Below are positions 1-46,737 of a DNA stretch of 46,737 nt, in pieces. The position numbers and the translations under genes are program-made. Where the stretch lies: positions 1 through 46,737 of IMG/VR virus record IMGVR_UViG_3300013772_000018; one strand, written 5' to 3'. Origin of the DNA: a virus. Position 1 is the stretch's first letter. The number at the start of each line of letters is the position of its first letter. The notes under the pieces are model-generated. The model saw only the letters and a program-made list of their open reading frames with translations, searched no databases and was not told the DNA's origin.

Positions 1-2
1 CA

Positions 3-101
3 AAAAGATGGTTTTATATGTTTAATTATATTTTTGGGATTTATGAACGGATTGAGGAGCCTGAAGAAGTCAAAGGGCTATGCAATTTTAGTATTGGGTA
101 A
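3..101 (+). CDS. C-terminal end of an unidentified protein (cut by the window edge)
   Basis: An open frame enters from the left edge and stops with TAA at 99-101. The 32 visible residues start KRWFYMFNYIFGIYERIEEP and end with LCNFSIG. The mix of aromatic and charged residues looks more protein-like than the competing frame 1, which also ends nearby (TAA 109-111). Nothing identifies the product. Confidence 0.35.
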   Translation, partial: KRWFYMFNYIFGIYERIEEPEEVKGLCNFSIG

Positions 102-129
102 TCCCTTTTAAACAAGTAATTCAAGGGAT

Positions 130-1065
130 GTGATTAATATTAGCAAACGAAAGACTCACCAAGAATTCGTAGAACAAATAAATAAAATACACAAGGACAA
201 TGTAATAATTATAGACAAATACATAGGTAATAAAACAAAAGTATTGGTTGAATATAAAGATTGTAAACACCAAGAATATAAAATTCCATCAAAATTGTTG
301 GCAGGTCAAGGGTGTGGCAACCCTAAATGGAAAGGAAATAGAATATCAGAAGTAAAAATGGCGAATGGAAGTTATGATAAAACATTTAAAAAATTTAACA
401 TAGATTATATTGAATGTTTAGAAAAAGAATATTTAGGAATAAAAAGTGACGTAAAAGTCCTAAATAAAAAATGCAATCATGTTTATATTGCTAACTTAGG
501 AAATATATGTGGGGGTAGCGGTTGTCCAGTTTGTCATGGCATGAAAGATACAAATATATTCACTAAACAGATAGAAGATAAATATCCAAATGAATATACG
601 GTGTTAGGAGATTATGTCAATAATAGAGTAAATATATTAGTAAGACATAATAAATGTGGTACTGAGTGGAGAGTTGTTCCAAAATCTTTGTTGAGAGATA
701 GAAGGTGTCCTCACTGTATTATGTCAAAAGGCGAATTGTTCGTTCAAGGTTATTTTGAAACAAATAATATAGATTATATTCCACAATTTAGATTGTCTGA
801 TTGTAAAGACAAACTCCCGTTACCTTTCGATTTTGCCTTTTATAAAGACGGGAAATTAAAATTAATAGAATTTGACGGAGCGCAACACTTCGGGGAAGGT
901 AATTTTTGGGGAGATCCTAATGGGAGTGAATATATTACGCTCCACGACAACATTAAAAATGATTACTGCTTACATAATAATATTCCATTACTCAGGATTC
1001 CTTATTGGTGGATAAGAAATGATAGAGCAACAAAAGAATTAGATAAATTTACATTCAATATATAA
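130..1065 (+). CDS. Zinc-ribbon protein with Vsr-like (EDxHD-type) nuclease domain; probable free-standing homing endonuclease
   Basis: Probable selfish site-specific DNA endonuclease. The N-terminal two thirds carry repeated lineage-type zinc-binding pairs (CGNPKW near residue 57, CPVC near 136, CPHC near 196). The C-terminal domain has the Vsr-related pattern: a Glu in KGELFVQGYF, LPFDFAF, then IEFDGAQHF and a downstream HDNIKND. This arrangement is known from phage-borne EDxHD endonucleases. The frame opens with GTG at 130, only 1 base after the AAGGGA ribosome site (123-128), which is too close. ATT at 139, just before SKRKTHQEF, has better spacing. The gene lies at the left border of the Agr-type locus; a related nuclease (6245-7783) lies on its other side. 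The class is fairly sure, the activity inferred. Confidence 0.7.
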   Translation: MINISKRKTHQEFVEQINKIHKDNVIIIDKYIGNKTKVLVEYKDCKHQEYKIPSKLLAGQGCGNPKWKGNRISEVKMANGSYDKTFKKFNIDYIECLEKEYLGIKSDVKVLNKKCNHVYIANLGNICGGSGCPVCHGMKDTNIFTKQIEDKYPNEYTVLGDYVNNRVNILVRHNKCGTEWRVVPKSLLRDRRCPHCIMSKGELFVQGYFETNNIDYIPQFRLSDCKDKLPLPFDFAFYKDGKLKLIEFDGAQHFGEGNFWGDPNGSEYITLHDNIKNDYCLHNNIPLLRIPYWWIRNDRATKELDKFTFNI

Positions 1066-1117
1066 TATACATATTACAACGAAATGCAAAGTTTAAAGGA
1101 GAGGAGAGTAATACATA

Positions 1118-1285
1118 ATGAAAATTGTAAGTGAAGATGAGCAGGAAGAGTTAAGACAGATTTTGAAAGATAGAAGTATGATTTCTAAAAAGATTAATTT
1201 ACATATACTTGAGATGGCTATGTTGGATAAAGAGAATGCTTTATTAAAGAAGAGATTCTTTGAGATTATGCAAATAGATATTTAG
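1118..1285 (+). CDS. Small hypothetical protein (55 aa), predicted helical
   Basis: ATG at 1118 follows a strong ribosome site (AAAGGAGAGGAG, 1096-1107). The product is rich in Glu, Lys, Leu and Ile (MKIVSEDEQEELRQIL at the start) and has heptad-like spacing, suggesting a short coiled coil. No family recognised. It sits between the homing endonuclease and the first promoter of the Agr-type locus and may be transcribed with the upstream gene. Confidence 0.6.
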   Translation: MKIVSEDEQEELRQILKDRSMISKKINLHILEMAMLDKENALLKKRFFEIMQIDI

Positions 1286-1361
1286 TAGAATGAATGAGTT
1301 GTTTAATTTACATAAAACATGCGAAATATAGCATATTTTAATAAAAAATGTAGTATTATGC

Positions 1362-1391
1362 TTGACAGTAGCCTTCTTGTCATTGTATAAT
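1362..1391 (+). promoter_or_regulatory. Sigma-A promoter for the mazF-DUF5317 unit
   Basis: TTGACA (1362-1367), 18-base spacer, TATAAT (1386-1391): both boxes match consensus. The leader to the ATG at 1524 is about 125 bases long and holds an inverted repeat, CACATA-tataat-TATGTG (1437-1454), a possible operator or RNA hairpin. Confidence 0.8.
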
Positions 1392-1523
1392 GAGTTATAA
1401 ATAAGTCATCCCTTGTACACATAATACAGGAATTGCCACATATATAATTATGTGTAGGTATAAATCCAAGCAGAGGGGGAATAATATAAGTAAGAAATAA
1501 AACTAAGAAAGAAGGCAGATACA

Positions 1524-1928
1524 ATGATGAATCAAATGAACAATGTTAGCCAAGTGCAACAAATCAATCGTGGGGATATTTATATGGTAAATCTACCTAT
1601 TACGGGTAATTCAATTCAGGGAGGATTGAGGCCGATAATAATCTGCTCGAATTCTATAGCATGTAAGCACTCCCCAGTTTTACAGTACATACCACTAACA
1701 TCTAGGGCGAAAAAGTGGATGCCTACCCACGTAGATGTCGAAGTATCAGTAGAAACTGGATTACGGGTAAAATCTATTGCTATGTGCGAGCAAATAAATT
1801 TAGTTTCTACAGGAGATTTATTAGAAAAAGTAGGAATTTGTAGTAGTCATATAATTAGTAAACTGGATAAGGGAATTTCAATTCAATTGGGATTAGTAGA
1901 TGCAAGAAGTAATGTTGCTTATGCATAA
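1524..1928 (+). CDS. MazF/PemK-family protein (134 aa), no linked antitoxin
   Basis: MazF/PemK-family proteins are usually sequence-specific endoribonucleases. Family marks in order: RGDIYMVNLP (about residues 16-25), GGLRPIIICSN (33-43), PLTSRAKKWMPTHV (57-70) and MCEQINLV (92-99). ATG 1524 is preceded by GAAGG (1511-1515), and the 134-residue length is slightly above the usual 110-120 because of an extra N-terminal tail. No MazE-like antitoxin is encoded next to it; the gene instead leads a unit with a DUF5317-like membrane protein inside an Agr-type locus. A regulatory rather than lethal role is therefore possible (inference). A second MazF domain, fused to an HTH, occurs at 3700-4470. Confidence 0.8.
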   Translation: MMNQMNNVSQVQQINRGDIYMVNLPITGNSIQGGLRPIIICSNSIACKHSPVLQYIPLTSRAKKWMPTHVDVEVSVETGLRVKSIAMCEQINLVSTGDLLEKVGICSSHIISKLDKGISIQLGLVDARSNVAYA

Positions 1929-1947
1929 AAGGAGAGATGTAAAACCC

Positions 1948-2517
1948 ATGATTGAGACAGTTCTATTAGCTTTTATAATAGCTCGAATACGCAAAAATAA
2001 ATTGCTTCCCATATTTAAACACTGGAGTATTTACCCCGTCATATTCATGGCCTTGATATATATTTACTTAGAATCTATGATATGGCAGGGTGACTACTCA
2101 TTAATAAAGTATGCTAATGTCTTCAAAACAGCCTATCTAAGCTCTTTACTTATACTAGCAATACATTATGACAGGATGAATGTCTTCTTGTATTCTACAC
2201 CTCTTATATGGATAGGAACTTCATTAAATGTGATAGCAATGAGAGCAAATGGTGGGAAGATGCCTGTTTTCGTTTCAAATTCTTGGGCTACTGGATATGC
2301 TAAACCAGATATGTTTGAAAAAACATTAGCAGTTGGAGATTTCCATATAATTGGGAATATGTATAGTAATTTGATCCCAATTTGTGACACATGGGACTTC
2401 GGATGGTGCGTGATGTCAATTGGCGATATTATTGTCAGATCATTTGTCTTCTTGGTAATATATTATTGTATAAAAGAATCTAATAAAAAACTACAAATAT
2501 ATAATTTATTTCATTGA
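1948..2517 (+). CDS. DUF5317-like multi-pass membrane protein
   Basis: A 189-residue membrane protein with about five hydrophobic segments and the motif MRANGGKMPVFVSNSWATGY in the middle, which resembles DUF5317 proteins (function unknown). ATG 1948 is chosen because AAAGGAGAG lies at 1928-1936; an open frame extends back to 1900 but overlaps mazF. The C-terminal part has GDFHIIGNMYSNLIPICDTW and a conserved-looking IGDIIVRSFVF segment. It follows mazF by 19 bases on the same transcript. Presence in the locus suggests a part in peptide signalling or in sequestering a partner at the membrane (inference). The next promoter's -35 box overlaps the stop codon. Confidence 0.6.
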   Translation: MIETVLLAFIIARIRKNKLLPIFKHWSIYPVIFMALIYIYLESMIWQGDYSLIKYANVFKTAYLSSLLILAIHYDRMNVFLYSTPLIWIGTSLNVIAMRANGGKMPVFVSNSWATGYAKPDMFEKTLAVGDFHIIGNMYSNLIPICDTWDFGWCVMSIGDIIVRSFVFLVIYYCIKESNKKLQIYNLFH

Positions 2518-2542
2518 CATATGTATACTCTTCTGTTACAAT
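2514..2542 (+). promoter_or_regulatory. Sigma-A promoter for the receptor-agrD unit
   Basis: TTGACA (2514-2519), 17 bases, TACAAT (2537-2542). The -35 box overlaps the TGA stop of the upstream gene. An AT-rich AATATATAATTT element lies just upstream (about 2495-2506), as at several other promoters here. Confidence 0.8.
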
Positions 2543-2576
2543 GATACTAAGATAAAAACAGAAAGAGGCAATACAT

Positions 2577-3380
2577 ATGCAAAATGTAATAAATGCTTTA
2601 CTCAACACGATCTTGGTATCAATACCAGAAAATATATTTTTGGTGACAATGACATTAATATTCTTGAGACGTTTTGACATGCTAGACATACAAATGTGGA
2701 AACATAATTTGAAGTGGATCATGATACCAGTCATACCAGTAGCTATTATGATAAACATTTTTAGGTACATAATAATTATTCCAAAGCCAATAATATCATT
2801 AACAGGTTTAATAATGATGAATGCTATTATGATTTATATCATTACAAAAAATAGTTACTCTGTGAATAAGAAACTGATTATTAAGACAATCCTTTTTACA
2901 TTTGTCAGTTTTGTTATAATTGGATTAGTTGAAATCCTATACATACCGATTGTTCTTTCATTATTACATCAACCCATAAGCTATTTCAATGATAATATAT
3001 CATATAACCTACTATTAACACTCCCTGCCAGAATCATTGAAATATGTATCTTATTATTCATTATAATAAGAAAAAACAACAGTATACAAGTTAATCTCTT
3101 TAATACAATAGTCAAGAATAAATTTTTTACAAATAGTTTTCTAGCTATAGTTATATTTACGGTTTTGGTGATCATCTACATTGCTAAATTAATTATGATC
3201 AATGATATTCTAGTAGACCAGACGATTTTAGATCAATTAATTATAATTATGACCATAATATCTGCCCCAATAATTTTGATTACATGGTTTCTAACTTTTG
3301 TTAATTATTTATTAACAAAAGAAAAACAAATACAACAGACTTACGAAAATCTTATTATGCAAGATGACGTAAATGACTGA
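2577..3380 (+). CDS. AgrC-like membrane receptor domain without histidine kinase
   Basis: 267 residues with six or seven hydrophobic segments (roughly 8-30, 47-68, 72-90, 99-130, 144-165, 187-208, 221-246). The layout, including LLTLPARIIEICILLFIIIRK between segments, is that of the sensor half of AgrC-type peptide receptors. After the last segment only about 20 residues remain (LLTKEKQIQQTYENLIMQDD), like the start of a coiled coil leading to a kinase core, and the protein stops. No DHp or HATPase domain is encoded before agrD starts 41 bases later, so this is not a simple frameshift. It must signal without autophosphorylation, or as a decoy or transporter. Ribosome site AGAGG at 2564. The receptor assignment rests on topology and context. 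Confidence 0.6.
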   Translation: MQNVINALLNTILVSIPENIFLVTMTLIFLRRFDMLDIQMWKHNLKWIMIPVIPVAIMINIFRYIIIIPKPIISLTGLIMMNAIMIYIITKNSYSVNKKLIIKTILFTFVSFVIIGLVEILYIPIVLSLLHQPISYFNDNISYNLLLTLPARIIEICILLFIIIRKNNSIQVNLFNTIVKNKFFTNSFLAIVIFTVLVIIYIAKLIMINDILVDQTILDQLIIIMTIISAPIILITWFLTFVNYLLTKEKQIQQTYENLIMQDDVND

Positions 3381-3420
3381 TGTAGATAGATATCTAATAG
3401 TGAGAGGAGGTGAAATTAAA

Positions 3421-3537
3421 ATGAAAAAGTATTCTATTATTGCTTGCGTTGTTACAGTTGTAGCCACAATGTTTTCAGGTGTTTTTGCGTCATGGCTATT
3501 TACGCACCAACCACAAACTCCAAAGTGCTTAAAATAA
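3421..3537 (+). CDS. agrD: AgrD-like cyclic lactone autoinducer pro-peptide (38 aa)
   Basis: Too short for usual gene callers. MKKYSIIACVVTVV is a basic then amphipathic/hydrophobic leader, followed by SGVFASWLFTHQ and the tail PQTPKCLK. The order leader, small residues, S-W-aromatic core, HQP-x-x-P-x-x-L-K matches Bacillales 'cyclic lactone autoinducer' peptides. Aligned with staphylococcal AgrD, TPKCL corresponds to VPKEL, so cleavage by AgrB would fall after Thr28 and leave a five-residue ring Ser24-Thr28 (S-W-L-F-T). The ring is a prediction. A very strong ribosome site, GAGGAGGTGA, lies at 3403-3412. It follows the receptor gene on the same transcript and is followed by a GC-rich hairpin. 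agrB is 960 bases downstream. Confidence 0.8.
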   Translation: MKKYSIIACVVTVVATMFSGVFASWLFTHQPQTPKCLK

Positions 3538-3551
3538 GTACATAATTCCAA

Positions 3552-3577
3552 ACAGGGAGGACATAAGTCCTCCCTGT
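3552..3577 (+). terminator. Perfect hairpin after agrD (terminator or RNA stabiliser)
   Basis: ACAGGGAGGA-cataag-TCCTCCCTGT: a 10-bp GC-rich perfect stem with a 6-base loop. What follows is AATAATAAAATAT rather than a T-run, so it may act as a weak terminator or as a 3' stabiliser of the receptor-agrD mRNA. The left arm also contains GGGAGG, similar to a ribosome site. Confidence 0.55.
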
Positions 3578-3619
3578 AATAATAAAATATAATTATTTTA
3601 CATATTAGTAATAATTTAG

Positions 3620-3648
3620 TTGCATTCTTAATATAAATAAGGTATAGT
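3620..3648 (+). promoter_or_regulatory. Promoter for the HTH-mazF / agrB unit
   Basis: TTGCAT (3620-3625), 17 bases, TATAGT (3643-3648); the leader to ATG 3700 is about 45 bases. Confidence 0.65.
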
Positions 3649-3699
3649 AACGTTATTGAATGTTAATTATATATTATTTATAAGAAGGAGTGTATTAAT

Positions 3700-4470
3700 A
3701 TGTTTAACAAATCAACTACTAAAACTGAGGAAAATGTTAAAAAGGATTTTAAGAAACTAGCCAATTATGTAATTCGTGCAAAAGGGCAAGAGCGAACTGT
3801 AAATGGATTCGCAGCGAACATGAAAACTAGTGGTGAATACTTAAGTTCAGTTATCAACGCAAGAATAACTACATACCCAACGATACCTTATCTAAAATTG
3901 ATCTCCGACAATTCAGAAGGAAGGGTATCTTTGAAAGATTTAACAATGGCTTGTGGATATTCAAATTACAGCAACAATGATATGGAACAAATAAAAAATC
4001 TTCAAGTAAAAAGAGGGGAATTTTGTTACGTAAATCTAGGAGAAGTTTTGGACTCCGAACAAGGAGGAGTTAGAGTTTGCCTCGTAGTACAGAATAATGT
4101 AGGAAATCACTTTTCTAGTACAACTCTGATCATCCCCCTCACTTCCCGCAGTCGGAAGCCTCAACCAACGCACGTATCTGTGGGATCTGACTGTGGACTT
4201 CCTCAAGAGTCAATTATATGCTGTGAACAAATTCGTTGCGTTTCAAAAAGAAGATTGTCCCAAAATGGTGTGATACAAAAAATAGCAGAATGTTCTCCAG
4301 AAATTCTTAAAAAAGTAAATATTGCAATGCTAAAATCTCAAGGTGTGATCGACATAAGAATGAATGAGCAAGACGCTATTGAATACTTAGATAATATGAA
4401 TACTCAAAAAACTTATCAATATGAAAATAATCATAATCGTAGCGTAAGTCCTCAATTGGTATTCGCATGA
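3700..4470 (+). CDS. Helix-turn-helix - MazF/PemK fusion protein; candidate output regulator
   Basis: 256 residues in three parts. Residues 1-95: an XRE-like DNA-binding module (FKKLANYVIRAKG, VNGFAANMKTSGEYLSSVIN, YLKLISDNSEGRVSLKDL then ACGYS). Residues about 107-215: a MazF/PemK domain with RGEFCYVNLG, GGVRVCLVVQNN, IPLTSRSRKPQPTHV and CCEQIRCVS. Residues 216-256: an unmatched tail. ATG 3700 follows AGAAGGAG (3683-3690). In classical pairs the DNA-binding antitoxin and MazF are separate proteins; a fusion could be a self-repressing toxin or a transcription factor using the MazF fold for binding partners. It shares a transcript with agrB 26 bases downstream. The domains are clear; the role is inference. 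Confidence 0.75.
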   Translation: MFNKSTTKTEENVKKDFKKLANYVIRAKGQERTVNGFAANMKTSGEYLSSVINARITTYPTIPYLKLISDNSEGRVSLKDLTMACGYSNYSNNDMEQIKNLQVKRGEFCYVNLGEVLDSEQGGVRVCLVVQNNVGNHFSSTTLIIPLTSRSRKPQPTHVSVGSDCGLPQESIICCEQIRCVSKRRLSQNGVIQKIAECSPEILKKVNIAMLKSQGVIDIRMNEQDAIEYLDNMNTQKTYQYENNHNRSVSPQLVFA

Positions 4471-4496
4471 GAAAAGAAAGGAAGATTAAATAATTA

Positions 4497-5117
4497 ATGA
4501 TTACAATTCAGAGTACATCAAATTATTGTGCCAGATATTTATCCACAAAAGTTTCTAATGAAATTTATCCAAGTGTAGAAGATCAAATCGAGGTGTTTGA
4601 GTATGGGTTTATGGTCATCATTGGGGCATTGGTCAAGGGGATATTATTGGTGTCACTAGCGTCCATTCTAGGGGTTCTAGTGCCTGTTATAGCTATCACA
4701 TTTACCTTCTCATCATTAAGAATTATAGCAGGAGGATATCATTTAAAAAACTTCTTGGGTTGTATGGTTATAAGTCTAACTCAATTTATCATAAGTTCAA
4801 TAATAGTCCAGTATACTCAGAAGTATTGGACATACATAAATATTTATAGTCTATTTATATTTAGTATTATAGTAGCTATATATATAATAATTAGGTACGT
4901 ACCACGAGATACTCCTAACAAGCCTATCACAGATCAAAAGCAAAAAGTCAAATTCAAAAAATGGTCTTCAATATACCTAACTACATGGACAATGCTAATG
5001 ACCATCTTCTTACTACTACATATAAAAATTATTGTTATTGCCAGTTGCTTTGGATTATTGCTCGAACTCCTCAGCATAAGCACATTGGGACAAAAAATGT
5101 ACACTTTTGTAGATTAA
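4497..5117 (+). CDS. agrB: AgrB-like membrane peptidase processing the AgrD-like peptide
   Basis: AgrB proteins cut the C-terminal tail of AgrD and cyclise the peptide at the membrane. This 206-residue protein has the family hallmark LRIIAGGYHLKNFLGC (about residues 75-90): the catalytic His is followed seven residues later by the catalytic Cys, as in S. aureus AgrB (H77/C84). At least four hydrophobic segments follow, separated by the basic stretch DTPNKPITDQKQKVKFKK, also typical. ATG 4497 follows GAAAGGAAG (4475-4483). Cotranscribed with the HTH-MazF gene rather than with agrD, an unusual order. Substrate presumably the 3421-3537 peptide. Confidence 0.88.
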   Translation: MITIQSTSNYCARYLSTKVSNEIYPSVEDQIEVFEYGFMVIIGALVKGILLVSLASILGVLVPVIAITFTFSSLRIIAGGYHLKNFLGCMVISLTQFIISSIIVQYTQKYWTYINIYSLFIFSIIVAIYIIIRYVPRDTPNKPITDQKQKVKFKKWSSIYLTTWTMLMTIFLLLHIKIIVIASCFGLLLELLSISTLGQKMYTFVD

Positions 5118-5126
5118 ATATAACCT

Positions 5127-5155
5127 TTGACAATATTATTTATATTGTATATACT
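5127..5155 (+). promoter_or_regulatory. Strong promoter with no following gene (candidate small RNA)
   Basis: TTGACA (5127-5132), 17 bases, TATACT (5150-5155). The expected start near 5162 is followed by GGGGCGGTAGGGGAGGGG (5166-5183), very unusual in this AT-rich DNA. No ORF with a ribosome site follows for about 390 bases, so the product may be a regulatory RNA. Confidence 0.65.
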
Positions 5156-5405
5156 GAAATAGTACGGGGCGGTAGGGGAGGGGTAACTGACACAAATATT
5201 TCAGAAAGATCCTACATAATATATTTATTTCAACCCCTTATAAACCATTGACTTTATTAAATTAAAGAGTAAACTGTATCTGTGATAAAGTTCGTAACTA
5301 TGTACTGTATCAGTGAAACGTGTTACTTACATATAACCCTTATAAAATTCCCATCAAAATAGTCGGAATACTAAAAATATATAATTAAAAGTAGTTTGTC
5401 GAATC

Positions 5406-5454
5406 GTAGAATAATTAGACGTAGAATCATTCTACAACCTATCATTTGTTCTAC
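5406..5454 (+). promoter_or_regulatory. Operator-like array of GTAGAAT half-sites
   Basis: GTAGAAT at 5406-5412; the perfect 7+1+7 palindrome GTAGAATcATTCTAC at 5421-5435; and GTTCTAC (reverse half-site with one change) at 5448-5454, directly touching the -35 box at 5455. Four half-sites within 49 bases upstream of a promoter suggest binding of a dimeric regulator, for example the HTH-MazF protein or the MrpR-like protein (inference). Confidence 0.6.
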
Positions 5455-5483
5455 TTGACCAAACGTGCGTTCTAATATATACT
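5455..5483 (+). promoter_or_regulatory. Promoter downstream of the half-site array
   Basis: TTGACC (5455-5460), 17 bases, TATACT (5478-5483). The transcript would carry the tiny ORF at 5556/5558 and probably the gene at 5703. Confidence 0.7.
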
Positions 5484-5557
5484 GTTAACAAAGGCAATGT
5501 ACGGGCTAAAGTTTTCTGTTAGAGCGACCGATACTTAATAAAGGAGGTGGATCATAT

Positions 5558-5635
5558 GTGGATTTTTGGATGACTTTATCCTTGGATGACTTAGCAACAT
5601 ATCAAGCAATATTTGTAGCAAACCCTAGAGAATAA
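5558..5635 (+). CDS. Tiny ORF (25 aa) behind the regulated promoter
   Basis: An excellent ribosome site (AAAGGAGGTGG, 5540-5550) precedes two overlapping starts: ATG 5556 gives only MWIFG and stops; GTG 5558 gives MDFWMTLSLDDLATYQAIF plus VANPRE. The reading from GTG is preferred; an internal ATG at 5570 is also possible. An 11-base direct repeat TTGGATGACTT (5566-5576, 5582-5592) lies at its start. No family recognised. By position behind a controlled promoter in a signalling locus it recalls aimX of arbitrium phages, but shows no sequence link that I can see. Confidence 0.4.
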   Translation: MDFWMTLSLDDLATYQAIFVANPRE

Positions 5636-5702
5636 AAGGCGCAATTTATTGCACCAATGAATCATAGTCAGAATTAAAAATTAATAAGGGAGATGTTTTT
5701 GT

Positions 5703-6110
5703 ATGAGTAGTTGTGATGTTAAGGGTGATAGGACTGTATGGGTAATTAAAGACCAGATGGGGTGCTTTGCACACAAAGGTAGCATCCATAAAATAGACAC
5801 CTCAGAGTACGTGTATGTGTCTTACAAGAGCTTCAGCGAAGAGTGTAGAGCATACATAGGGGATCAGCAAGCAAAAGAAGCAATGGCAATCTTAGATAAG
5901 AAAAAGGATCTATTAGAAATAGACATTGATTTTCATATTGAGCAACATTCTTTAGCAGGTTTAGGTAAGAATAAAGAAAGTCTTCAAGGTGAAAACATGG
6001 TGCTACATGAGATTAAAGTGTTGTATAATCGGGCTTTGCAACACAATAATATGGTTCCAGCAATGGCTGTTGCTTTACTTGTTGGTAAAACGTTGGGTAT
6101 TGCTGTTTAA
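5703..6110 (+). CDS. Hypothetical protein (135 aa)
   Basis: ATG 5703 follows AAGGGAGATG (5687-5696). The product starts MSSCDVKGDRTVWVIKDQMG, has an N-terminal half likely to form beta strands and a C-terminal hydrophobic helix (MVPAMAVALLVGKTLGIAV). No family recognised. It is the first full gene behind the half-site-controlled promoter and is closed by a terminator, so it may be the main target of the control region. Confidence 0.65.
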   Translation: MSSCDVKGDRTVWVIKDQMGCFAHKGSIHKIDTSEYVYVSYKSFSEECRAYIGDQQAKEAMAILDKKKDLLEIDIDFHIEQHSLAGLGKNKESLQGENMVLHEIKVLYNRALQHNNMVPAMAVALLVGKTLGIAV

Positions 6111-6125
6111 TTTAATAATTATAGT

Positions 6126-6165
6126 AAAACTACTTGCGAATGTTTTTGTGAGTAGTTTGTTTTAT
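6126..6165 (+). terminator. Rho-independent terminator
   Basis: AAACTACT (6127-6134) pairs with AGTAGTTT (6151-6158), followed by GTTTTATTTATT. A closely similar stem (AAAACTAC/GTAGTTTT) ends the next gene at 7788. Confidence 0.7.
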
Positions 6166-6178
6166 TTATTACTTATAC

Positions 6179-6207
6179 TTGTGTTTTGTATTGTTTTGTG
6201 GTATAAT
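6179..6207 (+). promoter_or_regulatory. Promoter (extended -10) for the homing endonuclease
   Basis: TTGTGT (6179-6184), 17 bases, TGG-TATAAT (-10 at 6202-6207). The -35 is imperfect but the TG extension supports it. Confidence 0.55.
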
Positions 6208-6244
6208 TATATTATAGTTGTATAATGTGGAGGAGGATAGAGAA

Positions 6245-7783
6245 ATGCTTATAAGTGAGACGGTGATAATAAGATGGCATTCAAGATACAAAGAATACTA
6301 TGAAAGTAAGGGGTATATTTTTACAAAATTTAAAGATGAATTTGAAATTAAAACCATAGACTTACAAAATGGTTCAGTTGTTGAGGTTATTGTAAAATGT
6401 GACCATAAAGAATGTAAAACACCAATATCAAAACCCGTAAGGTGGCAAGATTATTTAAAGTGTGCAAAAGAAGACGGTAAATATTATTGCCATACGTGTG
6501 CCATGGTATTATATGGAGATAATAATTATAGGATATCAAGATTAAATAATGGAAAATCATTTTATCAATGGTGTTACGATAATTTACCTAAAGAACAATC
6601 CGATTCTATTTTGTCAAAATGGGATTATAGTTTAAATCTTGATAAGAATGGTAATGTATTAACCCCAAAATTAGTTGGATATGGGTCTAGGGGTATAAAT
6701 AAAAAAGGATATTGGTTTAAATGCTTGGATCATCCTGAGCATTTGTCAGAATTAAATAATATTAACAGTTTCACAAGTGGTAGGATTATAAATATTGACT
6801 GTAAAATATGTAATTCAATATTAATGATGCATCCTGATTTAGAAACTTATTTAGTAAATAAAGGTGACGCAATTAATTATGATTTAATATCGAGTAGCAA
6901 AATACTCGCTAAGTGCCCAGATTGTGGTTATGTGAAGGAAATTATTATTAACAATTTAATTAATAATGGGTTTGGATGCAATAAGTGCTCTGATAATATA
7001 TCATATCCAGAAAAATTTCTGTTTAATATGTTAGAACAGTTAAATGTAGACTTTCAGATACAGTTAAGTAAGAAAACTTTCAAATGGTGTAAAAATTATA
7101 GATACGACTTTTATATAAAGAATATAAATTGTATAATTGAGACTCATGGGTTACAACACTATAAGCAAGTTACTGGAACTTGGGGCAAATTAAGCAATAT
7201 ACAAGAAAATGATAAAATAAAAAAACAATTAGCTAAAGATAATGGTGTTAGTAACTATATAATTCTAGATTGTACGTATTCTAAAATAGAATGGATTAAA
7301 AACAACATTACGTTGAGCCAACTAATAAAGTTATTAAATTTTAAAGAATCTGATGTAGATTGGGCATTGTGCCATGAATACGCATGCTCTAGTCTAGTTA
7401 AGATAACTTGCGAACTATGGGATAGTGGAATTAATAATGTATTAGAACTAGCTAATATACTAAAATTAAGCAAAAGTGCAATTTGGACGTATCTTAACCA
7501 AGGAGTAGAATTGGGTTGGTGTACTTATGACGGGAAAGAAGAAAGAAAAAGGAATGTAACTTCACTAGCAGAGAAAAACTGCAAGCAAGTAATTTGCGTA
7601 ACTACAGGAGAGATATTCAATTCACAAAAAGAAGCAACTAAAGCATATATGATGAAAGGTCATGGTGGGATTTGTCAATGTTGTACAAATAAAAAGAAAT
7701 CTGCTGGAAAACATCCAATAACAGGTGAGAAGCTTAAATGGATGTATTATGACGAATATATGAGACTAAAAGAAGCATTGTAA
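6245..7783 (+). CDS. Vsr-like homing endonuclease with zinc ribbons and NUMOD-like C-terminus
   Basis: 512 residues. N-terminal half: several Cys-pair modules (CDHKEC, CHTC, CLDHPEH, CKIC, CPDCGYVKE, CNKC). Middle: Vsr-like nuclease core with PEKFLFNMLEQLNVDF, YRYDFYIKNINCIIETHGLQHY and a downstream QENDKIKKQLA; compare YDF, IE, GLQH with the gene at 130. C-terminal: a short helix-turn-helix (LANILKLSKSAIWTYL) and a NUMOD-like repeat (VICVTTGEIFNSQKEATKAY), modules that read target DNA in homing endonucleases. ATG 6245 is chosen because GGAGGAGG lies at 6229-6236; the frame opens at a TTG (6218) without a ribosome site. Own promoter and terminator, as expected of a mobile cassette. Confidence 0.78.
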   Translation: MLISETVIIRWHSRYKEYYESKGYIFTKFKDEFEIKTIDLQNGSVVEVIVKCDHKECKTPISKPVRWQDYLKCAKEDGKYYCHTCAMVLYGDNNYRISRLNNGKSFYQWCYDNLPKEQSDSILSKWDYSLNLDKNGNVLTPKLVGYGSRGINKKGYWFKCLDHPEHLSELNNINSFTSGRIINIDCKICNSILMMHPDLETYLVNKGDAINYDLISSSKILAKCPDCGYVKEIIINNLINNGFGCNKCSDNISYPEKFLFNMLEQLNVDFQIQLSKKTFKWCKNYRYDFYIKNINCIIETHGLQHYKQVTGTWGKLSNIQENDKIKKQLAKDNGVSNYIILDCTYSKIEWIKNNITLSQLIKLLNFKESDVDWALCHEYACSSLVKITCELWDSGINNVLELANILKLSKSAIWTYLNQGVELGWCTYDGKEERKRNVTSLAEKNCKQVICVTTGEIFNSQKEATKAYMMKGHGGICQCCTNKKKSAGKHPITGEKLKWMYYDEYMRLKEAL

Positions 7784-7787
7784 GTTT

Positions 7788-7817
7788 AAAAACTACCTAT
7801 TAATAAGTAGTTTTTTA
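7788..7817 (+). terminator. Rho-independent terminator
   Basis: AAAACTAC ... GTAGTTTT with a TATTAATA-containing loop, followed by TTTATTTAT. Same stem sequence as the terminator at 6126, so the nuclease gene is bracketed by near-identical hairpins. Confidence 0.75.
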
Positions 7818-7835
7818 TTTATATGGTATAATATA

Positions 7836-7864
7836 TTGACAATTGTATATAATAAATATATAAT
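7836..7864 (+). promoter_or_regulatory. Consensus promoter for the yopQ/mrpR-like operon
   Basis: TTGACA (7836-7841), 17 bases, TATAAT (7859-7864): perfect match to consensus, expected for genes expressed in a lysogen. Leader of about 30 bases to ATG 7902. Confidence 0.85.
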
Positions 7865-7901
7865 GCAAATATATTATATTAACGTAAGGGAGCGATGTTA
7901 A

Positions 7902-9278
7902 ATGTTAAAAGACGAAGCAGATCAGCTCATATTAAATCTCAATGTATTAATAAAAAAATATGCAGGGAATGACAAAATAAGAGACATAGTTAAGGAAGAA
8001 TTCAATAGTAGAAATATGAAGGCTAGTATTGCAGTTAGTATTTTAACTGAAAGAAGACTGTTGTCAACTCTTGATATTGGTATAAAAAATGAATTAATTC
8101 TATTATTTGTTTTTGCATCTGGTATGTTTAAGGCTCTGACTTTTAAGGAAAATACCACTAGTGAGTCCCTAGGAGAAATAAACGATTGGAATAAAATAAT
8201 TATTGAAGACCATTTTACCACAATCGAAGTTGAAAATTTGAAAAATTATAAACTAGCAAAAAAAGAGGGAGAGAAAGACGAGGTAATTGTATTTCATAAT
8301 ATGTTAGAGATTGCGACGGGGTGTTGGTTAGGAGGTTTGCAGTCAAGACAATTTGCTGAATTAGACGCAGGTAATGAATTCATTTACAATTTTAAAACTC
8401 AACGCGACCCAGTTTATGACGCTTTTGGAATGAAGAAAATTAGTTTAAATAAAACAAAAGCGAAGGAAATTGCTGAAGGACTTCTTTCAGGTGAATATTT
8501 CCCAGACGCTATAGTTATGAATGTATTAAAAAATGGTGAGGACGAAATAAGATATGATAAGAATGGTGACTTAAATATTATTTCAGGTATCAAAAATATC
8601 GTAGATGGGCAACATCGTAAGGTGGGTAATTCAATAGCAATTTCTCAAAACCCAGATTTGGACTTCACTTTTGTATTCATAGTTACCAACTATAGTGAAA
8701 TTAAAGCCCAAAAACAAATGGTACAAATTAATAAGCAAAAACCTATGAAACAGGAACATATTAAATCACTTGACACATCTAAATTAGGTAATGTTGTCAT
8801 CAATTTAATTTTAGATAATTCCAGTAGCGAGTTCGCTCAGTCTATAAAAGAATCCGATTCGGAACTAGCATTTGGGGGCTTGGCAAAAAGGTCTACTTTG
8901 GCAATTTCTGTGGAAGACACCTACTCTGACAGATTACAAAATCGTCTTCAAGCAAAATCAATCGCAAAACATATTGCCAATGTTATAGACTTTATTATTG
9001 GTCTTAATGTAGAAGAATTTATTATTCATCCAGAGGAAACAAAAAAAATCTCGTATATTAATCATAAGAATATGTTTGCAGGATATATTGCTTTGTCGGC
9101 GAAGTTATATGGGTTGGATTTAAAAGAGGAAGAATGGCAGGATAAAGTTGAGCAAGCATTGAGCAAAGTAAACTTCGGTACAAATAATCCTTTTTGGAAA
9201 GATATTAAAATATCAGACCATGATATGAAAAAAGCATCTAGAAACAATCTGTATAAATTCTTTTACAATCTAATCTGA
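7902..9278 (+). CDS. DGQHR-motif protein (DndB-like), YopQ-like by size and position
   Basis: 458 residues. The motif IVDGQHRKVGNSIA (about residues 236-249) is the signature of the DGQHR/DndB family, ParB-fold-like proteins known as the transcriptional repressor of DNA-phosphorothioate genes and found in many phages and plasmids. Nearby VQINKQKPMKQEHIKSLD also fits the family (VNINKTQKPV-type loop). No dnd modification genes are visible, so a DNA-binding or regulatory role is more likely than sulfur modification. SPbeta has a 460-residue protein (YopQ) directly upstream of the MrpR repressor; size and order agree here. First gene of an operon under a consensus promoter; ribosome site AAGGGAG (7886-7892). 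Confidence 0.7.
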   Translation: MLKDEADQLILNLNVLIKKYAGNDKIRDIVKEEFNSRNMKASIAVSILTERRLLSTLDIGIKNELILLFVFASGMFKALTFKENTTSESLGEINDWNKIIIEDHFTTIEVENLKNYKLAKKEGEKDEVIVFHNMLEIATGCWLGGLQSRQFAELDAGNEFIYNFKTQRDPVYDAFGMKKISLNKTKAKEIAEGLLSGEYFPDAIVMNVLKNGEDEIRYDKNGDLNIISGIKNIVDGQHRKVGNSIAISQNPDLDFTFVFIVTNYSEIKAQKQMVQINKQKPMKQEHIKSLDTSKLGNVVINLILDNSSSEFAQSIKESDSELAFGGLAKRSTLAISVEDTYSDRLQNRLQAKSIAKHIANVIDFIIGLNVEEFIIHPEETKKISYINHKNMFAGYIALSAKLYGLDLKEEEWQDKVEQALSKVNFGTNNPFWKDIKISDHDMKKASRNNLYKFFYNLI

Positions 9279-9305
9279 TTGAAATAATTGAAAGGGTTGG
9301 TGTTT

Positions 9306-10340
9306 ATGTTGACTGAAGAAATAAACGACAATAGGTTTCAAGAGAATGAGGTGACATTTAAAGTTGATCCACGTGTCAAAGAGGAATTTCTTGATTCGCA
9401 AATTAGTTCTACAAGAACATTCTATTCTTATATTTTGCAGAAAGCTGATTTTTACGAATTTAAAATAGGGAAAAGCATTTTTAATTTCAATATTGAAGAG
9501 AGAGATGAGCTGTTATTGGCTGAATTTAAAAACAAAACGATTAGTGCTTTTCAATCAAATCTATCTCCTCTCAAAAAATATGTAGATTTTTGTATTAGCA
9601 AAAACTTAGTCAGGCACTTTGAAAATCGTTTCGGTTTAATTCTTCCAAAATTTTATGATAACTATATTGATATTCAAGCAGTTGAAAACTCTTATATTCC
9701 ATTAATTAAGAATAGAGAATGGCAAAAATTATTGGTAAATTATCAAGATAAACTAATTATTGAATTATTGGGATTAGGAGTTAGGGGTCGTACTGAAAAA
9801 GGGAACACTTTAGAAGAATTTATTAATTTTAAAGTTACTGATATCCAATGGGAAGAAAAGTTAATTTATCTAACAAGTAATGATGGCGAATTAAGAGAAT
9901 TATATGTAGATTATTATACACTTGATTTAATTAAAAAAACTATTGATTCTGGGCACTATATTTTTGGTAATGGATTGAAATCTAAAAAGAACGATGAAGG
10001 AATTTACGAGAAAACAGAAAAGGGATTCCCAATTAACGAAACGGAATATGTTTTTCGTGTGCCAGGCAAGAATAAATTTGGTAAGATAGATCACCAATTA
10101 ATTGCTAATAGAATTCAAAGAATCCAATCATGGGTAAATGCTCCCTATTTAAATATATCATCGCTCTGGACTAGTGCTATCATTGACGCAGCTAAAGTGA
10201 TTAAAGATGCTAATGGAGAATTAACTAAAAAGGACTATATCTCTCTCAATGAAAGATTTCAGTATGGATCTAATGAAAAAGGACTTGACGGAGAGAAATA
10301 TTTTCAAAAAACTAAGGATTTAATTAACCTCTATATTTAG
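9306..10340 (+). CDS. MrpR/YopR-like lytic-cycle repressor with tyrosine-integrase fold
   Basis: 344 residues. An N-terminal helical region resembling a core-binding domain (LLLAEFKNKTISAFQSNLSPLKKYVDFCI) is followed by an integrase-like domain (LIIELLGLGVRGRTEKGNTLEEFINF, then KVTDIQWEEKLIYL) corresponding to 'TGLR.sEl..L...DI' of tyrosine recombinases. The conserved catalytic RHRH-Y set is not apparent, as in MrpR (YopR), the SPbeta repressor that keeps the prophage silent. ATG 9306 is chosen by the AAAGGG at 9291-9296; the frame opens at 9288. It follows the DGQHR protein as in SPbeta. A recombinase role is less likely because no catalytic Tyr motif near the C-terminus is seen. Confidence 0.65.
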   Translation: MLTEEINDNRFQENEVTFKVDPRVKEEFLDSQISSTRTFYSYILQKADFYEFKIGKSIFNFNIEERDELLLAEFKNKTISAFQSNLSPLKKYVDFCISKNLVRHFENRFGLILPKFYDNYIDIQAVENSYIPLIKNREWQKLLVNYQDKLIIELLGLGVRGRTEKGNTLEEFINFKVTDIQWEEKLIYLTSNDGELRELYVDYYTLDLIKKTIDSGHYIFGNGLKSKKNDEGIYEKTEKGFPINETEYVFRVPGKNKFGKIDHQLIANRIQRIQSWVNAPYLNISSLWTSAIIDAAKVIKDANGELTKKDYISLNERFQYGSNEKGLDGEKYFQKTKDLINLYI

Positions 10341-10353
10341 AAGGAGAAATATT

Positions 10354-10752
10354 ATGCAAGATATTTTGTCTATAATGCACAGTAGGTATAAATTATTATC
10401 CTTCTTTAAAATATCTTTAAATTCAAGAGGTTATTCGAGAGGCTTATATGCAATAGAAATTCAGATAAATCTTTTGAAGGAATTAATTGAATTAGAGAGC
10501 AAAAACGTATTATCACAACTTTTAAAGAAGACGTATTTTCGCTTATTTAGAGATATAAACAGAGGCATTGAGTATTTACCTGATATAGTTTCTGACTCTG
10601 AGAATTGGGTCTTAAACACTATTGATAAAGATATAGATGCATGGACAAGTAAAGATGTTTTAGTATGCACTACTAAAACTTGCACCATTGTTTTTAGCAA
10701 AATATCTAGGAATGATTCAGGATATCATTATATTGATAGTAAGTGGCAATAG
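10354..10752 (+). CDS. Hypothetical protein (132 aa)
   Basis: Ribosome site AGAAGGAG (10339-10346), ATG 10354, 13 bases after the MrpR-like gene. Helical N-terminal half (YAIEIQINLLKELIELESK) and a beta-rich end (VLVCTTKTCTIVFSKISRND). No family recognised. Translationally close to the following XRE regulator, so probably part of the lysogeny operon. Confidence 0.65.
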   Translation: MQDILSIMHSRYKLLSFFKISLNSRGYSRGLYAIEIQINLLKELIELESKNVLSQLLKKTYFRLFRDINRGIEYLPDIVSDSENWVLNTIDKDIDAWTSKDVLVCTTKTCTIVFSKISRNDSGYHYIDSKWQ

Positions 10753-10766
10753 AAGGGATGATTGTT

Positions 10767-11168
10767 TTGAACGTTGGTGAAAAAATAACTCTATATAAAG
10801 AGAGATCAGAATTTAAAAACTATGCGGATTTTGCAAAGGCTGCTGGGGTAAGTAGCTCGTGGTTATTGGATATAAGTAAAAAGGAATCTCTTGCATTGGT
10901 TGACGCAAATTCACTTGTAAATTTATGTGGATATTTGGGGATAGAAGTTTCTCAATTAGTTATTGATGATGAAGATACAGAAGTAATTGAACAAGATGTA
11001 GTATTTGACGATAACTCCAATGACATAGGGAAATTATTGAACCAAATAGTAATATTGCTTTCTAAAGATGATTGTAAAATTAATGGAGTACCAATGAATA
11101 CTAAGGCTAGAGATATTTGTTTTGACGCATTAGATGTAGTCCGTATACTCATAAAACAGAACTTATAG
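10767..11168 (+). CDS. XRE-family helix-turn-helix regulator
   Basis: The N-terminal 60 residues form an XRE-type domain: VGEKITLYKERSEFKNYADF, AKAAGVSSSWLLDI (recognition-helix region) and LVNLCGYLGIEVSQL. An acidic linker (DDEDTEVIEQDVVFDDNSND) leads to a helical C-terminal part, perhaps for dimerisation. TTG 10767 is chosen because AGAAGGG (10751-10757) is correctly spaced; an ATG at 10758 is too close. Fourth gene of the operon led by the DGQHR protein; likely a DNA-binding partner in prophage control. Confidence 0.65.
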   Translation: MNVGEKITLYKERSEFKNYADFAKAAGVSSSWLLDISKKESLALVDANSLVNLCGYLGIEVSQLVIDDEDTEVIEQDVVFDDNSNDIGKLLNQIVILLSKDDCKINGVPMNTKARDICFDALDVVRILIKQNL

Positions 11169-11178
11169 GAGGAATTGT

Positions 11179-11412
11179 ATGACTAAGAACTATAATATTG
11201 ATGAAATAACTACAAAACGTATCCTTGGCTTAATAAATAAATGCGAAGAAACTGAATTAGGTAATTCGACATTCGAGTATTATGATTCTAGTTCAGGATG
11301 TGGACATATAGCTTTTAGCATGACTGAAAATAATAAAGGTTGGGAACTTACTGTTATTACAAGAAGATCAGGGGCAAGAGATATGTACAATATTATTGGT
11401 GGTAGTTTATGA
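11179..11412 (+). CDS. Hypothetical protein (77 aa)
   Basis: ATAGGAGG (11166-11173) precedes ATG 11179. Starts MTKNYNIDEITTKRILGLIN; no motif or family recognised. Last gene of the operon; a new promoter follows at 11441. Confidence 0.6.
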   Translation: MTKNYNIDEITTKRILGLINKCEETELGNSTFEYYDSSSGCGHIAFSMTENNKGWELTVITRRSGARDMYNIIGGSL

Positions 11413-11440
11413 TTACTCAGAGAAAGATTAAATATAGTTC

Positions 11441-11469
11441 TTGACTTTATATATCATTAGTAGTACAAT
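11441..11469 (+). promoter_or_regulatory. Promoter for the 3D-domain gene and downstream genes
   Basis: TTGACT (11441-11446), 17 bases, TACAAT (11464-11469). A strong AAAGGAGGTGG (11484-11494) follows but opens no long frame. Confidence 0.7.
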
Positions 11470-11554
11470 AGTATTATACAGTTAAAGGAGGTGGATAAGC
11501 AGTTTTCATTTACATATTGTAAAGTAATAAATAATTATAAAGAAGGTTTTAGTT

Positions 11555-12136
11555 ATTGATAAGACAACACGTAAACACACAAAGACTATTTTATTATGTT
11601 CAATAGTCATATTCAGTATTTTATATTTTGGAAACTTTGTTACGAAGGGAACAAGCAATTTGAGAACTGATCAAAATGCTAATATATTGAAGTTGTTTCG
11701 TGGCAGATACATAGTGTTGCCTGATAAGGTAATAGTTGAGGAAGTTGATATTGTTAAACCAGAGGTTGTTAAAGAACAAAAAGGAGAAACCTACACAATT
11801 TCAGCATATACATTAAATTTTGAATCAACACAAAAATCAAGGGGAAATCCTGATTATGGCAAGACTAGCTCAGGATTTAATTTAAAAGGTCATACCTTGG
11901 CATCTGCAAGAGTAATTGCTACAGATCCTAATTTTATTCCAACTGGCAGTAAAGTAAAAATAGTTTTCAACGATGATAAATATAAGAAGTACAATGCAAT
12001 TTACACTGCTAAAGATGTGGGAGGTGGAATTATTGGACTACATATTGACTTGTTCGTCGGTGATAGCCCAGATGCTGTAAAAAGAGCAGTTATTTTTGGA
12101 AAGACTCAAGCAACTGTAACAATTATCAATAAATGA
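11555..12136 (+). CDS. Membrane-anchored 3D-domain protein (YorM-like), probable cell-wall enzyme
   Basis: From TTG 11660 the frame gives 158 residues, but it is open further upstream: from 11555 it reads a basic start (DKTTRKHTK) and one hydrophobic helix (TILLCSIVIFSILYFGNFV), an N-terminal membrane anchor or signal. AGAAGG (11541-11546) is correctly spaced for a start at ATT 11555; alternatively TTG 11556 with one extra A in the following run would be in frame. The C-terminal 95 residues form a 3D domain: YTISAYTLNF, the region ATDPNFIPTGSKVKI, and AKDVGGGIIGLHIDLF, containing the three Asp that name the family (lytic transglycosylase-like, MltA barrel). SPbeta YorM also has a 3D domain. 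Confident on the domain, less so on the start. Confidence 0.7.
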   Translation: MDKTTRKHTKTILLCSIVIFSILYFGNFVTKGTSNLRTDQNANILKLFRGRYIVLPDKVIVEEVDIVKPEVVKEQKGETYTISAYTLNFESTQKSRGNPDYGKTSSGFNLKGHTLASARVIATDPNFIPTGSKVKIVFNDDKYKKYNAIYTAKDVGGGIIGLHIDLFVGDSPDAVKRAVIFGKTQATVTIINK

Positions 12137-12184
12137 CATATAATAAATTATAATTAAGAGCAAGACAGAAAGGAGAAATGCATC

Positions 12185-12358
12185 ATGGGTAAACTCGACT
12201 ACGTTATTCTCCCTTATACTAACTTTAAGGATAAGATCAGAGTTCATAAAGAGCTTGATAGAGAAATGGTTAAAAAGCATGGTAGAAACAATTTCAGCTT
12301 AACTGTTTTAGACAATTGCATTATGGCTTCGTTCAAATCCATTAATACTTTTTTCTAA
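12185..12358 (+). CDS. Small hypothetical protein (57 aa)
   Basis: AGAAAGGAGA (12167-12176) then ATG 12185. Starts MGKLDYVILPYTNFKDKIRV; no family recognised. The 131 bases behind it hold only AT-rich DNA and an inverted repeat CTTAA-taatg-TTAAG (about 12431-12445). Confidence 0.55.
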   Translation: MGKLDYVILPYTNFKDKIRVHKELDREMVKKHGRNNFSLTVLDNCIMASFKSINTFF

Positions 12359-12489
12359 TCATAGTATAACTAATATATAAGATATTATACGCACATACAT
12401 AATTGAATATAGCACTAGGTAGGCTGTAAGCACTTAATAATGTTAAGCGTTAAAGCTATTAAAATATAAGAGTGGAGAGTGTTGATTAA

Positions 12490-12822
12490 ATGAGAATTGT
12501 TAACAATGTAGAAAAAAAGGTAGTAGTCGATGAAATTACAGCTATGGCTTGCAACAAATGTGGCGAATACTACGATATTGATAAATCACACTCACTTCAG
12601 AGTATTAGATTAGAGTTTTCATACGGTTCAAAATATGACGGAGAGGGTTTGCAATTTGACCTATGCGAAAATTGTCTCATGGAATTTGTAAATAAGTTTG
12701 AAATAGCACCAGAAAAAACAGGTAATGAAGATGAATATGATTGGCCTACTGAAGAACAAGAAAATGTAGAACCAGTAGAGGAGCCTAGACCTAACACATT
12801 GGAACCATTTAGATACGTCTAG
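12490..12822 (+). CDS. Zinc-ribbon-like hypothetical protein (110 aa)
   Basis: Two Cys pairs, CNKCGEYY (about residues 21-28) and LCENCLMEF (58-66), form a probable zinc ribbon; the tail is acidic (PEKTGNEDEYDWPTEEQENV). Looks like a small phage zinc-finger protein; function unknown. ATG is the only possible start since TAA precedes it in frame. Confidence 0.6.
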   Translation: MRIVNNVEKKVVVDEITAMACNKCGEYYDIDKSHSLQSIRLEFSYGSKYDGEGLQFDLCENCLMEFVNKFEIAPEKTGNEDEYDWPTEEQENVEPVEEPRPNTLEPFRYV

Positions 12823-12855
12823 TATATATATAATTAATTATAAGGAGTGTTAGCA

Positions 12856-13155
12856 ATGCGTGTAAAGATATTAAAAAATTGTCCTCCTAAACCAAATTCT
12901 TTCTCCATAGAAAAATATGCAGGTAAAATTTATGACGCAACGCCTTTAAACGATGACAATGGAACTATTCAAGTAGATTTTGGGTTTGTAGGGACATTGA
13001 TTGTCTATGCTGGAGAATATGAGATTGTGGATATAGTTAAGAACTTAGATGAGTTTATCAATGGGAATTGTGAATTTAGTATAGCATCTCAAGAAATAAA
13101 GCAGTTTATTCTTGCAAATAGAGTTGGATTAACAAAACTACTAAATAAACAATAA
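12856..13155 (+). CDS. Hypothetical protein (99 aa)
   Basis: TAAGGAG (12841-12847) supports ATG 12856, nine bases inside the longest frame. The N-terminal part (RVKILKNCPPKPNSFSIEKY, then GFVGTLIVYAGEYEIV) resembles a small beta barrel. No family recognised. Confidence 0.6.
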   Translation: MRVKILKNCPPKPNSFSIEKYAGKIYDATPLNDDNGTIQVDFGFVGTLIVYAGEYEIVDIVKNLDEFINGNCEFSIASQEIKQFILANRVGLTKLLNKQ

Positions 13156-13163
13156 TCTCAATT

Positions 13164-13192
13164 CTGTAACCCTTGCTATAAGAGGGTTACAG
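13164..13192 (+). terminator. CTGTAACCC hairpin (repeat element copy 1)
   Basis: CTGTAACCC-ttgctataaga-GGGTTACAG: 9-bp perfect stem, no T-run. Related element at 16255-16281, and an inverted copy of AACCCTTGCTATAAG near 36252-36266. Possibly a terminator or a small mobile or regulatory repeat. Confidence 0.5.
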
Positions 13193-13286
13193 AGTACATA
13201 GATAGCTTAAAAGCTACAACTTATAGGAAAGGAGAAAATATGGCAAATAAAAGGGATTTAATAAATACATAATTGAAGGAAATGTA

Positions 13287-13784
13287 GTGCTTATATATTT
13301 AAGGCACAGGGGAGAAGGGGATATAATATCTAAAGTTGATCTCGAATATTTGCAAATGCTGATTGAATTAAACTATTCTTGGCATCCAAAATGGTTTGAT
13401 AATACACAATCATATTACGCAGGAGCAATTGAATTGCGTAAAGGAATGAACGGAAAGACGCATAGATTACATAGCGTTATAAAAGGAACAAATAATAAAG
13501 TTGACCATATTAACCATGATACATTAGATAATAGGAAAGAAAATTTAAGGGTAGTTAGTAACCAAAACAATTTAAAGAACAGGAAAAGCAAAAATTCTAA
13601 TAATACATCAGGTTATAGAAATGTATTTTGGAGTACAAAGTATAATGCGTGGTTAGTAGCATTGCAAGTTGACGGAAAACAAACGTATTTCGGAAGATTC
13701 AAGTTAGAAGATGTAGACAAAGCAGGTGCTAGAGCTGAGGAAATGAGACAGGAGATTTATGGGGAATTTGCTGGAGAAAGTTAA
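13287..13784 (+). CDS. HNH homing endonuclease with AP2-type DNA-binding domain, 5' end frameshifted
   Basis: HNH core: VDHINHDTLDNRKENLRVVS and NQNNLKNRK; C-terminal AP2-like module: SGYRNVFWSTKYNAWLVALQ followed by KQTYFGRFKLEDVDKAGARA. Homing endonucleases of this type are common in Bacillales phages. The intact frame opens at GTG 13287, but it continues upstream in sense (KGFNKYIIEGNVV) and lacks a ribosome site there. The proper site (AAAGGAG, 13229-13235) and ATG 13240 are in another frame and run into TAA after 10 codons. One extra A in the run at 13249-13252 would restore MANKKGFNKYIIEG. Either a one-base deletion inactivated it, or the base is missing from the sequence. Confidence 0.75.
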   Translation: MLIYLRHRGEGDIISKVDLEYLQMLIELNYSWHPKWFDNTQSYYAGAIELRKGMNGKTHRLHSVIKGTNNKVDHINHDTLDNRKENLRVVSNQNNLKNRKSKNSNNTSGYRNVFWSTKYNAWLVALQVDGKQTYFGRFKLEDVDKAGARAEEMRQEIYGEFAGES

Positions 13785-13826
13785 TACATATATAGCTACA
13801 TTTCAAGCTATAGAAAGGAGGATCTT

Positions 13827-14033
13827 ATGGTTATTTTACAAACATTATTAGGTTTAGTAGTTGTATATCTAATGTCTTGTTCTTATCTATCGTGGTCTGG
13901 AAAGTTTGTTATTAAACCAAATAAGTTTATACAATTTTGTTTAATTGTAGGTAACATAACTATTTCTTTAGTTATTATTGCAGTATTGTTAGACTTCTCA
14001 TATATAATCGGTAGTATTATATTATATAAATAA
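13827..14033 (+). CDS. Small membrane protein (68 aa, two TM segments)
   Basis: AGAAAGGAGG (13813-13822) then ATG. Hydrophobic segments at about residues 3-20 (LQTLLGLVVVYLMSCSYL) and 38-58 (FCLIVGNITISLVIIAVLLD) separated by a basic loop. No family recognised. Confidence 0.6.
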   Translation: MVILQTLLGLVVVYLMSCSYLSWSGKFVIKPNKFIQFCLIVGNITISLVIIAVLLDFSYIIGSIILYK

Positions 14034-14052
14034 ATTTAGGAGGATTAAATTT

Positions 14053-14217
14053 ATGCAATTATTGGAGGTAAAGGTTACGGATTTGTTCGCTCGTGAGAGT
14101 TATAGATTACTAAATAGAGAAGATCAGTGGGATAAAGCATTAAAAGATGGATGGAAATTTACTTGTTTAAGTGGATGTTTTAGTATGAAGGTGATTAAAA
14201 TTGAACGAGATTCCTAG
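14053..14217 (+). CDS. Small hypothetical protein (54 aa)
   Basis: Ribosome site AGGAGG (14039-14044) then ATG 14053. Starts MQLLEVKVTDLFARESYRLL and contains DGWKFTCLSGCFSM. It overlaps the next gene's TTG start by 17 bases, which suggests coupled translation. No family recognised. Confidence 0.55.
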   Translation: MQLLEVKVTDLFARESYRLLNREDQWDKALKDGWKFTCLSGCFSMKVIKIERDS

Positions 14218-14578
14218 ACAATGGGCTAAACAATTACCTGAAGATGATTACATAACAAGATTAGAGCGTGAAAACACATTATACGTGGCTAGAAATGTTG
14301 AATTACAAACTAGAGTTGATCATTTACGAACATCTAGAAGGGTATTAATGAGTTTATTAGAGACAGCAGAGCAAGAAAAAGTAGCACTAGAATACTTAGC
14401 AAAAAGAAGGAATAAGCAAAATAGACCTAATAATCCTTTTGAAGTTGTTGTGGATAATTCAAATACTATTTATACATTTAATGATATTCCAGAAGGTGAA
14501 GAATTTAATGAAGAAAGAGAATTGTTAGCCAATCCAGAAGTAATTTTTAAGGAATTTTATGATGAGGAGGGAAAATAA
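14201..14578 (+). CDS. Coiled-coil hypothetical protein (125 aa)
   Basis: TTG 14201 preceded by GAAGGTGA (14187-14194). Residues 18-70 form a probable coiled coil (TRLERENTLYVARNVELQTR and following), then a basic patch (KRRNKQNRPNN) and an acidic tail. Stop overlaps the next start (TAATG). No function known. Confidence 0.55.
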   Translation: MNEIPRQWAKQLPEDDYITRLERENTLYVARNVELQTRVDHLRTSRRVLMSLLETAEQEKVALEYLAKRRNKQNRPNNPFEVVVDNSNTIYTFNDIPEGEEFNEERELLANPEVIFKEFYDEEGK

Positions 14579-14847
14579 TGAAGTTGAAAAATCATAGTAA
14601 AAATTGTTTGATATGTAAATGTAGGAATTGTAATCATGCATATACTTATTCATATAAATATTTTGCTTGCTTTAAATACTGTGACGAGAGTTGTATAGGA
14701 TTAGAGACTCCTACTGGATGGGAAACAAGTGGGGATAATGAATGTTTTCAGCAACTAAAAAAAGTAAAGATTGATGAGTGTGAAGTTTTAGGTGGAGAAA
14801 AAGATTGCTCTAATTGTACATGTAATAGTTGTTCAGTTAGATGGTAG
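14578..14847 (+). CDS. Cysteine-rich hypothetical protein (89 aa)
   Basis: Twelve or more Cys, in pairs: CLICKCRNC near the start, CFKYCDESC in the middle and CSNCTCNSC at the end; probable zinc-binding phage protein. Starts within the stop of the upstream coiled-coil gene, with GATGAGGAGGG as the ribosome site. Confidence 0.55.
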   Translation: MKLKNHSKNCLICKCRNCNHAYTYSYKYFACFKYCDESCIGLETPTGWETSGDNECFQQLKKVKIDECEVLGGEKDCSNCTCNSCSVRW

Positions 14848-14890
14848 CATTTGAGTTAGGGATTATGGAATAGAAAGGACTGTCAAATAA

Positions 14891-15628
14891 TTGTTGGAAC
14901 TAAATAAGGTTTATAATGAAGACTGCATCGGGGATAATGGTATGTGTTTGATTGATGATAACTCAATTGACTTAATACTTTGCGACCTACCATATGGAAC
15001 TACAGCGAGAAATAAATGGGACTGTATTATTCCTTTTGAACCTCTGTGGGAACAATATGAGCGCATTATAAAAGATCGTGGTGCAATTGTTCTCACAGCA
15101 CAAACCCCATTTGATAAGGTTTTAGGATGCAGTAATTTAAAGATGCTTAGGTATGAATGGATTTGGGAGAAAACAACTGCTACTGGTCATCTTAATGCAA
15201 AGAGAATGCCAATGAAAGCGCATGAGAATATATTGATTTTCTATAAAAAACTCCCTACATATAATCCACAAAAAACTTTTGGCCACACCCCTGTTCATAA
15301 TTATACAAAATATCAAGACGATGGAACTAATTATGGAAAAACAAAAGTTGGAATTAAAGGTGGAGGTAGTACAGAGAGATACCCAAGAAGCGTTATATTA
15401 TTTCCTACAGATAAACAGAAAGAATCCCTACATCCCACACAAAAGCCAGTTGCTTTATTTGAATACTTAATCAATACATACACAAATGAAGGAAACTTAG
15501 TGCTAGATAACTGTATGGGTTCGTTTACAACTGCTGTTGCAGCTAGGAATTTAGGAAGAAATTACATAGGGTTTGAGCTTGACGAAGCATATTATAATTT
15601 AGGACAAAAGCGGATAAATAATATTTAA
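14891..15628 (+). CDS. Site-specific DNA methyltransferase (beta-class, amino-group type)
   Basis: Transfers methyl from S-adenosylmethionine to adenine N6 or cytosine N4. Catalytic motif IV is SIDLILCDLPYGTT (about residues 25-38; DLPYG in place of DPPY). The S-adenosylmethionine part comes last: LHPTQKPVALFEYLINTYTN, then VLDNCMGSFTTAVAARNLGR and NYIGFELDEAYY, giving the beta-class order. 245 residues, short, with no obvious target recognition insert and no restriction partner nearby: a phage solitary enzyme, probably for protection from host restriction. TTG start, preceded by GAAAGGA (14872-14878). The Mom-like gene at 16548 is a second DNA modifier in the same region. Confidence 0.85.
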   Translation: MLELNKVYNEDCIGDNGMCLIDDNSIDLILCDLPYGTTARNKWDCIIPFEPLWEQYERIIKDRGAIVLTAQTPFDKVLGCSNLKMLRYEWIWEKTTATGHLNAKRMPMKAHENILIFYKKLPTYNPQKTFGHTPVHNYTKYQDDGTNYGKTKVGIKGGGSTERYPRSVILFPTDKQKESLHPTQKPVALFEYLINTYTNEGNLVLDNCMGSFTTAVAARNLGRNYIGFELDEAYYNLGQKRINNI

Positions 15629-15681
15629 ATAATATAAAAGAGTAATTTCATGGGATAGAAATAAGAAGGAGATGTAATAAA

Positions 15682-15870
15682 ATGTGTATTGAGGATAAAG
15701 ATATTATTCTTAAACTACAACGACAGTTAAACAAAACTATTGAGATATTGGGTAGTTCTTCTGTAAGTATTTGCCCTAACGAATTTGGATTATGTGATGA
15801 ATCAGTATTATGCCCAGAACATGTAGATTGTCAAAAATGTTGGAGAAAAGGCTTAAAGACCATAAAATAA
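15682..15870 (+). CDS. Small cysteine-containing hypothetical protein (62 aa)
   Basis: AGAAGGAG (15664-15671), ATG 15682. The C-terminal half has CPNEFGLCDESVLCPEHVDC and CQKC, probably one zinc site. Unknown function. Confidence 0.55.
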   Translation: MCIEDKDIILKLQRQLNKTIEILGSSSVSICPNEFGLCDESVLCPEHVDCQKCWRKGLKTIK

Positions 15871-15912
15871 AGAAAATACAGATTTAATAGGATAGAAAGA
15901 GGAGGAGCTATA

Positions 15913-16086
15913 ATGAGAGATCCAGAACGTATTGATGAAATTATTGAAGAGCTACGAATTTGTTGGAAGAAGTATCCCGATTTTAGATTTGGTCAATTAG
16001 TTTATAATATTAACAAATCTTCTAATCCAGATATATTCTATCCAGAAGACGACATGTGGCTATTATGGATTAAGGGGATTCAATAA
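15913..16086 (+). CDS. DUF1040-like small protein (57 aa)
   Basis: The start MRDPERIDEIIEELRICWKK and then YPDFRFGQLVYNI closely follow the DUF1040/YihD-like pattern 'RDPxRIDxILxxLrxxWxxxPDlRlgQLi', common in phages and of unknown function. GAGGAGG (15899-15905) precedes ATG. Stop overlaps the next ATG (TAATG). Confidence 0.7.
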   Translation: MRDPERIDEIIEELRICWKKYPDFRFGQLVYNINKSSNPDIFYPEDDMWLLWIKGIQ

Positions 16087-16259
16087 TGGATAATTACTGT
16101 GAATACATCCATGCAGACTGTGAATATTTAGTAATCTGCAAGAAACACACAGAGTCCATTTGTCTCAGGATGTTGTTCGGAGAGGAAATACTTTTGAAAC
16201 CTGAATATTCACCACAAGCAATTTTGAAGAGACTTATGTTTTTTAGACAAACGCTGTAA
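16086..16259 (+). CDS. Small hypothetical protein (57 aa)
   Basis: Overlaps the DUF1040-like gene by one base (TAATG), implying coupled translation. Starts MDNYCEYIHADCEYLVICKK, with several Cys and His. Its stop lies inside the hairpin at 16255. Unknown function. Confidence 0.5.
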   Translation: MDNYCEYIHADCEYLVICKKHTESICLRMLFGEEILLKPEYSPQAILKRLMFFRQTL

Positions 16260-16281
16260 CCCTTGCTACACGCAGGTTACA
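16255..16281 (+). terminator. TGTAACC hairpin (repeat element copy 2)
   Basis: TGTAACC-cttgctacacgca-GGTTACA, 7-bp stem overlapping the stop codon at 16257-16259. Shares CTGTAACCCTTGCTA with the hairpin at 13164. Confidence 0.5.
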
Positions 16282-16343
16282 AAATCAGTAAATCCCTCGA
16301 AAAATGCATTTTATCGGATAAATAAAAGGAGGATGGTAAATTT

Positions 16344-16472
16344 ATGAATGAAATATGTGAGGTATGTGAGAAAGAGATTGAGGAAGGAACAGGAGATGAA
16401 TATACAGACAATAGTTGTGGATATGTATTTTGGTTGTGTGATAAGTGTATAGAAGAGTCGGATAAGTATTAA
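16344..16472 (+). CDS. Small zinc-ribbon-like protein (42 aa)
   Basis: AAAAGGAGG (16325-16333), ATG 16344. Two Cys pairs, CEVCEKEIEEG and LCDKCIEES, spaced as in a single zinc ribbon. Unknown function. Confidence 0.55.
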   Translation: MNEICEVCEKEIEEGTGDEYTDNSCGYVFWLCDKCIEESDKY

Positions 16473-16547
16473 GAATACTAGCAAAACCGTTTTATTTGAT
16501 CCTAATATAAATAATATCATCTTAAATAGAAAAGAGTAAGTGCATAA

Positions 16548-17159
16548 ATGAGTATAAAGGATAGTTATTATATAAAACCAGTCACACATAAAATAGCAAC
16601 AGAAATAATTATTGAAAAACACTATTTACATAGAAGAGCATCTTGTGTATTTTCCTTTGGTTTATATGAGAAATTAACAGAGAAAATAGTAGGAGTAATT
16701 ATTTACGGTATCCCTGCTAGTCCTAATGTATGTAGAGGTATATGTGGTAATGAGCAACAATTAAATGTTTATGAGTTAACTAGGTTGTGGATTGATGATA
16801 AAGTGCCTAGAAATGGTGAAAGTTTTTTGATAGGAAACACTATCAAGTTACTCGATAAAGAGATTATAGTATCTTATTCAGAACCAGATCACGGTCATGT
16901 AGGTTATGTATATCAAGCAACCAATTGGATATATACTGGATTAACAGCAAAACGTACTAATAGGGTAAAGATAGATGGTTCTACTACTAAACATAATAGA
17001 CACGCACATGAAGATAAAGAAGATACGGTTTTAGTTCCTAGACCAAGAAAACATAGATACATATATTTTAATTGCAAAGGCAAAAAGAGAAAAGAACTTC
17101 TATCTATGCTAAAGTATAATATTGCTCCATATCCGAAATTACATAATATAGCATCTTGA
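16548..17159 (+). CDS. Mom-like DNA adenine hypermodification enzyme
   Basis: 203 residues with features of the Mom family (GNAT-like fold; phage Mu Mom converts adenine to a methylcarbamoyl form and protects phage DNA from restriction). Marks: EIIIEKHYLHRRAS (about 20-33), VIIYGIPASPN (52-62), LNVYELTRLWIDD (74-86), and SYSEPDHGHVGYVYQATNWI followed by YTG (110-132), the typical aspartate-glycine-histidine and QATNW block. A basic C-terminal tail follows (RPRKHRYIYF). Possibly works with the methyltransferase at 14891 to protect phage DNA. GAAAAGAG precedes ATG 16548. Family assignment from motifs; the exact chemistry is inferred. Confidence 0.75.
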   Translation: MSIKDSYYIKPVTHKIATEIIIEKHYLHRRASCVFSFGLYEKLTEKIVGVIIYGIPASPNVCRGICGNEQQLNVYELTRLWIDDKVPRNGESFLIGNTIKLLDKEIIVSYSEPDHGHVGYVYQATNWIYTGLTAKRTNRVKIDGSTTKHNRHAHEDKEDTVLVPRPRKHRYIYFNCKGKKRKELLSMLKYNIAPYPKLHNIAS

Positions 17160-17187
17160 CGAGTAATATATAATTATATATAAACTA

Positions 17188-17216
17188 TTGCAAACGAATA
17201 CATACTATGGTACAAT
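17188..17216 (+). promoter_or_regulatory. Extended -10 promoter
   Basis: TTGCAA (17188-17193), 17 bases, TGG-TACAAT (-10 17211-17216). ATATATAATT-like DNA lies directly upstream (17167-17181). Confidence 0.65.
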
Positions 17217-17246
17217 CTTTATATGAATATATGGGAGGTAAAGTCG

Positions 17247-17582
17247 ATGGCAATATTAGAAAACAACCTAAAATGTATGAATTGTGGTCATGAGTTTCAA
17301 TTAGAGAACTACTCAATAGACGAATTGGGTTATTGTACTACTTGCCCAGAATGTGATGGAAGCTTTGACATTGATTTAGATGAAATGTTGGTCGCTAATA
17401 ATACAAAAGTAAAAACAAGTGTGGGAGAAATTGGTATTATATGGGGAAATGACGCAGAAGACACAGAAGAATTTAAAAATATTAATTATTGTTTCATTGC
17501 GGATCAATTTATCCCTAATGAAGTATGGTCAAATGATATGGAGTGGTTGTTAAGAAAAGATTTTAAAATAATGGAGGCATGA
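17247..17582 (+). CDS. Zinc-ribbon hypothetical protein (111 aa)
   Basis: Start ATG 17247 by GGGAGGT (17233-17239). N-terminal zinc ribbon CMNCGHEFQLENY with the second pair CTTCPECDG, then an acidic, beta-rich domain (KVKTSVGEIGIIWGNDAEDT). Unknown function. The next, apparently frameshifted, gene starts within its stop (ATGA). Confidence 0.6.
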   Translation: MAILENNLKCMNCGHEFQLENYSIDELGYCTTCPECDGSFDIDLDEMLVANNTKVKTSVGEIGIIWGNDAEDTEEFKNINYCFIADQFIPNEVWSNDMEWLLRKDFKIMEA

Positions 17583-17715
17583 AAAATATATTAGTAACGT
17601 TTATAGGGTTAAGGAGATAAGACAAACAGGGTATGAATTGTGTTTAGAACGTAATGAAGAGGGATCATGTATATATGTAGGTCATGTTGTATTCGATGAT
17701 GCGAAAATAGTATAA
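17579..17715 (+). pseudogene. Frameshifted small gene (about 45 aa if corrected)
   Basis: ATG 17579 (in the ATGA overlap) gives only 13 residues. The neighbouring frame from about 17582 reads through convincingly (KYISNVYRVKEIRQTGYELC, then CIYVGHVVFDDAKIV) to TAA 17713-17715 but has no start. Adding one A to the five-A run at 17582-17586 would join them as MKKYISNVYRVKEIRQ. A one-base deletion or a missing base in the sequence. Confidence 0.5.
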
Positions 17716-17766
17716 TAAATATTAACTATGTCCTTCTGTGATAGACATTATAGGCAATTTTTAACC

Positions 17767-17791
17767 AAATGTCCACCTCTCAAGGACATTT
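17767..17791 (+). terminator. Possible weak terminator
   Basis: AAATGTCC-acctctcaa-GGACATTT (8-bp stem) followed by TACC; no real T-run. It stands in the 210-base gap before the ligase promoter. Confidence 0.4.
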
Positions 17792-17852
17792 TACCATATC
17801 AAATTCTGATTTCATCCCCCAATAATATATTTACTACATATATATAATTTAC

Positions 17853-17881
17853 TTGCACATATTCCTACTTTATGGTATAAT
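17853..17881 (+). promoter_or_regulatory. Extended -10 promoter for the DNA ligase
   Basis: TTGCAC (17853-17858), 17 bases, TGG-TATAAT (-10 17876-17881). TTTACTACATATATATAATT ends 3 bases before the -35; the same string occurs before the promoter at 26275. Confidence 0.75.
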
Positions 17882-17929
17882 TCTTATATCGGGTAGGAAT
17901 TATTTCAAAAGAAAGAAGGAGAGATGAGA

Positions 17930-19201
17930 ATGGAAAAAGTATTAAGGATTGTTCATCAAATTCAAGGTACATCTGGCAGGAACGATAAAGAGGGTATCCT
18001 TTTAGAAAACAGTGAAAATATATTATTCAAACAGGTAATGCAATTTATATACGATCCTTTTATTTTGACGGGTCTGAGTAAAAAGAAAATAAATAAGCTG
18101 TTAAAATTACCATCAGAACTATCTACATTAACAATTATTGATGTAATGGATTATCTTAAACTACATAATTCTGGCAGAGATACCGATATTATTTTAGTCC
18201 AGAACTTTATTAGATCACAGCCTGAAATATTAAGAGATTTCCTTGTCAAAATCGTTTCTAAGGATCTCAGTATGGGTCTCACAGACGGTACGCTTAATAA
18301 GGTATATGGTAGTGACTTCAAACAAACATTCAGTGTTATGTTAGCTAAGAAATTTGAAGATCATAAACAAAAAATCAAAGGTGACTTTGTTGTGAGTGAG
18401 AAGCTAGATGGCAACAGATGCGTAGTAGTTAAAGATAATGGTGTTGTAAAATCATTTACGAGACAGGGTAAAAAATATGAAGGATTGGAGGAAATCGAAC
18501 AAGACATTGCAAATCTAAAAGAAGACAATATTGTTTTTGATGGGGAGTTAATTGCAGATATACAGGGCAGCACAATTGAGATTTATGCTGAGACAACATC
18601 AAAAGCTAGAAGCAAGGGGTCAAATAAAAAAGGGTTAGTATATCATATTTTTGATATGTTGCCATTAGAAGATTTCCAAAACGGAAAGTCTAAAACTGAT
18701 TGCGTTTTCCGCAAACTAATGCTAACAACAGTTTTTGAGAATAATACATTCCTACATTGTAACGAAGTTAAGTCTCTGTATATAGGAAGTGATCTATCAG
18801 AAGTTGAAAAGTGGATGATTTGGGCTAAGGAAAAAGAAGTAGAAGGATTAATGGTTAATATGGATAAACCTTATATCTGTAAGCGTTCAGACTCCATTCT
18901 AAAGGTTAAAGTGATGTCTACGTGTGATATTAGGGTAATTGGTTTTGAAGAGGGCACAGGCAAGTATGAGGGCAAATTAGGAGCTTTGATTGTTGATTAT
19001 AAAGGGTTTAATTGCGGAGTAGGGTCGGGCTTCACAGATTCCGATAGATCATATATCTGGAACAACAAAGAAGAGTATTTACAGAGAATAATTGAGGTTC
19101 AATACTTTGAAGAAAGCAAGAATGCTCAAGGAGGTATTAGTCTTAGATTCCCAATCTTTAAGAAGCTTAGAACAGATAAGAGTACACCCAGCTACAATTA
19201 A
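17930..19201 (+). CDS. ATP-dependent DNA ligase
   Basis: Seals nicks using ATP through a lysine adenylate. Motif I is EKLDGNRC (catalytic Lys near residue 157), motif III FDGELIAD, motif IV KEVEGLMVN and motif V ILKVKVM; the OB domain follows (VIGFEEGTGKYEGKLGAL). The N-terminal 145 residues (SKDLSMGLTDGTLNKVYG) resemble the non-catalytic adapter of T4-type ligases. At 423 residues it is longer than SPbeta YoqV (270). ATG 17930 is preferred over 17924 because AAGGAG (17916-17921) needs the spacing. Own extended -10 promoter. Likely works with the replication genes at 26-36 kb. Confidence 0.92.
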   Translation: MEKVLRIVHQIQGTSGRNDKEGILLENSENILFKQVMQFIYDPFILTGLSKKKINKLLKLPSELSTLTIIDVMDYLKLHNSGRDTDIILVQNFIRSQPEILRDFLVKIVSKDLSMGLTDGTLNKVYGSDFKQTFSVMLAKKFEDHKQKIKGDFVVSEKLDGNRCVVVKDNGVVKSFTRQGKKYEGLEEIEQDIANLKEDNIVFDGELIADIQGSTIEIYAETTSKARSKGSNKKGLVYHIFDMLPLEDFQNGKSKTDCVFRKLMLTTVFENNTFLHCNEVKSLYIGSDLSEVEKWMIWAKEKEVEGLMVNMDKPYICKRSDSILKVKVMSTCDIRVIGFEEGTGKYEGKLGALIVDYKGFNCGVGSGFTDSDRSYIWNNKEEYLQRIIEVQYFEESKNAQGGISLRFPIFKKLRTDKSTPSYN

Positions 19202-19237
19202 AAGACTAATTTCCTGTGCTTTTAGAAAGGAGATAAT

Positions 19238-19387
19238 ATGATAGATAATAAATGCCCTATTTGCGGAGAGTTGTTTGATAGTATGGAAGTAACTATTAAA
19301 AGAACAGAACCATATGAAGGTATAGATGTGCTTATTTTTGATTGTCCTTGTTGTGGGGAAGAAATTAGTAGCTTGCAGTGTGATTAA
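19238..19387 (+). CDS. Small zinc-ribbon protein (49 aa)
   Basis: AGAAAGGAG (19224-19232), ATG 19238. Cys pairs CPICGELF and CPCCGEEI frame a beta hairpin; a classical two-knuckle zinc ribbon. Unknown role. Confidence 0.55.
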   Translation: MIDNKCPICGELFDSMEVTIKRTEPYEGIDVLIFDCPCCGEEISSLQCD

Positions 19388-19412
19388 AAGGACTATTTTA
19401 TAAGGAAAGAAG

Positions 19413-19577
19413 GTGAATATCATTAACAACAATTCCTCAAGCTCAAGTGGCATTGGAATCGGTACAGTAATAGCAATCATATTGTCATGGACAACAAATC
19501 ATTCAATATTATGGGCAATCCTACATGGAATTTTTAGTTGGTTCTATGTGATTTATTGGGTTATTCAATATAAATAA
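19413..19577 (+). CDS. Small membrane protein (54 aa)
   Basis: A Ser/Asn-rich head (NIINNNSSSSSGIGIG) followed by a hydrophobic stretch (TVIAIILSW) and a second one (ILHGIFSWFYVIYWVIQY). Small phage proteins with such a head and TM tail are common, function unknown. GTG 19413 follows AAGGA (19402-19406); ATT 19422 is a less likely alternative. Confidence 0.5.
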   Translation: MNIINNNSSSSSGIGIGTVIAIILSWTTNHSILWAILHGIFSWFYVIYWVIQYK

Positions 19578-19619
19578 TACATACTATGAAATTATGGTTT
19601 CGTGGGAGGAGGGAACGAT

Positions 19620-19862
19620 ATGAATAATTATGTAATAGGTATAGATTTAGCAAAAGAGAATTCTGATAATACATGTGTGTGTTTCCAATTTGTAAATTCT
19701 TGTCTAGAAGAAATGAAAGAACTATGGAAAATTGGTGATGAATATCCTTTGCCGGAGTTTAACAAAAAGAGATTGGGATTACATAAAGAAAGCAAACTAA
19801 TTGTATCTTCAATATATGAAAATAATAATCAAGAAGTATTCATGAATATGCTAGTACGATAA
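19620..19862 (+). CDS. Hypothetical protein (80 aa)
   Basis: ATG 19620 by GGAGGAGGGA (19605-19614). Starts MNNYVIGIDLAKENSDNTCV, which resembles the first strand of an RNase H-like fold (GIDLAKE), but the protein is far too short for a nuclease. Unknown. Confidence 0.5.
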   Translation: MNNYVIGIDLAKENSDNTCVCFQFVNSCLEEMKELWKIGDEYPLPEFNKKRLGLHKESKLIVSSIYENNNQEVFMNMLVR

Positions 19863-19893
19863 AAAGAACATTTTATTTGGAAAGGAATTAAAA

Positions 19894-20067
19894 ATGGATA
19901 AAATACATGAACAATTATTATTATATGCATTATTAGGAATGGCTGTAGAGGTAAACAATGATACGATGACTGATGTAATTATTGACGCACTAGATGGATA
20001 TGAGTTGATGGATCAATATAATAAGTATGTTGGAGAAGGTATTAAGTTTAGGATGGAGTTACTTTAA
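19894..20067 (+). CDS. Small hypothetical protein (57 aa)
   Basis: GGAAAGGAA (19879-19887) then ATG. Helical, acidic (MDKIHEQLLLYALLGMAVEV). No family recognised; the spacer before it carries the recurring ACATTTTAT-TTGGAAAGG leader. Confidence 0.5.
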   Translation: MDKIHEQLLLYALLGMAVEVNNDTMTDVIIDALDGYELMDQYNKYVGEGIKFRMELL

Positions 20068-20102
20068 AAGATACATTTTATGTTGGAAAGGAGAGTTATT
20101 TG

Positions 20103-20255
20103 ATGGATTTCCAAAAAGAAATAATGACTACTCAAGTGCCAGATGAATTTAAGGAGAAAATGAATTGCCATAAGGATGAATTATCACTTAAAAATGTTCT
20201 TCATAGAATTAAAATTAGATTAAAGTACATTGCCATTGGAAAGAAGATAAATTGA
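20103..20255 (+). CDS. Small hypothetical protein (50 aa)
   Basis: GGAAAGGAG (20085-20093) then ATG 20103. Charged, basic C-terminus (RIKIRLKYIAIGKKIN). No family recognised. Confidence 0.45.
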   Translation: MDFQKEIMTTQVPDEFKEKMNCHKDELSLKNVLHRIKIRLKYIAIGKKIN

Positions 20256-20277
20256 ATAGTTGAAGGGAGATGATACT

Positions 20278-20430
20278 ATGATTGATACAAAAATTAATTT
20301 ATGTGATACTTGCGTCTTTGAGATACCTACTTGTGATGGTTGTGGAGAAAATCACTATGGAATTGAGTTTGGAGATGGTTTTGGGAATGATAACATAATT
20401 AAGTGCCCTGTTTATATAAAATGTAAATAG
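20278..20430 (+). CDS. Small cysteine-containing protein (50 aa)
   Basis: GAAGGGAGATG (20262-20272) then ATG 20278. CDTCVFEIPTCDGCG and a late CPVYIKC suggest a metal site. Unknown function. Confidence 0.5.
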   Translation: MIDTKINLCDTCVFEIPTCDGCGENHYGIEFGDGFGNDNIIKCPVYIKCK

Positions 20431-20476
20431 ATAATATAAAATCTGGCTTTGATGCTATTAAGAAAGGATGAAGAAA

Positions 20477-20647
20477 GTGAAAGATGGTTTAGCTTTATTT
20501 TACATAAAAGATGATACCTTATATCCAGTAGCAATGACTAAAGAGCAAGTAGATGTGTTCGAAATGCTTCAAGGTTTAATTCCTGGGAAATTGAGAGTTT
20601 GTTCAGACAAACCACAAGGAAGTGCTATTAATTTAATAGATAAGTAA
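20477..20647 (+). CDS. Small hypothetical protein (56 aa)
   Basis: GTG 20477 is correctly spaced behind AGAAAGGA (20461-20468); ATG 20468 is too close to it. Starts MKDGLALFYIKDDTLYPVAM and contains TKEQVDVFEMLQGLIPGKLR. Small beta-alpha phage protein of unknown function. Confidence 0.5.
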   Translation: MKDGLALFYIKDDTLYPVAMTKEQVDVFEMLQGLIPGKLRVCSDKPQGSAINLIDK

Positions 20648-20807
20648 TACATCGAAAACTAGATTTTATGCTAATATAAATAAATTTAGGAAGAAGGACA
20701 TATTAAATGGAAAAGTATTTTATTGTAACGGAACAATCAAAGCTTCATAAAGACTATTTTACTCATAAGAACAATGAGGAAAAATAAACATAATTTCTAA
20801 GGATTTT

Positions 20808-21212
20808 ATGGATAAATATGAAATAGATACGCATTCATATTATTGTTCAAACTCAGCTTTTTACATAGTCCCAACTGAAAAAGACTTAGAAAAGTTTGGC
20901 AAAATACTATGTAAACCTGTAGATAACGGATTAATGGCATTTAAGAAAACTTCAAAAATAAATAAAGCATGGGTTGATTTATTAGAAGAAAAACAAATTG
21001 CTCCTACTCATAAACCATTTATTCAATTCTATTTTGATAGGGGTTATGGAAAAACAAGAAACAGGTTATTTAATATTGGTGATACGGTTTATTGTTCATT
21101 TGAAGGTGAACATGATTTTAGTAATCCAGAAGGATTTGAAGAAATTAAAGGTAGTGAATTCTTTAAGATTGTAGAAGAAGAAAATGAAAAAAGAAAAATA
21201 GAATCCCTATAG
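20808..21212 (+). CDS. Hypothetical protein (134 aa); true start probably at 20707 in another frame
   Basis: The frame gives MDKYEIDTHSYYCSNSAFYI from ATG 20808, which has no ribosome site, but continues upstream in sense (GKINIISKDF). ATG 20707 with AGGAAGAAGG (20691-20700) opens MEKYFIVTEQSKLHKDYFTH and stops at TAA after EEK. One extra A in the five-A run at 20780-20784 joins both into a protein of about 168 residues. A real or artefactual single-base loss. Family unknown. Confidence 0.55.
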   Translation: MDKYEIDTHSYYCSNSAFYIVPTEKDLEKFGKILCKPVDNGLMAFKKTSKINKAWVDLLEEKQIAPTHKPFIQFYFDRGYGKTRNRLFNIGDTVYCSFEGEHDFSNPEGFEEIKGSEFFKIVEEENEKRKIESL

Positions 21213-21254
21213 AACTGATCTTTGATGGTATTAGAAAGAGGAAGGAGTGAATTT

Positions 21255-21485
21255 GTGAATTATATTAATTGTGATAAGTGTAAATATAAAGATAAAAATA
21301 TCGGTTGCAATGCTAAAAAATGCTATAGTCCAAGTAATATATTTTATGGAGCATATAATAAAATTCATTTACTGTTAAATGCTATGATAAAAAGAACTCC
21401 TTGTAATCACCCCACAAGTAAATGCAGTTTCAGGGCGATGAAAAAATACTGTTCATTGTGCAAAGGTGGTTGTGATAATCGTTAA
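21255..21485 (+). CDS. Cysteine-rich hypothetical protein (76 aa)
   Basis: GTG 21255 follows GAAGGAG (21241-21247). Cys groups: CDKCKYKDKNIGC near the start; CNHPTSKC and CSLCKGGC near the end. Probable zinc-binding protein, unknown role. Confidence 0.55.
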   Translation: MNYINCDKCKYKDKNIGCNAKKCYSPSNIFYGAYNKIHLLLNAMIKRTPCNHPTSKCSFRAMKKYCSLCKGGCDNR

Positions 21486-21517
21486 AATTAACCTTTCAAG
21501 GGAGATGAATAATAATA

Positions 21518-21751
21518 ATGAATTTATATGATACATATGACGATGCTCATCGTTGTCAAGGGTTGCTTGATAATAGATGTTCAATAAGACATTTCTCAAA
21601 ACCAGATAGATATTTACTTAGAAATTCTGGTTGGCATATGTTTGTTATTGATTTTGACTCAGAATATGATTGGACAGGTTTAAGACATGTTGCCAAAATT
21701 GAATATTGTCCTTTTTGTAGTAAGGAATTAGAAGATTTTTTAACCAAATAA
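21518..21751 (+). CDS. Hypothetical protein (77 aa)
   Basis: AAGGGAGATG (21498-21507), ATG 21518. Starts MNLYDTYDDAHRCQGLLDNR and ends in a CPFCSKELED knuckle. Unknown function. Confidence 0.55.
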   Translation: MNLYDTYDDAHRCQGLLDNRCSIRHFSKPDRYLLRNSGWHMFVIDFDSEYDWTGLRHVAKIEYCPFCSKELEDFLTK

Positions 21752-21783
21752 AAAACTGATTTCATATGGAGAAAGGAGTAAAA

Positions 21784-22677
21784 TTGACTACTAAAAGCAT
21801 AGGTTCCCGTGAACAAAGTAGAATAAACCATAGAATAAACGACAATAAAATCGTAGAAAGACGATGCACTCAATGTTCAAATTGGCTAGAAGAAAATACG
21901 GATAACTTTTATATGCAAAATAAGTCTAAACCTGAAATGGGATTCACCCCTCGATGTAGAAGCTGTACACGAATAAATGCTAATGAACATAGAGAAGAGA
22001 ATAAAGAAGACTATATAAAGTATAGTTATGAATACCGTAAAACTAATAGAGAAGAGGACAATGAGAAACATAAAAAGATAGCTAGAAGTAGGGTAAGGTA
22101 TAAAGACTATCTCAGTAACTATCTTAAAGGATGGTATAAAAGAGAAGAAAATAAAGGTAAACAACTTACATATGGGTTAAATCATAGAAATCATGAAATC
22201 TCTGAAGCAGAGTGGAAAGCATGTCTAAAGGCGTTTGATTACAAGTGTGCTTATTGTGGATTACCAATGGAAGACCATATTATAATCAGAAAAGGTAAGT
22301 CAGTGTTTATGAATTTTCATAAAGAACATGTCGATGATAATGGTTATAATGATTTGAGAAATTGTGTTCCGTCATGTCGAAGTTGTAACAGTCACAAGCA
22401 TATGGGTAGTTTAGATGATTGGTATAAGATACAAGAGTTTTTCACAGAAGATAGATATAATAAAATAATTTGGTGGACTACTGAAGGTTATAAAAGTTAT
22501 ATACAAGACAGACCTCCATATAGAATTGCAAAGAAACGAAATGACATTGATGGTAAGTTTTATTGGAATTTATGGAGTGTTGATGAGAAACGCAACTTAG
22601 TAGAAATAATTGTGACTAAAAGAAAAAGAAGTGATCTAGATGATGATGTAGAGAAATATATGTCTAAAGTACAATAA
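21784..22677 (+). CDS. HNH endonuclease with N-terminal zinc ribbon
   Basis: 297 residues. N-terminal zinc ribbon (RRCTQCSNWLEE, then RCRSCTRINAN), a long charged linker, then an HNH domain: YKCAYCGLPMED, the conserved histidines in FHKEHVDDNGYNDLRNCVPS and CRSCNSHKH, with both CxxC knuckles. Typical of free-standing phage HNH homing endonucleases. TTG 21784 is used because GAAAGGAG (21770-21777) precedes it; the longer frame from ATG 21766 would place the ribosome site inside the gene. Confidence 0.8.
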   Translation: MTTKSIGSREQSRINHRINDNKIVERRCTQCSNWLEENTDNFYMQNKSKPEMGFTPRCRSCTRINANEHREENKEDYIKYSYEYRKTNREEDNEKHKKIARSRVRYKDYLSNYLKGWYKREENKGKQLTYGLNHRNHEISEAEWKACLKAFDYKCAYCGLPMEDHIIIRKGKSVFMNFHKEHVDDNGYNDLRNCVPSCRSCNSHKHMGSLDDWYKIQEFFTEDRYNKIIWWTTEGYKSYIQDRPPYRIAKKRNDIDGKFYWNLWSVDEKRNLVEIIVTKRKRSDLDDDVEKYMSKVQ

Positions 22678-22704
22678 ACAGAGAATTTTAAAGGAGTAAT
22701 TATT

Positions 22705-22932
22705 ATGGAATTCATTTCAATCAAAAATAAGAAAGCTGATATTAACTGTTGCCCTCAATATTTACATAAACCATTGAATATGAATAAATCTGTAATTGAG
22801 ATAGGAAAACCACTATCAATAAGATATGAAGTTGGTTCATGTTTTGGTCATGAGATGGTTATTGGTATTGAATATCTTAATAAAACAGCTATGAGAGTAG
22901 AGACACAAAATAAAATATGGATTATATCCTAA
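22705..22932 (+). CDS. Hypothetical protein (75 aa)
   Basis: AAAGGAG (22690-22696), ATG 22705. Beta-rich (IEIGKPLSIRYEVGSCFGHE). No family recognised. Confidence 0.55.
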   Translation: MEFISIKNKKADINCCPQYLHKPLNMNKSVIEIGKPLSIRYEVGSCFGHEMVIGIEYLNKTAMRVETQNKIWIIS

Positions 22933-22964
22933 GAAAACTCATGTTTTAAAGGGAAGGAGAGATT

Positions 22965-23138
22965 ATGGATTATAAAGAAGCAAGTAACTATTTAAACATG
23001 ATAGGTTATCACTCAATTGTTAAAGAAGCCTCTCCTGAAGATGTAATTGATGTGGCAAATCAATTAAAAAAAGATAATGATGAGAGATACCACGTTCCAA
23101 GTATAATGGAATTTCTAAAGATATTAATAGGGAAGTAA
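22965..23138 (+). CDS. Small hypothetical protein (57 aa)
   Basis: GGGAAGGAGAG (22951-22961), ATG 22965. Helical: MDYKEASNYLNMIGYHSIVK. No family recognised. Confidence 0.5.
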   Translation: MDYKEASNYLNMIGYHSIVKEASPEDVIDVANQLKKDNDERYHVPSIMEFLKILIGK

Positions 23139-23188
23139 TATTAGCCCCATAAATCATAATTTTGAAGCTAATATGAAAGGAGAAATAC

Positions 23189-23386
23189 ATGAGTAGGTTT
23201 GAAAAGATAATTAATATTAGTATGAAACTAACGGGCATCATTTATGTTATAGATTCTATTGTAATATTGTTAGGATATTTTACGCCATCGGCATTTGGTT
23301 CAGGTGTAACACATTTATGTATAGCTACATTTTTATTAATGAGCACTTATTCAAAACCAAATAAAACTAAAGAAGACCATAAATAA
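23189..23386 (+). CDS. Small membrane protein (65 aa)
   Basis: GAAAGGAG (23175-23182), ATG 23189. Two hydrophobic segments (LTGIIYVIDSIVILLGYF and VTHLCIATFLLMSTY). Unknown function. Confidence 0.55.
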   Translation: MSRFEKIINISMKLTGIIYVIDSIVILLGYFTPSAFGSGVTHLCIATFLLMSTYSKPNKTKEDHK

Positions 23387-23389
23387 TCC

Positions 23390-23418
23390 TTGACTCTATA
23401 TTACTAATGATATATAAT
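23390..23418 (+). promoter_or_regulatory. Promoter
   Basis: TTGACT (23390-23395), 17 bases, TATAAT (23413-23418); drives 23475 and following genes. Confidence 0.7.
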
Positions 23419-23474
23419 GTTATTATACATAAGACGAGGAAAGATTATTTTCGAAGGGAAGGAGGAAATACATA

Positions 23475-23843
23475 ATGAAATTAAATTTCACAGTAGACAC
23501 AAATGAAAGCGATGATATTTATGATTTAGAAAACGAAATACTTAATAAAGTAGCTGTTCTTTTTATTGGTCAAGTTTTAGGGGACACTTGGAGTAAAACT
23601 GATCTCTATGAAAAACTAGAACAAAGAGTCATATCAAAACTAGAGATAATTATGGATACAGATTTCAAAAATACAGTTGCCACAAAAGTTACAGATAATT
23701 TGGTTAAGAAATTTGAAAGGACTAAACAATACAAAGAATTACAATCCAATGGAGAAGTGGTTGCAGATAGTGTGATCAAAAGTGGATTGAAGGATTTAGT
23801 TGCTGAGATTGTTAGAGGCGAAATGAAGAAAGTATTTAAATAA
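23475..23843 (+). CDS. Hypothetical protein (122 aa), alpha-helical
   Basis: AGGGAAGGAGG (23455-23465), ATG 23475. Charged helical protein (DDIYDLENEILNKVAVLFIG; KSGLKDLVAEIVRGEMKK). No family recognised. Confidence 0.6.
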   Translation: MKLNFTVDTNESDDIYDLENEILNKVAVLFIGQVLGDTWSKTDLYEKLEQRVISKLEIIMDTDFKNTVATKVTDNLVKKFERTKQYKELQSNGEVVADSVIKSGLKDLVAEIVRGEMKKVFK

Positions 23844-23902
23844 ACTACCCTTTGGAAAAATTAGTTTTAACGTATAAAAAATGAAAGAAAGAAGGATATA
23901 AT

Positions 23903-24541
23903 ATGGAAAAGTTTAATTTAGAAAAACATTGGACTAAATTTAAAAGGGATGAGTTAGTTATAAACTGTAAAACAGAAGAATTGGCGAGAGAACTTTTAAC
24001 GTATTGTCATGGAGAAGGAATGACTTGGATTACTGGTATTGAATTAACTAAGAATAATTGGACTATTTATAGAGAAGGCACATGCTATTATTGTTTTGGT
24101 AATGAAATGCAATATGGATCTTTGGGTTATAGTCAAGAATACAATCACAACATGGTAGAATTTGATGGATTTAATCCCAAACCAAAACAATACATAATTA
24201 GTGATGTTACAAGTATAAAATTAGTGAATGACAAGACTGATGAAGTGGTATTAGAAATTAATCGTCTAACAAGTGCATTAGATATTAGGAGTATGTCAGT
24301 TGATTTAACTAAAGAAGAATCAGAAACACTTACTAAACATTTAAGTATTCCAACAACTACAACCAGAGAAATCATTGAAGTAATTTATCATCGTAGTGAG
24401 ACAATCGTACTCATTAAAACAGTAGGCAAACATTATAAAGGCGTATCAAGATGTGATCCACTAGATACATATAGCAAGGAATTTGGATTTACAGTTGCAT
24501 ATGAAAGAGCACGAGAAAATCAAGATAAGGGGAGATATTAA
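23903..24541 (+). CDS. Hypothetical phage protein (212 aa)
   Basis: GAAAGAAGG (23886-23894), ATG 23903. N-terminal 80 residues resemble a small phage module (WTKFKRDELVINCKTEELAR, then TCYYCFGNEMQYGS). The middle has a Thr/Ser-rich stretch. Function unknown. Confidence 0.55.
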   Translation: MEKFNLEKHWTKFKRDELVINCKTEELARELLTYCHGEGMTWITGIELTKNNWTIYREGTCYYCFGNEMQYGSLGYSQEYNHNMVEFDGFNPKPKQYIISDVTSIKLVNDKTDEVVLEINRLTSALDIRSMSVDLTKEESETLTKHLSIPTTTTREIIEVIYHRSETIVLIKTVGKHYKGVSRCDPLDTYSKEFGFTVAYERARENQDKGRY

Positions 24542-24543
24542 AT

Positions 24544-24720
24544 ATGGAATTAATTGATAAAACAGTAACCACGACAGAATACGATATTAGACTAACTGAA
24601 AAAGAAGTATTGATTATTAAAATTGCTTTAGGTTCTTATAAGTTTGAAGATAAAATAGAGGATGTAGAAACTGGAGATATTATTGATTTGTATGACTTCT
24701 TTAATTATGAAGTTAAGTAG
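24544..24720 (+). CDS. Small acidic hypothetical protein (58 aa)
   Basis: Starts 3 bases after the previous stop, ribosome site AAGGGGAG inside its end. Acidic C-terminus (DVETGDIIDLYDFFNYEVK). Unknown function. Confidence 0.5.
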   Translation: MELIDKTVTTTEYDIRLTEKEVLIIKIALGSYKFEDKIEDVETGDIIDLYDFFNYEVK

Positions 24721-24844
24721 ATTGAATTGTCGCAACTTTTACATACTAACGTTTGCTTCTAAATGCTCTGTTTTGCTCAATGGTAATTGCCATGAAAGTT
24801 TCATTTCAAAGGAGAATATTATAAGAAAAGAGGTTTTAATGTAA

Positions 24845-25126
24845 ATGGAAGTAGAAAGCATTGAATTATTAGGAATCAGAAAGTATTCATTAGGAGATAA
24901 AATTGGAGAGGATATCATAGGGTGGATAAATATTGCTGGTAATGATGTAACATTTCTTGATAGAAAGATTAAATATAATAATAGTAATTCAAGTGGTATT
25001 GTTAGACTTGGATATGGTAACGGAGAAGAACTTTTAAAAATTATTAATTGCGTTAATTATATTGTAGGGAAAGAAGACAGAAAAGTATTGCTTGAAGAAA
25101 AGTTATTAGTATTAGAAATACAATAA
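24845..25126 (+). CDS. Hypothetical protein (93 aa)
   Basis: ATG 24845 lies behind ATGTAA and a GAGG box; a stronger AAAGGAG (24810-24816) sits in front of a nine-codon ATT-started reading ending in the same TAAATG. A coupled leader peptide is possible. Beta-rich product (GWINIAGNDVTFLDRKIKYN). No family recognised. The gap before it (24721-24844) holds the near-palindrome TGGTAATTGCCA. Confidence 0.5.
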   Translation: MEVESIELLGIRKYSLGDKIGEDIIGWINIAGNDVTFLDRKIKYNNSNSSGIVRLGYGNGEELLKIINCVNYIVGKEDRKVLLEEKLLVLEIQ

Positions 25127-25154
25127 ACCAATTATTTGAAAGGAAGTTAAAAAT

Positions 25155-25526
25155 ATGAGTATAAGTTTAATATGGCTTTTGTCATCTATCATGTCATTAA
25201 TTATTACTGGAGTTATCATGGGAATCGCTTTCATACTTTTTGATTATGGGTCACACATTAGCATGACTAAGAGCCGTAAAAAATATGGGAGAGCAAGTTA
25301 CAAAATTTTTATGGAAGAGTTTTGTAGACGTAATTGGAAGCAAGATAATATATTTAAAACAAGTTTGTTTGACAGTGAAACTGATTCACAATTACATGCT
25401 TATATTATTGAGTTTGATGGTATCGGAATGATTATGAAAAATCCTATTGAATATTGTAAAATGAGATTATTTGTGAGGAGTTATCTTAAAACGCTAAATC
25501 ATGTTAAAGAATATATTTGGGAATAA
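25155..25526 (+). CDS. Membrane-anchored hypothetical protein (123 aa)
   Basis: GAAAGGAAG (25138-25146), ATG 25155. One long N-terminal hydrophobic segment (IWLLSSIMSLIITGVIMGIA) followed by a cytoplasmic-type domain (KYGRASYKIFMEEFCRRN). Unknown function. Confidence 0.55.
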   Translation: MSISLIWLLSSIMSLIITGVIMGIAFILFDYGSHISMTKSRKKYGRASYKIFMEEFCRRNWKQDNIFKTSLFDSETDSQLHAYIIEFDGIGMIMKNPIEYCKMRLFVRSYLKTLNHVKEYIWE

Positions 25527-25559
25527 ATTTAAGATTTTATTCGGGAGGGAGAATATAAT

Positions 25560-25775
25560 ATGAAACTTATTAAAGAGGAAAATATTGAAACAATGTATAC
25601 TATTGAATTTACAAAAAGTGAATTAAATACAATAATGGTTGCTGTTGGCGATATACATTTTGCAAAAATATCTGAGATAGCTAAAAATGAATATTGTAAA
25701 TACCCTATGAAAGTTGCAGAAAGTAATGAGTTATATAGTGACTTATTACGAATATTGGAAGTTAGTTTAGTATAA
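25560..25775 (+). CDS. Hypothetical protein (71 aa)
   Basis: CGGGAGGGAG (25542-25551), ATG 25560. Starts MKLIKEENIETMYTIEFTKS; helical with DLLRILEVSLV at the end. No family recognised. Confidence 0.5.
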   Translation: MKLIKEENIETMYTIEFTKSELNTIMVAVGDIHFAKISEIAKNEYCKYPMKVAESNELYSDLLRILEVSLV

Positions 25776-25807
25776 AAAAGAAGTTTTAATGGAAAGGAGA
25801 TAGATAA

Positions 25808-26008
25808 ATGACAGAAATTAAAAGCGAGTCAATATTCCTAGATGGTGGGAAATATGAAGTTGTTTTTGATCAATCTGGTTACTCTACTGAATTTTATGCT
25901 CTACGATATGGTGAAAAATGGAGAAGTCTTACAGGAGATAATTTGGTTTTGTGTCTGTTCCAAAGGATTCAGGATTTAGAAGATAAGTTATATACTAGTA
26001 TTAAATAA
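25808..26008 (+). CDS. Hypothetical protein (66 aa)
   Basis: GGAAAGGAG (25791-25799), ATG 25808. Contains GYSTEFYALRYGEKWRSLTG and a helical end (LFQRIQDLEDKLY). No family recognised. Confidence 0.5.
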   Translation: MTEIKSESIFLDGGKYEVVFDQSGYSTEFYALRYGEKWRSLTGDNLVLCLFQRIQDLEDKLYTSIK

Positions 26009-26023
26009 TAGGAGGAATACATA

Positions 26024-26248
26024 ATGAATGTTTTAGAACTCAAACAAATATTATCAGATATTCCAGATGCAGCAGTTATTTATACAGAGGCTGATCACGG
26101 ACAAAGACCAGAGCAATCATTTAGTGTTTATGCTACAGATGAAGATTTTGAGGATAGTGAGTTACCGTTCGATGGAGAAGATATAGACTGGAATGATATT
26201 GAGGATTGCGAAACTAGTAAAATTAAGGCTGTATTGATTAGTTACTAG
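26024..26248 (+). CDS. Acidic hypothetical protein (74 aa)
   Basis: TAGGAGGA (26009-26016), ATG 26024. Starts MNVLELKQILSDIPDAAVIY, then a very acidic stretch (DEDFEDSELPFDGEDIDWND). Similar short 'LkeiLs.ipddA.V' phage proteins exist; role unknown. Last gene before the replication promoter. Confidence 0.55.
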   Translation: MNVLELKQILSDIPDAAVIYTEADHGQRPEQSFSVYATDEDFEDSELPFDGEDIDWNDIEDCETSKIKAVLISY

Positions 26249-26274
26249 AGTTTACTACATATATATAATTAGAT

Positions 26275-26303
26275 TTGCATTTATAGTTGAGGTGTGATAT
26301 ACT
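26275..26303 (+). promoter_or_regulatory. Promoter for the replication operon
   Basis: TTGCAT (26275-26280), 17 bases, TATACT (26298-26303). TTTACTACATATATATAATT lies 4 bases upstream of the -35, identical to that before the ligase promoter, so both may answer to the same regulator. Genes from 26352 to 36100 follow in the same direction. Confidence 0.7.
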
Positions 26304-26351
26304 TAGTATACGAGGTTGAGAGTTAAATATCTTATAGAAAGGATGTTGCTT

Positions 26352-26438
26352 ATGAAGAATCGCGGTAACTGTTGGGTTCCAGTTAAACGTTCAAATTCTC
26401 CACCTCAATATTTTTATCCTACACTAAATAATAAATAA
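26352..26438 (+). CDS. Leader-size ORF (28 aa)
   Basis: GAAAGGATG (26338-26346) precedes ATG 26352; the product begins MKNRGNCWVPVKRSNSPPQY. It is basic, Pro/Asn-rich and of unknown function, standing as the first ORF of the replication transcript. Confidence 0.4.
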   Translation: MKNRGNCWVPVKRSNSPPQYFYPTLNNK

Positions 26439-26464
26439 AATATTGAAAGAAGGAATTAATACAT

Positions 26465-27568
26465 ATGGCGTTTTATAGTAAATTTGTATTCATTGGGGCT
26501 TTAGGAATTGCAAAGGATAAAGAGAAATTTCATAATACATTCTTGAATAAAAAGGAAACATGGGTATCTTCAAGAGTTAATTTTATGGTGAAAGAATCAG
26601 ATCATAATGGAGTTTTCGTAGAACTATTCGGTGGATACCAAGCAGATGGTAAAGGTAGAATCTTCTCAATGGATTTAGATAATAGTAAAATTGAAATCCC
26701 TTGGAAAGATCGTGAAGATACGGAAACATTAAAAATGGTTGCTGATTTTAAGAAGTTCAAAGCTGATCTTGGAGAATCAAAAGAATTTCTTGCAGAATAT
26801 GACATGATTGAACATCTTAGCAAAGTGCTCCCAACAATTACTGAAAGAGTAGTAGTCATAGGTAGTGTCAAGAAGGAATATTACAAAGGTAATTATAATG
26901 ATAAATATATTATCCAAACAATCCGATTTGCAAAGGAAGATGAGAAGAATAAACTTTCAGTAAGTATGGATATTTTCTATTCTAAGGATTCACTTGATAG
27001 TAGTGATTTTAAAGAGGAGAAAGTTCTTCGCCTTACAGGGTATGTTTCACAATATATTGATAAAGATATTAAGACTAAATTCATGCCACAACAATTTATC
27101 CTTAGTGCTAAGAAATTAGACTTTGAAAATGAGAAACATATTGCAAAATTTGATTTCTTGAAAAAGTATATCACAGTAAAAGGTAAGACTTATGTACATA
27201 TGCCTTGGCAGATGTCTATCTTTAGGGGAGCAGATGAAGTTGAATGGGATGAATCAATGCTCACTAAAGATCAAAGGGAAGCAGTAGCATTTGGGCTTTC
27301 AACAGCAGAAAGTTTTAAACCTAGATCAAATGCTCTTGGTGGAAATATCTTTGAATATCGTCTAATTAAACCACTTTTAACTGGGGCTTTTTCTGAAGGA
27401 GTTATGGATACAGAACTCAAGATTGAAGAGTTTGAGGAAGACATTTTTAAACCTGTTGAAAAAACTGAGAAATTTAAAGAACCTAAAGAAGATAAAAAGG
27501 TTGAACCTGAACCGAAATTTGATATTGATTCAATTGTAGAAGATGAAGATGACGACCTATTCTCGTAA
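26465..27568 (+). CDS. Putative ssDNA-binding/replication accessory protein with acidic tail
   Basis: 367 residues; AAAGAAGG then ATG 26465. The body is rich in beta strands (KFVFIGALGIAKDK, VFVELFGGYQ, TERVVVIGSVKKEYY). The last 40 residues are acidic and disordered, ending VEDEDDDLFS. Such acidic tails with a final hydrophobic or aromatic residue mark SSB-type proteins (E. coli SSB ends DDDIPF, T7 gp2.5 ends in Phe). It heads the replication cluster immediately before the RecA-like ATPase. The Cas4-like nuclease at 31767 ends with a similar EWEDLFS. No Pfam family recognised from sequence; function inferred from tail and position. Confidence 0.5.
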   Translation: MAFYSKFVFIGALGIAKDKEKFHNTFLNKKETWVSSRVNFMVKESDHNGVFVELFGGYQADGKGRIFSMDLDNSKIEIPWKDREDTETLKMVADFKKFKADLGESKEFLAEYDMIEHLSKVLPTITERVVVIGSVKKEYYKGNYNDKYIIQTIRFAKEDEKNKLSVSMDIFYSKDSLDSSDFKEEKVLRLTGYVSQYIDKDIKTKFMPQQFILSAKKLDFENEKHIAKFDFLKKYITVKGKTYVHMPWQMSIFRGADEVEWDESMLTKDQREAVAFGLSTAESFKPRSNALGGNIFEYRLIKPLLTGAFSEGVMDTELKIEEFEEDIFKPVEKTEKFKEPKEDKKVEPEPKFDIDSIVEDEDDDLFS

Positions 27569-27582
27569 CACAACGGAGATAT

Positions 27583-27605
27583 GAGAGGGAGATCATTTCC
27601 CTCTC
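27583..27605 (+). terminator. Intercistronic hairpin
   Basis: GAGAGGGA-gatcatt-TCCCTCTC (8-bp stem) followed by CAAAAAATA, no T-run; more likely mRNA processing or stabilisation than termination. Confidence 0.5.
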
Positions 27606-27641
27606 CAAAAAATATATAATATTTGAGGAGTGTTTTATTTA

Positions 27642-28739
27642 ATGGCATTTAAACGCAATACAGTAAAAGTAGATTTAGGTTCTTACCCTCCATATATCAT
27701 TATGGGTCAAAGAAAAATTGGTAAAACGAGCTTGTTTTATAAACTATTGTTAACTCACTATAAGACGCTTGATGCAGGGGTATTAATTTCTTTCGGTAAT
27801 GAAGAAGGCTATCATAGTTTAGATGATTTACAATATGAACGTGTTGTTAATTGGAGTTCAGATGAGGATGAAAATGGAGCTAGGGGTTTCGTTGAAGCTG
27901 TAGATGATCTTGTTGAAAATAAAAAAAGTAATGGTGTTAAGGCAGTTTGTTTAGATACCTTAGATGAAATGATCGAAATCGGAACAAACGAAGTCCTTAG
28001 ACAACATAAACGAGAAAAAGGAACTGTATGTAAGTCTCTAAATGACGCATTCGGTGGTTTCCAAAGAGGAAGGGATAGACTGCTTGAGGGTGTAAATGGG
28101 CAGATTGCACGACTTAGAAATGCTGGATATGCTGTTTTTATTCTTTGTCATACAAAATTAAAAACTGTTAAAGATGTAATGACTGGTGAAGATTATGAAC
28201 AACTTACAAATAATTTACGTGCAGACTTTTTCGGAAGCATTGCAGATAAATCACAAATGTTAGTTAATATTACTATGGAGCGCGAAATTGTTGAAGGTAA
28301 ACAAGTTAGTGAAAAGAGAATGATGTATTTTAGGAATACATCTGTAGTTGATGCTGGAGGAAGGTTCGTAGGATTACCTGAGAAACTTGAACTATCAGCA
28401 GAAAACTTCATGTTGGCATTTGAAACAGGTGTTAAGAATTCAATGTTAGTTCCTGTTTCTGATAAAGAGATTGAAAAGAAAAAGAAAGTTGAAGTCAAAG
28501 AAATTGCTAGTGCAGCAGATGTTGCATGGAAGAAAGAACAAGCAGAAATTCAGCAAGAACTAGCACAAGATGATGTTGCAGGTTTTATTACTATTATTCA
28601 AGCAAAATTTCCAAAAGCAAAGGATGAAGTAAAAGAAATCATCCGAGGGATCATGTCTAAATATGACATTGCTAACTTTAAATCTCCAGAAGAACTATCG
28701 GCTGAAGGATTGAAAAAGATTGTAGAAGCACTTAGTTAA
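27642..28739 (+). CDS. RecA-like AAA ATPase (Sak4-type recombination protein)
   Basis: 365 residues. Walker A GQRKIGKTSLF (about residues 24-34), Walker B VKAVCLDTLDEM (near 102-113), and a sensor-like VFILCHTK (near 166). Organisation and size fit phage Sak4-like ATPases, which act with an SSB-like protein in single-strand annealing and recombination; here the putative SSB-like gene is directly upstream. C-terminal 90 residues are helical and charged. ATG 27642 follows GAGGAG (27625-27630); the frame opens earlier at 27630. Confidence 0.75.
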   Translation: MAFKRNTVKVDLGSYPPYIIMGQRKIGKTSLFYKLLLTHYKTLDAGVLISFGNEEGYHSLDDLQYERVVNWSSDEDENGARGFVEAVDDLVENKKSNGVKAVCLDTLDEMIEIGTNEVLRQHKREKGTVCKSLNDAFGGFQRGRDRLLEGVNGQIARLRNAGYAVFILCHTKLKTVKDVMTGEDYEQLTNNLRADFFGSIADKSQMLVNITMEREIVEGKQVSEKRMMYFRNTSVVDAGGRFVGLPEKLELSAENFMLAFETGVKNSMLVPVSDKEIEKKKKVEVKEIASAADVAWKKEQAEIQQELAQDDVAGFITIIQAKFPKAKDEVKEIIRGIMSKYDIANFKSPEELSAEGLKKIVEALS

Positions 28740-28750
28740 TTACATATAAA

Positions 28751-28777
28751 AGGGGATAGGTTGATATCCTATCCCTT
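28751..28777 (+). terminator. Intercistronic hairpin
   Basis: GGGATAGG-ttgatat-CCTATCCC (8 bp, 28753-28775), extended by G-T and A-T pairs, followed by TTATTACTCC. Could terminate weakly and lower expression of the helicase genes. Confidence 0.55.
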
Positions 28778-28801
28778 ATTACTCCATAAAGGATGATGGA
28801 A

Positions 28802-29293
28802 ATGGCAAGAAGTTGTGTATGCCCAATCACTAAAGAACAAGGTACTACTGATATTTTCTATTGTGTCACTGAAAAAGGTAAAAATAAATACTATAAATCA
28901 CGAGAAATATATGAAAAAGATAAACTAGATAAGGAACATAAACAGAAAACATTAACTTATGTTCTATCAATTCTTGGATATGAATATTCGCCATACTTGA
29001 GCAAGAGGCTTACAGAATTAAACCAACATTTTACATATGAAATAATTTATTCAGCTTTTAAAATGCAAACCGAGAAGATTAATTATGCGCTACAAAATAA
29101 GCTATCCAGTGCTAAAGAGCAACAAAAAATCAGTTATATTATGAAAATTATTGAAAGTGTAATCAATGATTGCAAACCTGCAAAAGAAATAATGAAGAAT
29201 TTTGATATTGATATTAATGATTTAAACAGAGTAAATCATATACCCATTAAACATGGAGATATCACAAGGTTTTTAGAAAGTGAGGATCTATGA
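28802..29293 (+). CDS. Hypothetical protein (163 aa) upstream of the helicase
   Basis: AAAGG (28788-28792) fits ATG 28802 better than 28793. Cysteines only near the start (RSCVCPITKEQG); the rest is helical (KRLTELNQHFTYEIIYSAFK). It overlaps the helicase start by 4 bases (ATGA), so the two are coupled; it could be a helicase loader or replication initiator partner (inference only). Confidence 0.55.
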   Translation: MARSCVCPITKEQGTTDIFYCVTEKGKNKYYKSREIYEKDKLDKEHKQKTLTYVLSILGYEYSPYLSKRLTELNQHFTYEIIYSAFKMQTEKINYALQNKLSSAKEQQKISYIMKIIESVINDCKPAKEIMKNFDIDINDLNRVNHIPIKHGDITRFLESEDL

Positions 29294-30762
29294 AATTAGA
29301 AACGTACCCAGAGGGTTTAATCAAGAACAGAGGAATTATTGAAGCATCTTTTATTTTTTCATTATATAAAGACCCATCCTTATATGGAGACTATTCTAAG
29401 GATATTAAATTAGACAATGAAGATGGGGATATTAGAACTTCAGATGGTATTTTTTACTACAGCGTTGGTTTACAAATGTCTAAACTAGGATACCAAAACT
29501 TTGATAATTTGAGCATATCTACATTCTTGGATAGCAATCAGGTATTAAAAGATGGGTTTGAGTCTAGAGGTAGCTATAAACCAATTGAAGAAATGAAGAG
29601 TCTCATAAATATTGAGAACATAGAAACCTATCATGATGAGCTAATAAAGAATAATATGCTTTTAAGGTTACATGATAAAGGATTCAATGTTGAATCAAAC
29701 ATGGATAAGTTCAAGAAAATGACGAGCGAAGAAGTTTACATGTATTATGACTACTTATTGAATAATATCAATATTAATACAGGAAATACCATACAAATAG
29801 AAACTCTTGAAATTGATGATAAATTCATTGAAGAATGTAATGTAGGAGAGTCTAAGGGTATTGATTACGGAAAGGTATGTCACATACTCAACTACTTAAC
29901 ATTAGGACTTCCATTAAGCGATATGTATCTGTTTGGAGGCCATAGTGGTGTAGGAAAGAGTAGTTTTGTATTTGCAAATATGATAATGCCAGTTGCATCG
30001 AATGGTGTTAAATGTTGTATCATTTCCAATGAACAAAAATCTAAAGACTTTAAGAATATTTTATTATCAAGTGTATTAGCAATGGATTTAAATTATTGGG
30101 ATTTAACTCGTAAAAAATTAAAGATAGGTAACTTCACTCCTGAACAACTTGCGAAAATATATGAAGCAAAAGCTGTAATCAAAGAAAAATATTCAAGCAT
30201 CAAGTTCGTTAAACTATATGAATATAGTGTAGTTAAGGTCAAGAAGATTGTTAAGAAACTTTCAAAACAAGGCTATCAAGTTTTTCTCTATGATACATTT
30301 AAAAGTGCTGATTTAAATGAAGGTGAGTCATGGAAAACCATTGTTGAAGATTCAAAGCAATTGTTTCAGTTAGCAAGTAAAGAAAATGTTTGTATTATAC
30401 CTACATATCAATTAGCACTACATAGTCTCAATAAAAGATACTTGGACGCAACATGTTTAAGTAATGCTAAACAAATTAAAGAAGTATTTTCTGAAATGGT
30501 ATATATGAGGCAAGTATGGGAAGATGAAATGGAAGGGCAGAAATATGATATTAAACCTTATAATTTAAAGAAAGATACACAAGGTAAATACACTAAAATA
30601 AAAGAAACTTATACTATGAGTCCAGATAAGAAATACTTAATCTTGTTTCTAGATAAAACACGTAATGATGAGGATGCACAAACAATACTTTATGAATTTA
30701 ATGGTCGCTATAATTTGTGGAAGGAGATTGGTTACTGTTCTCCATTTCACGATAGGAGTTAA
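29290..30762 (+). CDS. DnaB-type replicative DNA helicase
   Basis: 490 residues. The C-terminal RecA-like domain has Walker A FGGHSGVGKSSFVFA (about residues 217-231), then IPTYQLAL (Q/T-rich motif 3 region) and a Walker-B-like VFLYDTFKS. N-terminal 175 residues (FIFSLYKDPSLYGDY) match the helical DnaB N-domain. Expected to form a hexameric ring driving the fork with the DnaE-like polymerase and the primase next to it. ATGA overlap with the upstream gene. Confidence 0.8.
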   Translation: MKLETYPEGLIKNRGIIEASFIFSLYKDPSLYGDYSKDIKLDNEDGDIRTSDGIFYYSVGLQMSKLGYQNFDNLSISTFLDSNQVLKDGFESRGSYKPIEEMKSLINIENIETYHDELIKNNMLLRLHDKGFNVESNMDKFKKMTSEEVYMYYDYLLNNININTGNTIQIETLEIDDKFIEECNVGESKGIDYGKVCHILNYLTLGLPLSDMYLFGGHSGVGKSSFVFANMIMPVASNGVKCCIISNEQKSKDFKNILLSSVLAMDLNYWDLTRKKLKIGNFTPEQLAKIYEAKAVIKEKYSSIKFVKLYEYSVVKVKKIVKKLSKQGYQVFLYDTFKSADLNEGESWKTIVEDSKQLFQLASKENVCIIPTYQLALHSLNKRYLDATCLSNAKQIKEVFSEMVYMRQVWEDEMEGQKYDIKPYNLKKDTQGKYTKIKETYTMSPDKKYLILFLDKTRNDEDAQTILYEFNGRYNLWKEIGYCSPFHDRS

Positions 30763-30768
30763 TTACAT

Positions 30769-31782
30769 ATGGACTTAATTTCACTTCAAGACTTTCTAAA
30801 AGAGGATAAAGAGCACATTATTGATCTATTAACTGATTCTGGGTTTGAAAATATCAATTATATTAGAACAAAAAAGGAGATTAGATGTTCTAGAGAGATA
30901 GGAAGAAACCCAACTTCTATAAAAATTAATACTGAGACACTGGGGTATGTGTGTTTCAGTACCAATACTAGAGGAAATGTCATATCTTTATTGCAATCTT
31001 ATAGAGGACTGAGCTTCAGATACACACTTGATTACATAAGCGATTATTTCAATTTAGATTTGATACCTCATAAAAAAGTTCATCTTCCTTTCGGTGCATT
31101 CTACAAAAAAATTCTTAATAATTATTCAATAAATGACGTAGAAATAGTTACTCATCCAGAAGATATCCTAAAGGAGTTTGCGGATAAACCTAACATGAGA
31201 TTTTTCGATGATGGCATTACCTTTGATGTCCAAAAACAATTCGATATAGGATTTGATTTAGAAACATCAAGAATTACAATACCTTGGAGGAGCGCAGAAG
31301 GAAAACTAATTGGAGTTATTGGAAGGCTGAACGAGGATAATATCAGTAATGAAGTACCAAAATATTTAGCAGTAATTCCATTTCCTAAGTCACATAGTGT
31401 ATATGGATTCAGTCAGAATTATGAACACATAGTAAATCAAACAGTATGGATTTGCGAGGCCGAGAAGAGTTGCCTGATTGCTAAAAGTTTAAATATTAAT
31501 AATGTAGTTTCTGTAGGTAGTCACAGTATATCTTCTATACAAGTGCAATTGATCAAATCACTAATGCCAAAAAAAATTATTGTTGCATGGGATGAAGGAA
31601 TTGAGGAATGTGAAATAATTACTGAATGTAAAAAGTTTAAAAATAGTTTCATAAAATATGATATTGGATATTTTAATCCTTCATGTTTACCTAAAGACTC
31701 TAAAATGTCATTATTTGACCTGAAAAATAATAAAAAAATATCTCAATTAGTAAAGGAGAATGTAATTTGGCTAGAGAACTAG
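30769..31782 (+). CDS. DnaG-like primase (TOPRIM)
   Basis: 337 residues. The start corresponds to a primase zinc-domain fold with degenerate ligands (EIRCSREIGRNPTSIKINTE, then GNVISLLQSYRGLSFRYTLDYI). The TOPRIM core has WICEAEKSCLIAKSLNINNV with the catalytic Glu, SVGSHSISS, and IIVAWDEGIEE with the acidic pair. Shorter than full DnaG and without a clear helicase-interaction domain, typical of SPbeta-type phages. Overlaps the nuclease gene downstream by 16 bases. Confidence 0.72.
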   Translation: MDLISLQDFLKEDKEHIIDLLTDSGFENINYIRTKKEIRCSREIGRNPTSIKINTETLGYVCFSTNTRGNVISLLQSYRGLSFRYTLDYISDYFNLDLIPHKKVHLPFGAFYKKILNNYSINDVEIVTHPEDILKEFADKPNMRFFDDGITFDVQKQFDIGFDLETSRITIPWRSAEGKLIGVIGRLNEDNISNEVPKYLAVIPFPKSHSVYGFSQNYEHIVNQTVWICEAEKSCLIAKSLNINNVVSVGSHSISSIQVQLIKSLMPKKIIVAWDEGIEECEIITECKKFKNSFIKYDIGYFNPSCLPKDSKMSLFDLKNNKKISQLVKENVIWLEN

Positions 31783-32873
31783 AACCAATAGTAAAAAAGT
31801 TAGTAGAAGATGGTAATATAGTTTATAGTTTCAGTAAATTAAATACATTTAAGCAATGCGAATATGGGTTTTATAATACATATGTGTTGAAAAACAGAGG
31901 AATAGATAATATTTATAGTATTTGTGGAAGTAATATACACAACGACCTAGAAATGATATATAATGGTAAAGAGGTCAACCTAACTAAATCATTAAAAACT
32001 ACCCTTTCAGAACTAGATATGCTAGGTGTTACCTTCATGAATGATAAAATCAGGAATTCTTGGGTAGCTGATATGAAACATTTTAGTAAGAATTTTAAAG
32101 CAGAGAAGGGGGAATTTGTTACTGAGGAAGGATTTATATTTGAAATAATGCCAGGAGTTTTTATCCAAGGATATATTGATATGGTTGAGAAACATGAAGA
32201 TAATCATATTGATATCATAGATTTTAAAACAAGTAGTAAGTTTGACAAAAAGAAGTTAGTTGGAGCAGGGAGACAGTTGGTACTATATGGAATTGCAAAA
32301 CAAGACAAATATATAGTTGATAAGATTGCATGGCATATGCTCAAATACTTAAACATCTGTTGGGAAATGAAGAATGGAACGATCCATAAAAAGATGGTTA
32401 ATAGGGGTAAATGGGTTAAAGAAATAGGAACTGATAAACAGGCTAAAGTAAAAGGGACTAATACATATAAAACCACTAAGAGTATGCTAAAGAGGGAATT
32501 AGAAGGATTAGGTATTAAGGAATTTGAAATTGATCTACTACTTACAGAGTCAGTAAAGAAAAATAATTTATTAAACTTACCAAAGGAGATTCAAGATAAG
32601 TATTGGTTGGAAGATTGTATTTTAGAGTATGAATTTAGTGAAGAGACAAAAAAAGAGTTTATGGATTTTGTAAAGGATACACATGAGAAAATTCTTAGTA
32701 AAGATTCTACAAATGAAGCAGACTGGAAACCTATGAATATTGATGGTGATAGCTTTTTCTGCTCTTACTTGTGCGGACATCGGAAAACCTGTAAGTATTT
32801 GCATGAATACTATGAGAAGTTAAAATTAGGCACAACAAAAAAAGATGATGAATGGGAAGACTTATTTAGTTAA
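31767..32873 (+). CDS. Cas4/RecB-like PD-(D/E)XK nuclease with Fe-S cysteines
   Basis: 368 residues; TTG start, overlapping the primase. Marks: YSFSKLNTFKQCEYGFYNTY (N-terminal Cys), FIQGYIDMVEKH, IDIIDFKTSSKFDKKKL (catalytic D-x-K) and GAGRQLVLYGIA, then CSYLCGHRKTC. One N-terminal plus three C-terminal Cys is the 4Fe-4S pattern of Cas4 and AddB nucleases. In phages such enzymes process ends during replication and recombination; there is no CRISPR array here. The C-terminus DDEWEDLFS resembles that of the SSB-like protein at 26465 and may be a docking tail. Confidence 0.82.
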   Translation: MARELEPIVKKLVEDGNIVYSFSKLNTFKQCEYGFYNTYVLKNRGIDNIYSICGSNIHNDLEMIYNGKEVNLTKSLKTTLSELDMLGVTFMNDKIRNSWVADMKHFSKNFKAEKGEFVTEEGFIFEIMPGVFIQGYIDMVEKHEDNHIDIIDFKTSSKFDKKKLVGAGRQLVLYGIAKQDKYIVDKIAWHMLKYLNICWEMKNGTIHKKMVNRGKWVKEIGTDKQAKVKGTNTYKTTKSMLKRELEGLGIKEFEIDLLLTESVKKNNLLNLPKEIQDKYWLEDCILEYEFSEETKKEFMDFVKDTHEKILSKDSTNEADWKPMNIDGDSFFCSYLCGHRKTCKYLHEYYEKLKLGTTKKDDEWEDLFS

Positions 32874-32887
32874 GGGGAGGATAATAA

Positions 32888-35800
32888 ATGAGATTATTTG
32901 AAAATTACCATAAGCACACATCTGATAGTAATATTTTCACTGCGGATAGTGCTATGGTAATTGAGGATTATGCTAAAAGAGCAGTTGAATTAGGTCATAC
33001 TATTTTATCTTCATGTGAACATGGGTTTCAAGGTAGGTATTATGAGGTTTATGAGATGGCAAAAAAATATAACCTTAAATTCATCTTTGGGGCTGAAGCA
33101 TATTGGGTTAAAGATAGATTTGAGAAGGATAGAACCAATAGTCATATTTGTATTTATGCTCGTTCAGAGATTGGAAGAAAAGCTATAAATCGTATTTTAT
33201 CAGAAGCAAACATTGATGGATACTACTATAAACCAAGAGTAGATATTGAATTATTATTGTCATTACCACCAAAGGAAGTATTTTTGACATCTGCTTGTCT
33301 AGCTTTTTGGAAATATGAAGATATTGAGGATATTGTACTTAAATTACATAATCATTTTGGAAAAAATTTTATGCTAGAATTACAATATCATGATACAGAC
33401 ATTCAACGTGATATCAATAAAAGAATAATTAATTTAGGTCTAAGCACCATTATGGGTTGTGACAGCCATTACATATACCCAGAGCAAGCACAGGGCAGAG
33501 ATGACGTTCTAGAGGCAAGAGGGATAAGATATGAAGGAGAGGAAGGATGGTTTTTAGACTATCCAGATGGAGATACAGCATATCAAAGATTTGTAGATCA
33601 AGGTGTTTTAAATGATGAACAAATAATGAGAGCAATGAACAATACAAAGATTTTTTGTGATTTTGAAGATATAGAATTTGATAAGGATATTAAGCTACCA
33701 TCTTTATATCCTAATCTATCTCAAGATGAAAGGAATAAAATTTATACAACATTATTAACTAAACAATGGAAAGAATTTAGTAAAGATATAGATAAGAGCA
33801 AGCATAAATCATATCTTCAAGAAATTCAAAAGGAGATTAATATTGTTAGGAATACAGGCATGGCAGATTACTTTTTAATGGATTATGAAATTGTGAAACA
33901 AGCGATTGCAGACGGAGGGATTATTACAAATAGTGGTCGTGGGTCAGGTGTGTCCTTCATTACTAATACATTACTAGGTTTTAGTAAAGTTGATAGGGTT
34001 TCATCTCCTGTAAAACTATACCCTGAGAGATTTATGAGTGAAACAAGAATATTACAAACTAAAAGTTTACCAGATTTAGACTTAAACTGTGGCACTCCAG
34101 AGATATTTGTTCAGGCCCAAGATAAGATCCTTGGAGAAGGTCATGCTTATCCTATGATTGCTTATGGAAAGTTCAAAATTAAATCGGCTTTTAAGTTATA
34201 TGCAAAATCACAGAGTATGCCTTTTGATGTAGCTAATGAAATAACTGGTCAAATTGAGAAGTATGAGAAAGATTTAAAATATGCAGATGATGATGACAGA
34301 GATTTAATTAATGTTTATGATTATGTGGATGAAAAACATCATGCAATCCTTAAAGGATCAGAAAAATACATGGGCATTATCGCTTCTAAATCTGCACATC
34401 CATGCGGATATTTGTTATATCAAGGCAATATAAAGGAAGATATAGGTCTAATTAAGTGTAAGAGTGAGTCTACGAAGAAAGAAGTAGTCACAACAGTAAT
34501 TGATGGGGGTGTAGCAGAGAAATATAAGTTCTTAAAGAATGACTTGCTTAAAGTTGATGTTGTTCTTTTAATTGATAAAATTTATAAAAGAATTGGTATT
34601 ACTCCCCACACAGTAAATGAGTTATTATCAATAATTAAACATGATACTAAAACATGGGATATGTATGCTAAAGGGTTAACTATTGGTATTAATCAAGTAG
34701 AAAAATCATCCACCACACAAAAAGCAATGAAATATAAACCTAAAAATATTTCAGAACTTACCGCATTCATTGCAGCCATTAGACCAGGATTTAAATCTAT
34801 GTATCATACGTTTGAGACAAGAAAACCATTTAATTATGATACACCAAGTTTTGATAAACTAATTCAAACTGAGGAAATGCCATTCTCATTTGTGTTATAT
34901 CAAGAACAGACTATGGCAGCACTAGGATATGCAGGATTTCCAATGGATGAGAGCTATGGTATCTTGAAAGCTATCAGTAAGAAAAAAGCAGAGATCATTA
35001 TGCCTTTAAAAGAGAGATTCTTAGATGGGTTTAGTAGTAAACTAGTGTTAGAAGAAAGTATTTCAAAAGACTTAGCATTAGAAAAAAGTGAAAACATTTG
35101 GACGATTATTGCTGATTCTGTTAACTATAGTTTTAATGCTTCACATGCACTTTCTTATGCAATTGACTCAGCATATTGTGCATATTTGAAATCTCATTAT
35201 CCTTATGAGTTCTATGAAGTAATGCTACAATCTTATTCAGATAAAGGGAATAAAGATAAGGTGGCATTGTTCAAAAAAGAAATGGTAGAAGGATTTGGAA
35301 TTAAGGAAGGAGAATATAAATTTGGTCTTGATAATACTAAATTCTTAGCTGATAAAGAGAATCAGACTATTTATCCAGAGATGCTATCCATTAAGTTTTT
35401 AAATAAGGAAATGGCCCATACTCTACTTAAACTATCAAAGAAAAAATATAATACCTTTTATGAATTATTACGAGATATCAAGTCTACTAAGGTAAATTCA
35501 AGACAATTAGCTATTCTAATCAAATTGGATTATTTCAGAGATTACGCTAATATCAAGAAGATACAAGTATTTAATGATTACTTTGATTTATTGGGGGGGT
35601 CAAAACAAATCTCGAAGGAAAAGGCTATTGATACCAAGTTGCCATTAGAGTTGATTGAGAAATATTCAAGGTCAACAGATAAGACATATGTTGAATTAGA
35701 CGTTGATAATATTCTATTGGGATTATGGGACGCGACACCTGATGAATCATTAAATATCAGAGATCAAGTACAAAATGAGGTTGAATTATTAGGATATGTA

Positions 35801-36100
35801 AAAACTACAAACTCAAAGATACCTACAGACTATGGAGTAGTAATTGATTTAAATACTAAATATTCCCCAATAGCTACAATTTATCGAGTTCATGATGGAA
35901 GTATTGAAGTTATAAAAACTGATAAGAGAAAACATAATAAAAATCCTTTTCAACAATTCGATATGATCAAAACTATTACCAAAGAACCTAGAAATAAAAA
36001 GAAGTATATGGGTAAGGATGATAATGGTAAGGGGATCTATGAAAATCTGGAAGAACAGGAATGGATATTAACCCAATGGACGATAGTAACCTTTGATTAA
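32888..36100 (+). CDS. DNA polymerase III alpha subunit (DnaE-like)
   Basis: 1070 residues, close to bacterial DnaE. N-terminal PHP domain: FENYHKHTSDSNIF, SSCEHGFQGR, FIFGAEAYWVKD, MGCDSHYIYPE. Polymerase palm: GRGSGVSFITNTLLG, then LPDLDLNC with two catalytic Asp, and FLKNDLLKVDVV with the third Asp region; fingers: LYQEQTMAALGYAGFPMDES. C-terminal part includes an OB-like domain. AAGGGGAGG precedes ATG 32888. Final gene of the replication operon; supplies the phage's own fork polymerase. Confidence 0.93.
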   Translation: MRLFENYHKHTSDSNIFTADSAMVIEDYAKRAVELGHTILSSCEHGFQGRYYEVYEMAKKYNLKFIFGAEAYWVKDRFEKDRTNSHICIYARSEIGRKAINRILSEANIDGYYYKPRVDIELLLSLPPKEVFLTSACLAFWKYEDIEDIVLKLHNHFGKNFMLELQYHDTDIQRDINKRIINLGLSTIMGCDSHYIYPEQAQGRDDVLEARGIRYEGEEGWFLDYPDGDTAYQRFVDQGVLNDEQIMRAMNNTKIFCDFEDIEFDKDIKLPSLYPNLSQDERNKIYTTLLTKQWKEFSKDIDKSKHKSYLQEIQKEINIVRNTGMADYFLMDYEIVKQAIADGGIITNSGRGSGVSFITNTLLGFSKVDRVSSPVKLYPERFMSETRILQTKSLPDLDLNCGTPEIFVQAQDKILGEGHAYPMIAYGKFKIKSAFKLYAKSQSMPFDVANEITGQIEKYEKDLKYADDDDRDLINVYDYVDEKHHAILKGSEKYMGIIASKSAHPCGYLLYQGNIKEDIGLIKCKSESTKKEVVTTVIDGGVAEKYKFLKNDLLKVDVVLLIDKIYKRIGITPHTVNELLSIIKHDTKTWDMYAKGLTIGINQVEKSSTTQKAMKYKPKNISELTAFIAAIRPGFKSMYHTFETRKPFNYDTPSFDKLIQTEEMPFSFVLYQEQTMAALGYAGFPMDESYGILKAISKKKAEIIMPLKERFLDGFSSKLVLEESISKDLALEKSENIWTIIADSVNYSFNASHALSYAIDSAYCAYLKSHYPYEFYEVMLQSYSDKGNKDKVALFKKEMVEGFGIKEGEYKFGLDNTKFLADKENQTIYPEMLSIKFLNKEMAHTLLKLSKKKYNTFYELLRDIKSTKVNSRQLAILIKLDYFRDYANIKKIQVFNDYFDLLGGSKQISKEKAIDTKLPLELIEKYSRSTDKTYVELDVDNILLGLWDATPDESLNIRDQVQNEVELLGYVKTTNSKIPTDYGVVIDLNTKYSPIATIYRVHDGSIEVIKTDKRKHNKNPFQQFDMIKTITKEPRNKKKYMGKDDNGKGIYENLEEQEWILTQWTIVTFD

Positions 36101-36119
36101 CAAATAATATATAATTTAG

Positions 36120-36148
36120 TTGACTTATAATACCCAACATGGTACAAT
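36120..36148 (+). promoter_or_regulatory. Extended -10 promoter for the nucleotide-metabolism genes
   Basis: TTGACT (36120-36125), 17 bases, TGG-TACAAT (-10 36143-36148). AATATATAATTTAG lies just before the -35. The 170-base leader holds an inverted copy of the AACCCTTGCTATAAG repeat (about 36252-36266) and a possible 33-codon GTG ORF (36211-36312, weakly supported). Confidence 0.72.
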
Positions 36149-36317
36149 AATATACAGGAAGTAATTCAGCACCAAAACAAAATTCTGAGTGAAAAGAAGG
36201 CGAAAATCATGTGAATTTATATAATTCCAAAATATCCCACCTCTGTAAGTGGCTTATAGCAAGGGTTTCAAAAACACAAAACCCCATAAAAAACAAATTT
36301 TATAGGAGGTGATCAAT

Positions 36318-36473
36318 ATGCAATGTAAATACTGCCTTGAAGAAATGGAATTAGAATCTACAGAAGGTATGAGCACTAATGAAATAAGTTTATATTCTTG
36401 CATCATGTGTGAATCAGAAGTGACTATTCATGAAAATGGTGAAGAAGATACATGGATTCAAAGTGGAAAATAA
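36318..36473 (+). CDS. Small zinc-ribbon protein (51 aa)
   Basis: TAGGAGGTGA (36303-36312), ATG 36318. Pairs CKYCLEEM and CIMCESEV form a zinc ribbon. The next gene follows by 14 bases. Unknown role. Confidence 0.6.
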   Translation: MQCKYCLEEMELESTEGMSTNEISLYSCIMCESEVTIHENGEEDTWIQSGK

Positions 36474-36487
36474 GGAGGTGACTAAAG

Positions 36488-36934
36488 ATGTTTCAATTTT
36501 TTCGTAATACAAAGAGAGGTATTATAAATCTAATCAAATGGTTTCCTGCAATCTGGAATGATAGAAATTGGGATCATTACTATATTTACTCAATATGGTA
36601 TAAAAAATTTGACAATATGGAGAAATTCTTTAATAGTGATAAAGCGTGGACAGCTAAATCAGAAGGTATTGCTGGACAAATTCATGAAGTTAAATTGCTA
36701 TGTGAAAAACTAATGAAAGATGATTATTTAGAAGAAGCATTGAAACCATATGAAGAAAAATATGGAGATGTAGAGTTATTTAAAATTATTGATAATGAAT
36801 TAGAATATAATGTCGATGAAGAAACTGTTTCAGCACATTGGGAATGTTGTAAATTAGCTGATAAGAATAGGGAAGATGATAAAAATAGGATGTTTGATTT
36901 GTTAAAGTTAAATATTGAAAATTTCTGGGATTAG
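36488..36934 (+). CDS. Hypothetical phage protein (148 aa)
   Basis: AAGGAGGTGA (36473-36482), ATG 36488. The N-terminal IIKLIKW-like helix is followed by NDRNWDHYYIYSIWYKKFDN, a Trp/Tyr-rich block seen in other phage proteins of unknown function, and a helical acidic C-terminus. Confidence 0.55.
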   Translation: MFQFFRNTKRGIINLIKWFPAIWNDRNWDHYYIYSIWYKKFDNMEKFFNSDKAWTAKSEGIAGQIHEVKLLCEKLMKDDYLEEALKPYEEKYGDVELFKIIDNELEYNVDEETVSAHWECCKLADKNREDDKNRMFDLLKLNIENFWD

Positions 36935-36949
36935 GAGGATATAAATAAA

Positions 36950-37144
36950 TTGTCTGATTTAACTCAATGCCAATCAATAAAATGTATTAAAAGAAACCAA
37001 TGCTATAGAGTATTAGCAACTCCTAGTGATCCACAAACTTATGCTTTATTTGAACAAGTATGCACAGAGTTAAACGATTATAAGTATTTTTGGCAGGCTA
37101 GAAAAGAGTTTATTAAGGAAGAAGTTATTAAGGATAATAAATAA
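36950..37144 (+). CDS. Hypothetical protein (64 aa)
   Basis: TTAGGAGGA (36932-36940) before TTG 36950. CQSIKCIKRNQCYRVLATPS carries three Cys; helical end (FWQARKEFIKEEVIKD). Just upstream of the ribonucleotide reductase gene; unknown function. Confidence 0.5.
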   Translation: MSDLTQCQSIKCIKRNQCYRVLATPSDPQTYALFEQVCTELNDYKYFWQARKEFIKEEVIKDNK

Positions 37145-37166
37145 TAATATTGGAGGATACATAAAT

Positions 37167-40100
37167 TTGAAAATAGAACAATGGCTTACAGAACAATTAG
37201 GAAAAGATATTTGGGATAATAAATACCGATTCAAAACAGAATCATTTGATGAATGGGTAGATAGAGTATCAGCAGGAAATGAAGAAACAAAACGATTAAT
37301 CTATGAAAAGAAGTTTCTCTTTGGTGGGAGGACATTATCTAATAGAAAAACAGGTAAAAATGCAAGTTATAGTAACTGTTATTCAAGTGGGTATGCTCCA
37401 GATTCTCTACTAGGAATTATGGAACTTAATACTAATCTTGCTATGACATATAAATCTCAAGGTGGTCAAGGATTATCATTATCTAAGATCAGACCAAAAG
37501 GCACAGATATTAATGGACAATTTGAATCTGATGGGATCTTGCCTTTCATGAGGATATTTAATATTACTACAGAGAGTGTTAGTCAAGGTGGTAGTAGAAA
37601 AGGTGCATTATTAATGTCTCTTGCTTGTGACCATAAAGAAATTAATGAGTTTATTAGTATCAAGACTAAAGATAACTCAATCAATAAAGCAAATCTTTCA
37701 GTAGAATTTGATGATGAGTTCATGTTAGCTGTAAAGAAATTCTATGAAACAGGTGAAAAAACAGTCCTTGATATCACAAAAAAATATGAAGGTAAATCTA
37801 TTACATATAAAATAACTCCAATTGACATATATAAGAACTTTGCAAATAGTTCATATAACTGGGCTGAACCTGGGGCAATCATGACTAATAGATTCAGAAA
37901 TTATAATCTAATGGAGTTTATTGTCGAATATGAGATTGTAACAGGCAACCCTTGCTTCACAGGAGATATGGAATTGCTAACAAAGGAAGGTTATAAAACA
38001 CTCTCAGAATTAGAAGATAAAGAAGTACAAATTATTAATCCTGATGGCAACACATCAGAAGGAAAAGTTTGGTGTAGTGGAGAGAAAGATATTATTCAAC
38101 TTACTTTAAGTAACAAGAAGAGGATAAAATGCACTCCAGACCATGTATTCATGTTAAATAATAATAATGAGTCACAGGCTAAAGATACTCTAAAACAAAG
38201 ATTAACCTCTTATTACGGAGAAACTAATTTATCAGAAGATATTTTTGTACAATTAGGGTTCATCCAAGGAGATGGATGTGTTGGCAGAATTAACTCAGAA
38301 CATCATCTAGGATTAGAAGTCAATATTGGAGATAAGGATGATGAGATTTTAGACTTGTTTGAAGTATCTAAGGTTGAAGGGAAACGTGCTTATTACATAA
38401 ATGGCTATAATGATCTATTGGTACAGTATGGGTTTGATGGTAGCGTATTACCAGAACGAGTATTCCCTATTACCTATACATCTTGGATGAAGTTTCAAAG
38501 AGCAAATTTCTTAAAAGGATGTTATTCGGCAAATGGTTGTGTGATTAAAACTCACAGAGTATCATACAAAACTACTTCAAAAGTATTCTCATTGCAGTTA
38601 AAGAAAGCATTAGAAGAATTTGGGATCACGGCATATATTACTACTAATAAACCAACAATGGTTAAGTTTTCAAATGGAGACTACCTATGCAAAGAAAGTT
38701 ATGATGTTAACATTAGTAGATTAACTGATATAATTACATTTTATCAATCCATAGGGTTTATGCAACAATACAAAATCCATGATTTAGTTGATTTAATTAA
38801 AATTAAGAGTCCAAAAGTGACATCTATTAAAAAACTTCCAAAAGAAAAAGTATATGATTTCTCTGAGCCATTAACCCATTGGGGAGTAGTAGAAGGAGTA
38901 GTCGTACATAATTGTGGGGAACAACCTCTTCCAAAGGATGGTGCATGTAATTTAGGTTCAATGAATTTTTCTGCCTATGTTGTGAACCCATATACTAAAG
39001 AATCATACTTTGATGATGATGCATTTTCAGAAGATGTTAGAGTAGCTATTGAATCATTAGATAATGTCCTAGACGAAGGAAAACTTCTTCATGCATTAGA
39101 AAGTCAAAGACAAATGGCAAATGATTATAGGAATGTTGGATTAGGCATTATGGGTCTTGGGGATATGTTTATTAAACTAGGTATGAAATATGGTAGCGAA
39201 GAATCAAAACGAATTCTTGATGTTATTATGTTTGAAATGTTTAGAAGTGCAGTTTGGAAGAGTGCAGAATTAGCAATAGAAAAAGGATGTTTTCCTAAAT
39301 ACTCAGAAAAAGTATTTGACTCTACTATTATTAAAGATCATTTTGACGAAGAAGAAATTGATACACTTAGAAAAATGGGTCTAAGAAACTGTTCACTTCT
39401 AAGTATTGCACCTTCTGGTTCTATTGGGACAATGTTGGATATTACAACTGGAATTGAACCTTGTTTTTCACTCTCATATCAGAGAAAAACAGAATCATTA
39501 CATAAAGATAAAGAAGTATCTTATACCGTTTTTATGAGTAGTGCAAAAGAGTATATGGAATTATACAACACAGAAATACTACCAGATTACTTTGTAACAT
39601 CAAATGAAATTCCTTGGAAAGACAGAATTGATATTCAAGCTATTGCACAAAATCATGTAGATACAGCAATTTCTTCTACAGTAAATCTTCCAGAGAGTGC
39701 GACACTTGAAGAAGTTGAACAATTGTATTTATATGCTTGGGAGAAAGGATTAAAGGGAGTAACTATTTTTAGGGATAATTGTGCAAGACTTGGTATATTG
39801 ACTAAACCAACAGTAGAAAAGAAAGCTATTGAAACAGTATTAGATCGTGGGTTTGTGACTAAAGCACCATCAGAAGCAGAAGGTAAGACATATAAATTTG
39901 TTAGTGGTTGTGGTAATGCATATGTTGGAGTGACATGGGATGAAACAGGTAAGATTAATCAAACATTTACTAACAAAGGAAGTAGTGGTACCTGTAGAAG
40001 TAATCAAGAGGCTGTATCAAGATTAGTATCATTAGCATTGCGTGGCGGTATTCCAATTGAGAAGATTATTGATCAATTAGAAAGTGTAGATATTTGTCCA

Positions 40101-40361
40101 TCATACATAAGTGCTAGAGCTAAAGGAAAACCAGTTAGCAAAGGAGTTAGTTGCCCTCATGCTATTGCTAATATTCTTAAACAAGCAATTAAAGATGTTG
40201 GTGTTAAATTTGAGAATGTTGATAAGATTTTGCAAACTAAAACAGTTGTGGTAGAAGAAGTTGCTGATAATTCAAGATTATGTCCCGAATGCAAAGAGTC
40301 TTTAATTAATGAAGGTGGTTGCATTCAATGCAAATCATGCGGATATTCTAAGTGTAACTAA
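37167..40361 (+). CDS. nrdJ: Adenosylcobalamin-dependent (class II) ribonucleotide reductase with intein
   Basis: Makes deoxyribonucleotides for phage DNA synthesis. 1064 residues, 744 without the intein (263-582), normal for NrdJ. Marks: FGGRTLSNRKTG, SNCYSSGYAPDSLLGIMELN, GGQGLSLSKIRPKGTD, GGSRKGALLMSL; the split active-site motif N261-P262 / C583-GEQPLPKDGACNLG; SIAPSGSIGTMLD; and the C-terminal zinc ribbon CPECKE...CKSCGYSKC. TTG 37167 with GGAGGA before it. SPbeta itself carries a class I NrdEF, so the enzyme class differs; the host must supply B12. Splicing is needed for activity because the catalytic Cys follows the intein. Confidence 0.93.
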   Translation: MKIEQWLTEQLGKDIWDNKYRFKTESFDEWVDRVSAGNEETKRLIYEKKFLFGGRTLSNRKTGKNASYSNCYSSGYAPDSLLGIMELNTNLAMTYKSQGGQGLSLSKIRPKGTDINGQFESDGILPFMRIFNITTESVSQGGSRKGALLMSLACDHKEINEFISIKTKDNSINKANLSVEFDDEFMLAVKKFYETGEKTVLDITKKYEGKSITYKITPIDIYKNFANSSYNWAEPGAIMTNRFRNYNLMEFIVEYEIVTGNPCFTGDMELLTKEGYKTLSELEDKEVQIINPDGNTSEGKVWCSGEKDIIQLTLSNKKRIKCTPDHVFMLNNNNESQAKDTLKQRLTSYYGETNLSEDIFVQLGFIQGDGCVGRINSEHHLGLEVNIGDKDDEILDLFEVSKVEGKRAYYINGYNDLLVQYGFDGSVLPERVFPITYTSWMKFQRANFLKGCYSANGCVIKTHRVSYKTTSKVFSLQLKKALEEFGITAYITTNKPTMVKFSNGDYLCKESYDVNISRLTDIITFYQSIGFMQQYKIHDLVDLIKIKSPKVTSIKKLPKEKVYDFSEPLTHWGVVEGVVVHNCGEQPLPKDGACNLGSMNFSAYVVNPYTKESYFDDDAFSEDVRVAIESLDNVLDEGKLLHALESQRQMANDYRNVGLGIMGLGDMFIKLGMKYGSEESKRILDVIMFEMFRSAVWKSAELAIEKGCFPKYSEKVFDSTIIKDHFDEEEIDTLRKMGLRNCSLLSIAPSGSIGTMLDITTGIEPCFSLSYQRKTESLHKDKEVSYTVFMSSAKEYMELYNTEILPDYFVTSNEIPWKDRIDIQAIAQNHVDTAISSTVNLPESATLEEVEQLYLYAWEKGLKGVTIFRDNCARLGILTKPTVEKKAIETVLDRGFVTKAPSEAEGKTYKFVSGCGNAYVGVTWDETGKINQTFTNKGSSGTCRSNQEAVSRLVSLALRGGIPIEKIIDQLESVDICPSYISARAKGKPVSKGVSCPHAIANILKQAIKDVGVKFENVDKILQTKTVVVEEVADNSRLCPECKESLINEGGCIQCKSCGYSKCN
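37953..38912 (+). mobile_element. Intein with LAGLIDADG endonuclease inside NrdJ
   Basis: 320 residues in frame. N-terminal splice block CFTGDMELLTKEGYKTLSEL (Cys1), block B-like region DHVFMLNNNN, LAGLIDADG-type motifs LGFIQGDGCVG (near NrdJ residue 361) and FLKGCYSANGCV (near 448), C-terminal block WGVVEGVVVHN (His-Asn) followed by Cys+1. The insertion falls precisely before the thiyl-radical cysteine in NP/CGEQ. Second motif has Asn instead of an acidic residue, so endonuclease activity may be lost. Confidence 0.93.
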
Positions 40362-40390
40362 TAAATAAAATGATGTGAGGTAATGTATAA

Positions 40391-40879
40391 ATGGAAACTA
40401 TCTATTTTGCTAAAGTAAATCCTAGTGTAATTATTCCATCAAAGAATGTTGAGAATGCAGGGTATGATGTATATGCTAACTTTGAGGAAGATTATATTGA
40501 AATTCAACCACATTCAACAATGATGATTCCTACTGGGATTGCAAGTGCATGTTCTCCTGATTTTTACTTTCAATTACAAGAGAGAGGTAGTACAGGGACA
40601 AAAGGAATCGCTCAAAGATGTGGAGTAATTGACTCTGGTTATCGCAATGAATGGTTTGTTCCTTTAACAAATACAACAAATAAAAGATTATTTATTTATA
40701 AGGAAACATTTCATTTTTTCAAAAATGATAATATAATCCTTTATCCATATGCTAAAGCAATTGCTCAGGTAGTATTACTTCCAGTTCCTAAAACAGAAGT
40801 TATTGAAAAAAGTTATGAGGAATTGAAGCTAATTACATCAGAAAGAGGAATGAATTGTCTTGGTAGCACCAACAAATAA
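40391..40879 (+). CDS. dut: dUTPase
   Basis: Hydrolyses dUTP to dUMP and pyrophosphate, keeping uracil out of DNA. Trimeric-family motifs: NAGYDVYANF (1), ERGSTGTKGIA (2), GVIDSGYRNEWFVPLTN (3), YAKAIAQVVLLPVP (4) and an altered motif 5, SERGMNCLGSTNK, where the usual GGFGSTG is changed. 162 residues, normal length. SPbeta has its own dUTPase gene (yosS) close to its reductase genes, as here. Confidence 0.88.
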   Translation: METIYFAKVNPSVIIPSKNVENAGYDVYANFEEDYIEIQPHSTMMIPTGIASACSPDFYFQLQERGSTGTKGIAQRCGVIDSGYRNEWFVPLTNTTNKRLFIYKETFHFFKNDNIILYPYAKAIAQVVLLPVPKTEVIEKSYEELKLITSERGMNCLGSTNK

Positions 40880-40915
40880 AACGAAAATTTTAAGGGAAAG
40901 GAAGGATGTTAAATA

Positions 40916-41245
40916 ATGAAAAGTGGTCAAGATATGTTTAAAGAAATGCTCATTAATGCAAGCAAGTACACAAGAAGTACAGGTAATTTAATCGGAGAAT
41001 CCATGAAAAGTATTGTGAGAGTAGATAAACTAGAAACTAAATCATCAGATAACCCACTCAAAGTAAAATATAAGAATTGGAAAGGTGAAGTTGGAGTCAG
41101 AACAATTATCCCTGCAAGTGTGTGGTATGGACATACAGAATATCACAAAACAGATCAATGGTTAATGGATGTTTGGGACGTAGGTAAAAATGATTTAAGA
41201 ACTTATGCAATGTTAGATATTATGGAATTTATTAAGGTTGTATAA
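40916..41245 (+). CDS. WYL-like small protein (109 aa)
   Basis: GGAAAGGAAGG (40896-40906), ATG 40916. Residues 47-105 (KVKYKNWKGEVGVRTIIPAS, VWYGHTEYHKTDQWLMDVWD) resemble the stand-alone WYL-like modules of phage proteins with the pattern 'Y.NWkGE...R.I.P...yG...yH...QW'. Ligand unknown. Confidence 0.6.
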   Translation: MKSGQDMFKEMLINASKYTRSTGNLIGESMKSIVRVDKLETKSSDNPLKVKYKNWKGEVGVRTIIPASVWYGHTEYHKTDQWLMDVWDVGKNDLRTYAMLDIMEFIKVV

Positions 41246-41343
41246 AATAGTACCTCCTGTATGCTTCCATTTACTCGCTCATGCTACGTTTTTCAACTAC
41301 ATAAAACCAATGAAAACTTTATTTCAAGGGAAGGAGGACAATT

Positions 41344-41544
41344 ATGAATAGAGAACAAATAGCACAGAAATTAAATGAATTTTTTGATATGGATTCCAAA
41401 GATGGAACATATGTTTATAATTTAACGCGAGTTAAAGAAGCGTTTGGCTTTGGAACTATGACAACTGATGATTTTGAGGAGATTGATTCCAATTTTATCT
41501 ATGAATTAGCTGATTATATTCTTGATAATATTGAAACTATTTAA
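41344..41544 (+). CDS. Hypothetical protein (66 aa)
   Basis: GGGAAGGAGG (41329-41338), ATG 41344. Acidic, helical (MNREQIAQKLNEFFDMDSKD). No family recognised. Confidence 0.55.
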   Translation: MNREQIAQKLNEFFDMDSKDGTYVYNLTRVKEAFGFGTMTTDDFEEIDSNFIYELADYILDNIETI

Positions 41545-41579
41545 AATAATGATTTTAAGCTATGAAAGGATGTTTTATA

Positions 41580-41924
41580 ATGTTTGAAACGAGAACATTT
41601 ACATTTAAGGAAATGGCGCTCCCCAAAAATATTTGGGATTCCATAGAAGAGATACGATATTGTTCATACTGTGGTAATAAGGCAATTCTTGAGAGTTCTT
41701 ATGACAGTGATAGTAGATACGAAGAATTAACTTATTATTGTGATTGCGAAGATGCCCAACATGAACAAGTTTTAAAAGAGGAATTAGCTAATGTGAATAA
41801 TAGGAGATTTAATTTAGAACAGCAAATTATCAAATTAGAAGACTTGGACGATAATGAGACAGTTAACAATATGAAATATCAAAAAGAATTGATAAGCATT
41901 AAGAAAAAATACAATATTAAATAA
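41580..41924 (+). CDS. Zinc-knuckle coiled-coil protein (114 aa)
   Basis: ATG 41580 is placed by GAAAGG (41564-41569), within a frame opening at 41562. CSYCGNKAILESSYDS and CDCEDAQHEQVL give one zinc site; the remainder is coiled coil (NNRRFNLEQQIIKLEDLDDN). Unknown function. Confidence 0.55.
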   Translation: MFETRTFTFKEMALPKNIWDSIEEIRYCSYCGNKAILESSYDSDSRYEELTYYCDCEDAQHEQVLKEELANVNNRRFNLEQQIIKLEDLDDNETVNNMKYQKELISIKKKYNIK

Positions 41925-41960
41925 AAAACCTATTTTAAGCTAAGAAAGAAGGAAAAGATA

Positions 41961-42275
41961 ATGTATAAAAATAAAATATTTATAAAAGAAGTCTCAAGTA
42001 TTAGTATCACTACTGGAGATACAGGATTTACAGTTGAGCTATTCCAAGGTTTTGATGAAACCGAAGATAAATTTATCTTGACATGTGCTGAAGTTATTGA
42101 CCAGTTTAAAAGAGGTTTCACCTGTGATATCCAAATTAATTTCAATCTAATTGATTATGACCACAATGACGCAGGAGTAAAACGAGAAGTAATTAGAGAC
42201 TTAGTTTTAGTACATATTAGAAAGCATATGGAAGATTGTAACCGTCCAGAATTTGAATATGTGTTTTATAAATAA
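41961..42275 (+). CDS. Hypothetical protein (104 aa)
   Basis: GAAAGAAGGA (41943-41952), ATG 41961. Beta-strand-rich (SISITTGDTGFTVELFQGFD), ends in a helical part (VIRDLVLVHIRKHMEDC). No family recognised. Confidence 0.55.
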   Translation: MYKNKIFIKEVSSISITTGDTGFTVELFQGFDETEDKFILTCAEVIDQFKRGFTCDIQINFNLIDYDHNDAGVKREVIRDLVLVHIRKHMEDCNRPEFEYVFYK

Positions 42276-42314
42276 TACATCAAAAGATAAATTTTATCGG
42301 AAAGGAGTAATAAA

Positions 42315-42455
42315 ATGACTTTAGGAGATAGAGGTTTTGTTGAATTCTTAGTTAAAAAAATTGAAAAAGAAGGTATACTTGGTTGTGGTTATGATACAGA
42401 AGAAATAAAACAAGATATTATAAGTATGATTTGGGATGCATACGATGAATTCTAA
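42315..42455 (+). CDS. Small hypothetical protein (46 aa)
   Basis: GGAAAGGAG (42299-42307), ATG 42315. Starts MTLGDRGFVEFLVKKIEKEG. No family recognised. Confidence 0.5.
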   Translation: MTLGDRGFVEFLVKKIEKEGILGCGYDTEEIKQDIISMIWDAYDEF

Positions 42456-42476
42456 TTTAATATAGGAGGATAAATT

Positions 42477-42635
42477 ATGGAGACAGTAACCGATCCTTTA
42501 GTGATTACATATAGTAAATTATATATAATTGATAATGAGGAGGTTGGAGTAATGGACGAAACAATAGTAGTAGCTTTAGAAGATGCTGAATTTATTGAAT
42601 ATGAAGCAGATACCACAGGATTTTTACAGTATTAA
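42477..42635 (+). CDS. Small acidic hypothetical protein (52 aa)
   Basis: TAGGAGGATA (42463-42472), ATG 42477. Contains an internal second site GAGGAGGTTGGAG with ATG 42552, so two products are possible. Acidic end (ALEDAEFIEYEADTTGFLQY). Unknown. Confidence 0.45.
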   Translation: METVTDPLVITYSKLYIIDNEEVGVMDETIVVALEDAEFIEYEADTTGFLQY

Positions 42636-42642
42636 ATAGTTC

Positions 42643-42671
42643 TTGAGTTTATTGTACTAATGATATATAAT
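42643..42671 (+). promoter_or_regulatory. Promoter
   Basis: TTGAGT (42643-42648), 17 bases, TATAAT (42666-42671). Drives the 42710-46158 unit. Confidence 0.65.
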
Positions 42672-42709
42672 TAAACATATAGTAATAGGGGAAGGAGGTT
42701 GGAATTTAA

Positions 42710-43168
42710 ATGGCAAAGAGTAAAAGTCTGTTGACAAAAACTTCTGCTAAGAAAAAACCAATTACTAAAAGAAGGAGTAAAACAACTGAATATTCCTATG
42801 AATCTGGTCAAGTAGTTATTTACATGGGTAATGTGATCGAAGGATACTCAGGGCAGGAATGTAAGGTTATTAATCGTAGTCGTACTTACAATGCTGAATC
42901 TTATACAGTGGAATTTGCTGATGGTGAACAGTTAAAAACGACACTTGAAATTCTAAGAGCTGTGGGTGAAATAGAAGAAGTGGAAGTTATTGATGAAAAT
43001 GTTGAAGTTGATATTCCTTTTACTGAGGATGGGAAGGAGAGTTATCATAATCCTAGAAGTTGCTTAAACCAAACTGCATTTGCTAGATATGACTGTGACC
43101 ATTGCCATTTTTTAGACAGGTGTGTTTTCATTGGTAAACATGAATATAAAAAATATGATCTACATTAG
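42710..43168 (+). CDS. Hypothetical protein (152 aa) with basic head and Cys cluster
   Basis: GAAGGAGGTTGG (42691-42702), ATG 42710. Very basic first 25 residues (KSLLTKTSAKKKPITKRRSK), an SH3/KOW-like middle (GQVVIYMGNVIEGYSGQECK), then an acidic linker and CDHCHFLDRC. Possibly nucleic-acid binding. First gene of its unit. Confidence 0.55.
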   Translation: MAKSKSLLTKTSAKKKPITKRRSKTTEYSYESGQVVIYMGNVIEGYSGQECKVINRSRTYNAESYTVEFADGEQLKTTLEILRAVGEIEEVEVIDENVEVDIPFTEDGKESYHNPRSCLNQTAFARYDCDHCHFLDRCVFIGKHEYKKYDLH

Positions 43169-43183
43169 AAAGGAGATACATAA

Positions 43184-43825
43184 TTGATTAATATTGAATA
43201 TGTTTCAGTAATGAATATAGAAAACGCTCTACGTGGAATGAGAAACCCTCTTGAAAGTTGGGGTCAATCGGATAGTCGTTGGGAGTATGCACTTGAATTA
43301 GGGTTCAATGATGAATTTATTGTAGGGGAAAACGATTTAGCACTTGCTTTAAAATTAATTAATGCAGGTTCAGATCACTCAAAATTCATGAGACAAATAT
43401 TTGTTTCTATGGATATTAAAGCTCCTTTATATTGGTGGAAAGAATTTGATACATATAAAATTGGTACTGTGGCTAATTCTACAAGTACAATGCATACACT
43501 TCACAAAACAAAAATAACTCCTGAATTATTTTCAGCAGAAAAATTAGATAATAAAAACGATATACACTTTGACGATCATTGTTATTGGATGGAACAGTTA
43601 AGACAAATGTATTTGGAAACAAATGACAAAGATATTTGGATGCAATTGATACAAATGTTACCTTCTTCATTTAATCAGACTAGAACTGTGACTTTAAATT
43701 ATGCTGTATTGAGTAATATTTATTCTTCAAGGAGATTCCATAAACTCAGTGAGTGGTTGTATTTTTGTGATGTTATTGAGAAATTACCTTATAGTCAATT
43801 AGTTACATATGAAGGGAGAAAATAA
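43184..43825 (+). CDS. ThyX-related protein (213 aa), possible thymidylate synthase
   Basis: The block DHSKFMRQIFVSMDIKAPLY, then WWKEFDTYKIGTVANSTSTM, recalls phage proteins placed near the flavin-dependent thymidylate synthases. The canonical ThyX motif RHRxxSxNExSxR is absent, so either a diverged enzyme or a related fold. The neighbours (reductase, dUTPase, dNMP kinase) favour a nucleotide role. TTG start with AAAGGAG (43169-43175). Activity uncertain. Confidence 0.45.
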   Translation: MINIEYVSVMNIENALRGMRNPLESWGQSDSRWEYALELGFNDEFIVGENDLALALKLINAGSDHSKFMRQIFVSMDIKAPLYWWKEFDTYKIGTVANSTSTMHTLHKTKITPELFSAEKLDNKNDIHFDDHCYWMEQLRQMYLETNDKDIWMQLIQMLPSSFNQTRTVTLNYAVLSNIYSSRRFHKLSEWLYFCDVIEKLPYSQLVTYEGRK

Positions 43826-44365
43826 TTGAAAAAAATTATCATAGTATCAGGTAAGGCACAGAATGGCAAAGACTCAACTGCTGATATTCTTATGCAACAG
43901 TTAAAAGGAACATCTATTAAACTGTCCTATGCAGACTACTTAAAATTAATAGCAAAAAAGTTTTTTGGTTGGGATGGTAAAAAGGATGAAAAGGGAAGGT
44001 CAATATTACAATTTGTAGGAACTGATTTAATAAGAGAAGAATTAGGCATGGAAAATTTTCATGTTAATAGGGTTTGTGAAGACATTAAAATTGCAGAAAA
44101 AGAGTATGATTATTTCTTTATACCAGATGCGAGAAGGAAGAATGAAATCTATTTTACCCAAGCAATGTTTCCTGACGCTGTAACAACAATTAGAGTTAGC
44201 AGAAAAGATTTTAAAAGTCCACTTACATATGAACAGCAAAATCATATAAGTGAAATAGGACTAGATGATTTTAAGTTTGATCACTATGTTAAGTCTGAAT
44301 CTGGTTTATATAGTTTATGGAATGAAGTTGCTCAATTAGTAGAGATTATTGAAGGAGGTATTTAA
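43826..44365 (+). CDS. Deoxynucleoside monophosphate kinase (P-loop)
   Basis: 179 residues with Walker A VSGKAQNGKDSTADIL (about 7-22), the LSYADYLKLIAKKFFG substrate region, QFVGTDLIREEL and FFIPDARRKNEI. The pattern 'GKaqaGKDt' with 'D.R..nE' is that of phage dNMP kinases, which make dNDPs for the polymerase. TTG 43826 directly follows the previous stop; ribosome site GAAGGGAG (43811-43818). Confidence 0.75.
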   Translation: MKKIIIVSGKAQNGKDSTADILMQQLKGTSIKLSYADYLKLIAKKFFGWDGKKDEKGRSILQFVGTDLIREELGMENFHVNRVCEDIKIAEKEYDYFFIPDARRKNEIYFTQAMFPDAVTTIRVSRKDFKSPLTYEQQNHISEIGLDDFKFDHYVKSESGLYSLWNEVAQLVEIIEGGI

Positions 44366-44787
44366 TGTACATTTATCTTGGAGGTGCATTAACTTATTAT
44401 CATCGAAATGATGAAATGATTAAAGGAACTCAATGGAGACAAAGATTAGATCATTGGGCACATGACTTAAAGGATGTAAAGACATTCAATCCTGCAATCA
44501 CATTTCTTAAAGAAAAGAATCATACATATGATAGTAAAATTGTAGTTGATCAAAACAATTACTATATTAATAAATGTAATATGATGATTGTTAATTTGGA
44601 TGATATAGACTATAGTCCAGGAACTATTTTTGAATTAGTTAGATTTAAAGAATTAGGGAAACCAGTAATAGCTTTTGGCTCTCAAGGAAGGCATTGGAGT
44701 CCACATATTAATTCATGCATTAGTCATTACTGCGATGGTGATATTGAGGACGTTAAAGAATTGCTCTGCAACATGTTTATACAATAA
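44365..44787 (+). CDS. Nucleoside 2-deoxyribosyltransferase-like protein
   Basis: 140 residues. YIYLGGALTYYHRNDEMIKG (substrate loop), CNMMIVNLDDIDYSPGTIFELVRFKELGKPV: the D...SpGTxfElxxa pattern of deoxyribosyltransferases, which move deoxyribose between bases. GAAGGAGG (44352-44359); stop/start overlap with the kinase (TAATG). Could serve salvage or altered base pools; enzymatic residues not checked. Confidence 0.65.
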   Translation: MYIYLGGALTYYHRNDEMIKGTQWRQRLDHWAHDLKDVKTFNPAITFLKEKNHTYDSKIVVDQNNYYINKCNMMIVNLDDIDYSPGTIFELVRFKELGKPVIAFGSQGRHWSPHINSCISHYCDGDIEDVKELLCNMFIQ

Positions 44788-44807
44788 ATAATATATAAAG
44801 GGGAACA

Positions 44808-45569
44808 ATGAAAAATTTATCGTCTGAAAGAATAAATGAAACAAGATTTAATAAAAATGGACTTGAAATGTGTATTATTGAATATACAAATGAAAGAAAT
44901 ATTATTGTGAAATTTTTAAGTTCAGGAAGAACTGTTAGTAGTAGATATAGCCATTTCTTAGATGGAAGCATTAAAGACAGATATGCTAATTTCGTATTTG
45001 GAAAAGGCTACATTGGCATAGGTAAATACAAATCATCTAATAATAAAAAAACTACGAAAATGTTTAACGCATGGAAAGGAATGTTGAGGAGATCATACGA
45101 CAATTCAGAAAAAGAAAATCCATCATACTTGGGGTGTTCTGTGGCAGAAGAATGGCATAATTTCCAAAACTTCGGAAAATGGTATGATGAAAATTATTAT
45201 GAAGTGGATAATGAAGAAATGACATTAGATAAAGATATATTAGTAAAAGGAAATAAAATATATTCTTCTAAAACATGTATTTTTGTTCCTAAAAATATAA
45301 ATATGCTATTTACCCAAAAAAGAAGATTTAGAGGAAATTATCCAATAGGTGTACATTTTCATAAGCAGAATAAAAAATATATAGCACAATGTAATAAAAA
45401 TAGTAAGGAAATATATTTAGGGTGTTTTGTTACTCCAGAATTAGCATTTAATACATATAAAATATATAAAGAAAACCTCATAAAACAAATAGCAGACCAA
45501 TATAAAGATAAAATTCCTCAAAAACTATACGACTCGATGTATAAGTATATTGTAGAAATCAATGATTAG
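44808..45569 (+). CDS. HNH-like/AP2 homing endonuclease family protein
   Basis: 253 residues. The block AWKGMLRRSYDNSEKENPSY, LGCSVAEEWHNFQNFGKWYD, LDKDILVKGNKIYSSKTC and FVPKNINMLF is typical of phage HNH-like nucleases, and the end (YPIGVHFHKQNKKYIAQCNK, YLGCFVTPELAFNTYKIYKE) is an AP2-like DNA-binding module. Inserted among nucleotide genes, as mobile nucleases often are. ATG 44808 with AAAGGGG (44797-44803). Confidence 0.7.
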   Translation: MKNLSSERINETRFNKNGLEMCIIEYTNERNIIVKFLSSGRTVSSRYSHFLDGSIKDRYANFVFGKGYIGIGKYKSSNNKKTTKMFNAWKGMLRRSYDNSEKENPSYLGCSVAEEWHNFQNFGKWYDENYYEVDNEEMTLDKDILVKGNKIYSSKTCIFVPKNINMLFTQKRRFRGNYPIGVHFHKQNKKYIAQCNKNSKEIYLGCFVTPELAFNTYKIYKENLIKQIADQYKDKIPQKLYDSMYKYIVEIND

Positions 45570-45606
45570 AATAAATAATAAATTACATATAAAAGGAGAT
45601 TATATT

Positions 45607-46158
45607 ATGTTTGGAGATATAACGTCAGTCTGTGAGCAATGTGAAAAAGAAGACTCATGTAGCATGGCTTGCCCAGAATATTTAGATCAAAAACTAGAGC
45701 AAGATTTAGCTAAAAAGAATAGAGATATTGAATTTTCTCTTAGTAAATATAGAGGAAAAGCTTTGAGAGGTATTGGGCTTGCAAACATGGATGTTAAAAA
45801 TATAAAGGAGAATAGTATGGAAGAAAATGCAGATTACCTAACTGGTGTCATATTTGGTCAATTAAACGCTTTTTGTTACATGGTAGAAAAAGGTTGTAAA
45901 CCAGTAGCAATGATGTCCTTACAAAATAGATATATAGATAAAGCAAAAGAAATAGTTAAAGAAATAGATAACCTTAAATTTTATTCAGAATATCTTTGTG
46001 AGGGTTGGGCTACAATATATATTTATAAGCATGATTATTTACTTGAAGTTATTAAAAATTCACCTAAAGACCATGTAACCGTTTATGATCATTGGGTACT
46101 TGGTAAAATGTTTGGATTTTCTGATGATGAAATAGGGAAGTTTGTTGAGAGTCTTTAA
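45607..46158 (+). CDS. Hypothetical protein (183 aa)
   Basis: AAAAGGAG (45591-45598) places the start at ATG 45607. N-terminal cysteine block CEQCEKEDSCSMACPEYL, then a helical body with YLTGVIFGQLNAFCYMVEKG and a C-terminal WVLGKMFGFSDDEIGKF. No family recognised. Last + strand gene; it meets the minus-strand gene with 3 bases between the stop codons. Confidence 0.6.
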   Translation: MFGDITSVCEQCEKEDSCSMACPEYLDQKLEQDLAKKNRDIEFSLSKYRGKALRGIGLANMDVKNIKENSMEENADYLTGVIFGQLNAFCYMVEKGCKPVAMMSLQNRYIDKAKEIVKEIDNLKFYSEYLCEGWATIYIYKHDYLLEVIKNSPKDHVTVYDHWVLGKMFGFSDDEIGKFVESL

Positions 46159-46161
46159 CCA

Positions 46162-46737
46162 TTAACCATAGAATTTGTCATAGTAGTCTCTCCTATTTTG
46201 GCATCTCTCAGGTCTCTTGTGAACTTGAGAGATGCTTGTCTTTTTAGTTGGATATAATACAACTAAACCAGATTTCTGCTGTCTAATGCTACTAACAACA
46301 AACCCAAATTCACTTACTTTAATCTTTCCTTGTTTGATTTTTTCATTTACTATCTTTAGGGAAAAGTTTAATTGACTAGGGCTGGAACATTCTTGTTTTA
46401 TAATTTTCATATATTCTTGACCCCTAGGACTATCAATATCAATTCTATTGTCTCCAAGAACCTTAATAATTGCTAAAGTTTCATCATCATCTCTAATATT
46501 TTCATTTTTACATACAGGATTTAATATTAAAGGGAATTCTTCTTTGTATGCCTTCTGTGTCGTCCCTGTTGATAAAGAAATAACCTCTCCCCCATCCCCT
46601 ACCCTCTTAATAGGAAGGAGAGAGTATAAATTGCTTGTGATATGACGTTGTAAGCTGTTTAAACATCTTGCCTTAACTAACTCACCTAGATACCTTTGAA
46701 CAGTCCTTACAGAGCATCGTAGAGCACGAGATAAATA
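46162..46737 (-). CDS. C-terminal part of a winged-helix/HTH DNA-binding protein (cut by the right edge)
   Basis: Reading the minus strand from 46737 gives an open frame of 191 residues to TAA at 46164-46162. It begins inside an HTH (LSRALRCSVRTVQRYLGELV), continues through VKARCLNSLQRHITS and a charged middle, and ends VHKRPERCQNRRDYYDKFYG. The 82-residue segment from 46410 is only its end. Probably a DnaD- or replication/regulator-like protein; only the HTH is supported. It is the sole gene on this strand, so a change of transcription region starts here. Confidence 0.65.
   Translation of the reverse strand, partial: YLSRALRCSVRTVQRYLGELVKARCLNSLQRHITSNLYSLLPIKRVGDGGEVISLSTGTTQKAYKEEFPLILNPVCKNENIRDDDETLAIIKVLGDNRIDIDSPRGQEYMKIIKQECSSPSQLNFSLKIVNEKIKQGKIKVSEFGFVVSSIRQQKSGLVVLYPTKKTSISQVHKRPERCQNRRDYYDKFYG
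46201..46245 (+). terminator. Rho-independent terminator for the + strand
   Basis: GCATCTCTCA (46201-46210) pairs with TGAGAGATGC (46226-46235); TTGTCTTTTT follows. The T-run is on the + strand side only, so it ends the long + strand transcript although it lies within the coding sequence of the minus-strand gene. Confidence 0.8.

What the first reader, a model, noticed from the sequence alone, without database searches (positions are those of the whole stretch)
1362..5117. Agr-type peptide signalling locus carried by a phage, wired to two MazF-family proteins
Within 3.8 kb lie an AgrB-like protease with intact His/Cys motif, an AgrD-like pro-peptide, a receptor-like membrane protein without kinase, a DUF5317-like membrane protein, a MazF-family protein and an HTH-MazF fusion, in three promoter-led units. 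Known Agr systems use the AgrC kinase and AgrA regulator; neither is present. I know of phage agr genes (Clostridioides phages) but not of an architecture with MazF domains as the only visible cytoplasmic outputs. The components are seen; that they work together is inference.
Basis: partly seen in the sequence, partly recalled or inferred. Interest (0 to 1): 0.95.

Follow-up and report, generated by a model that had tools for sequence, protein, structure and literature searches.

The report
Agr-type signalling cassette in phage lysogeny region
A group of viruses of bacteria related to phage SPbeta carries, exactly where SPbeta keeps its 'arbitrium' peptide-messaging genes, a different and swappable set of genes for a ring-shaped peptide signal together with RNA-cutting MazF proteins, which looks like a second, independent way for phages to talk about whether to kill or lie dormant.

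Summary
In detail: mazF, DUF5317, a 267-aa membrane protein (REC), agrD, a MazF fusion and agrB lie at 1524-5117. The locus is real and widespread: the core REC-agrD-MazF fusion-agrB occurs in 18 distinct viral contigs, always just upstream of homologues of SPbeta YopQ and MrpR (the SPbeta master lysogeny repressor), the place where SPbeta and phi3T carry the arbitrium genes aimR-aimP. No agr contig has AimR above cut-off; no histidine kinase, LytTR or response-regulator domain was found in them. In two phages whose YopQ and MrpR are 100% identical, a divergent block almost coextensive with the six genes (about 1563-5019) has been swapped. All 18 AgrD peptides have different predicted rings (Ser/Cys + four variable residues) inside conserved flanks. 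Core cassette genes co-vary with each other and not with YopQ. Best explanation: a pherotype-switching peptide communication module that controls lysis-lysogeny, functionally parallel to arbitrium, with phage-encoded MazF where phi3T uses host MazEF. The signal, the receptor role of REC, the DNA-binding role of the fusion's N-terminal domain and the direction of control are inferred. Kinship of REC with AgrC and the 'HTH' label could not be shown. Interest is high.

The parts
1362..1391 (+). P1 promoter-like site, TTGACA-18-TATAAT
   Evidence: 12/12 consensus; shared with L034 only
1524..1928 (+). mazF, 134 aa, accessory RNase-like protein
   Evidence: PF02452 E=1e-18; best PDB relatives S. 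aureus MazF and B. subtilis EndoA; catalytic Arg and Thr/Ser kept in 12/12
1948..2517 (+). DUF5317 membrane protein (open frame from 1900; start at 1948 by comparison with relatives)
   Evidence: PF17248 E=2e-15; present in most loci
2514..2542 (+). P2 promoter-like site before REC, TTGACA-17-TACAAT, TG before the -10
   Evidence: 11/12; -35/-10 region conserved in 14 loci
2577..3380 (+). REC: 267-aa multi-helix membrane protein with a short acidic cytoplasmic tail and no kinase; presumed signal receptor
   Evidence: 18 loci, directly before agrD in each; no Pfam, PDB or fold match
3421..3537 (+). agrD, 38-aa pro-peptide; predicted ring S24-W-L-F-T28, tail HQPQTPKCLK
   Evidence: TIGR04223; 18 loci, 18 distinct rings, Ser or Cys first
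3552..3577 (+). conserved hairpin after agrD, without a U tract
   Evidence: 7 of 10 pairs with compensatory changes in 14 loci; not called a terminator
3620..3648 (+). P3 promoter-like site before the MazF fusion (TTGCAT-17-TATAGT)
   Evidence: TTGACAT and TATAAT conserved in relatives; flanked by a TAAGATAT...ATATCTTA dyad in part of them
3700..4470 (+). N-domain (about residues 1-98, HTH-like by inference only) fused to MazF; presumed cytoplasmic output
   Evidence: PF02452 E=4e-22; catalytic Arg 14/14, Thr/Ser 14/14; core of every locus
4497..5117 (+). agrB membrane peptidase, His82 (codon 4740-4742) and Cys89 (codon 4761-4763)
   Evidence: PF04647 E=5e-36; both residues invariant in 10 sequences
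1563..5019 (.). block exchanged for a divergent allele in an otherwise near-identical phage (L034)
   Evidence: flanks mostly 97-100% identical, block mostly 40-75%, DUF5317 lost
7902..9278 (+). YopQ (sroE) homologue, DndB/DGQHR family
   Evidence: tblastn to SPbeta yopQ E=3e-16; PF14072
9288..10340 (+). MrpR/YopR (sroF) homologue, presumed lysogeny repressor; box-II HxxR of recombinases absent by eye
   Evidence: PF22822 MrpR_N_CB 48 bits, cut-off 27; only PDB hits are SPbeta MrpR/YopR and one other core-binding protein, E about 1e-6; alignment

Best explanation
The locus is a complete peptide communication module that tunes the lysis-lysogeny switch of an SPbeta-like phage, standing where arbitrium stands in SPbeta. 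AgrB trims and cyclises AgrD to a five-residue Ser (or Cys) lactone ring and releases it. The multi-helix membrane protein REC, encoded directly before AgrD, senses the ring from outside. Having no kinase, REC passes the state on by protein contact rather than phosphate, most likely to the N-domain-MazF fusion, which acts on RNA through its MazF fold and perhaps on the promoters of the locus through its N-terminal domain. The result feeds the adjoining yopQ-mrpR repressor genes, so that many signalling phages nearby bias toward lysogeny, as MazF activity does in phi3T. Shown: genes, conserved order, position, AimR exclusion, block swap, ring diversification, intact MazF catalytic residues. Inferred: secretion and ring closure, REC as receptor, REC-to-fusion contact, RNase activity, and the direction (signal promotes lysogeny).
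For: Core REC-agrD-MazF fusion-agrB in 18 distinct contigs, always upstream of yopQ-mrpR. Scans with the MazF fusion, REC and AgrB found no locus outside this setting. SPbeta and phi3T have aimR-aimP upstream of yopM-P, yopQ, yopR. Of 67 yopQ rows: agr 18, aimR 30, neither 19, both 0. No AimR over cut-off in 18 whole agr contigs. No HATPase_c or Response_reg in the 18, no HATPase_c_5 or LytTR in 14 of them. The window and L034 have identical YopQ and MrpR but swapped cassettes, REC 45% and AgrB 65% identical. Distances of REC, AgrD, fusion and AgrB correlate at r 0.67-0.81 with each other and at about 0 with YopQ. 18 of 18 rings differ while the following Q is fixed. In phi3T arbitrium acts through MazEF and MazF promotes lysogeny (PMC10769878); MrpR is the SPbeta master repressor (PMC10516654).
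Against: REC has no demonstrable kinship to AgrC or any fold. The N-domain is not confirmed as DNA-binding. The co-variation partly reflects physical linkage of a swapped block. agr and aimR carriers lie on different yopQ clades, so exclusion may be lineage history rather than replacement in one genome. All agr contigs are metagenomic; no host or experiment is known. The free MazF does not co-vary with the cassette.
Confidence: 0.66

Rival explanations
1. The phage peptide acts on the host's own Agr receptor, as agonist or blocker, to steer host behaviour (as suggested for phage phiCDHM1). REC would be a decoy or processing partner and the MazF proteins unrelated cargo.
For: No kinase or regulator in the phage; phiCDHM1 carries agrDBC without agrA (PMC3901668); hosts of the group are probably Bacillota, where Agr is common.
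Against: REC, AgrD, AgrB and the MazF fusion are co-inherited and swapped together; position fixed at the yopQ-mrpR repressor genes; rings differ in every phage, more than expected for matching a host receptor.
Confidence: 0.12
2. The cassette is a competition device: the cyclic peptide is a bacteriocin-like weapon or exclusion signal, REC is the cognate immunity protein, and the MazF proteins are abortive-infection effectors against other phages.
For: Peptide and membrane protein are neighbours and co-vary; extra REC copies (REC2) without their own agrD are common; host MazF is described as a phage-defence toxin (PMC10769878).
Against: AgrB/AgrD chemistry is that of signals and the ring length matches AIPs; location in the lysogeny control region in every case, parallel to arbitrium.
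Confidence: 0.12
3. Agr genes and MazF genes are functionally separate lodgers that simply share a recombination hot spot next to yopQ.
For: Free mazF evolves independently; homing endonucleases invade the locus repeatedly; mazF alone lies upstream of yopQ in L078 and L133.
Against: The MazF fusion is inside the core of all 18 loci and co-varies with REC, AgrD and AgrB at r 0.67-0.80; in L036 the core is present without free mazF or DUF5317.
Confidence: 0.08

Closest known systems
Arbitrium (AimR-AimP-AimX) of SPbeta/phi3T
   Same: Phage-encoded peptide module placed just upstream of the yopQ-mrpR (sro) repressor genes, variable signal, MazF involved in the decision (PMC10769878), stem-loop after the signal gene
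   Different: No AimR, no YopP, no linear AimP seen; the signal is an Agr-type cyclic peptide presumably sensed outside the cell by a membrane protein; MazF is phage-encoded and one copy is fused to a new N-domain
Agr quorum sensing (AgrBDCA)
   Same: AgrB with catalytic His/Cys, AgrD with Ser/Cys + 4 ring and QP..P tail
   Different: No AgrC kinase, no AgrA; membrane protein with only a short cytoplasmic tail; MazF fusion as only constant cytoplasmic partner; carried by phages
phiCDHM1 agr3 locus (Clostridioides phage)
   Same: agrB and agrD in a phage, no AgrA
   Different: phiCDHM1 has a histidine kinase AgrC (HATPase domain) and lies near the endolysin gene, not in an SPbeta-type lysogeny region (PMC3901668)
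MazEF / PemIK type II toxin-antitoxin
   Same: MazF fold with catalytic Arg and Thr/Ser, nearest to B. subtilis and S. aureus MazF
   Different: No adjacent MazE detected; one of the two is fused to an N-terminal domain; both carry a C-terminal xVA[YF]A-type tail

Membership tests
Agr quorum sensing | AgrB peptidase with invariant His and Cys | tested here: met
   PF04647 E=5e-36; H82, C89 invariant
Agr quorum sensing | AgrD with leader, Ser/Cys ring and conserved tail | tested here: met
   TIGR04223 above cut-off; ring pattern in 18/18
Agr quorum sensing | AgrC sensor histidine kinase | tested here: not met
   No HATPase_c in 18 and no HATPase_c_5 in 14 whole contigs; homology of REC to the AgrC sensor part inconclusive
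Agr quorum sensing | AgrA LytTR response regulator | tested here: not met
   No LytTR (14 contigs) or Response_reg (18 contigs)
Arbitrium | AimR receptor | tested here: not met
   NF038310 below cut-off or absent in all 18
Arbitrium | Position upstream of yopQ-mrpR repressor genes | tested here: met
   18/18 loci
Arbitrium | Peptide controls lysogeny through MazF | not testable with these tools
   MazF proteins present; function needs experiment
SPbeta-like phage | MrpR-type repressor with YopQ | tested here: met
   PF22822 above cut-off; phmmer to MrpR structures E about 1e-6; YopQ tblastn E=3e-16
MazEF toxin-antitoxin | MazF catalytic residues | tested here: met
   Arg and Thr/Ser kept in all
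MazEF toxin-antitoxin | Cognate MazE antitoxin next door | tested here: inconclusive
   No antitoxin family in the neighbouring ORFs scanned, but short antitoxins are easily missed

The most novel reading that the evidence does not exclude
A second, independently evolved class of virus-to-virus communication: an extracellularly sensed cyclic-peptide system with a kinase-free receptor that signals directly to an RNase-regulator fusion, replacing arbitrium at the same control point of SPbeta-like phages and exchanged between phages as pherotype cassettes.
Probability: 0.5. Interest if true: 0.97.

Novelty: new variant of a known kind. Interest (0 to 1): 0.93.

Why it matters
Arbitrium is the reference case of phage communication. 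Finding an unrelated signalling chemistry at the same control point, again tied to MazF, would show that peptide control of lysogeny evolved at least twice and that MazF is a recurrent effector rather than a peculiarity of phi3T. It would also be an Agr-type system that works without two-component signalling, opening a new receptor mechanism to test. The pair window/L034, whose YopQ and MrpR are identical but whose cassettes differ, offers a natural pherotype swap.

Tried and rejected
Scans of 85,000 cellular species genomes with the MazF fusion and REC found no relative. tblastn of AgrB and REC in named phages found nothing; in plasmids only remote AgrB, where annotated part of ordinary agr loci. 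REC against AgrC sensors by profile comparison gave no signal, but the positive control failed too, so it decides nothing. Foldseek with the REC model gave nothing (model pLDDT 70). The N-domain matched no HTH family. An SPBRE-like repeated operator was not found in the window. Relatives of the window in whole genomes could not be drawn because it is a virus record. The idea that free MazF is part of the exchanged core was dropped (Mantel r about 0).
Full report
Observation. AgrB carries the PF04647 domain (E=5e-36) with His82 and Cys89, invariant among ten sequences. AgrD scores above the curated cut-off of TIGR04223. Both MazF proteins fall in PF02452 and are closest to B. subtilis EndoA and S. 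aureus MazF. The catalytic Arg is kept in all 12 free MazF and 14 fusion sequences examined, and the catalytic Thr is Thr or Ser in all. The window is a whole IMG/VR record of 46,737 bases.

Conservation. A scan with the MazF fusion found three viral contigs with the same six-gene order, in two of them with a homing endonuclease inserted. Scans with alignments of the fusion, REC and AgrB, and finally with YopQ, raised this to 18 distinct loci including the window, after removing near-copies. REC, agrD, the MazF fusion and agrB are in every one of them. Free mazF and DUF5317 are each missing in some: L036 has only the four-gene core and L034 lacks DUF5317. In L033, L076 and L090 agrB lies upstream, between mazF and DUF5317. 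A second REC gene follows the cassette in several phages and is more alike between phages than the first: for L007 and L009, REC2 is 74% identical and REC1 44%.

Context. The two genes downstream of the locus (after a small gene and, in the window, a homing endonuclease) are homologues of SPbeta YopQ (tblastn E=3e-16) and of MrpR/YopR (PF22822 at 48 bits against a cut-off of 27; a single-sequence PDB search returns SPbeta MrpR/YopR structures at E about 1e-6). MrpR is the SPbeta master repressor, a tyrosine-recombinase fold without recombinase function (PMC10516654). The window homologue lacks the HxxR of box II, read by eye from the alignment. In SPbeta and phi3T the arbitrium genes aimR-aimP lie upstream of this same operon. 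Among 67 yopQ rows, 18 have agr, 30 aimR, 19 neither and none both. 'Neither' is partly an artefact of short flanks: L083 has an AimR just outside its flank. No AimR above cut-off, no HATPase_c and no response regulator is found in the 18 whole agr contigs; HATPase_c_5 and LytTR were sought in 14 of them with the same result. Many contigs are fragments, so absence is not final.

Block exchange. The window and L034/L038 (IMGVR 3300011994_000006) have 100% identical YopQ and MrpR and near-identical DNA on both sides, yet from about 1563 (early in mazF) to about 5019 (near the end of agrB) the DNA is a divergent allele: REC 45%, AgrD 57%, fusion 59%, AgrB 65%, free MazF 44%, DUF5317 missing. Identity also dips at 5301-5500. 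Across 14 loci, protein distances of REC, AgrD, fusion and AgrB correlate at Spearman 0.67-0.81 (permutation p 0.002-0.005). They do not correlate with YopQ (-0.16 to 0.01), and only weakly with MrpR (0.15-0.29), while YopQ and MrpR correlate at 0.82. DUF5317 is intermediate (0.40-0.53) and free MazF is unlinked (about 0). The unit is therefore the four-gene core plus, loosely, DUF5317. This is coupling by block transfer; it does not by itself prove contact between the proteins.

Signal. Read against Agr pro-peptides, the ring is Ser24-Trp-Leu-Phe-Thr28 followed by HQPQTPKCLK. In 18 loci the first ring residue is Ser (16) or Cys (2, L043 and L090), the four next positions are highly variable (entropy 2.2-2.6 bits), the Q after the ring is invariant and P is kept in 17. 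All 18 rings are different. Ser/Cys exchange at the first position and variability concentrated in the ring are what a true AIP family with many pherotypes would show; ring closure itself is not tested.

How it may work. In phi3T arbitrium decides through MazF: AimX and YosL block host MazF, and when the AimP peptide accumulates MazF is freed and promotes lysogeny (PMC10769878). Here the phage brings its own MazF proteins into the same position. I propose that the ring is sensed outside by REC, which has a cytoplasmic tail too short for a kinase, and that REC controls the MazF fusion by contact. The fusion's N-domain may bind DNA: a TAAG[AG]TA half-site is 12.5-fold denser at P2 and P3 than elsewhere in these loci, and part of the loci have a TAAGATAT...ATATCTTA dyad around P3. 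This is suggestive only: the sites are AT-rich, the loci are related and half of them lack the motif. A conserved hairpin with compensatory changes follows agrD but has no U tract; phi3T has an AimR-controlled terminator at the corresponding place.

Weak points. REC could not be tied to AgrC, and since five genuine AgrC sensors do not recognise each other by the same method this is uninformative. The 'HTH' label is unproven. Hosts are unknown: all agr contigs are metagenomic, several from one metagenome, and two scans of cellular genomes found nothing. agr and aimR carriers sit on different yopQ clades, with agr on two of them, so the systems are alternatives across lineages rather than alleles of one lineage.

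Novelty. I found no description of Agr-type genes in SPbeta-like phages in the papers searched. Known phage agr genes (phiCDHM1) include a histidine kinase (PMC3901668). The parts are of known kinds; the architecture, the kinase-free receiver and the place in the lysogeny control region are new as far as I can tell.

Noticed in passing
1524-1928 and 3700-4470, C-termini: Free MazF and the MazF fusion both end in a short tail of the type xVA[YF]A(x) (10/12 and 14/14, against 13 of 294 ORFs overall), resembling SsrA-like proteolysis tags; may explain control without MazE.
   Followed up: partly
3552-3577: Hairpin after agrD conserved in 14 loci with 7 of 10 pairs compensated, often with a UUCG loop, followed by a conserved AT-rich stretch rather than a U tract.
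   Followed up: partly
L003 7610-8461, L007 8662-9525, L009 8634-9467, L021 7631-8452, L033 7001-7801: Second REC paralogue downstream of the cassette without its own agrD; more conserved between phages than the first REC.
   Followed up: partly
L002 2569-4122, L009 3365-5176, L021 2531-4267; window 130-1065 and 6218-7783: Homing-endonuclease-like genes repeatedly inserted between mazF and DUF5317 or near the locus.
   Followed up: no
L078 2536-2952 and L133 7394-8077: A MazF gene lies just upstream of yopQ-mrpR in phages without agr or aimR, so the MazF link may be older than either signal system.
   Followed up: partly
5703-6110: Small conserved gene of unknown function between the cassette and yopQ, lying on the far side of mrpR in some phages.
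   Followed up: no
14891-15628 and 16548-17159: DNA methylase and a Mom-family protein (PF25680 E=3e-42), pointing to modified phage DNA.
   Followed up: no
37167-40361: Ribonucleotide reductase large subunit of 1064 aa with about 300 residues more than the matched family stretch, possibly an intein.
   Followed up: no
3421-3537: Most AgrD tails carry a Cys where Agr peptides usually have Glu (..PKC.. for ..PKE..); three distant loci (L036, L077, L080) have E, M or I.
   Followed up: no
L068 5890-6542: A 229-kb linear 'plasmid' of Paenibacillus rhizovicinus has agrB-agrD with no annotated kinase or LytTR gene within 6 kb; possibly another phage-like carrier.
   Followed up: no
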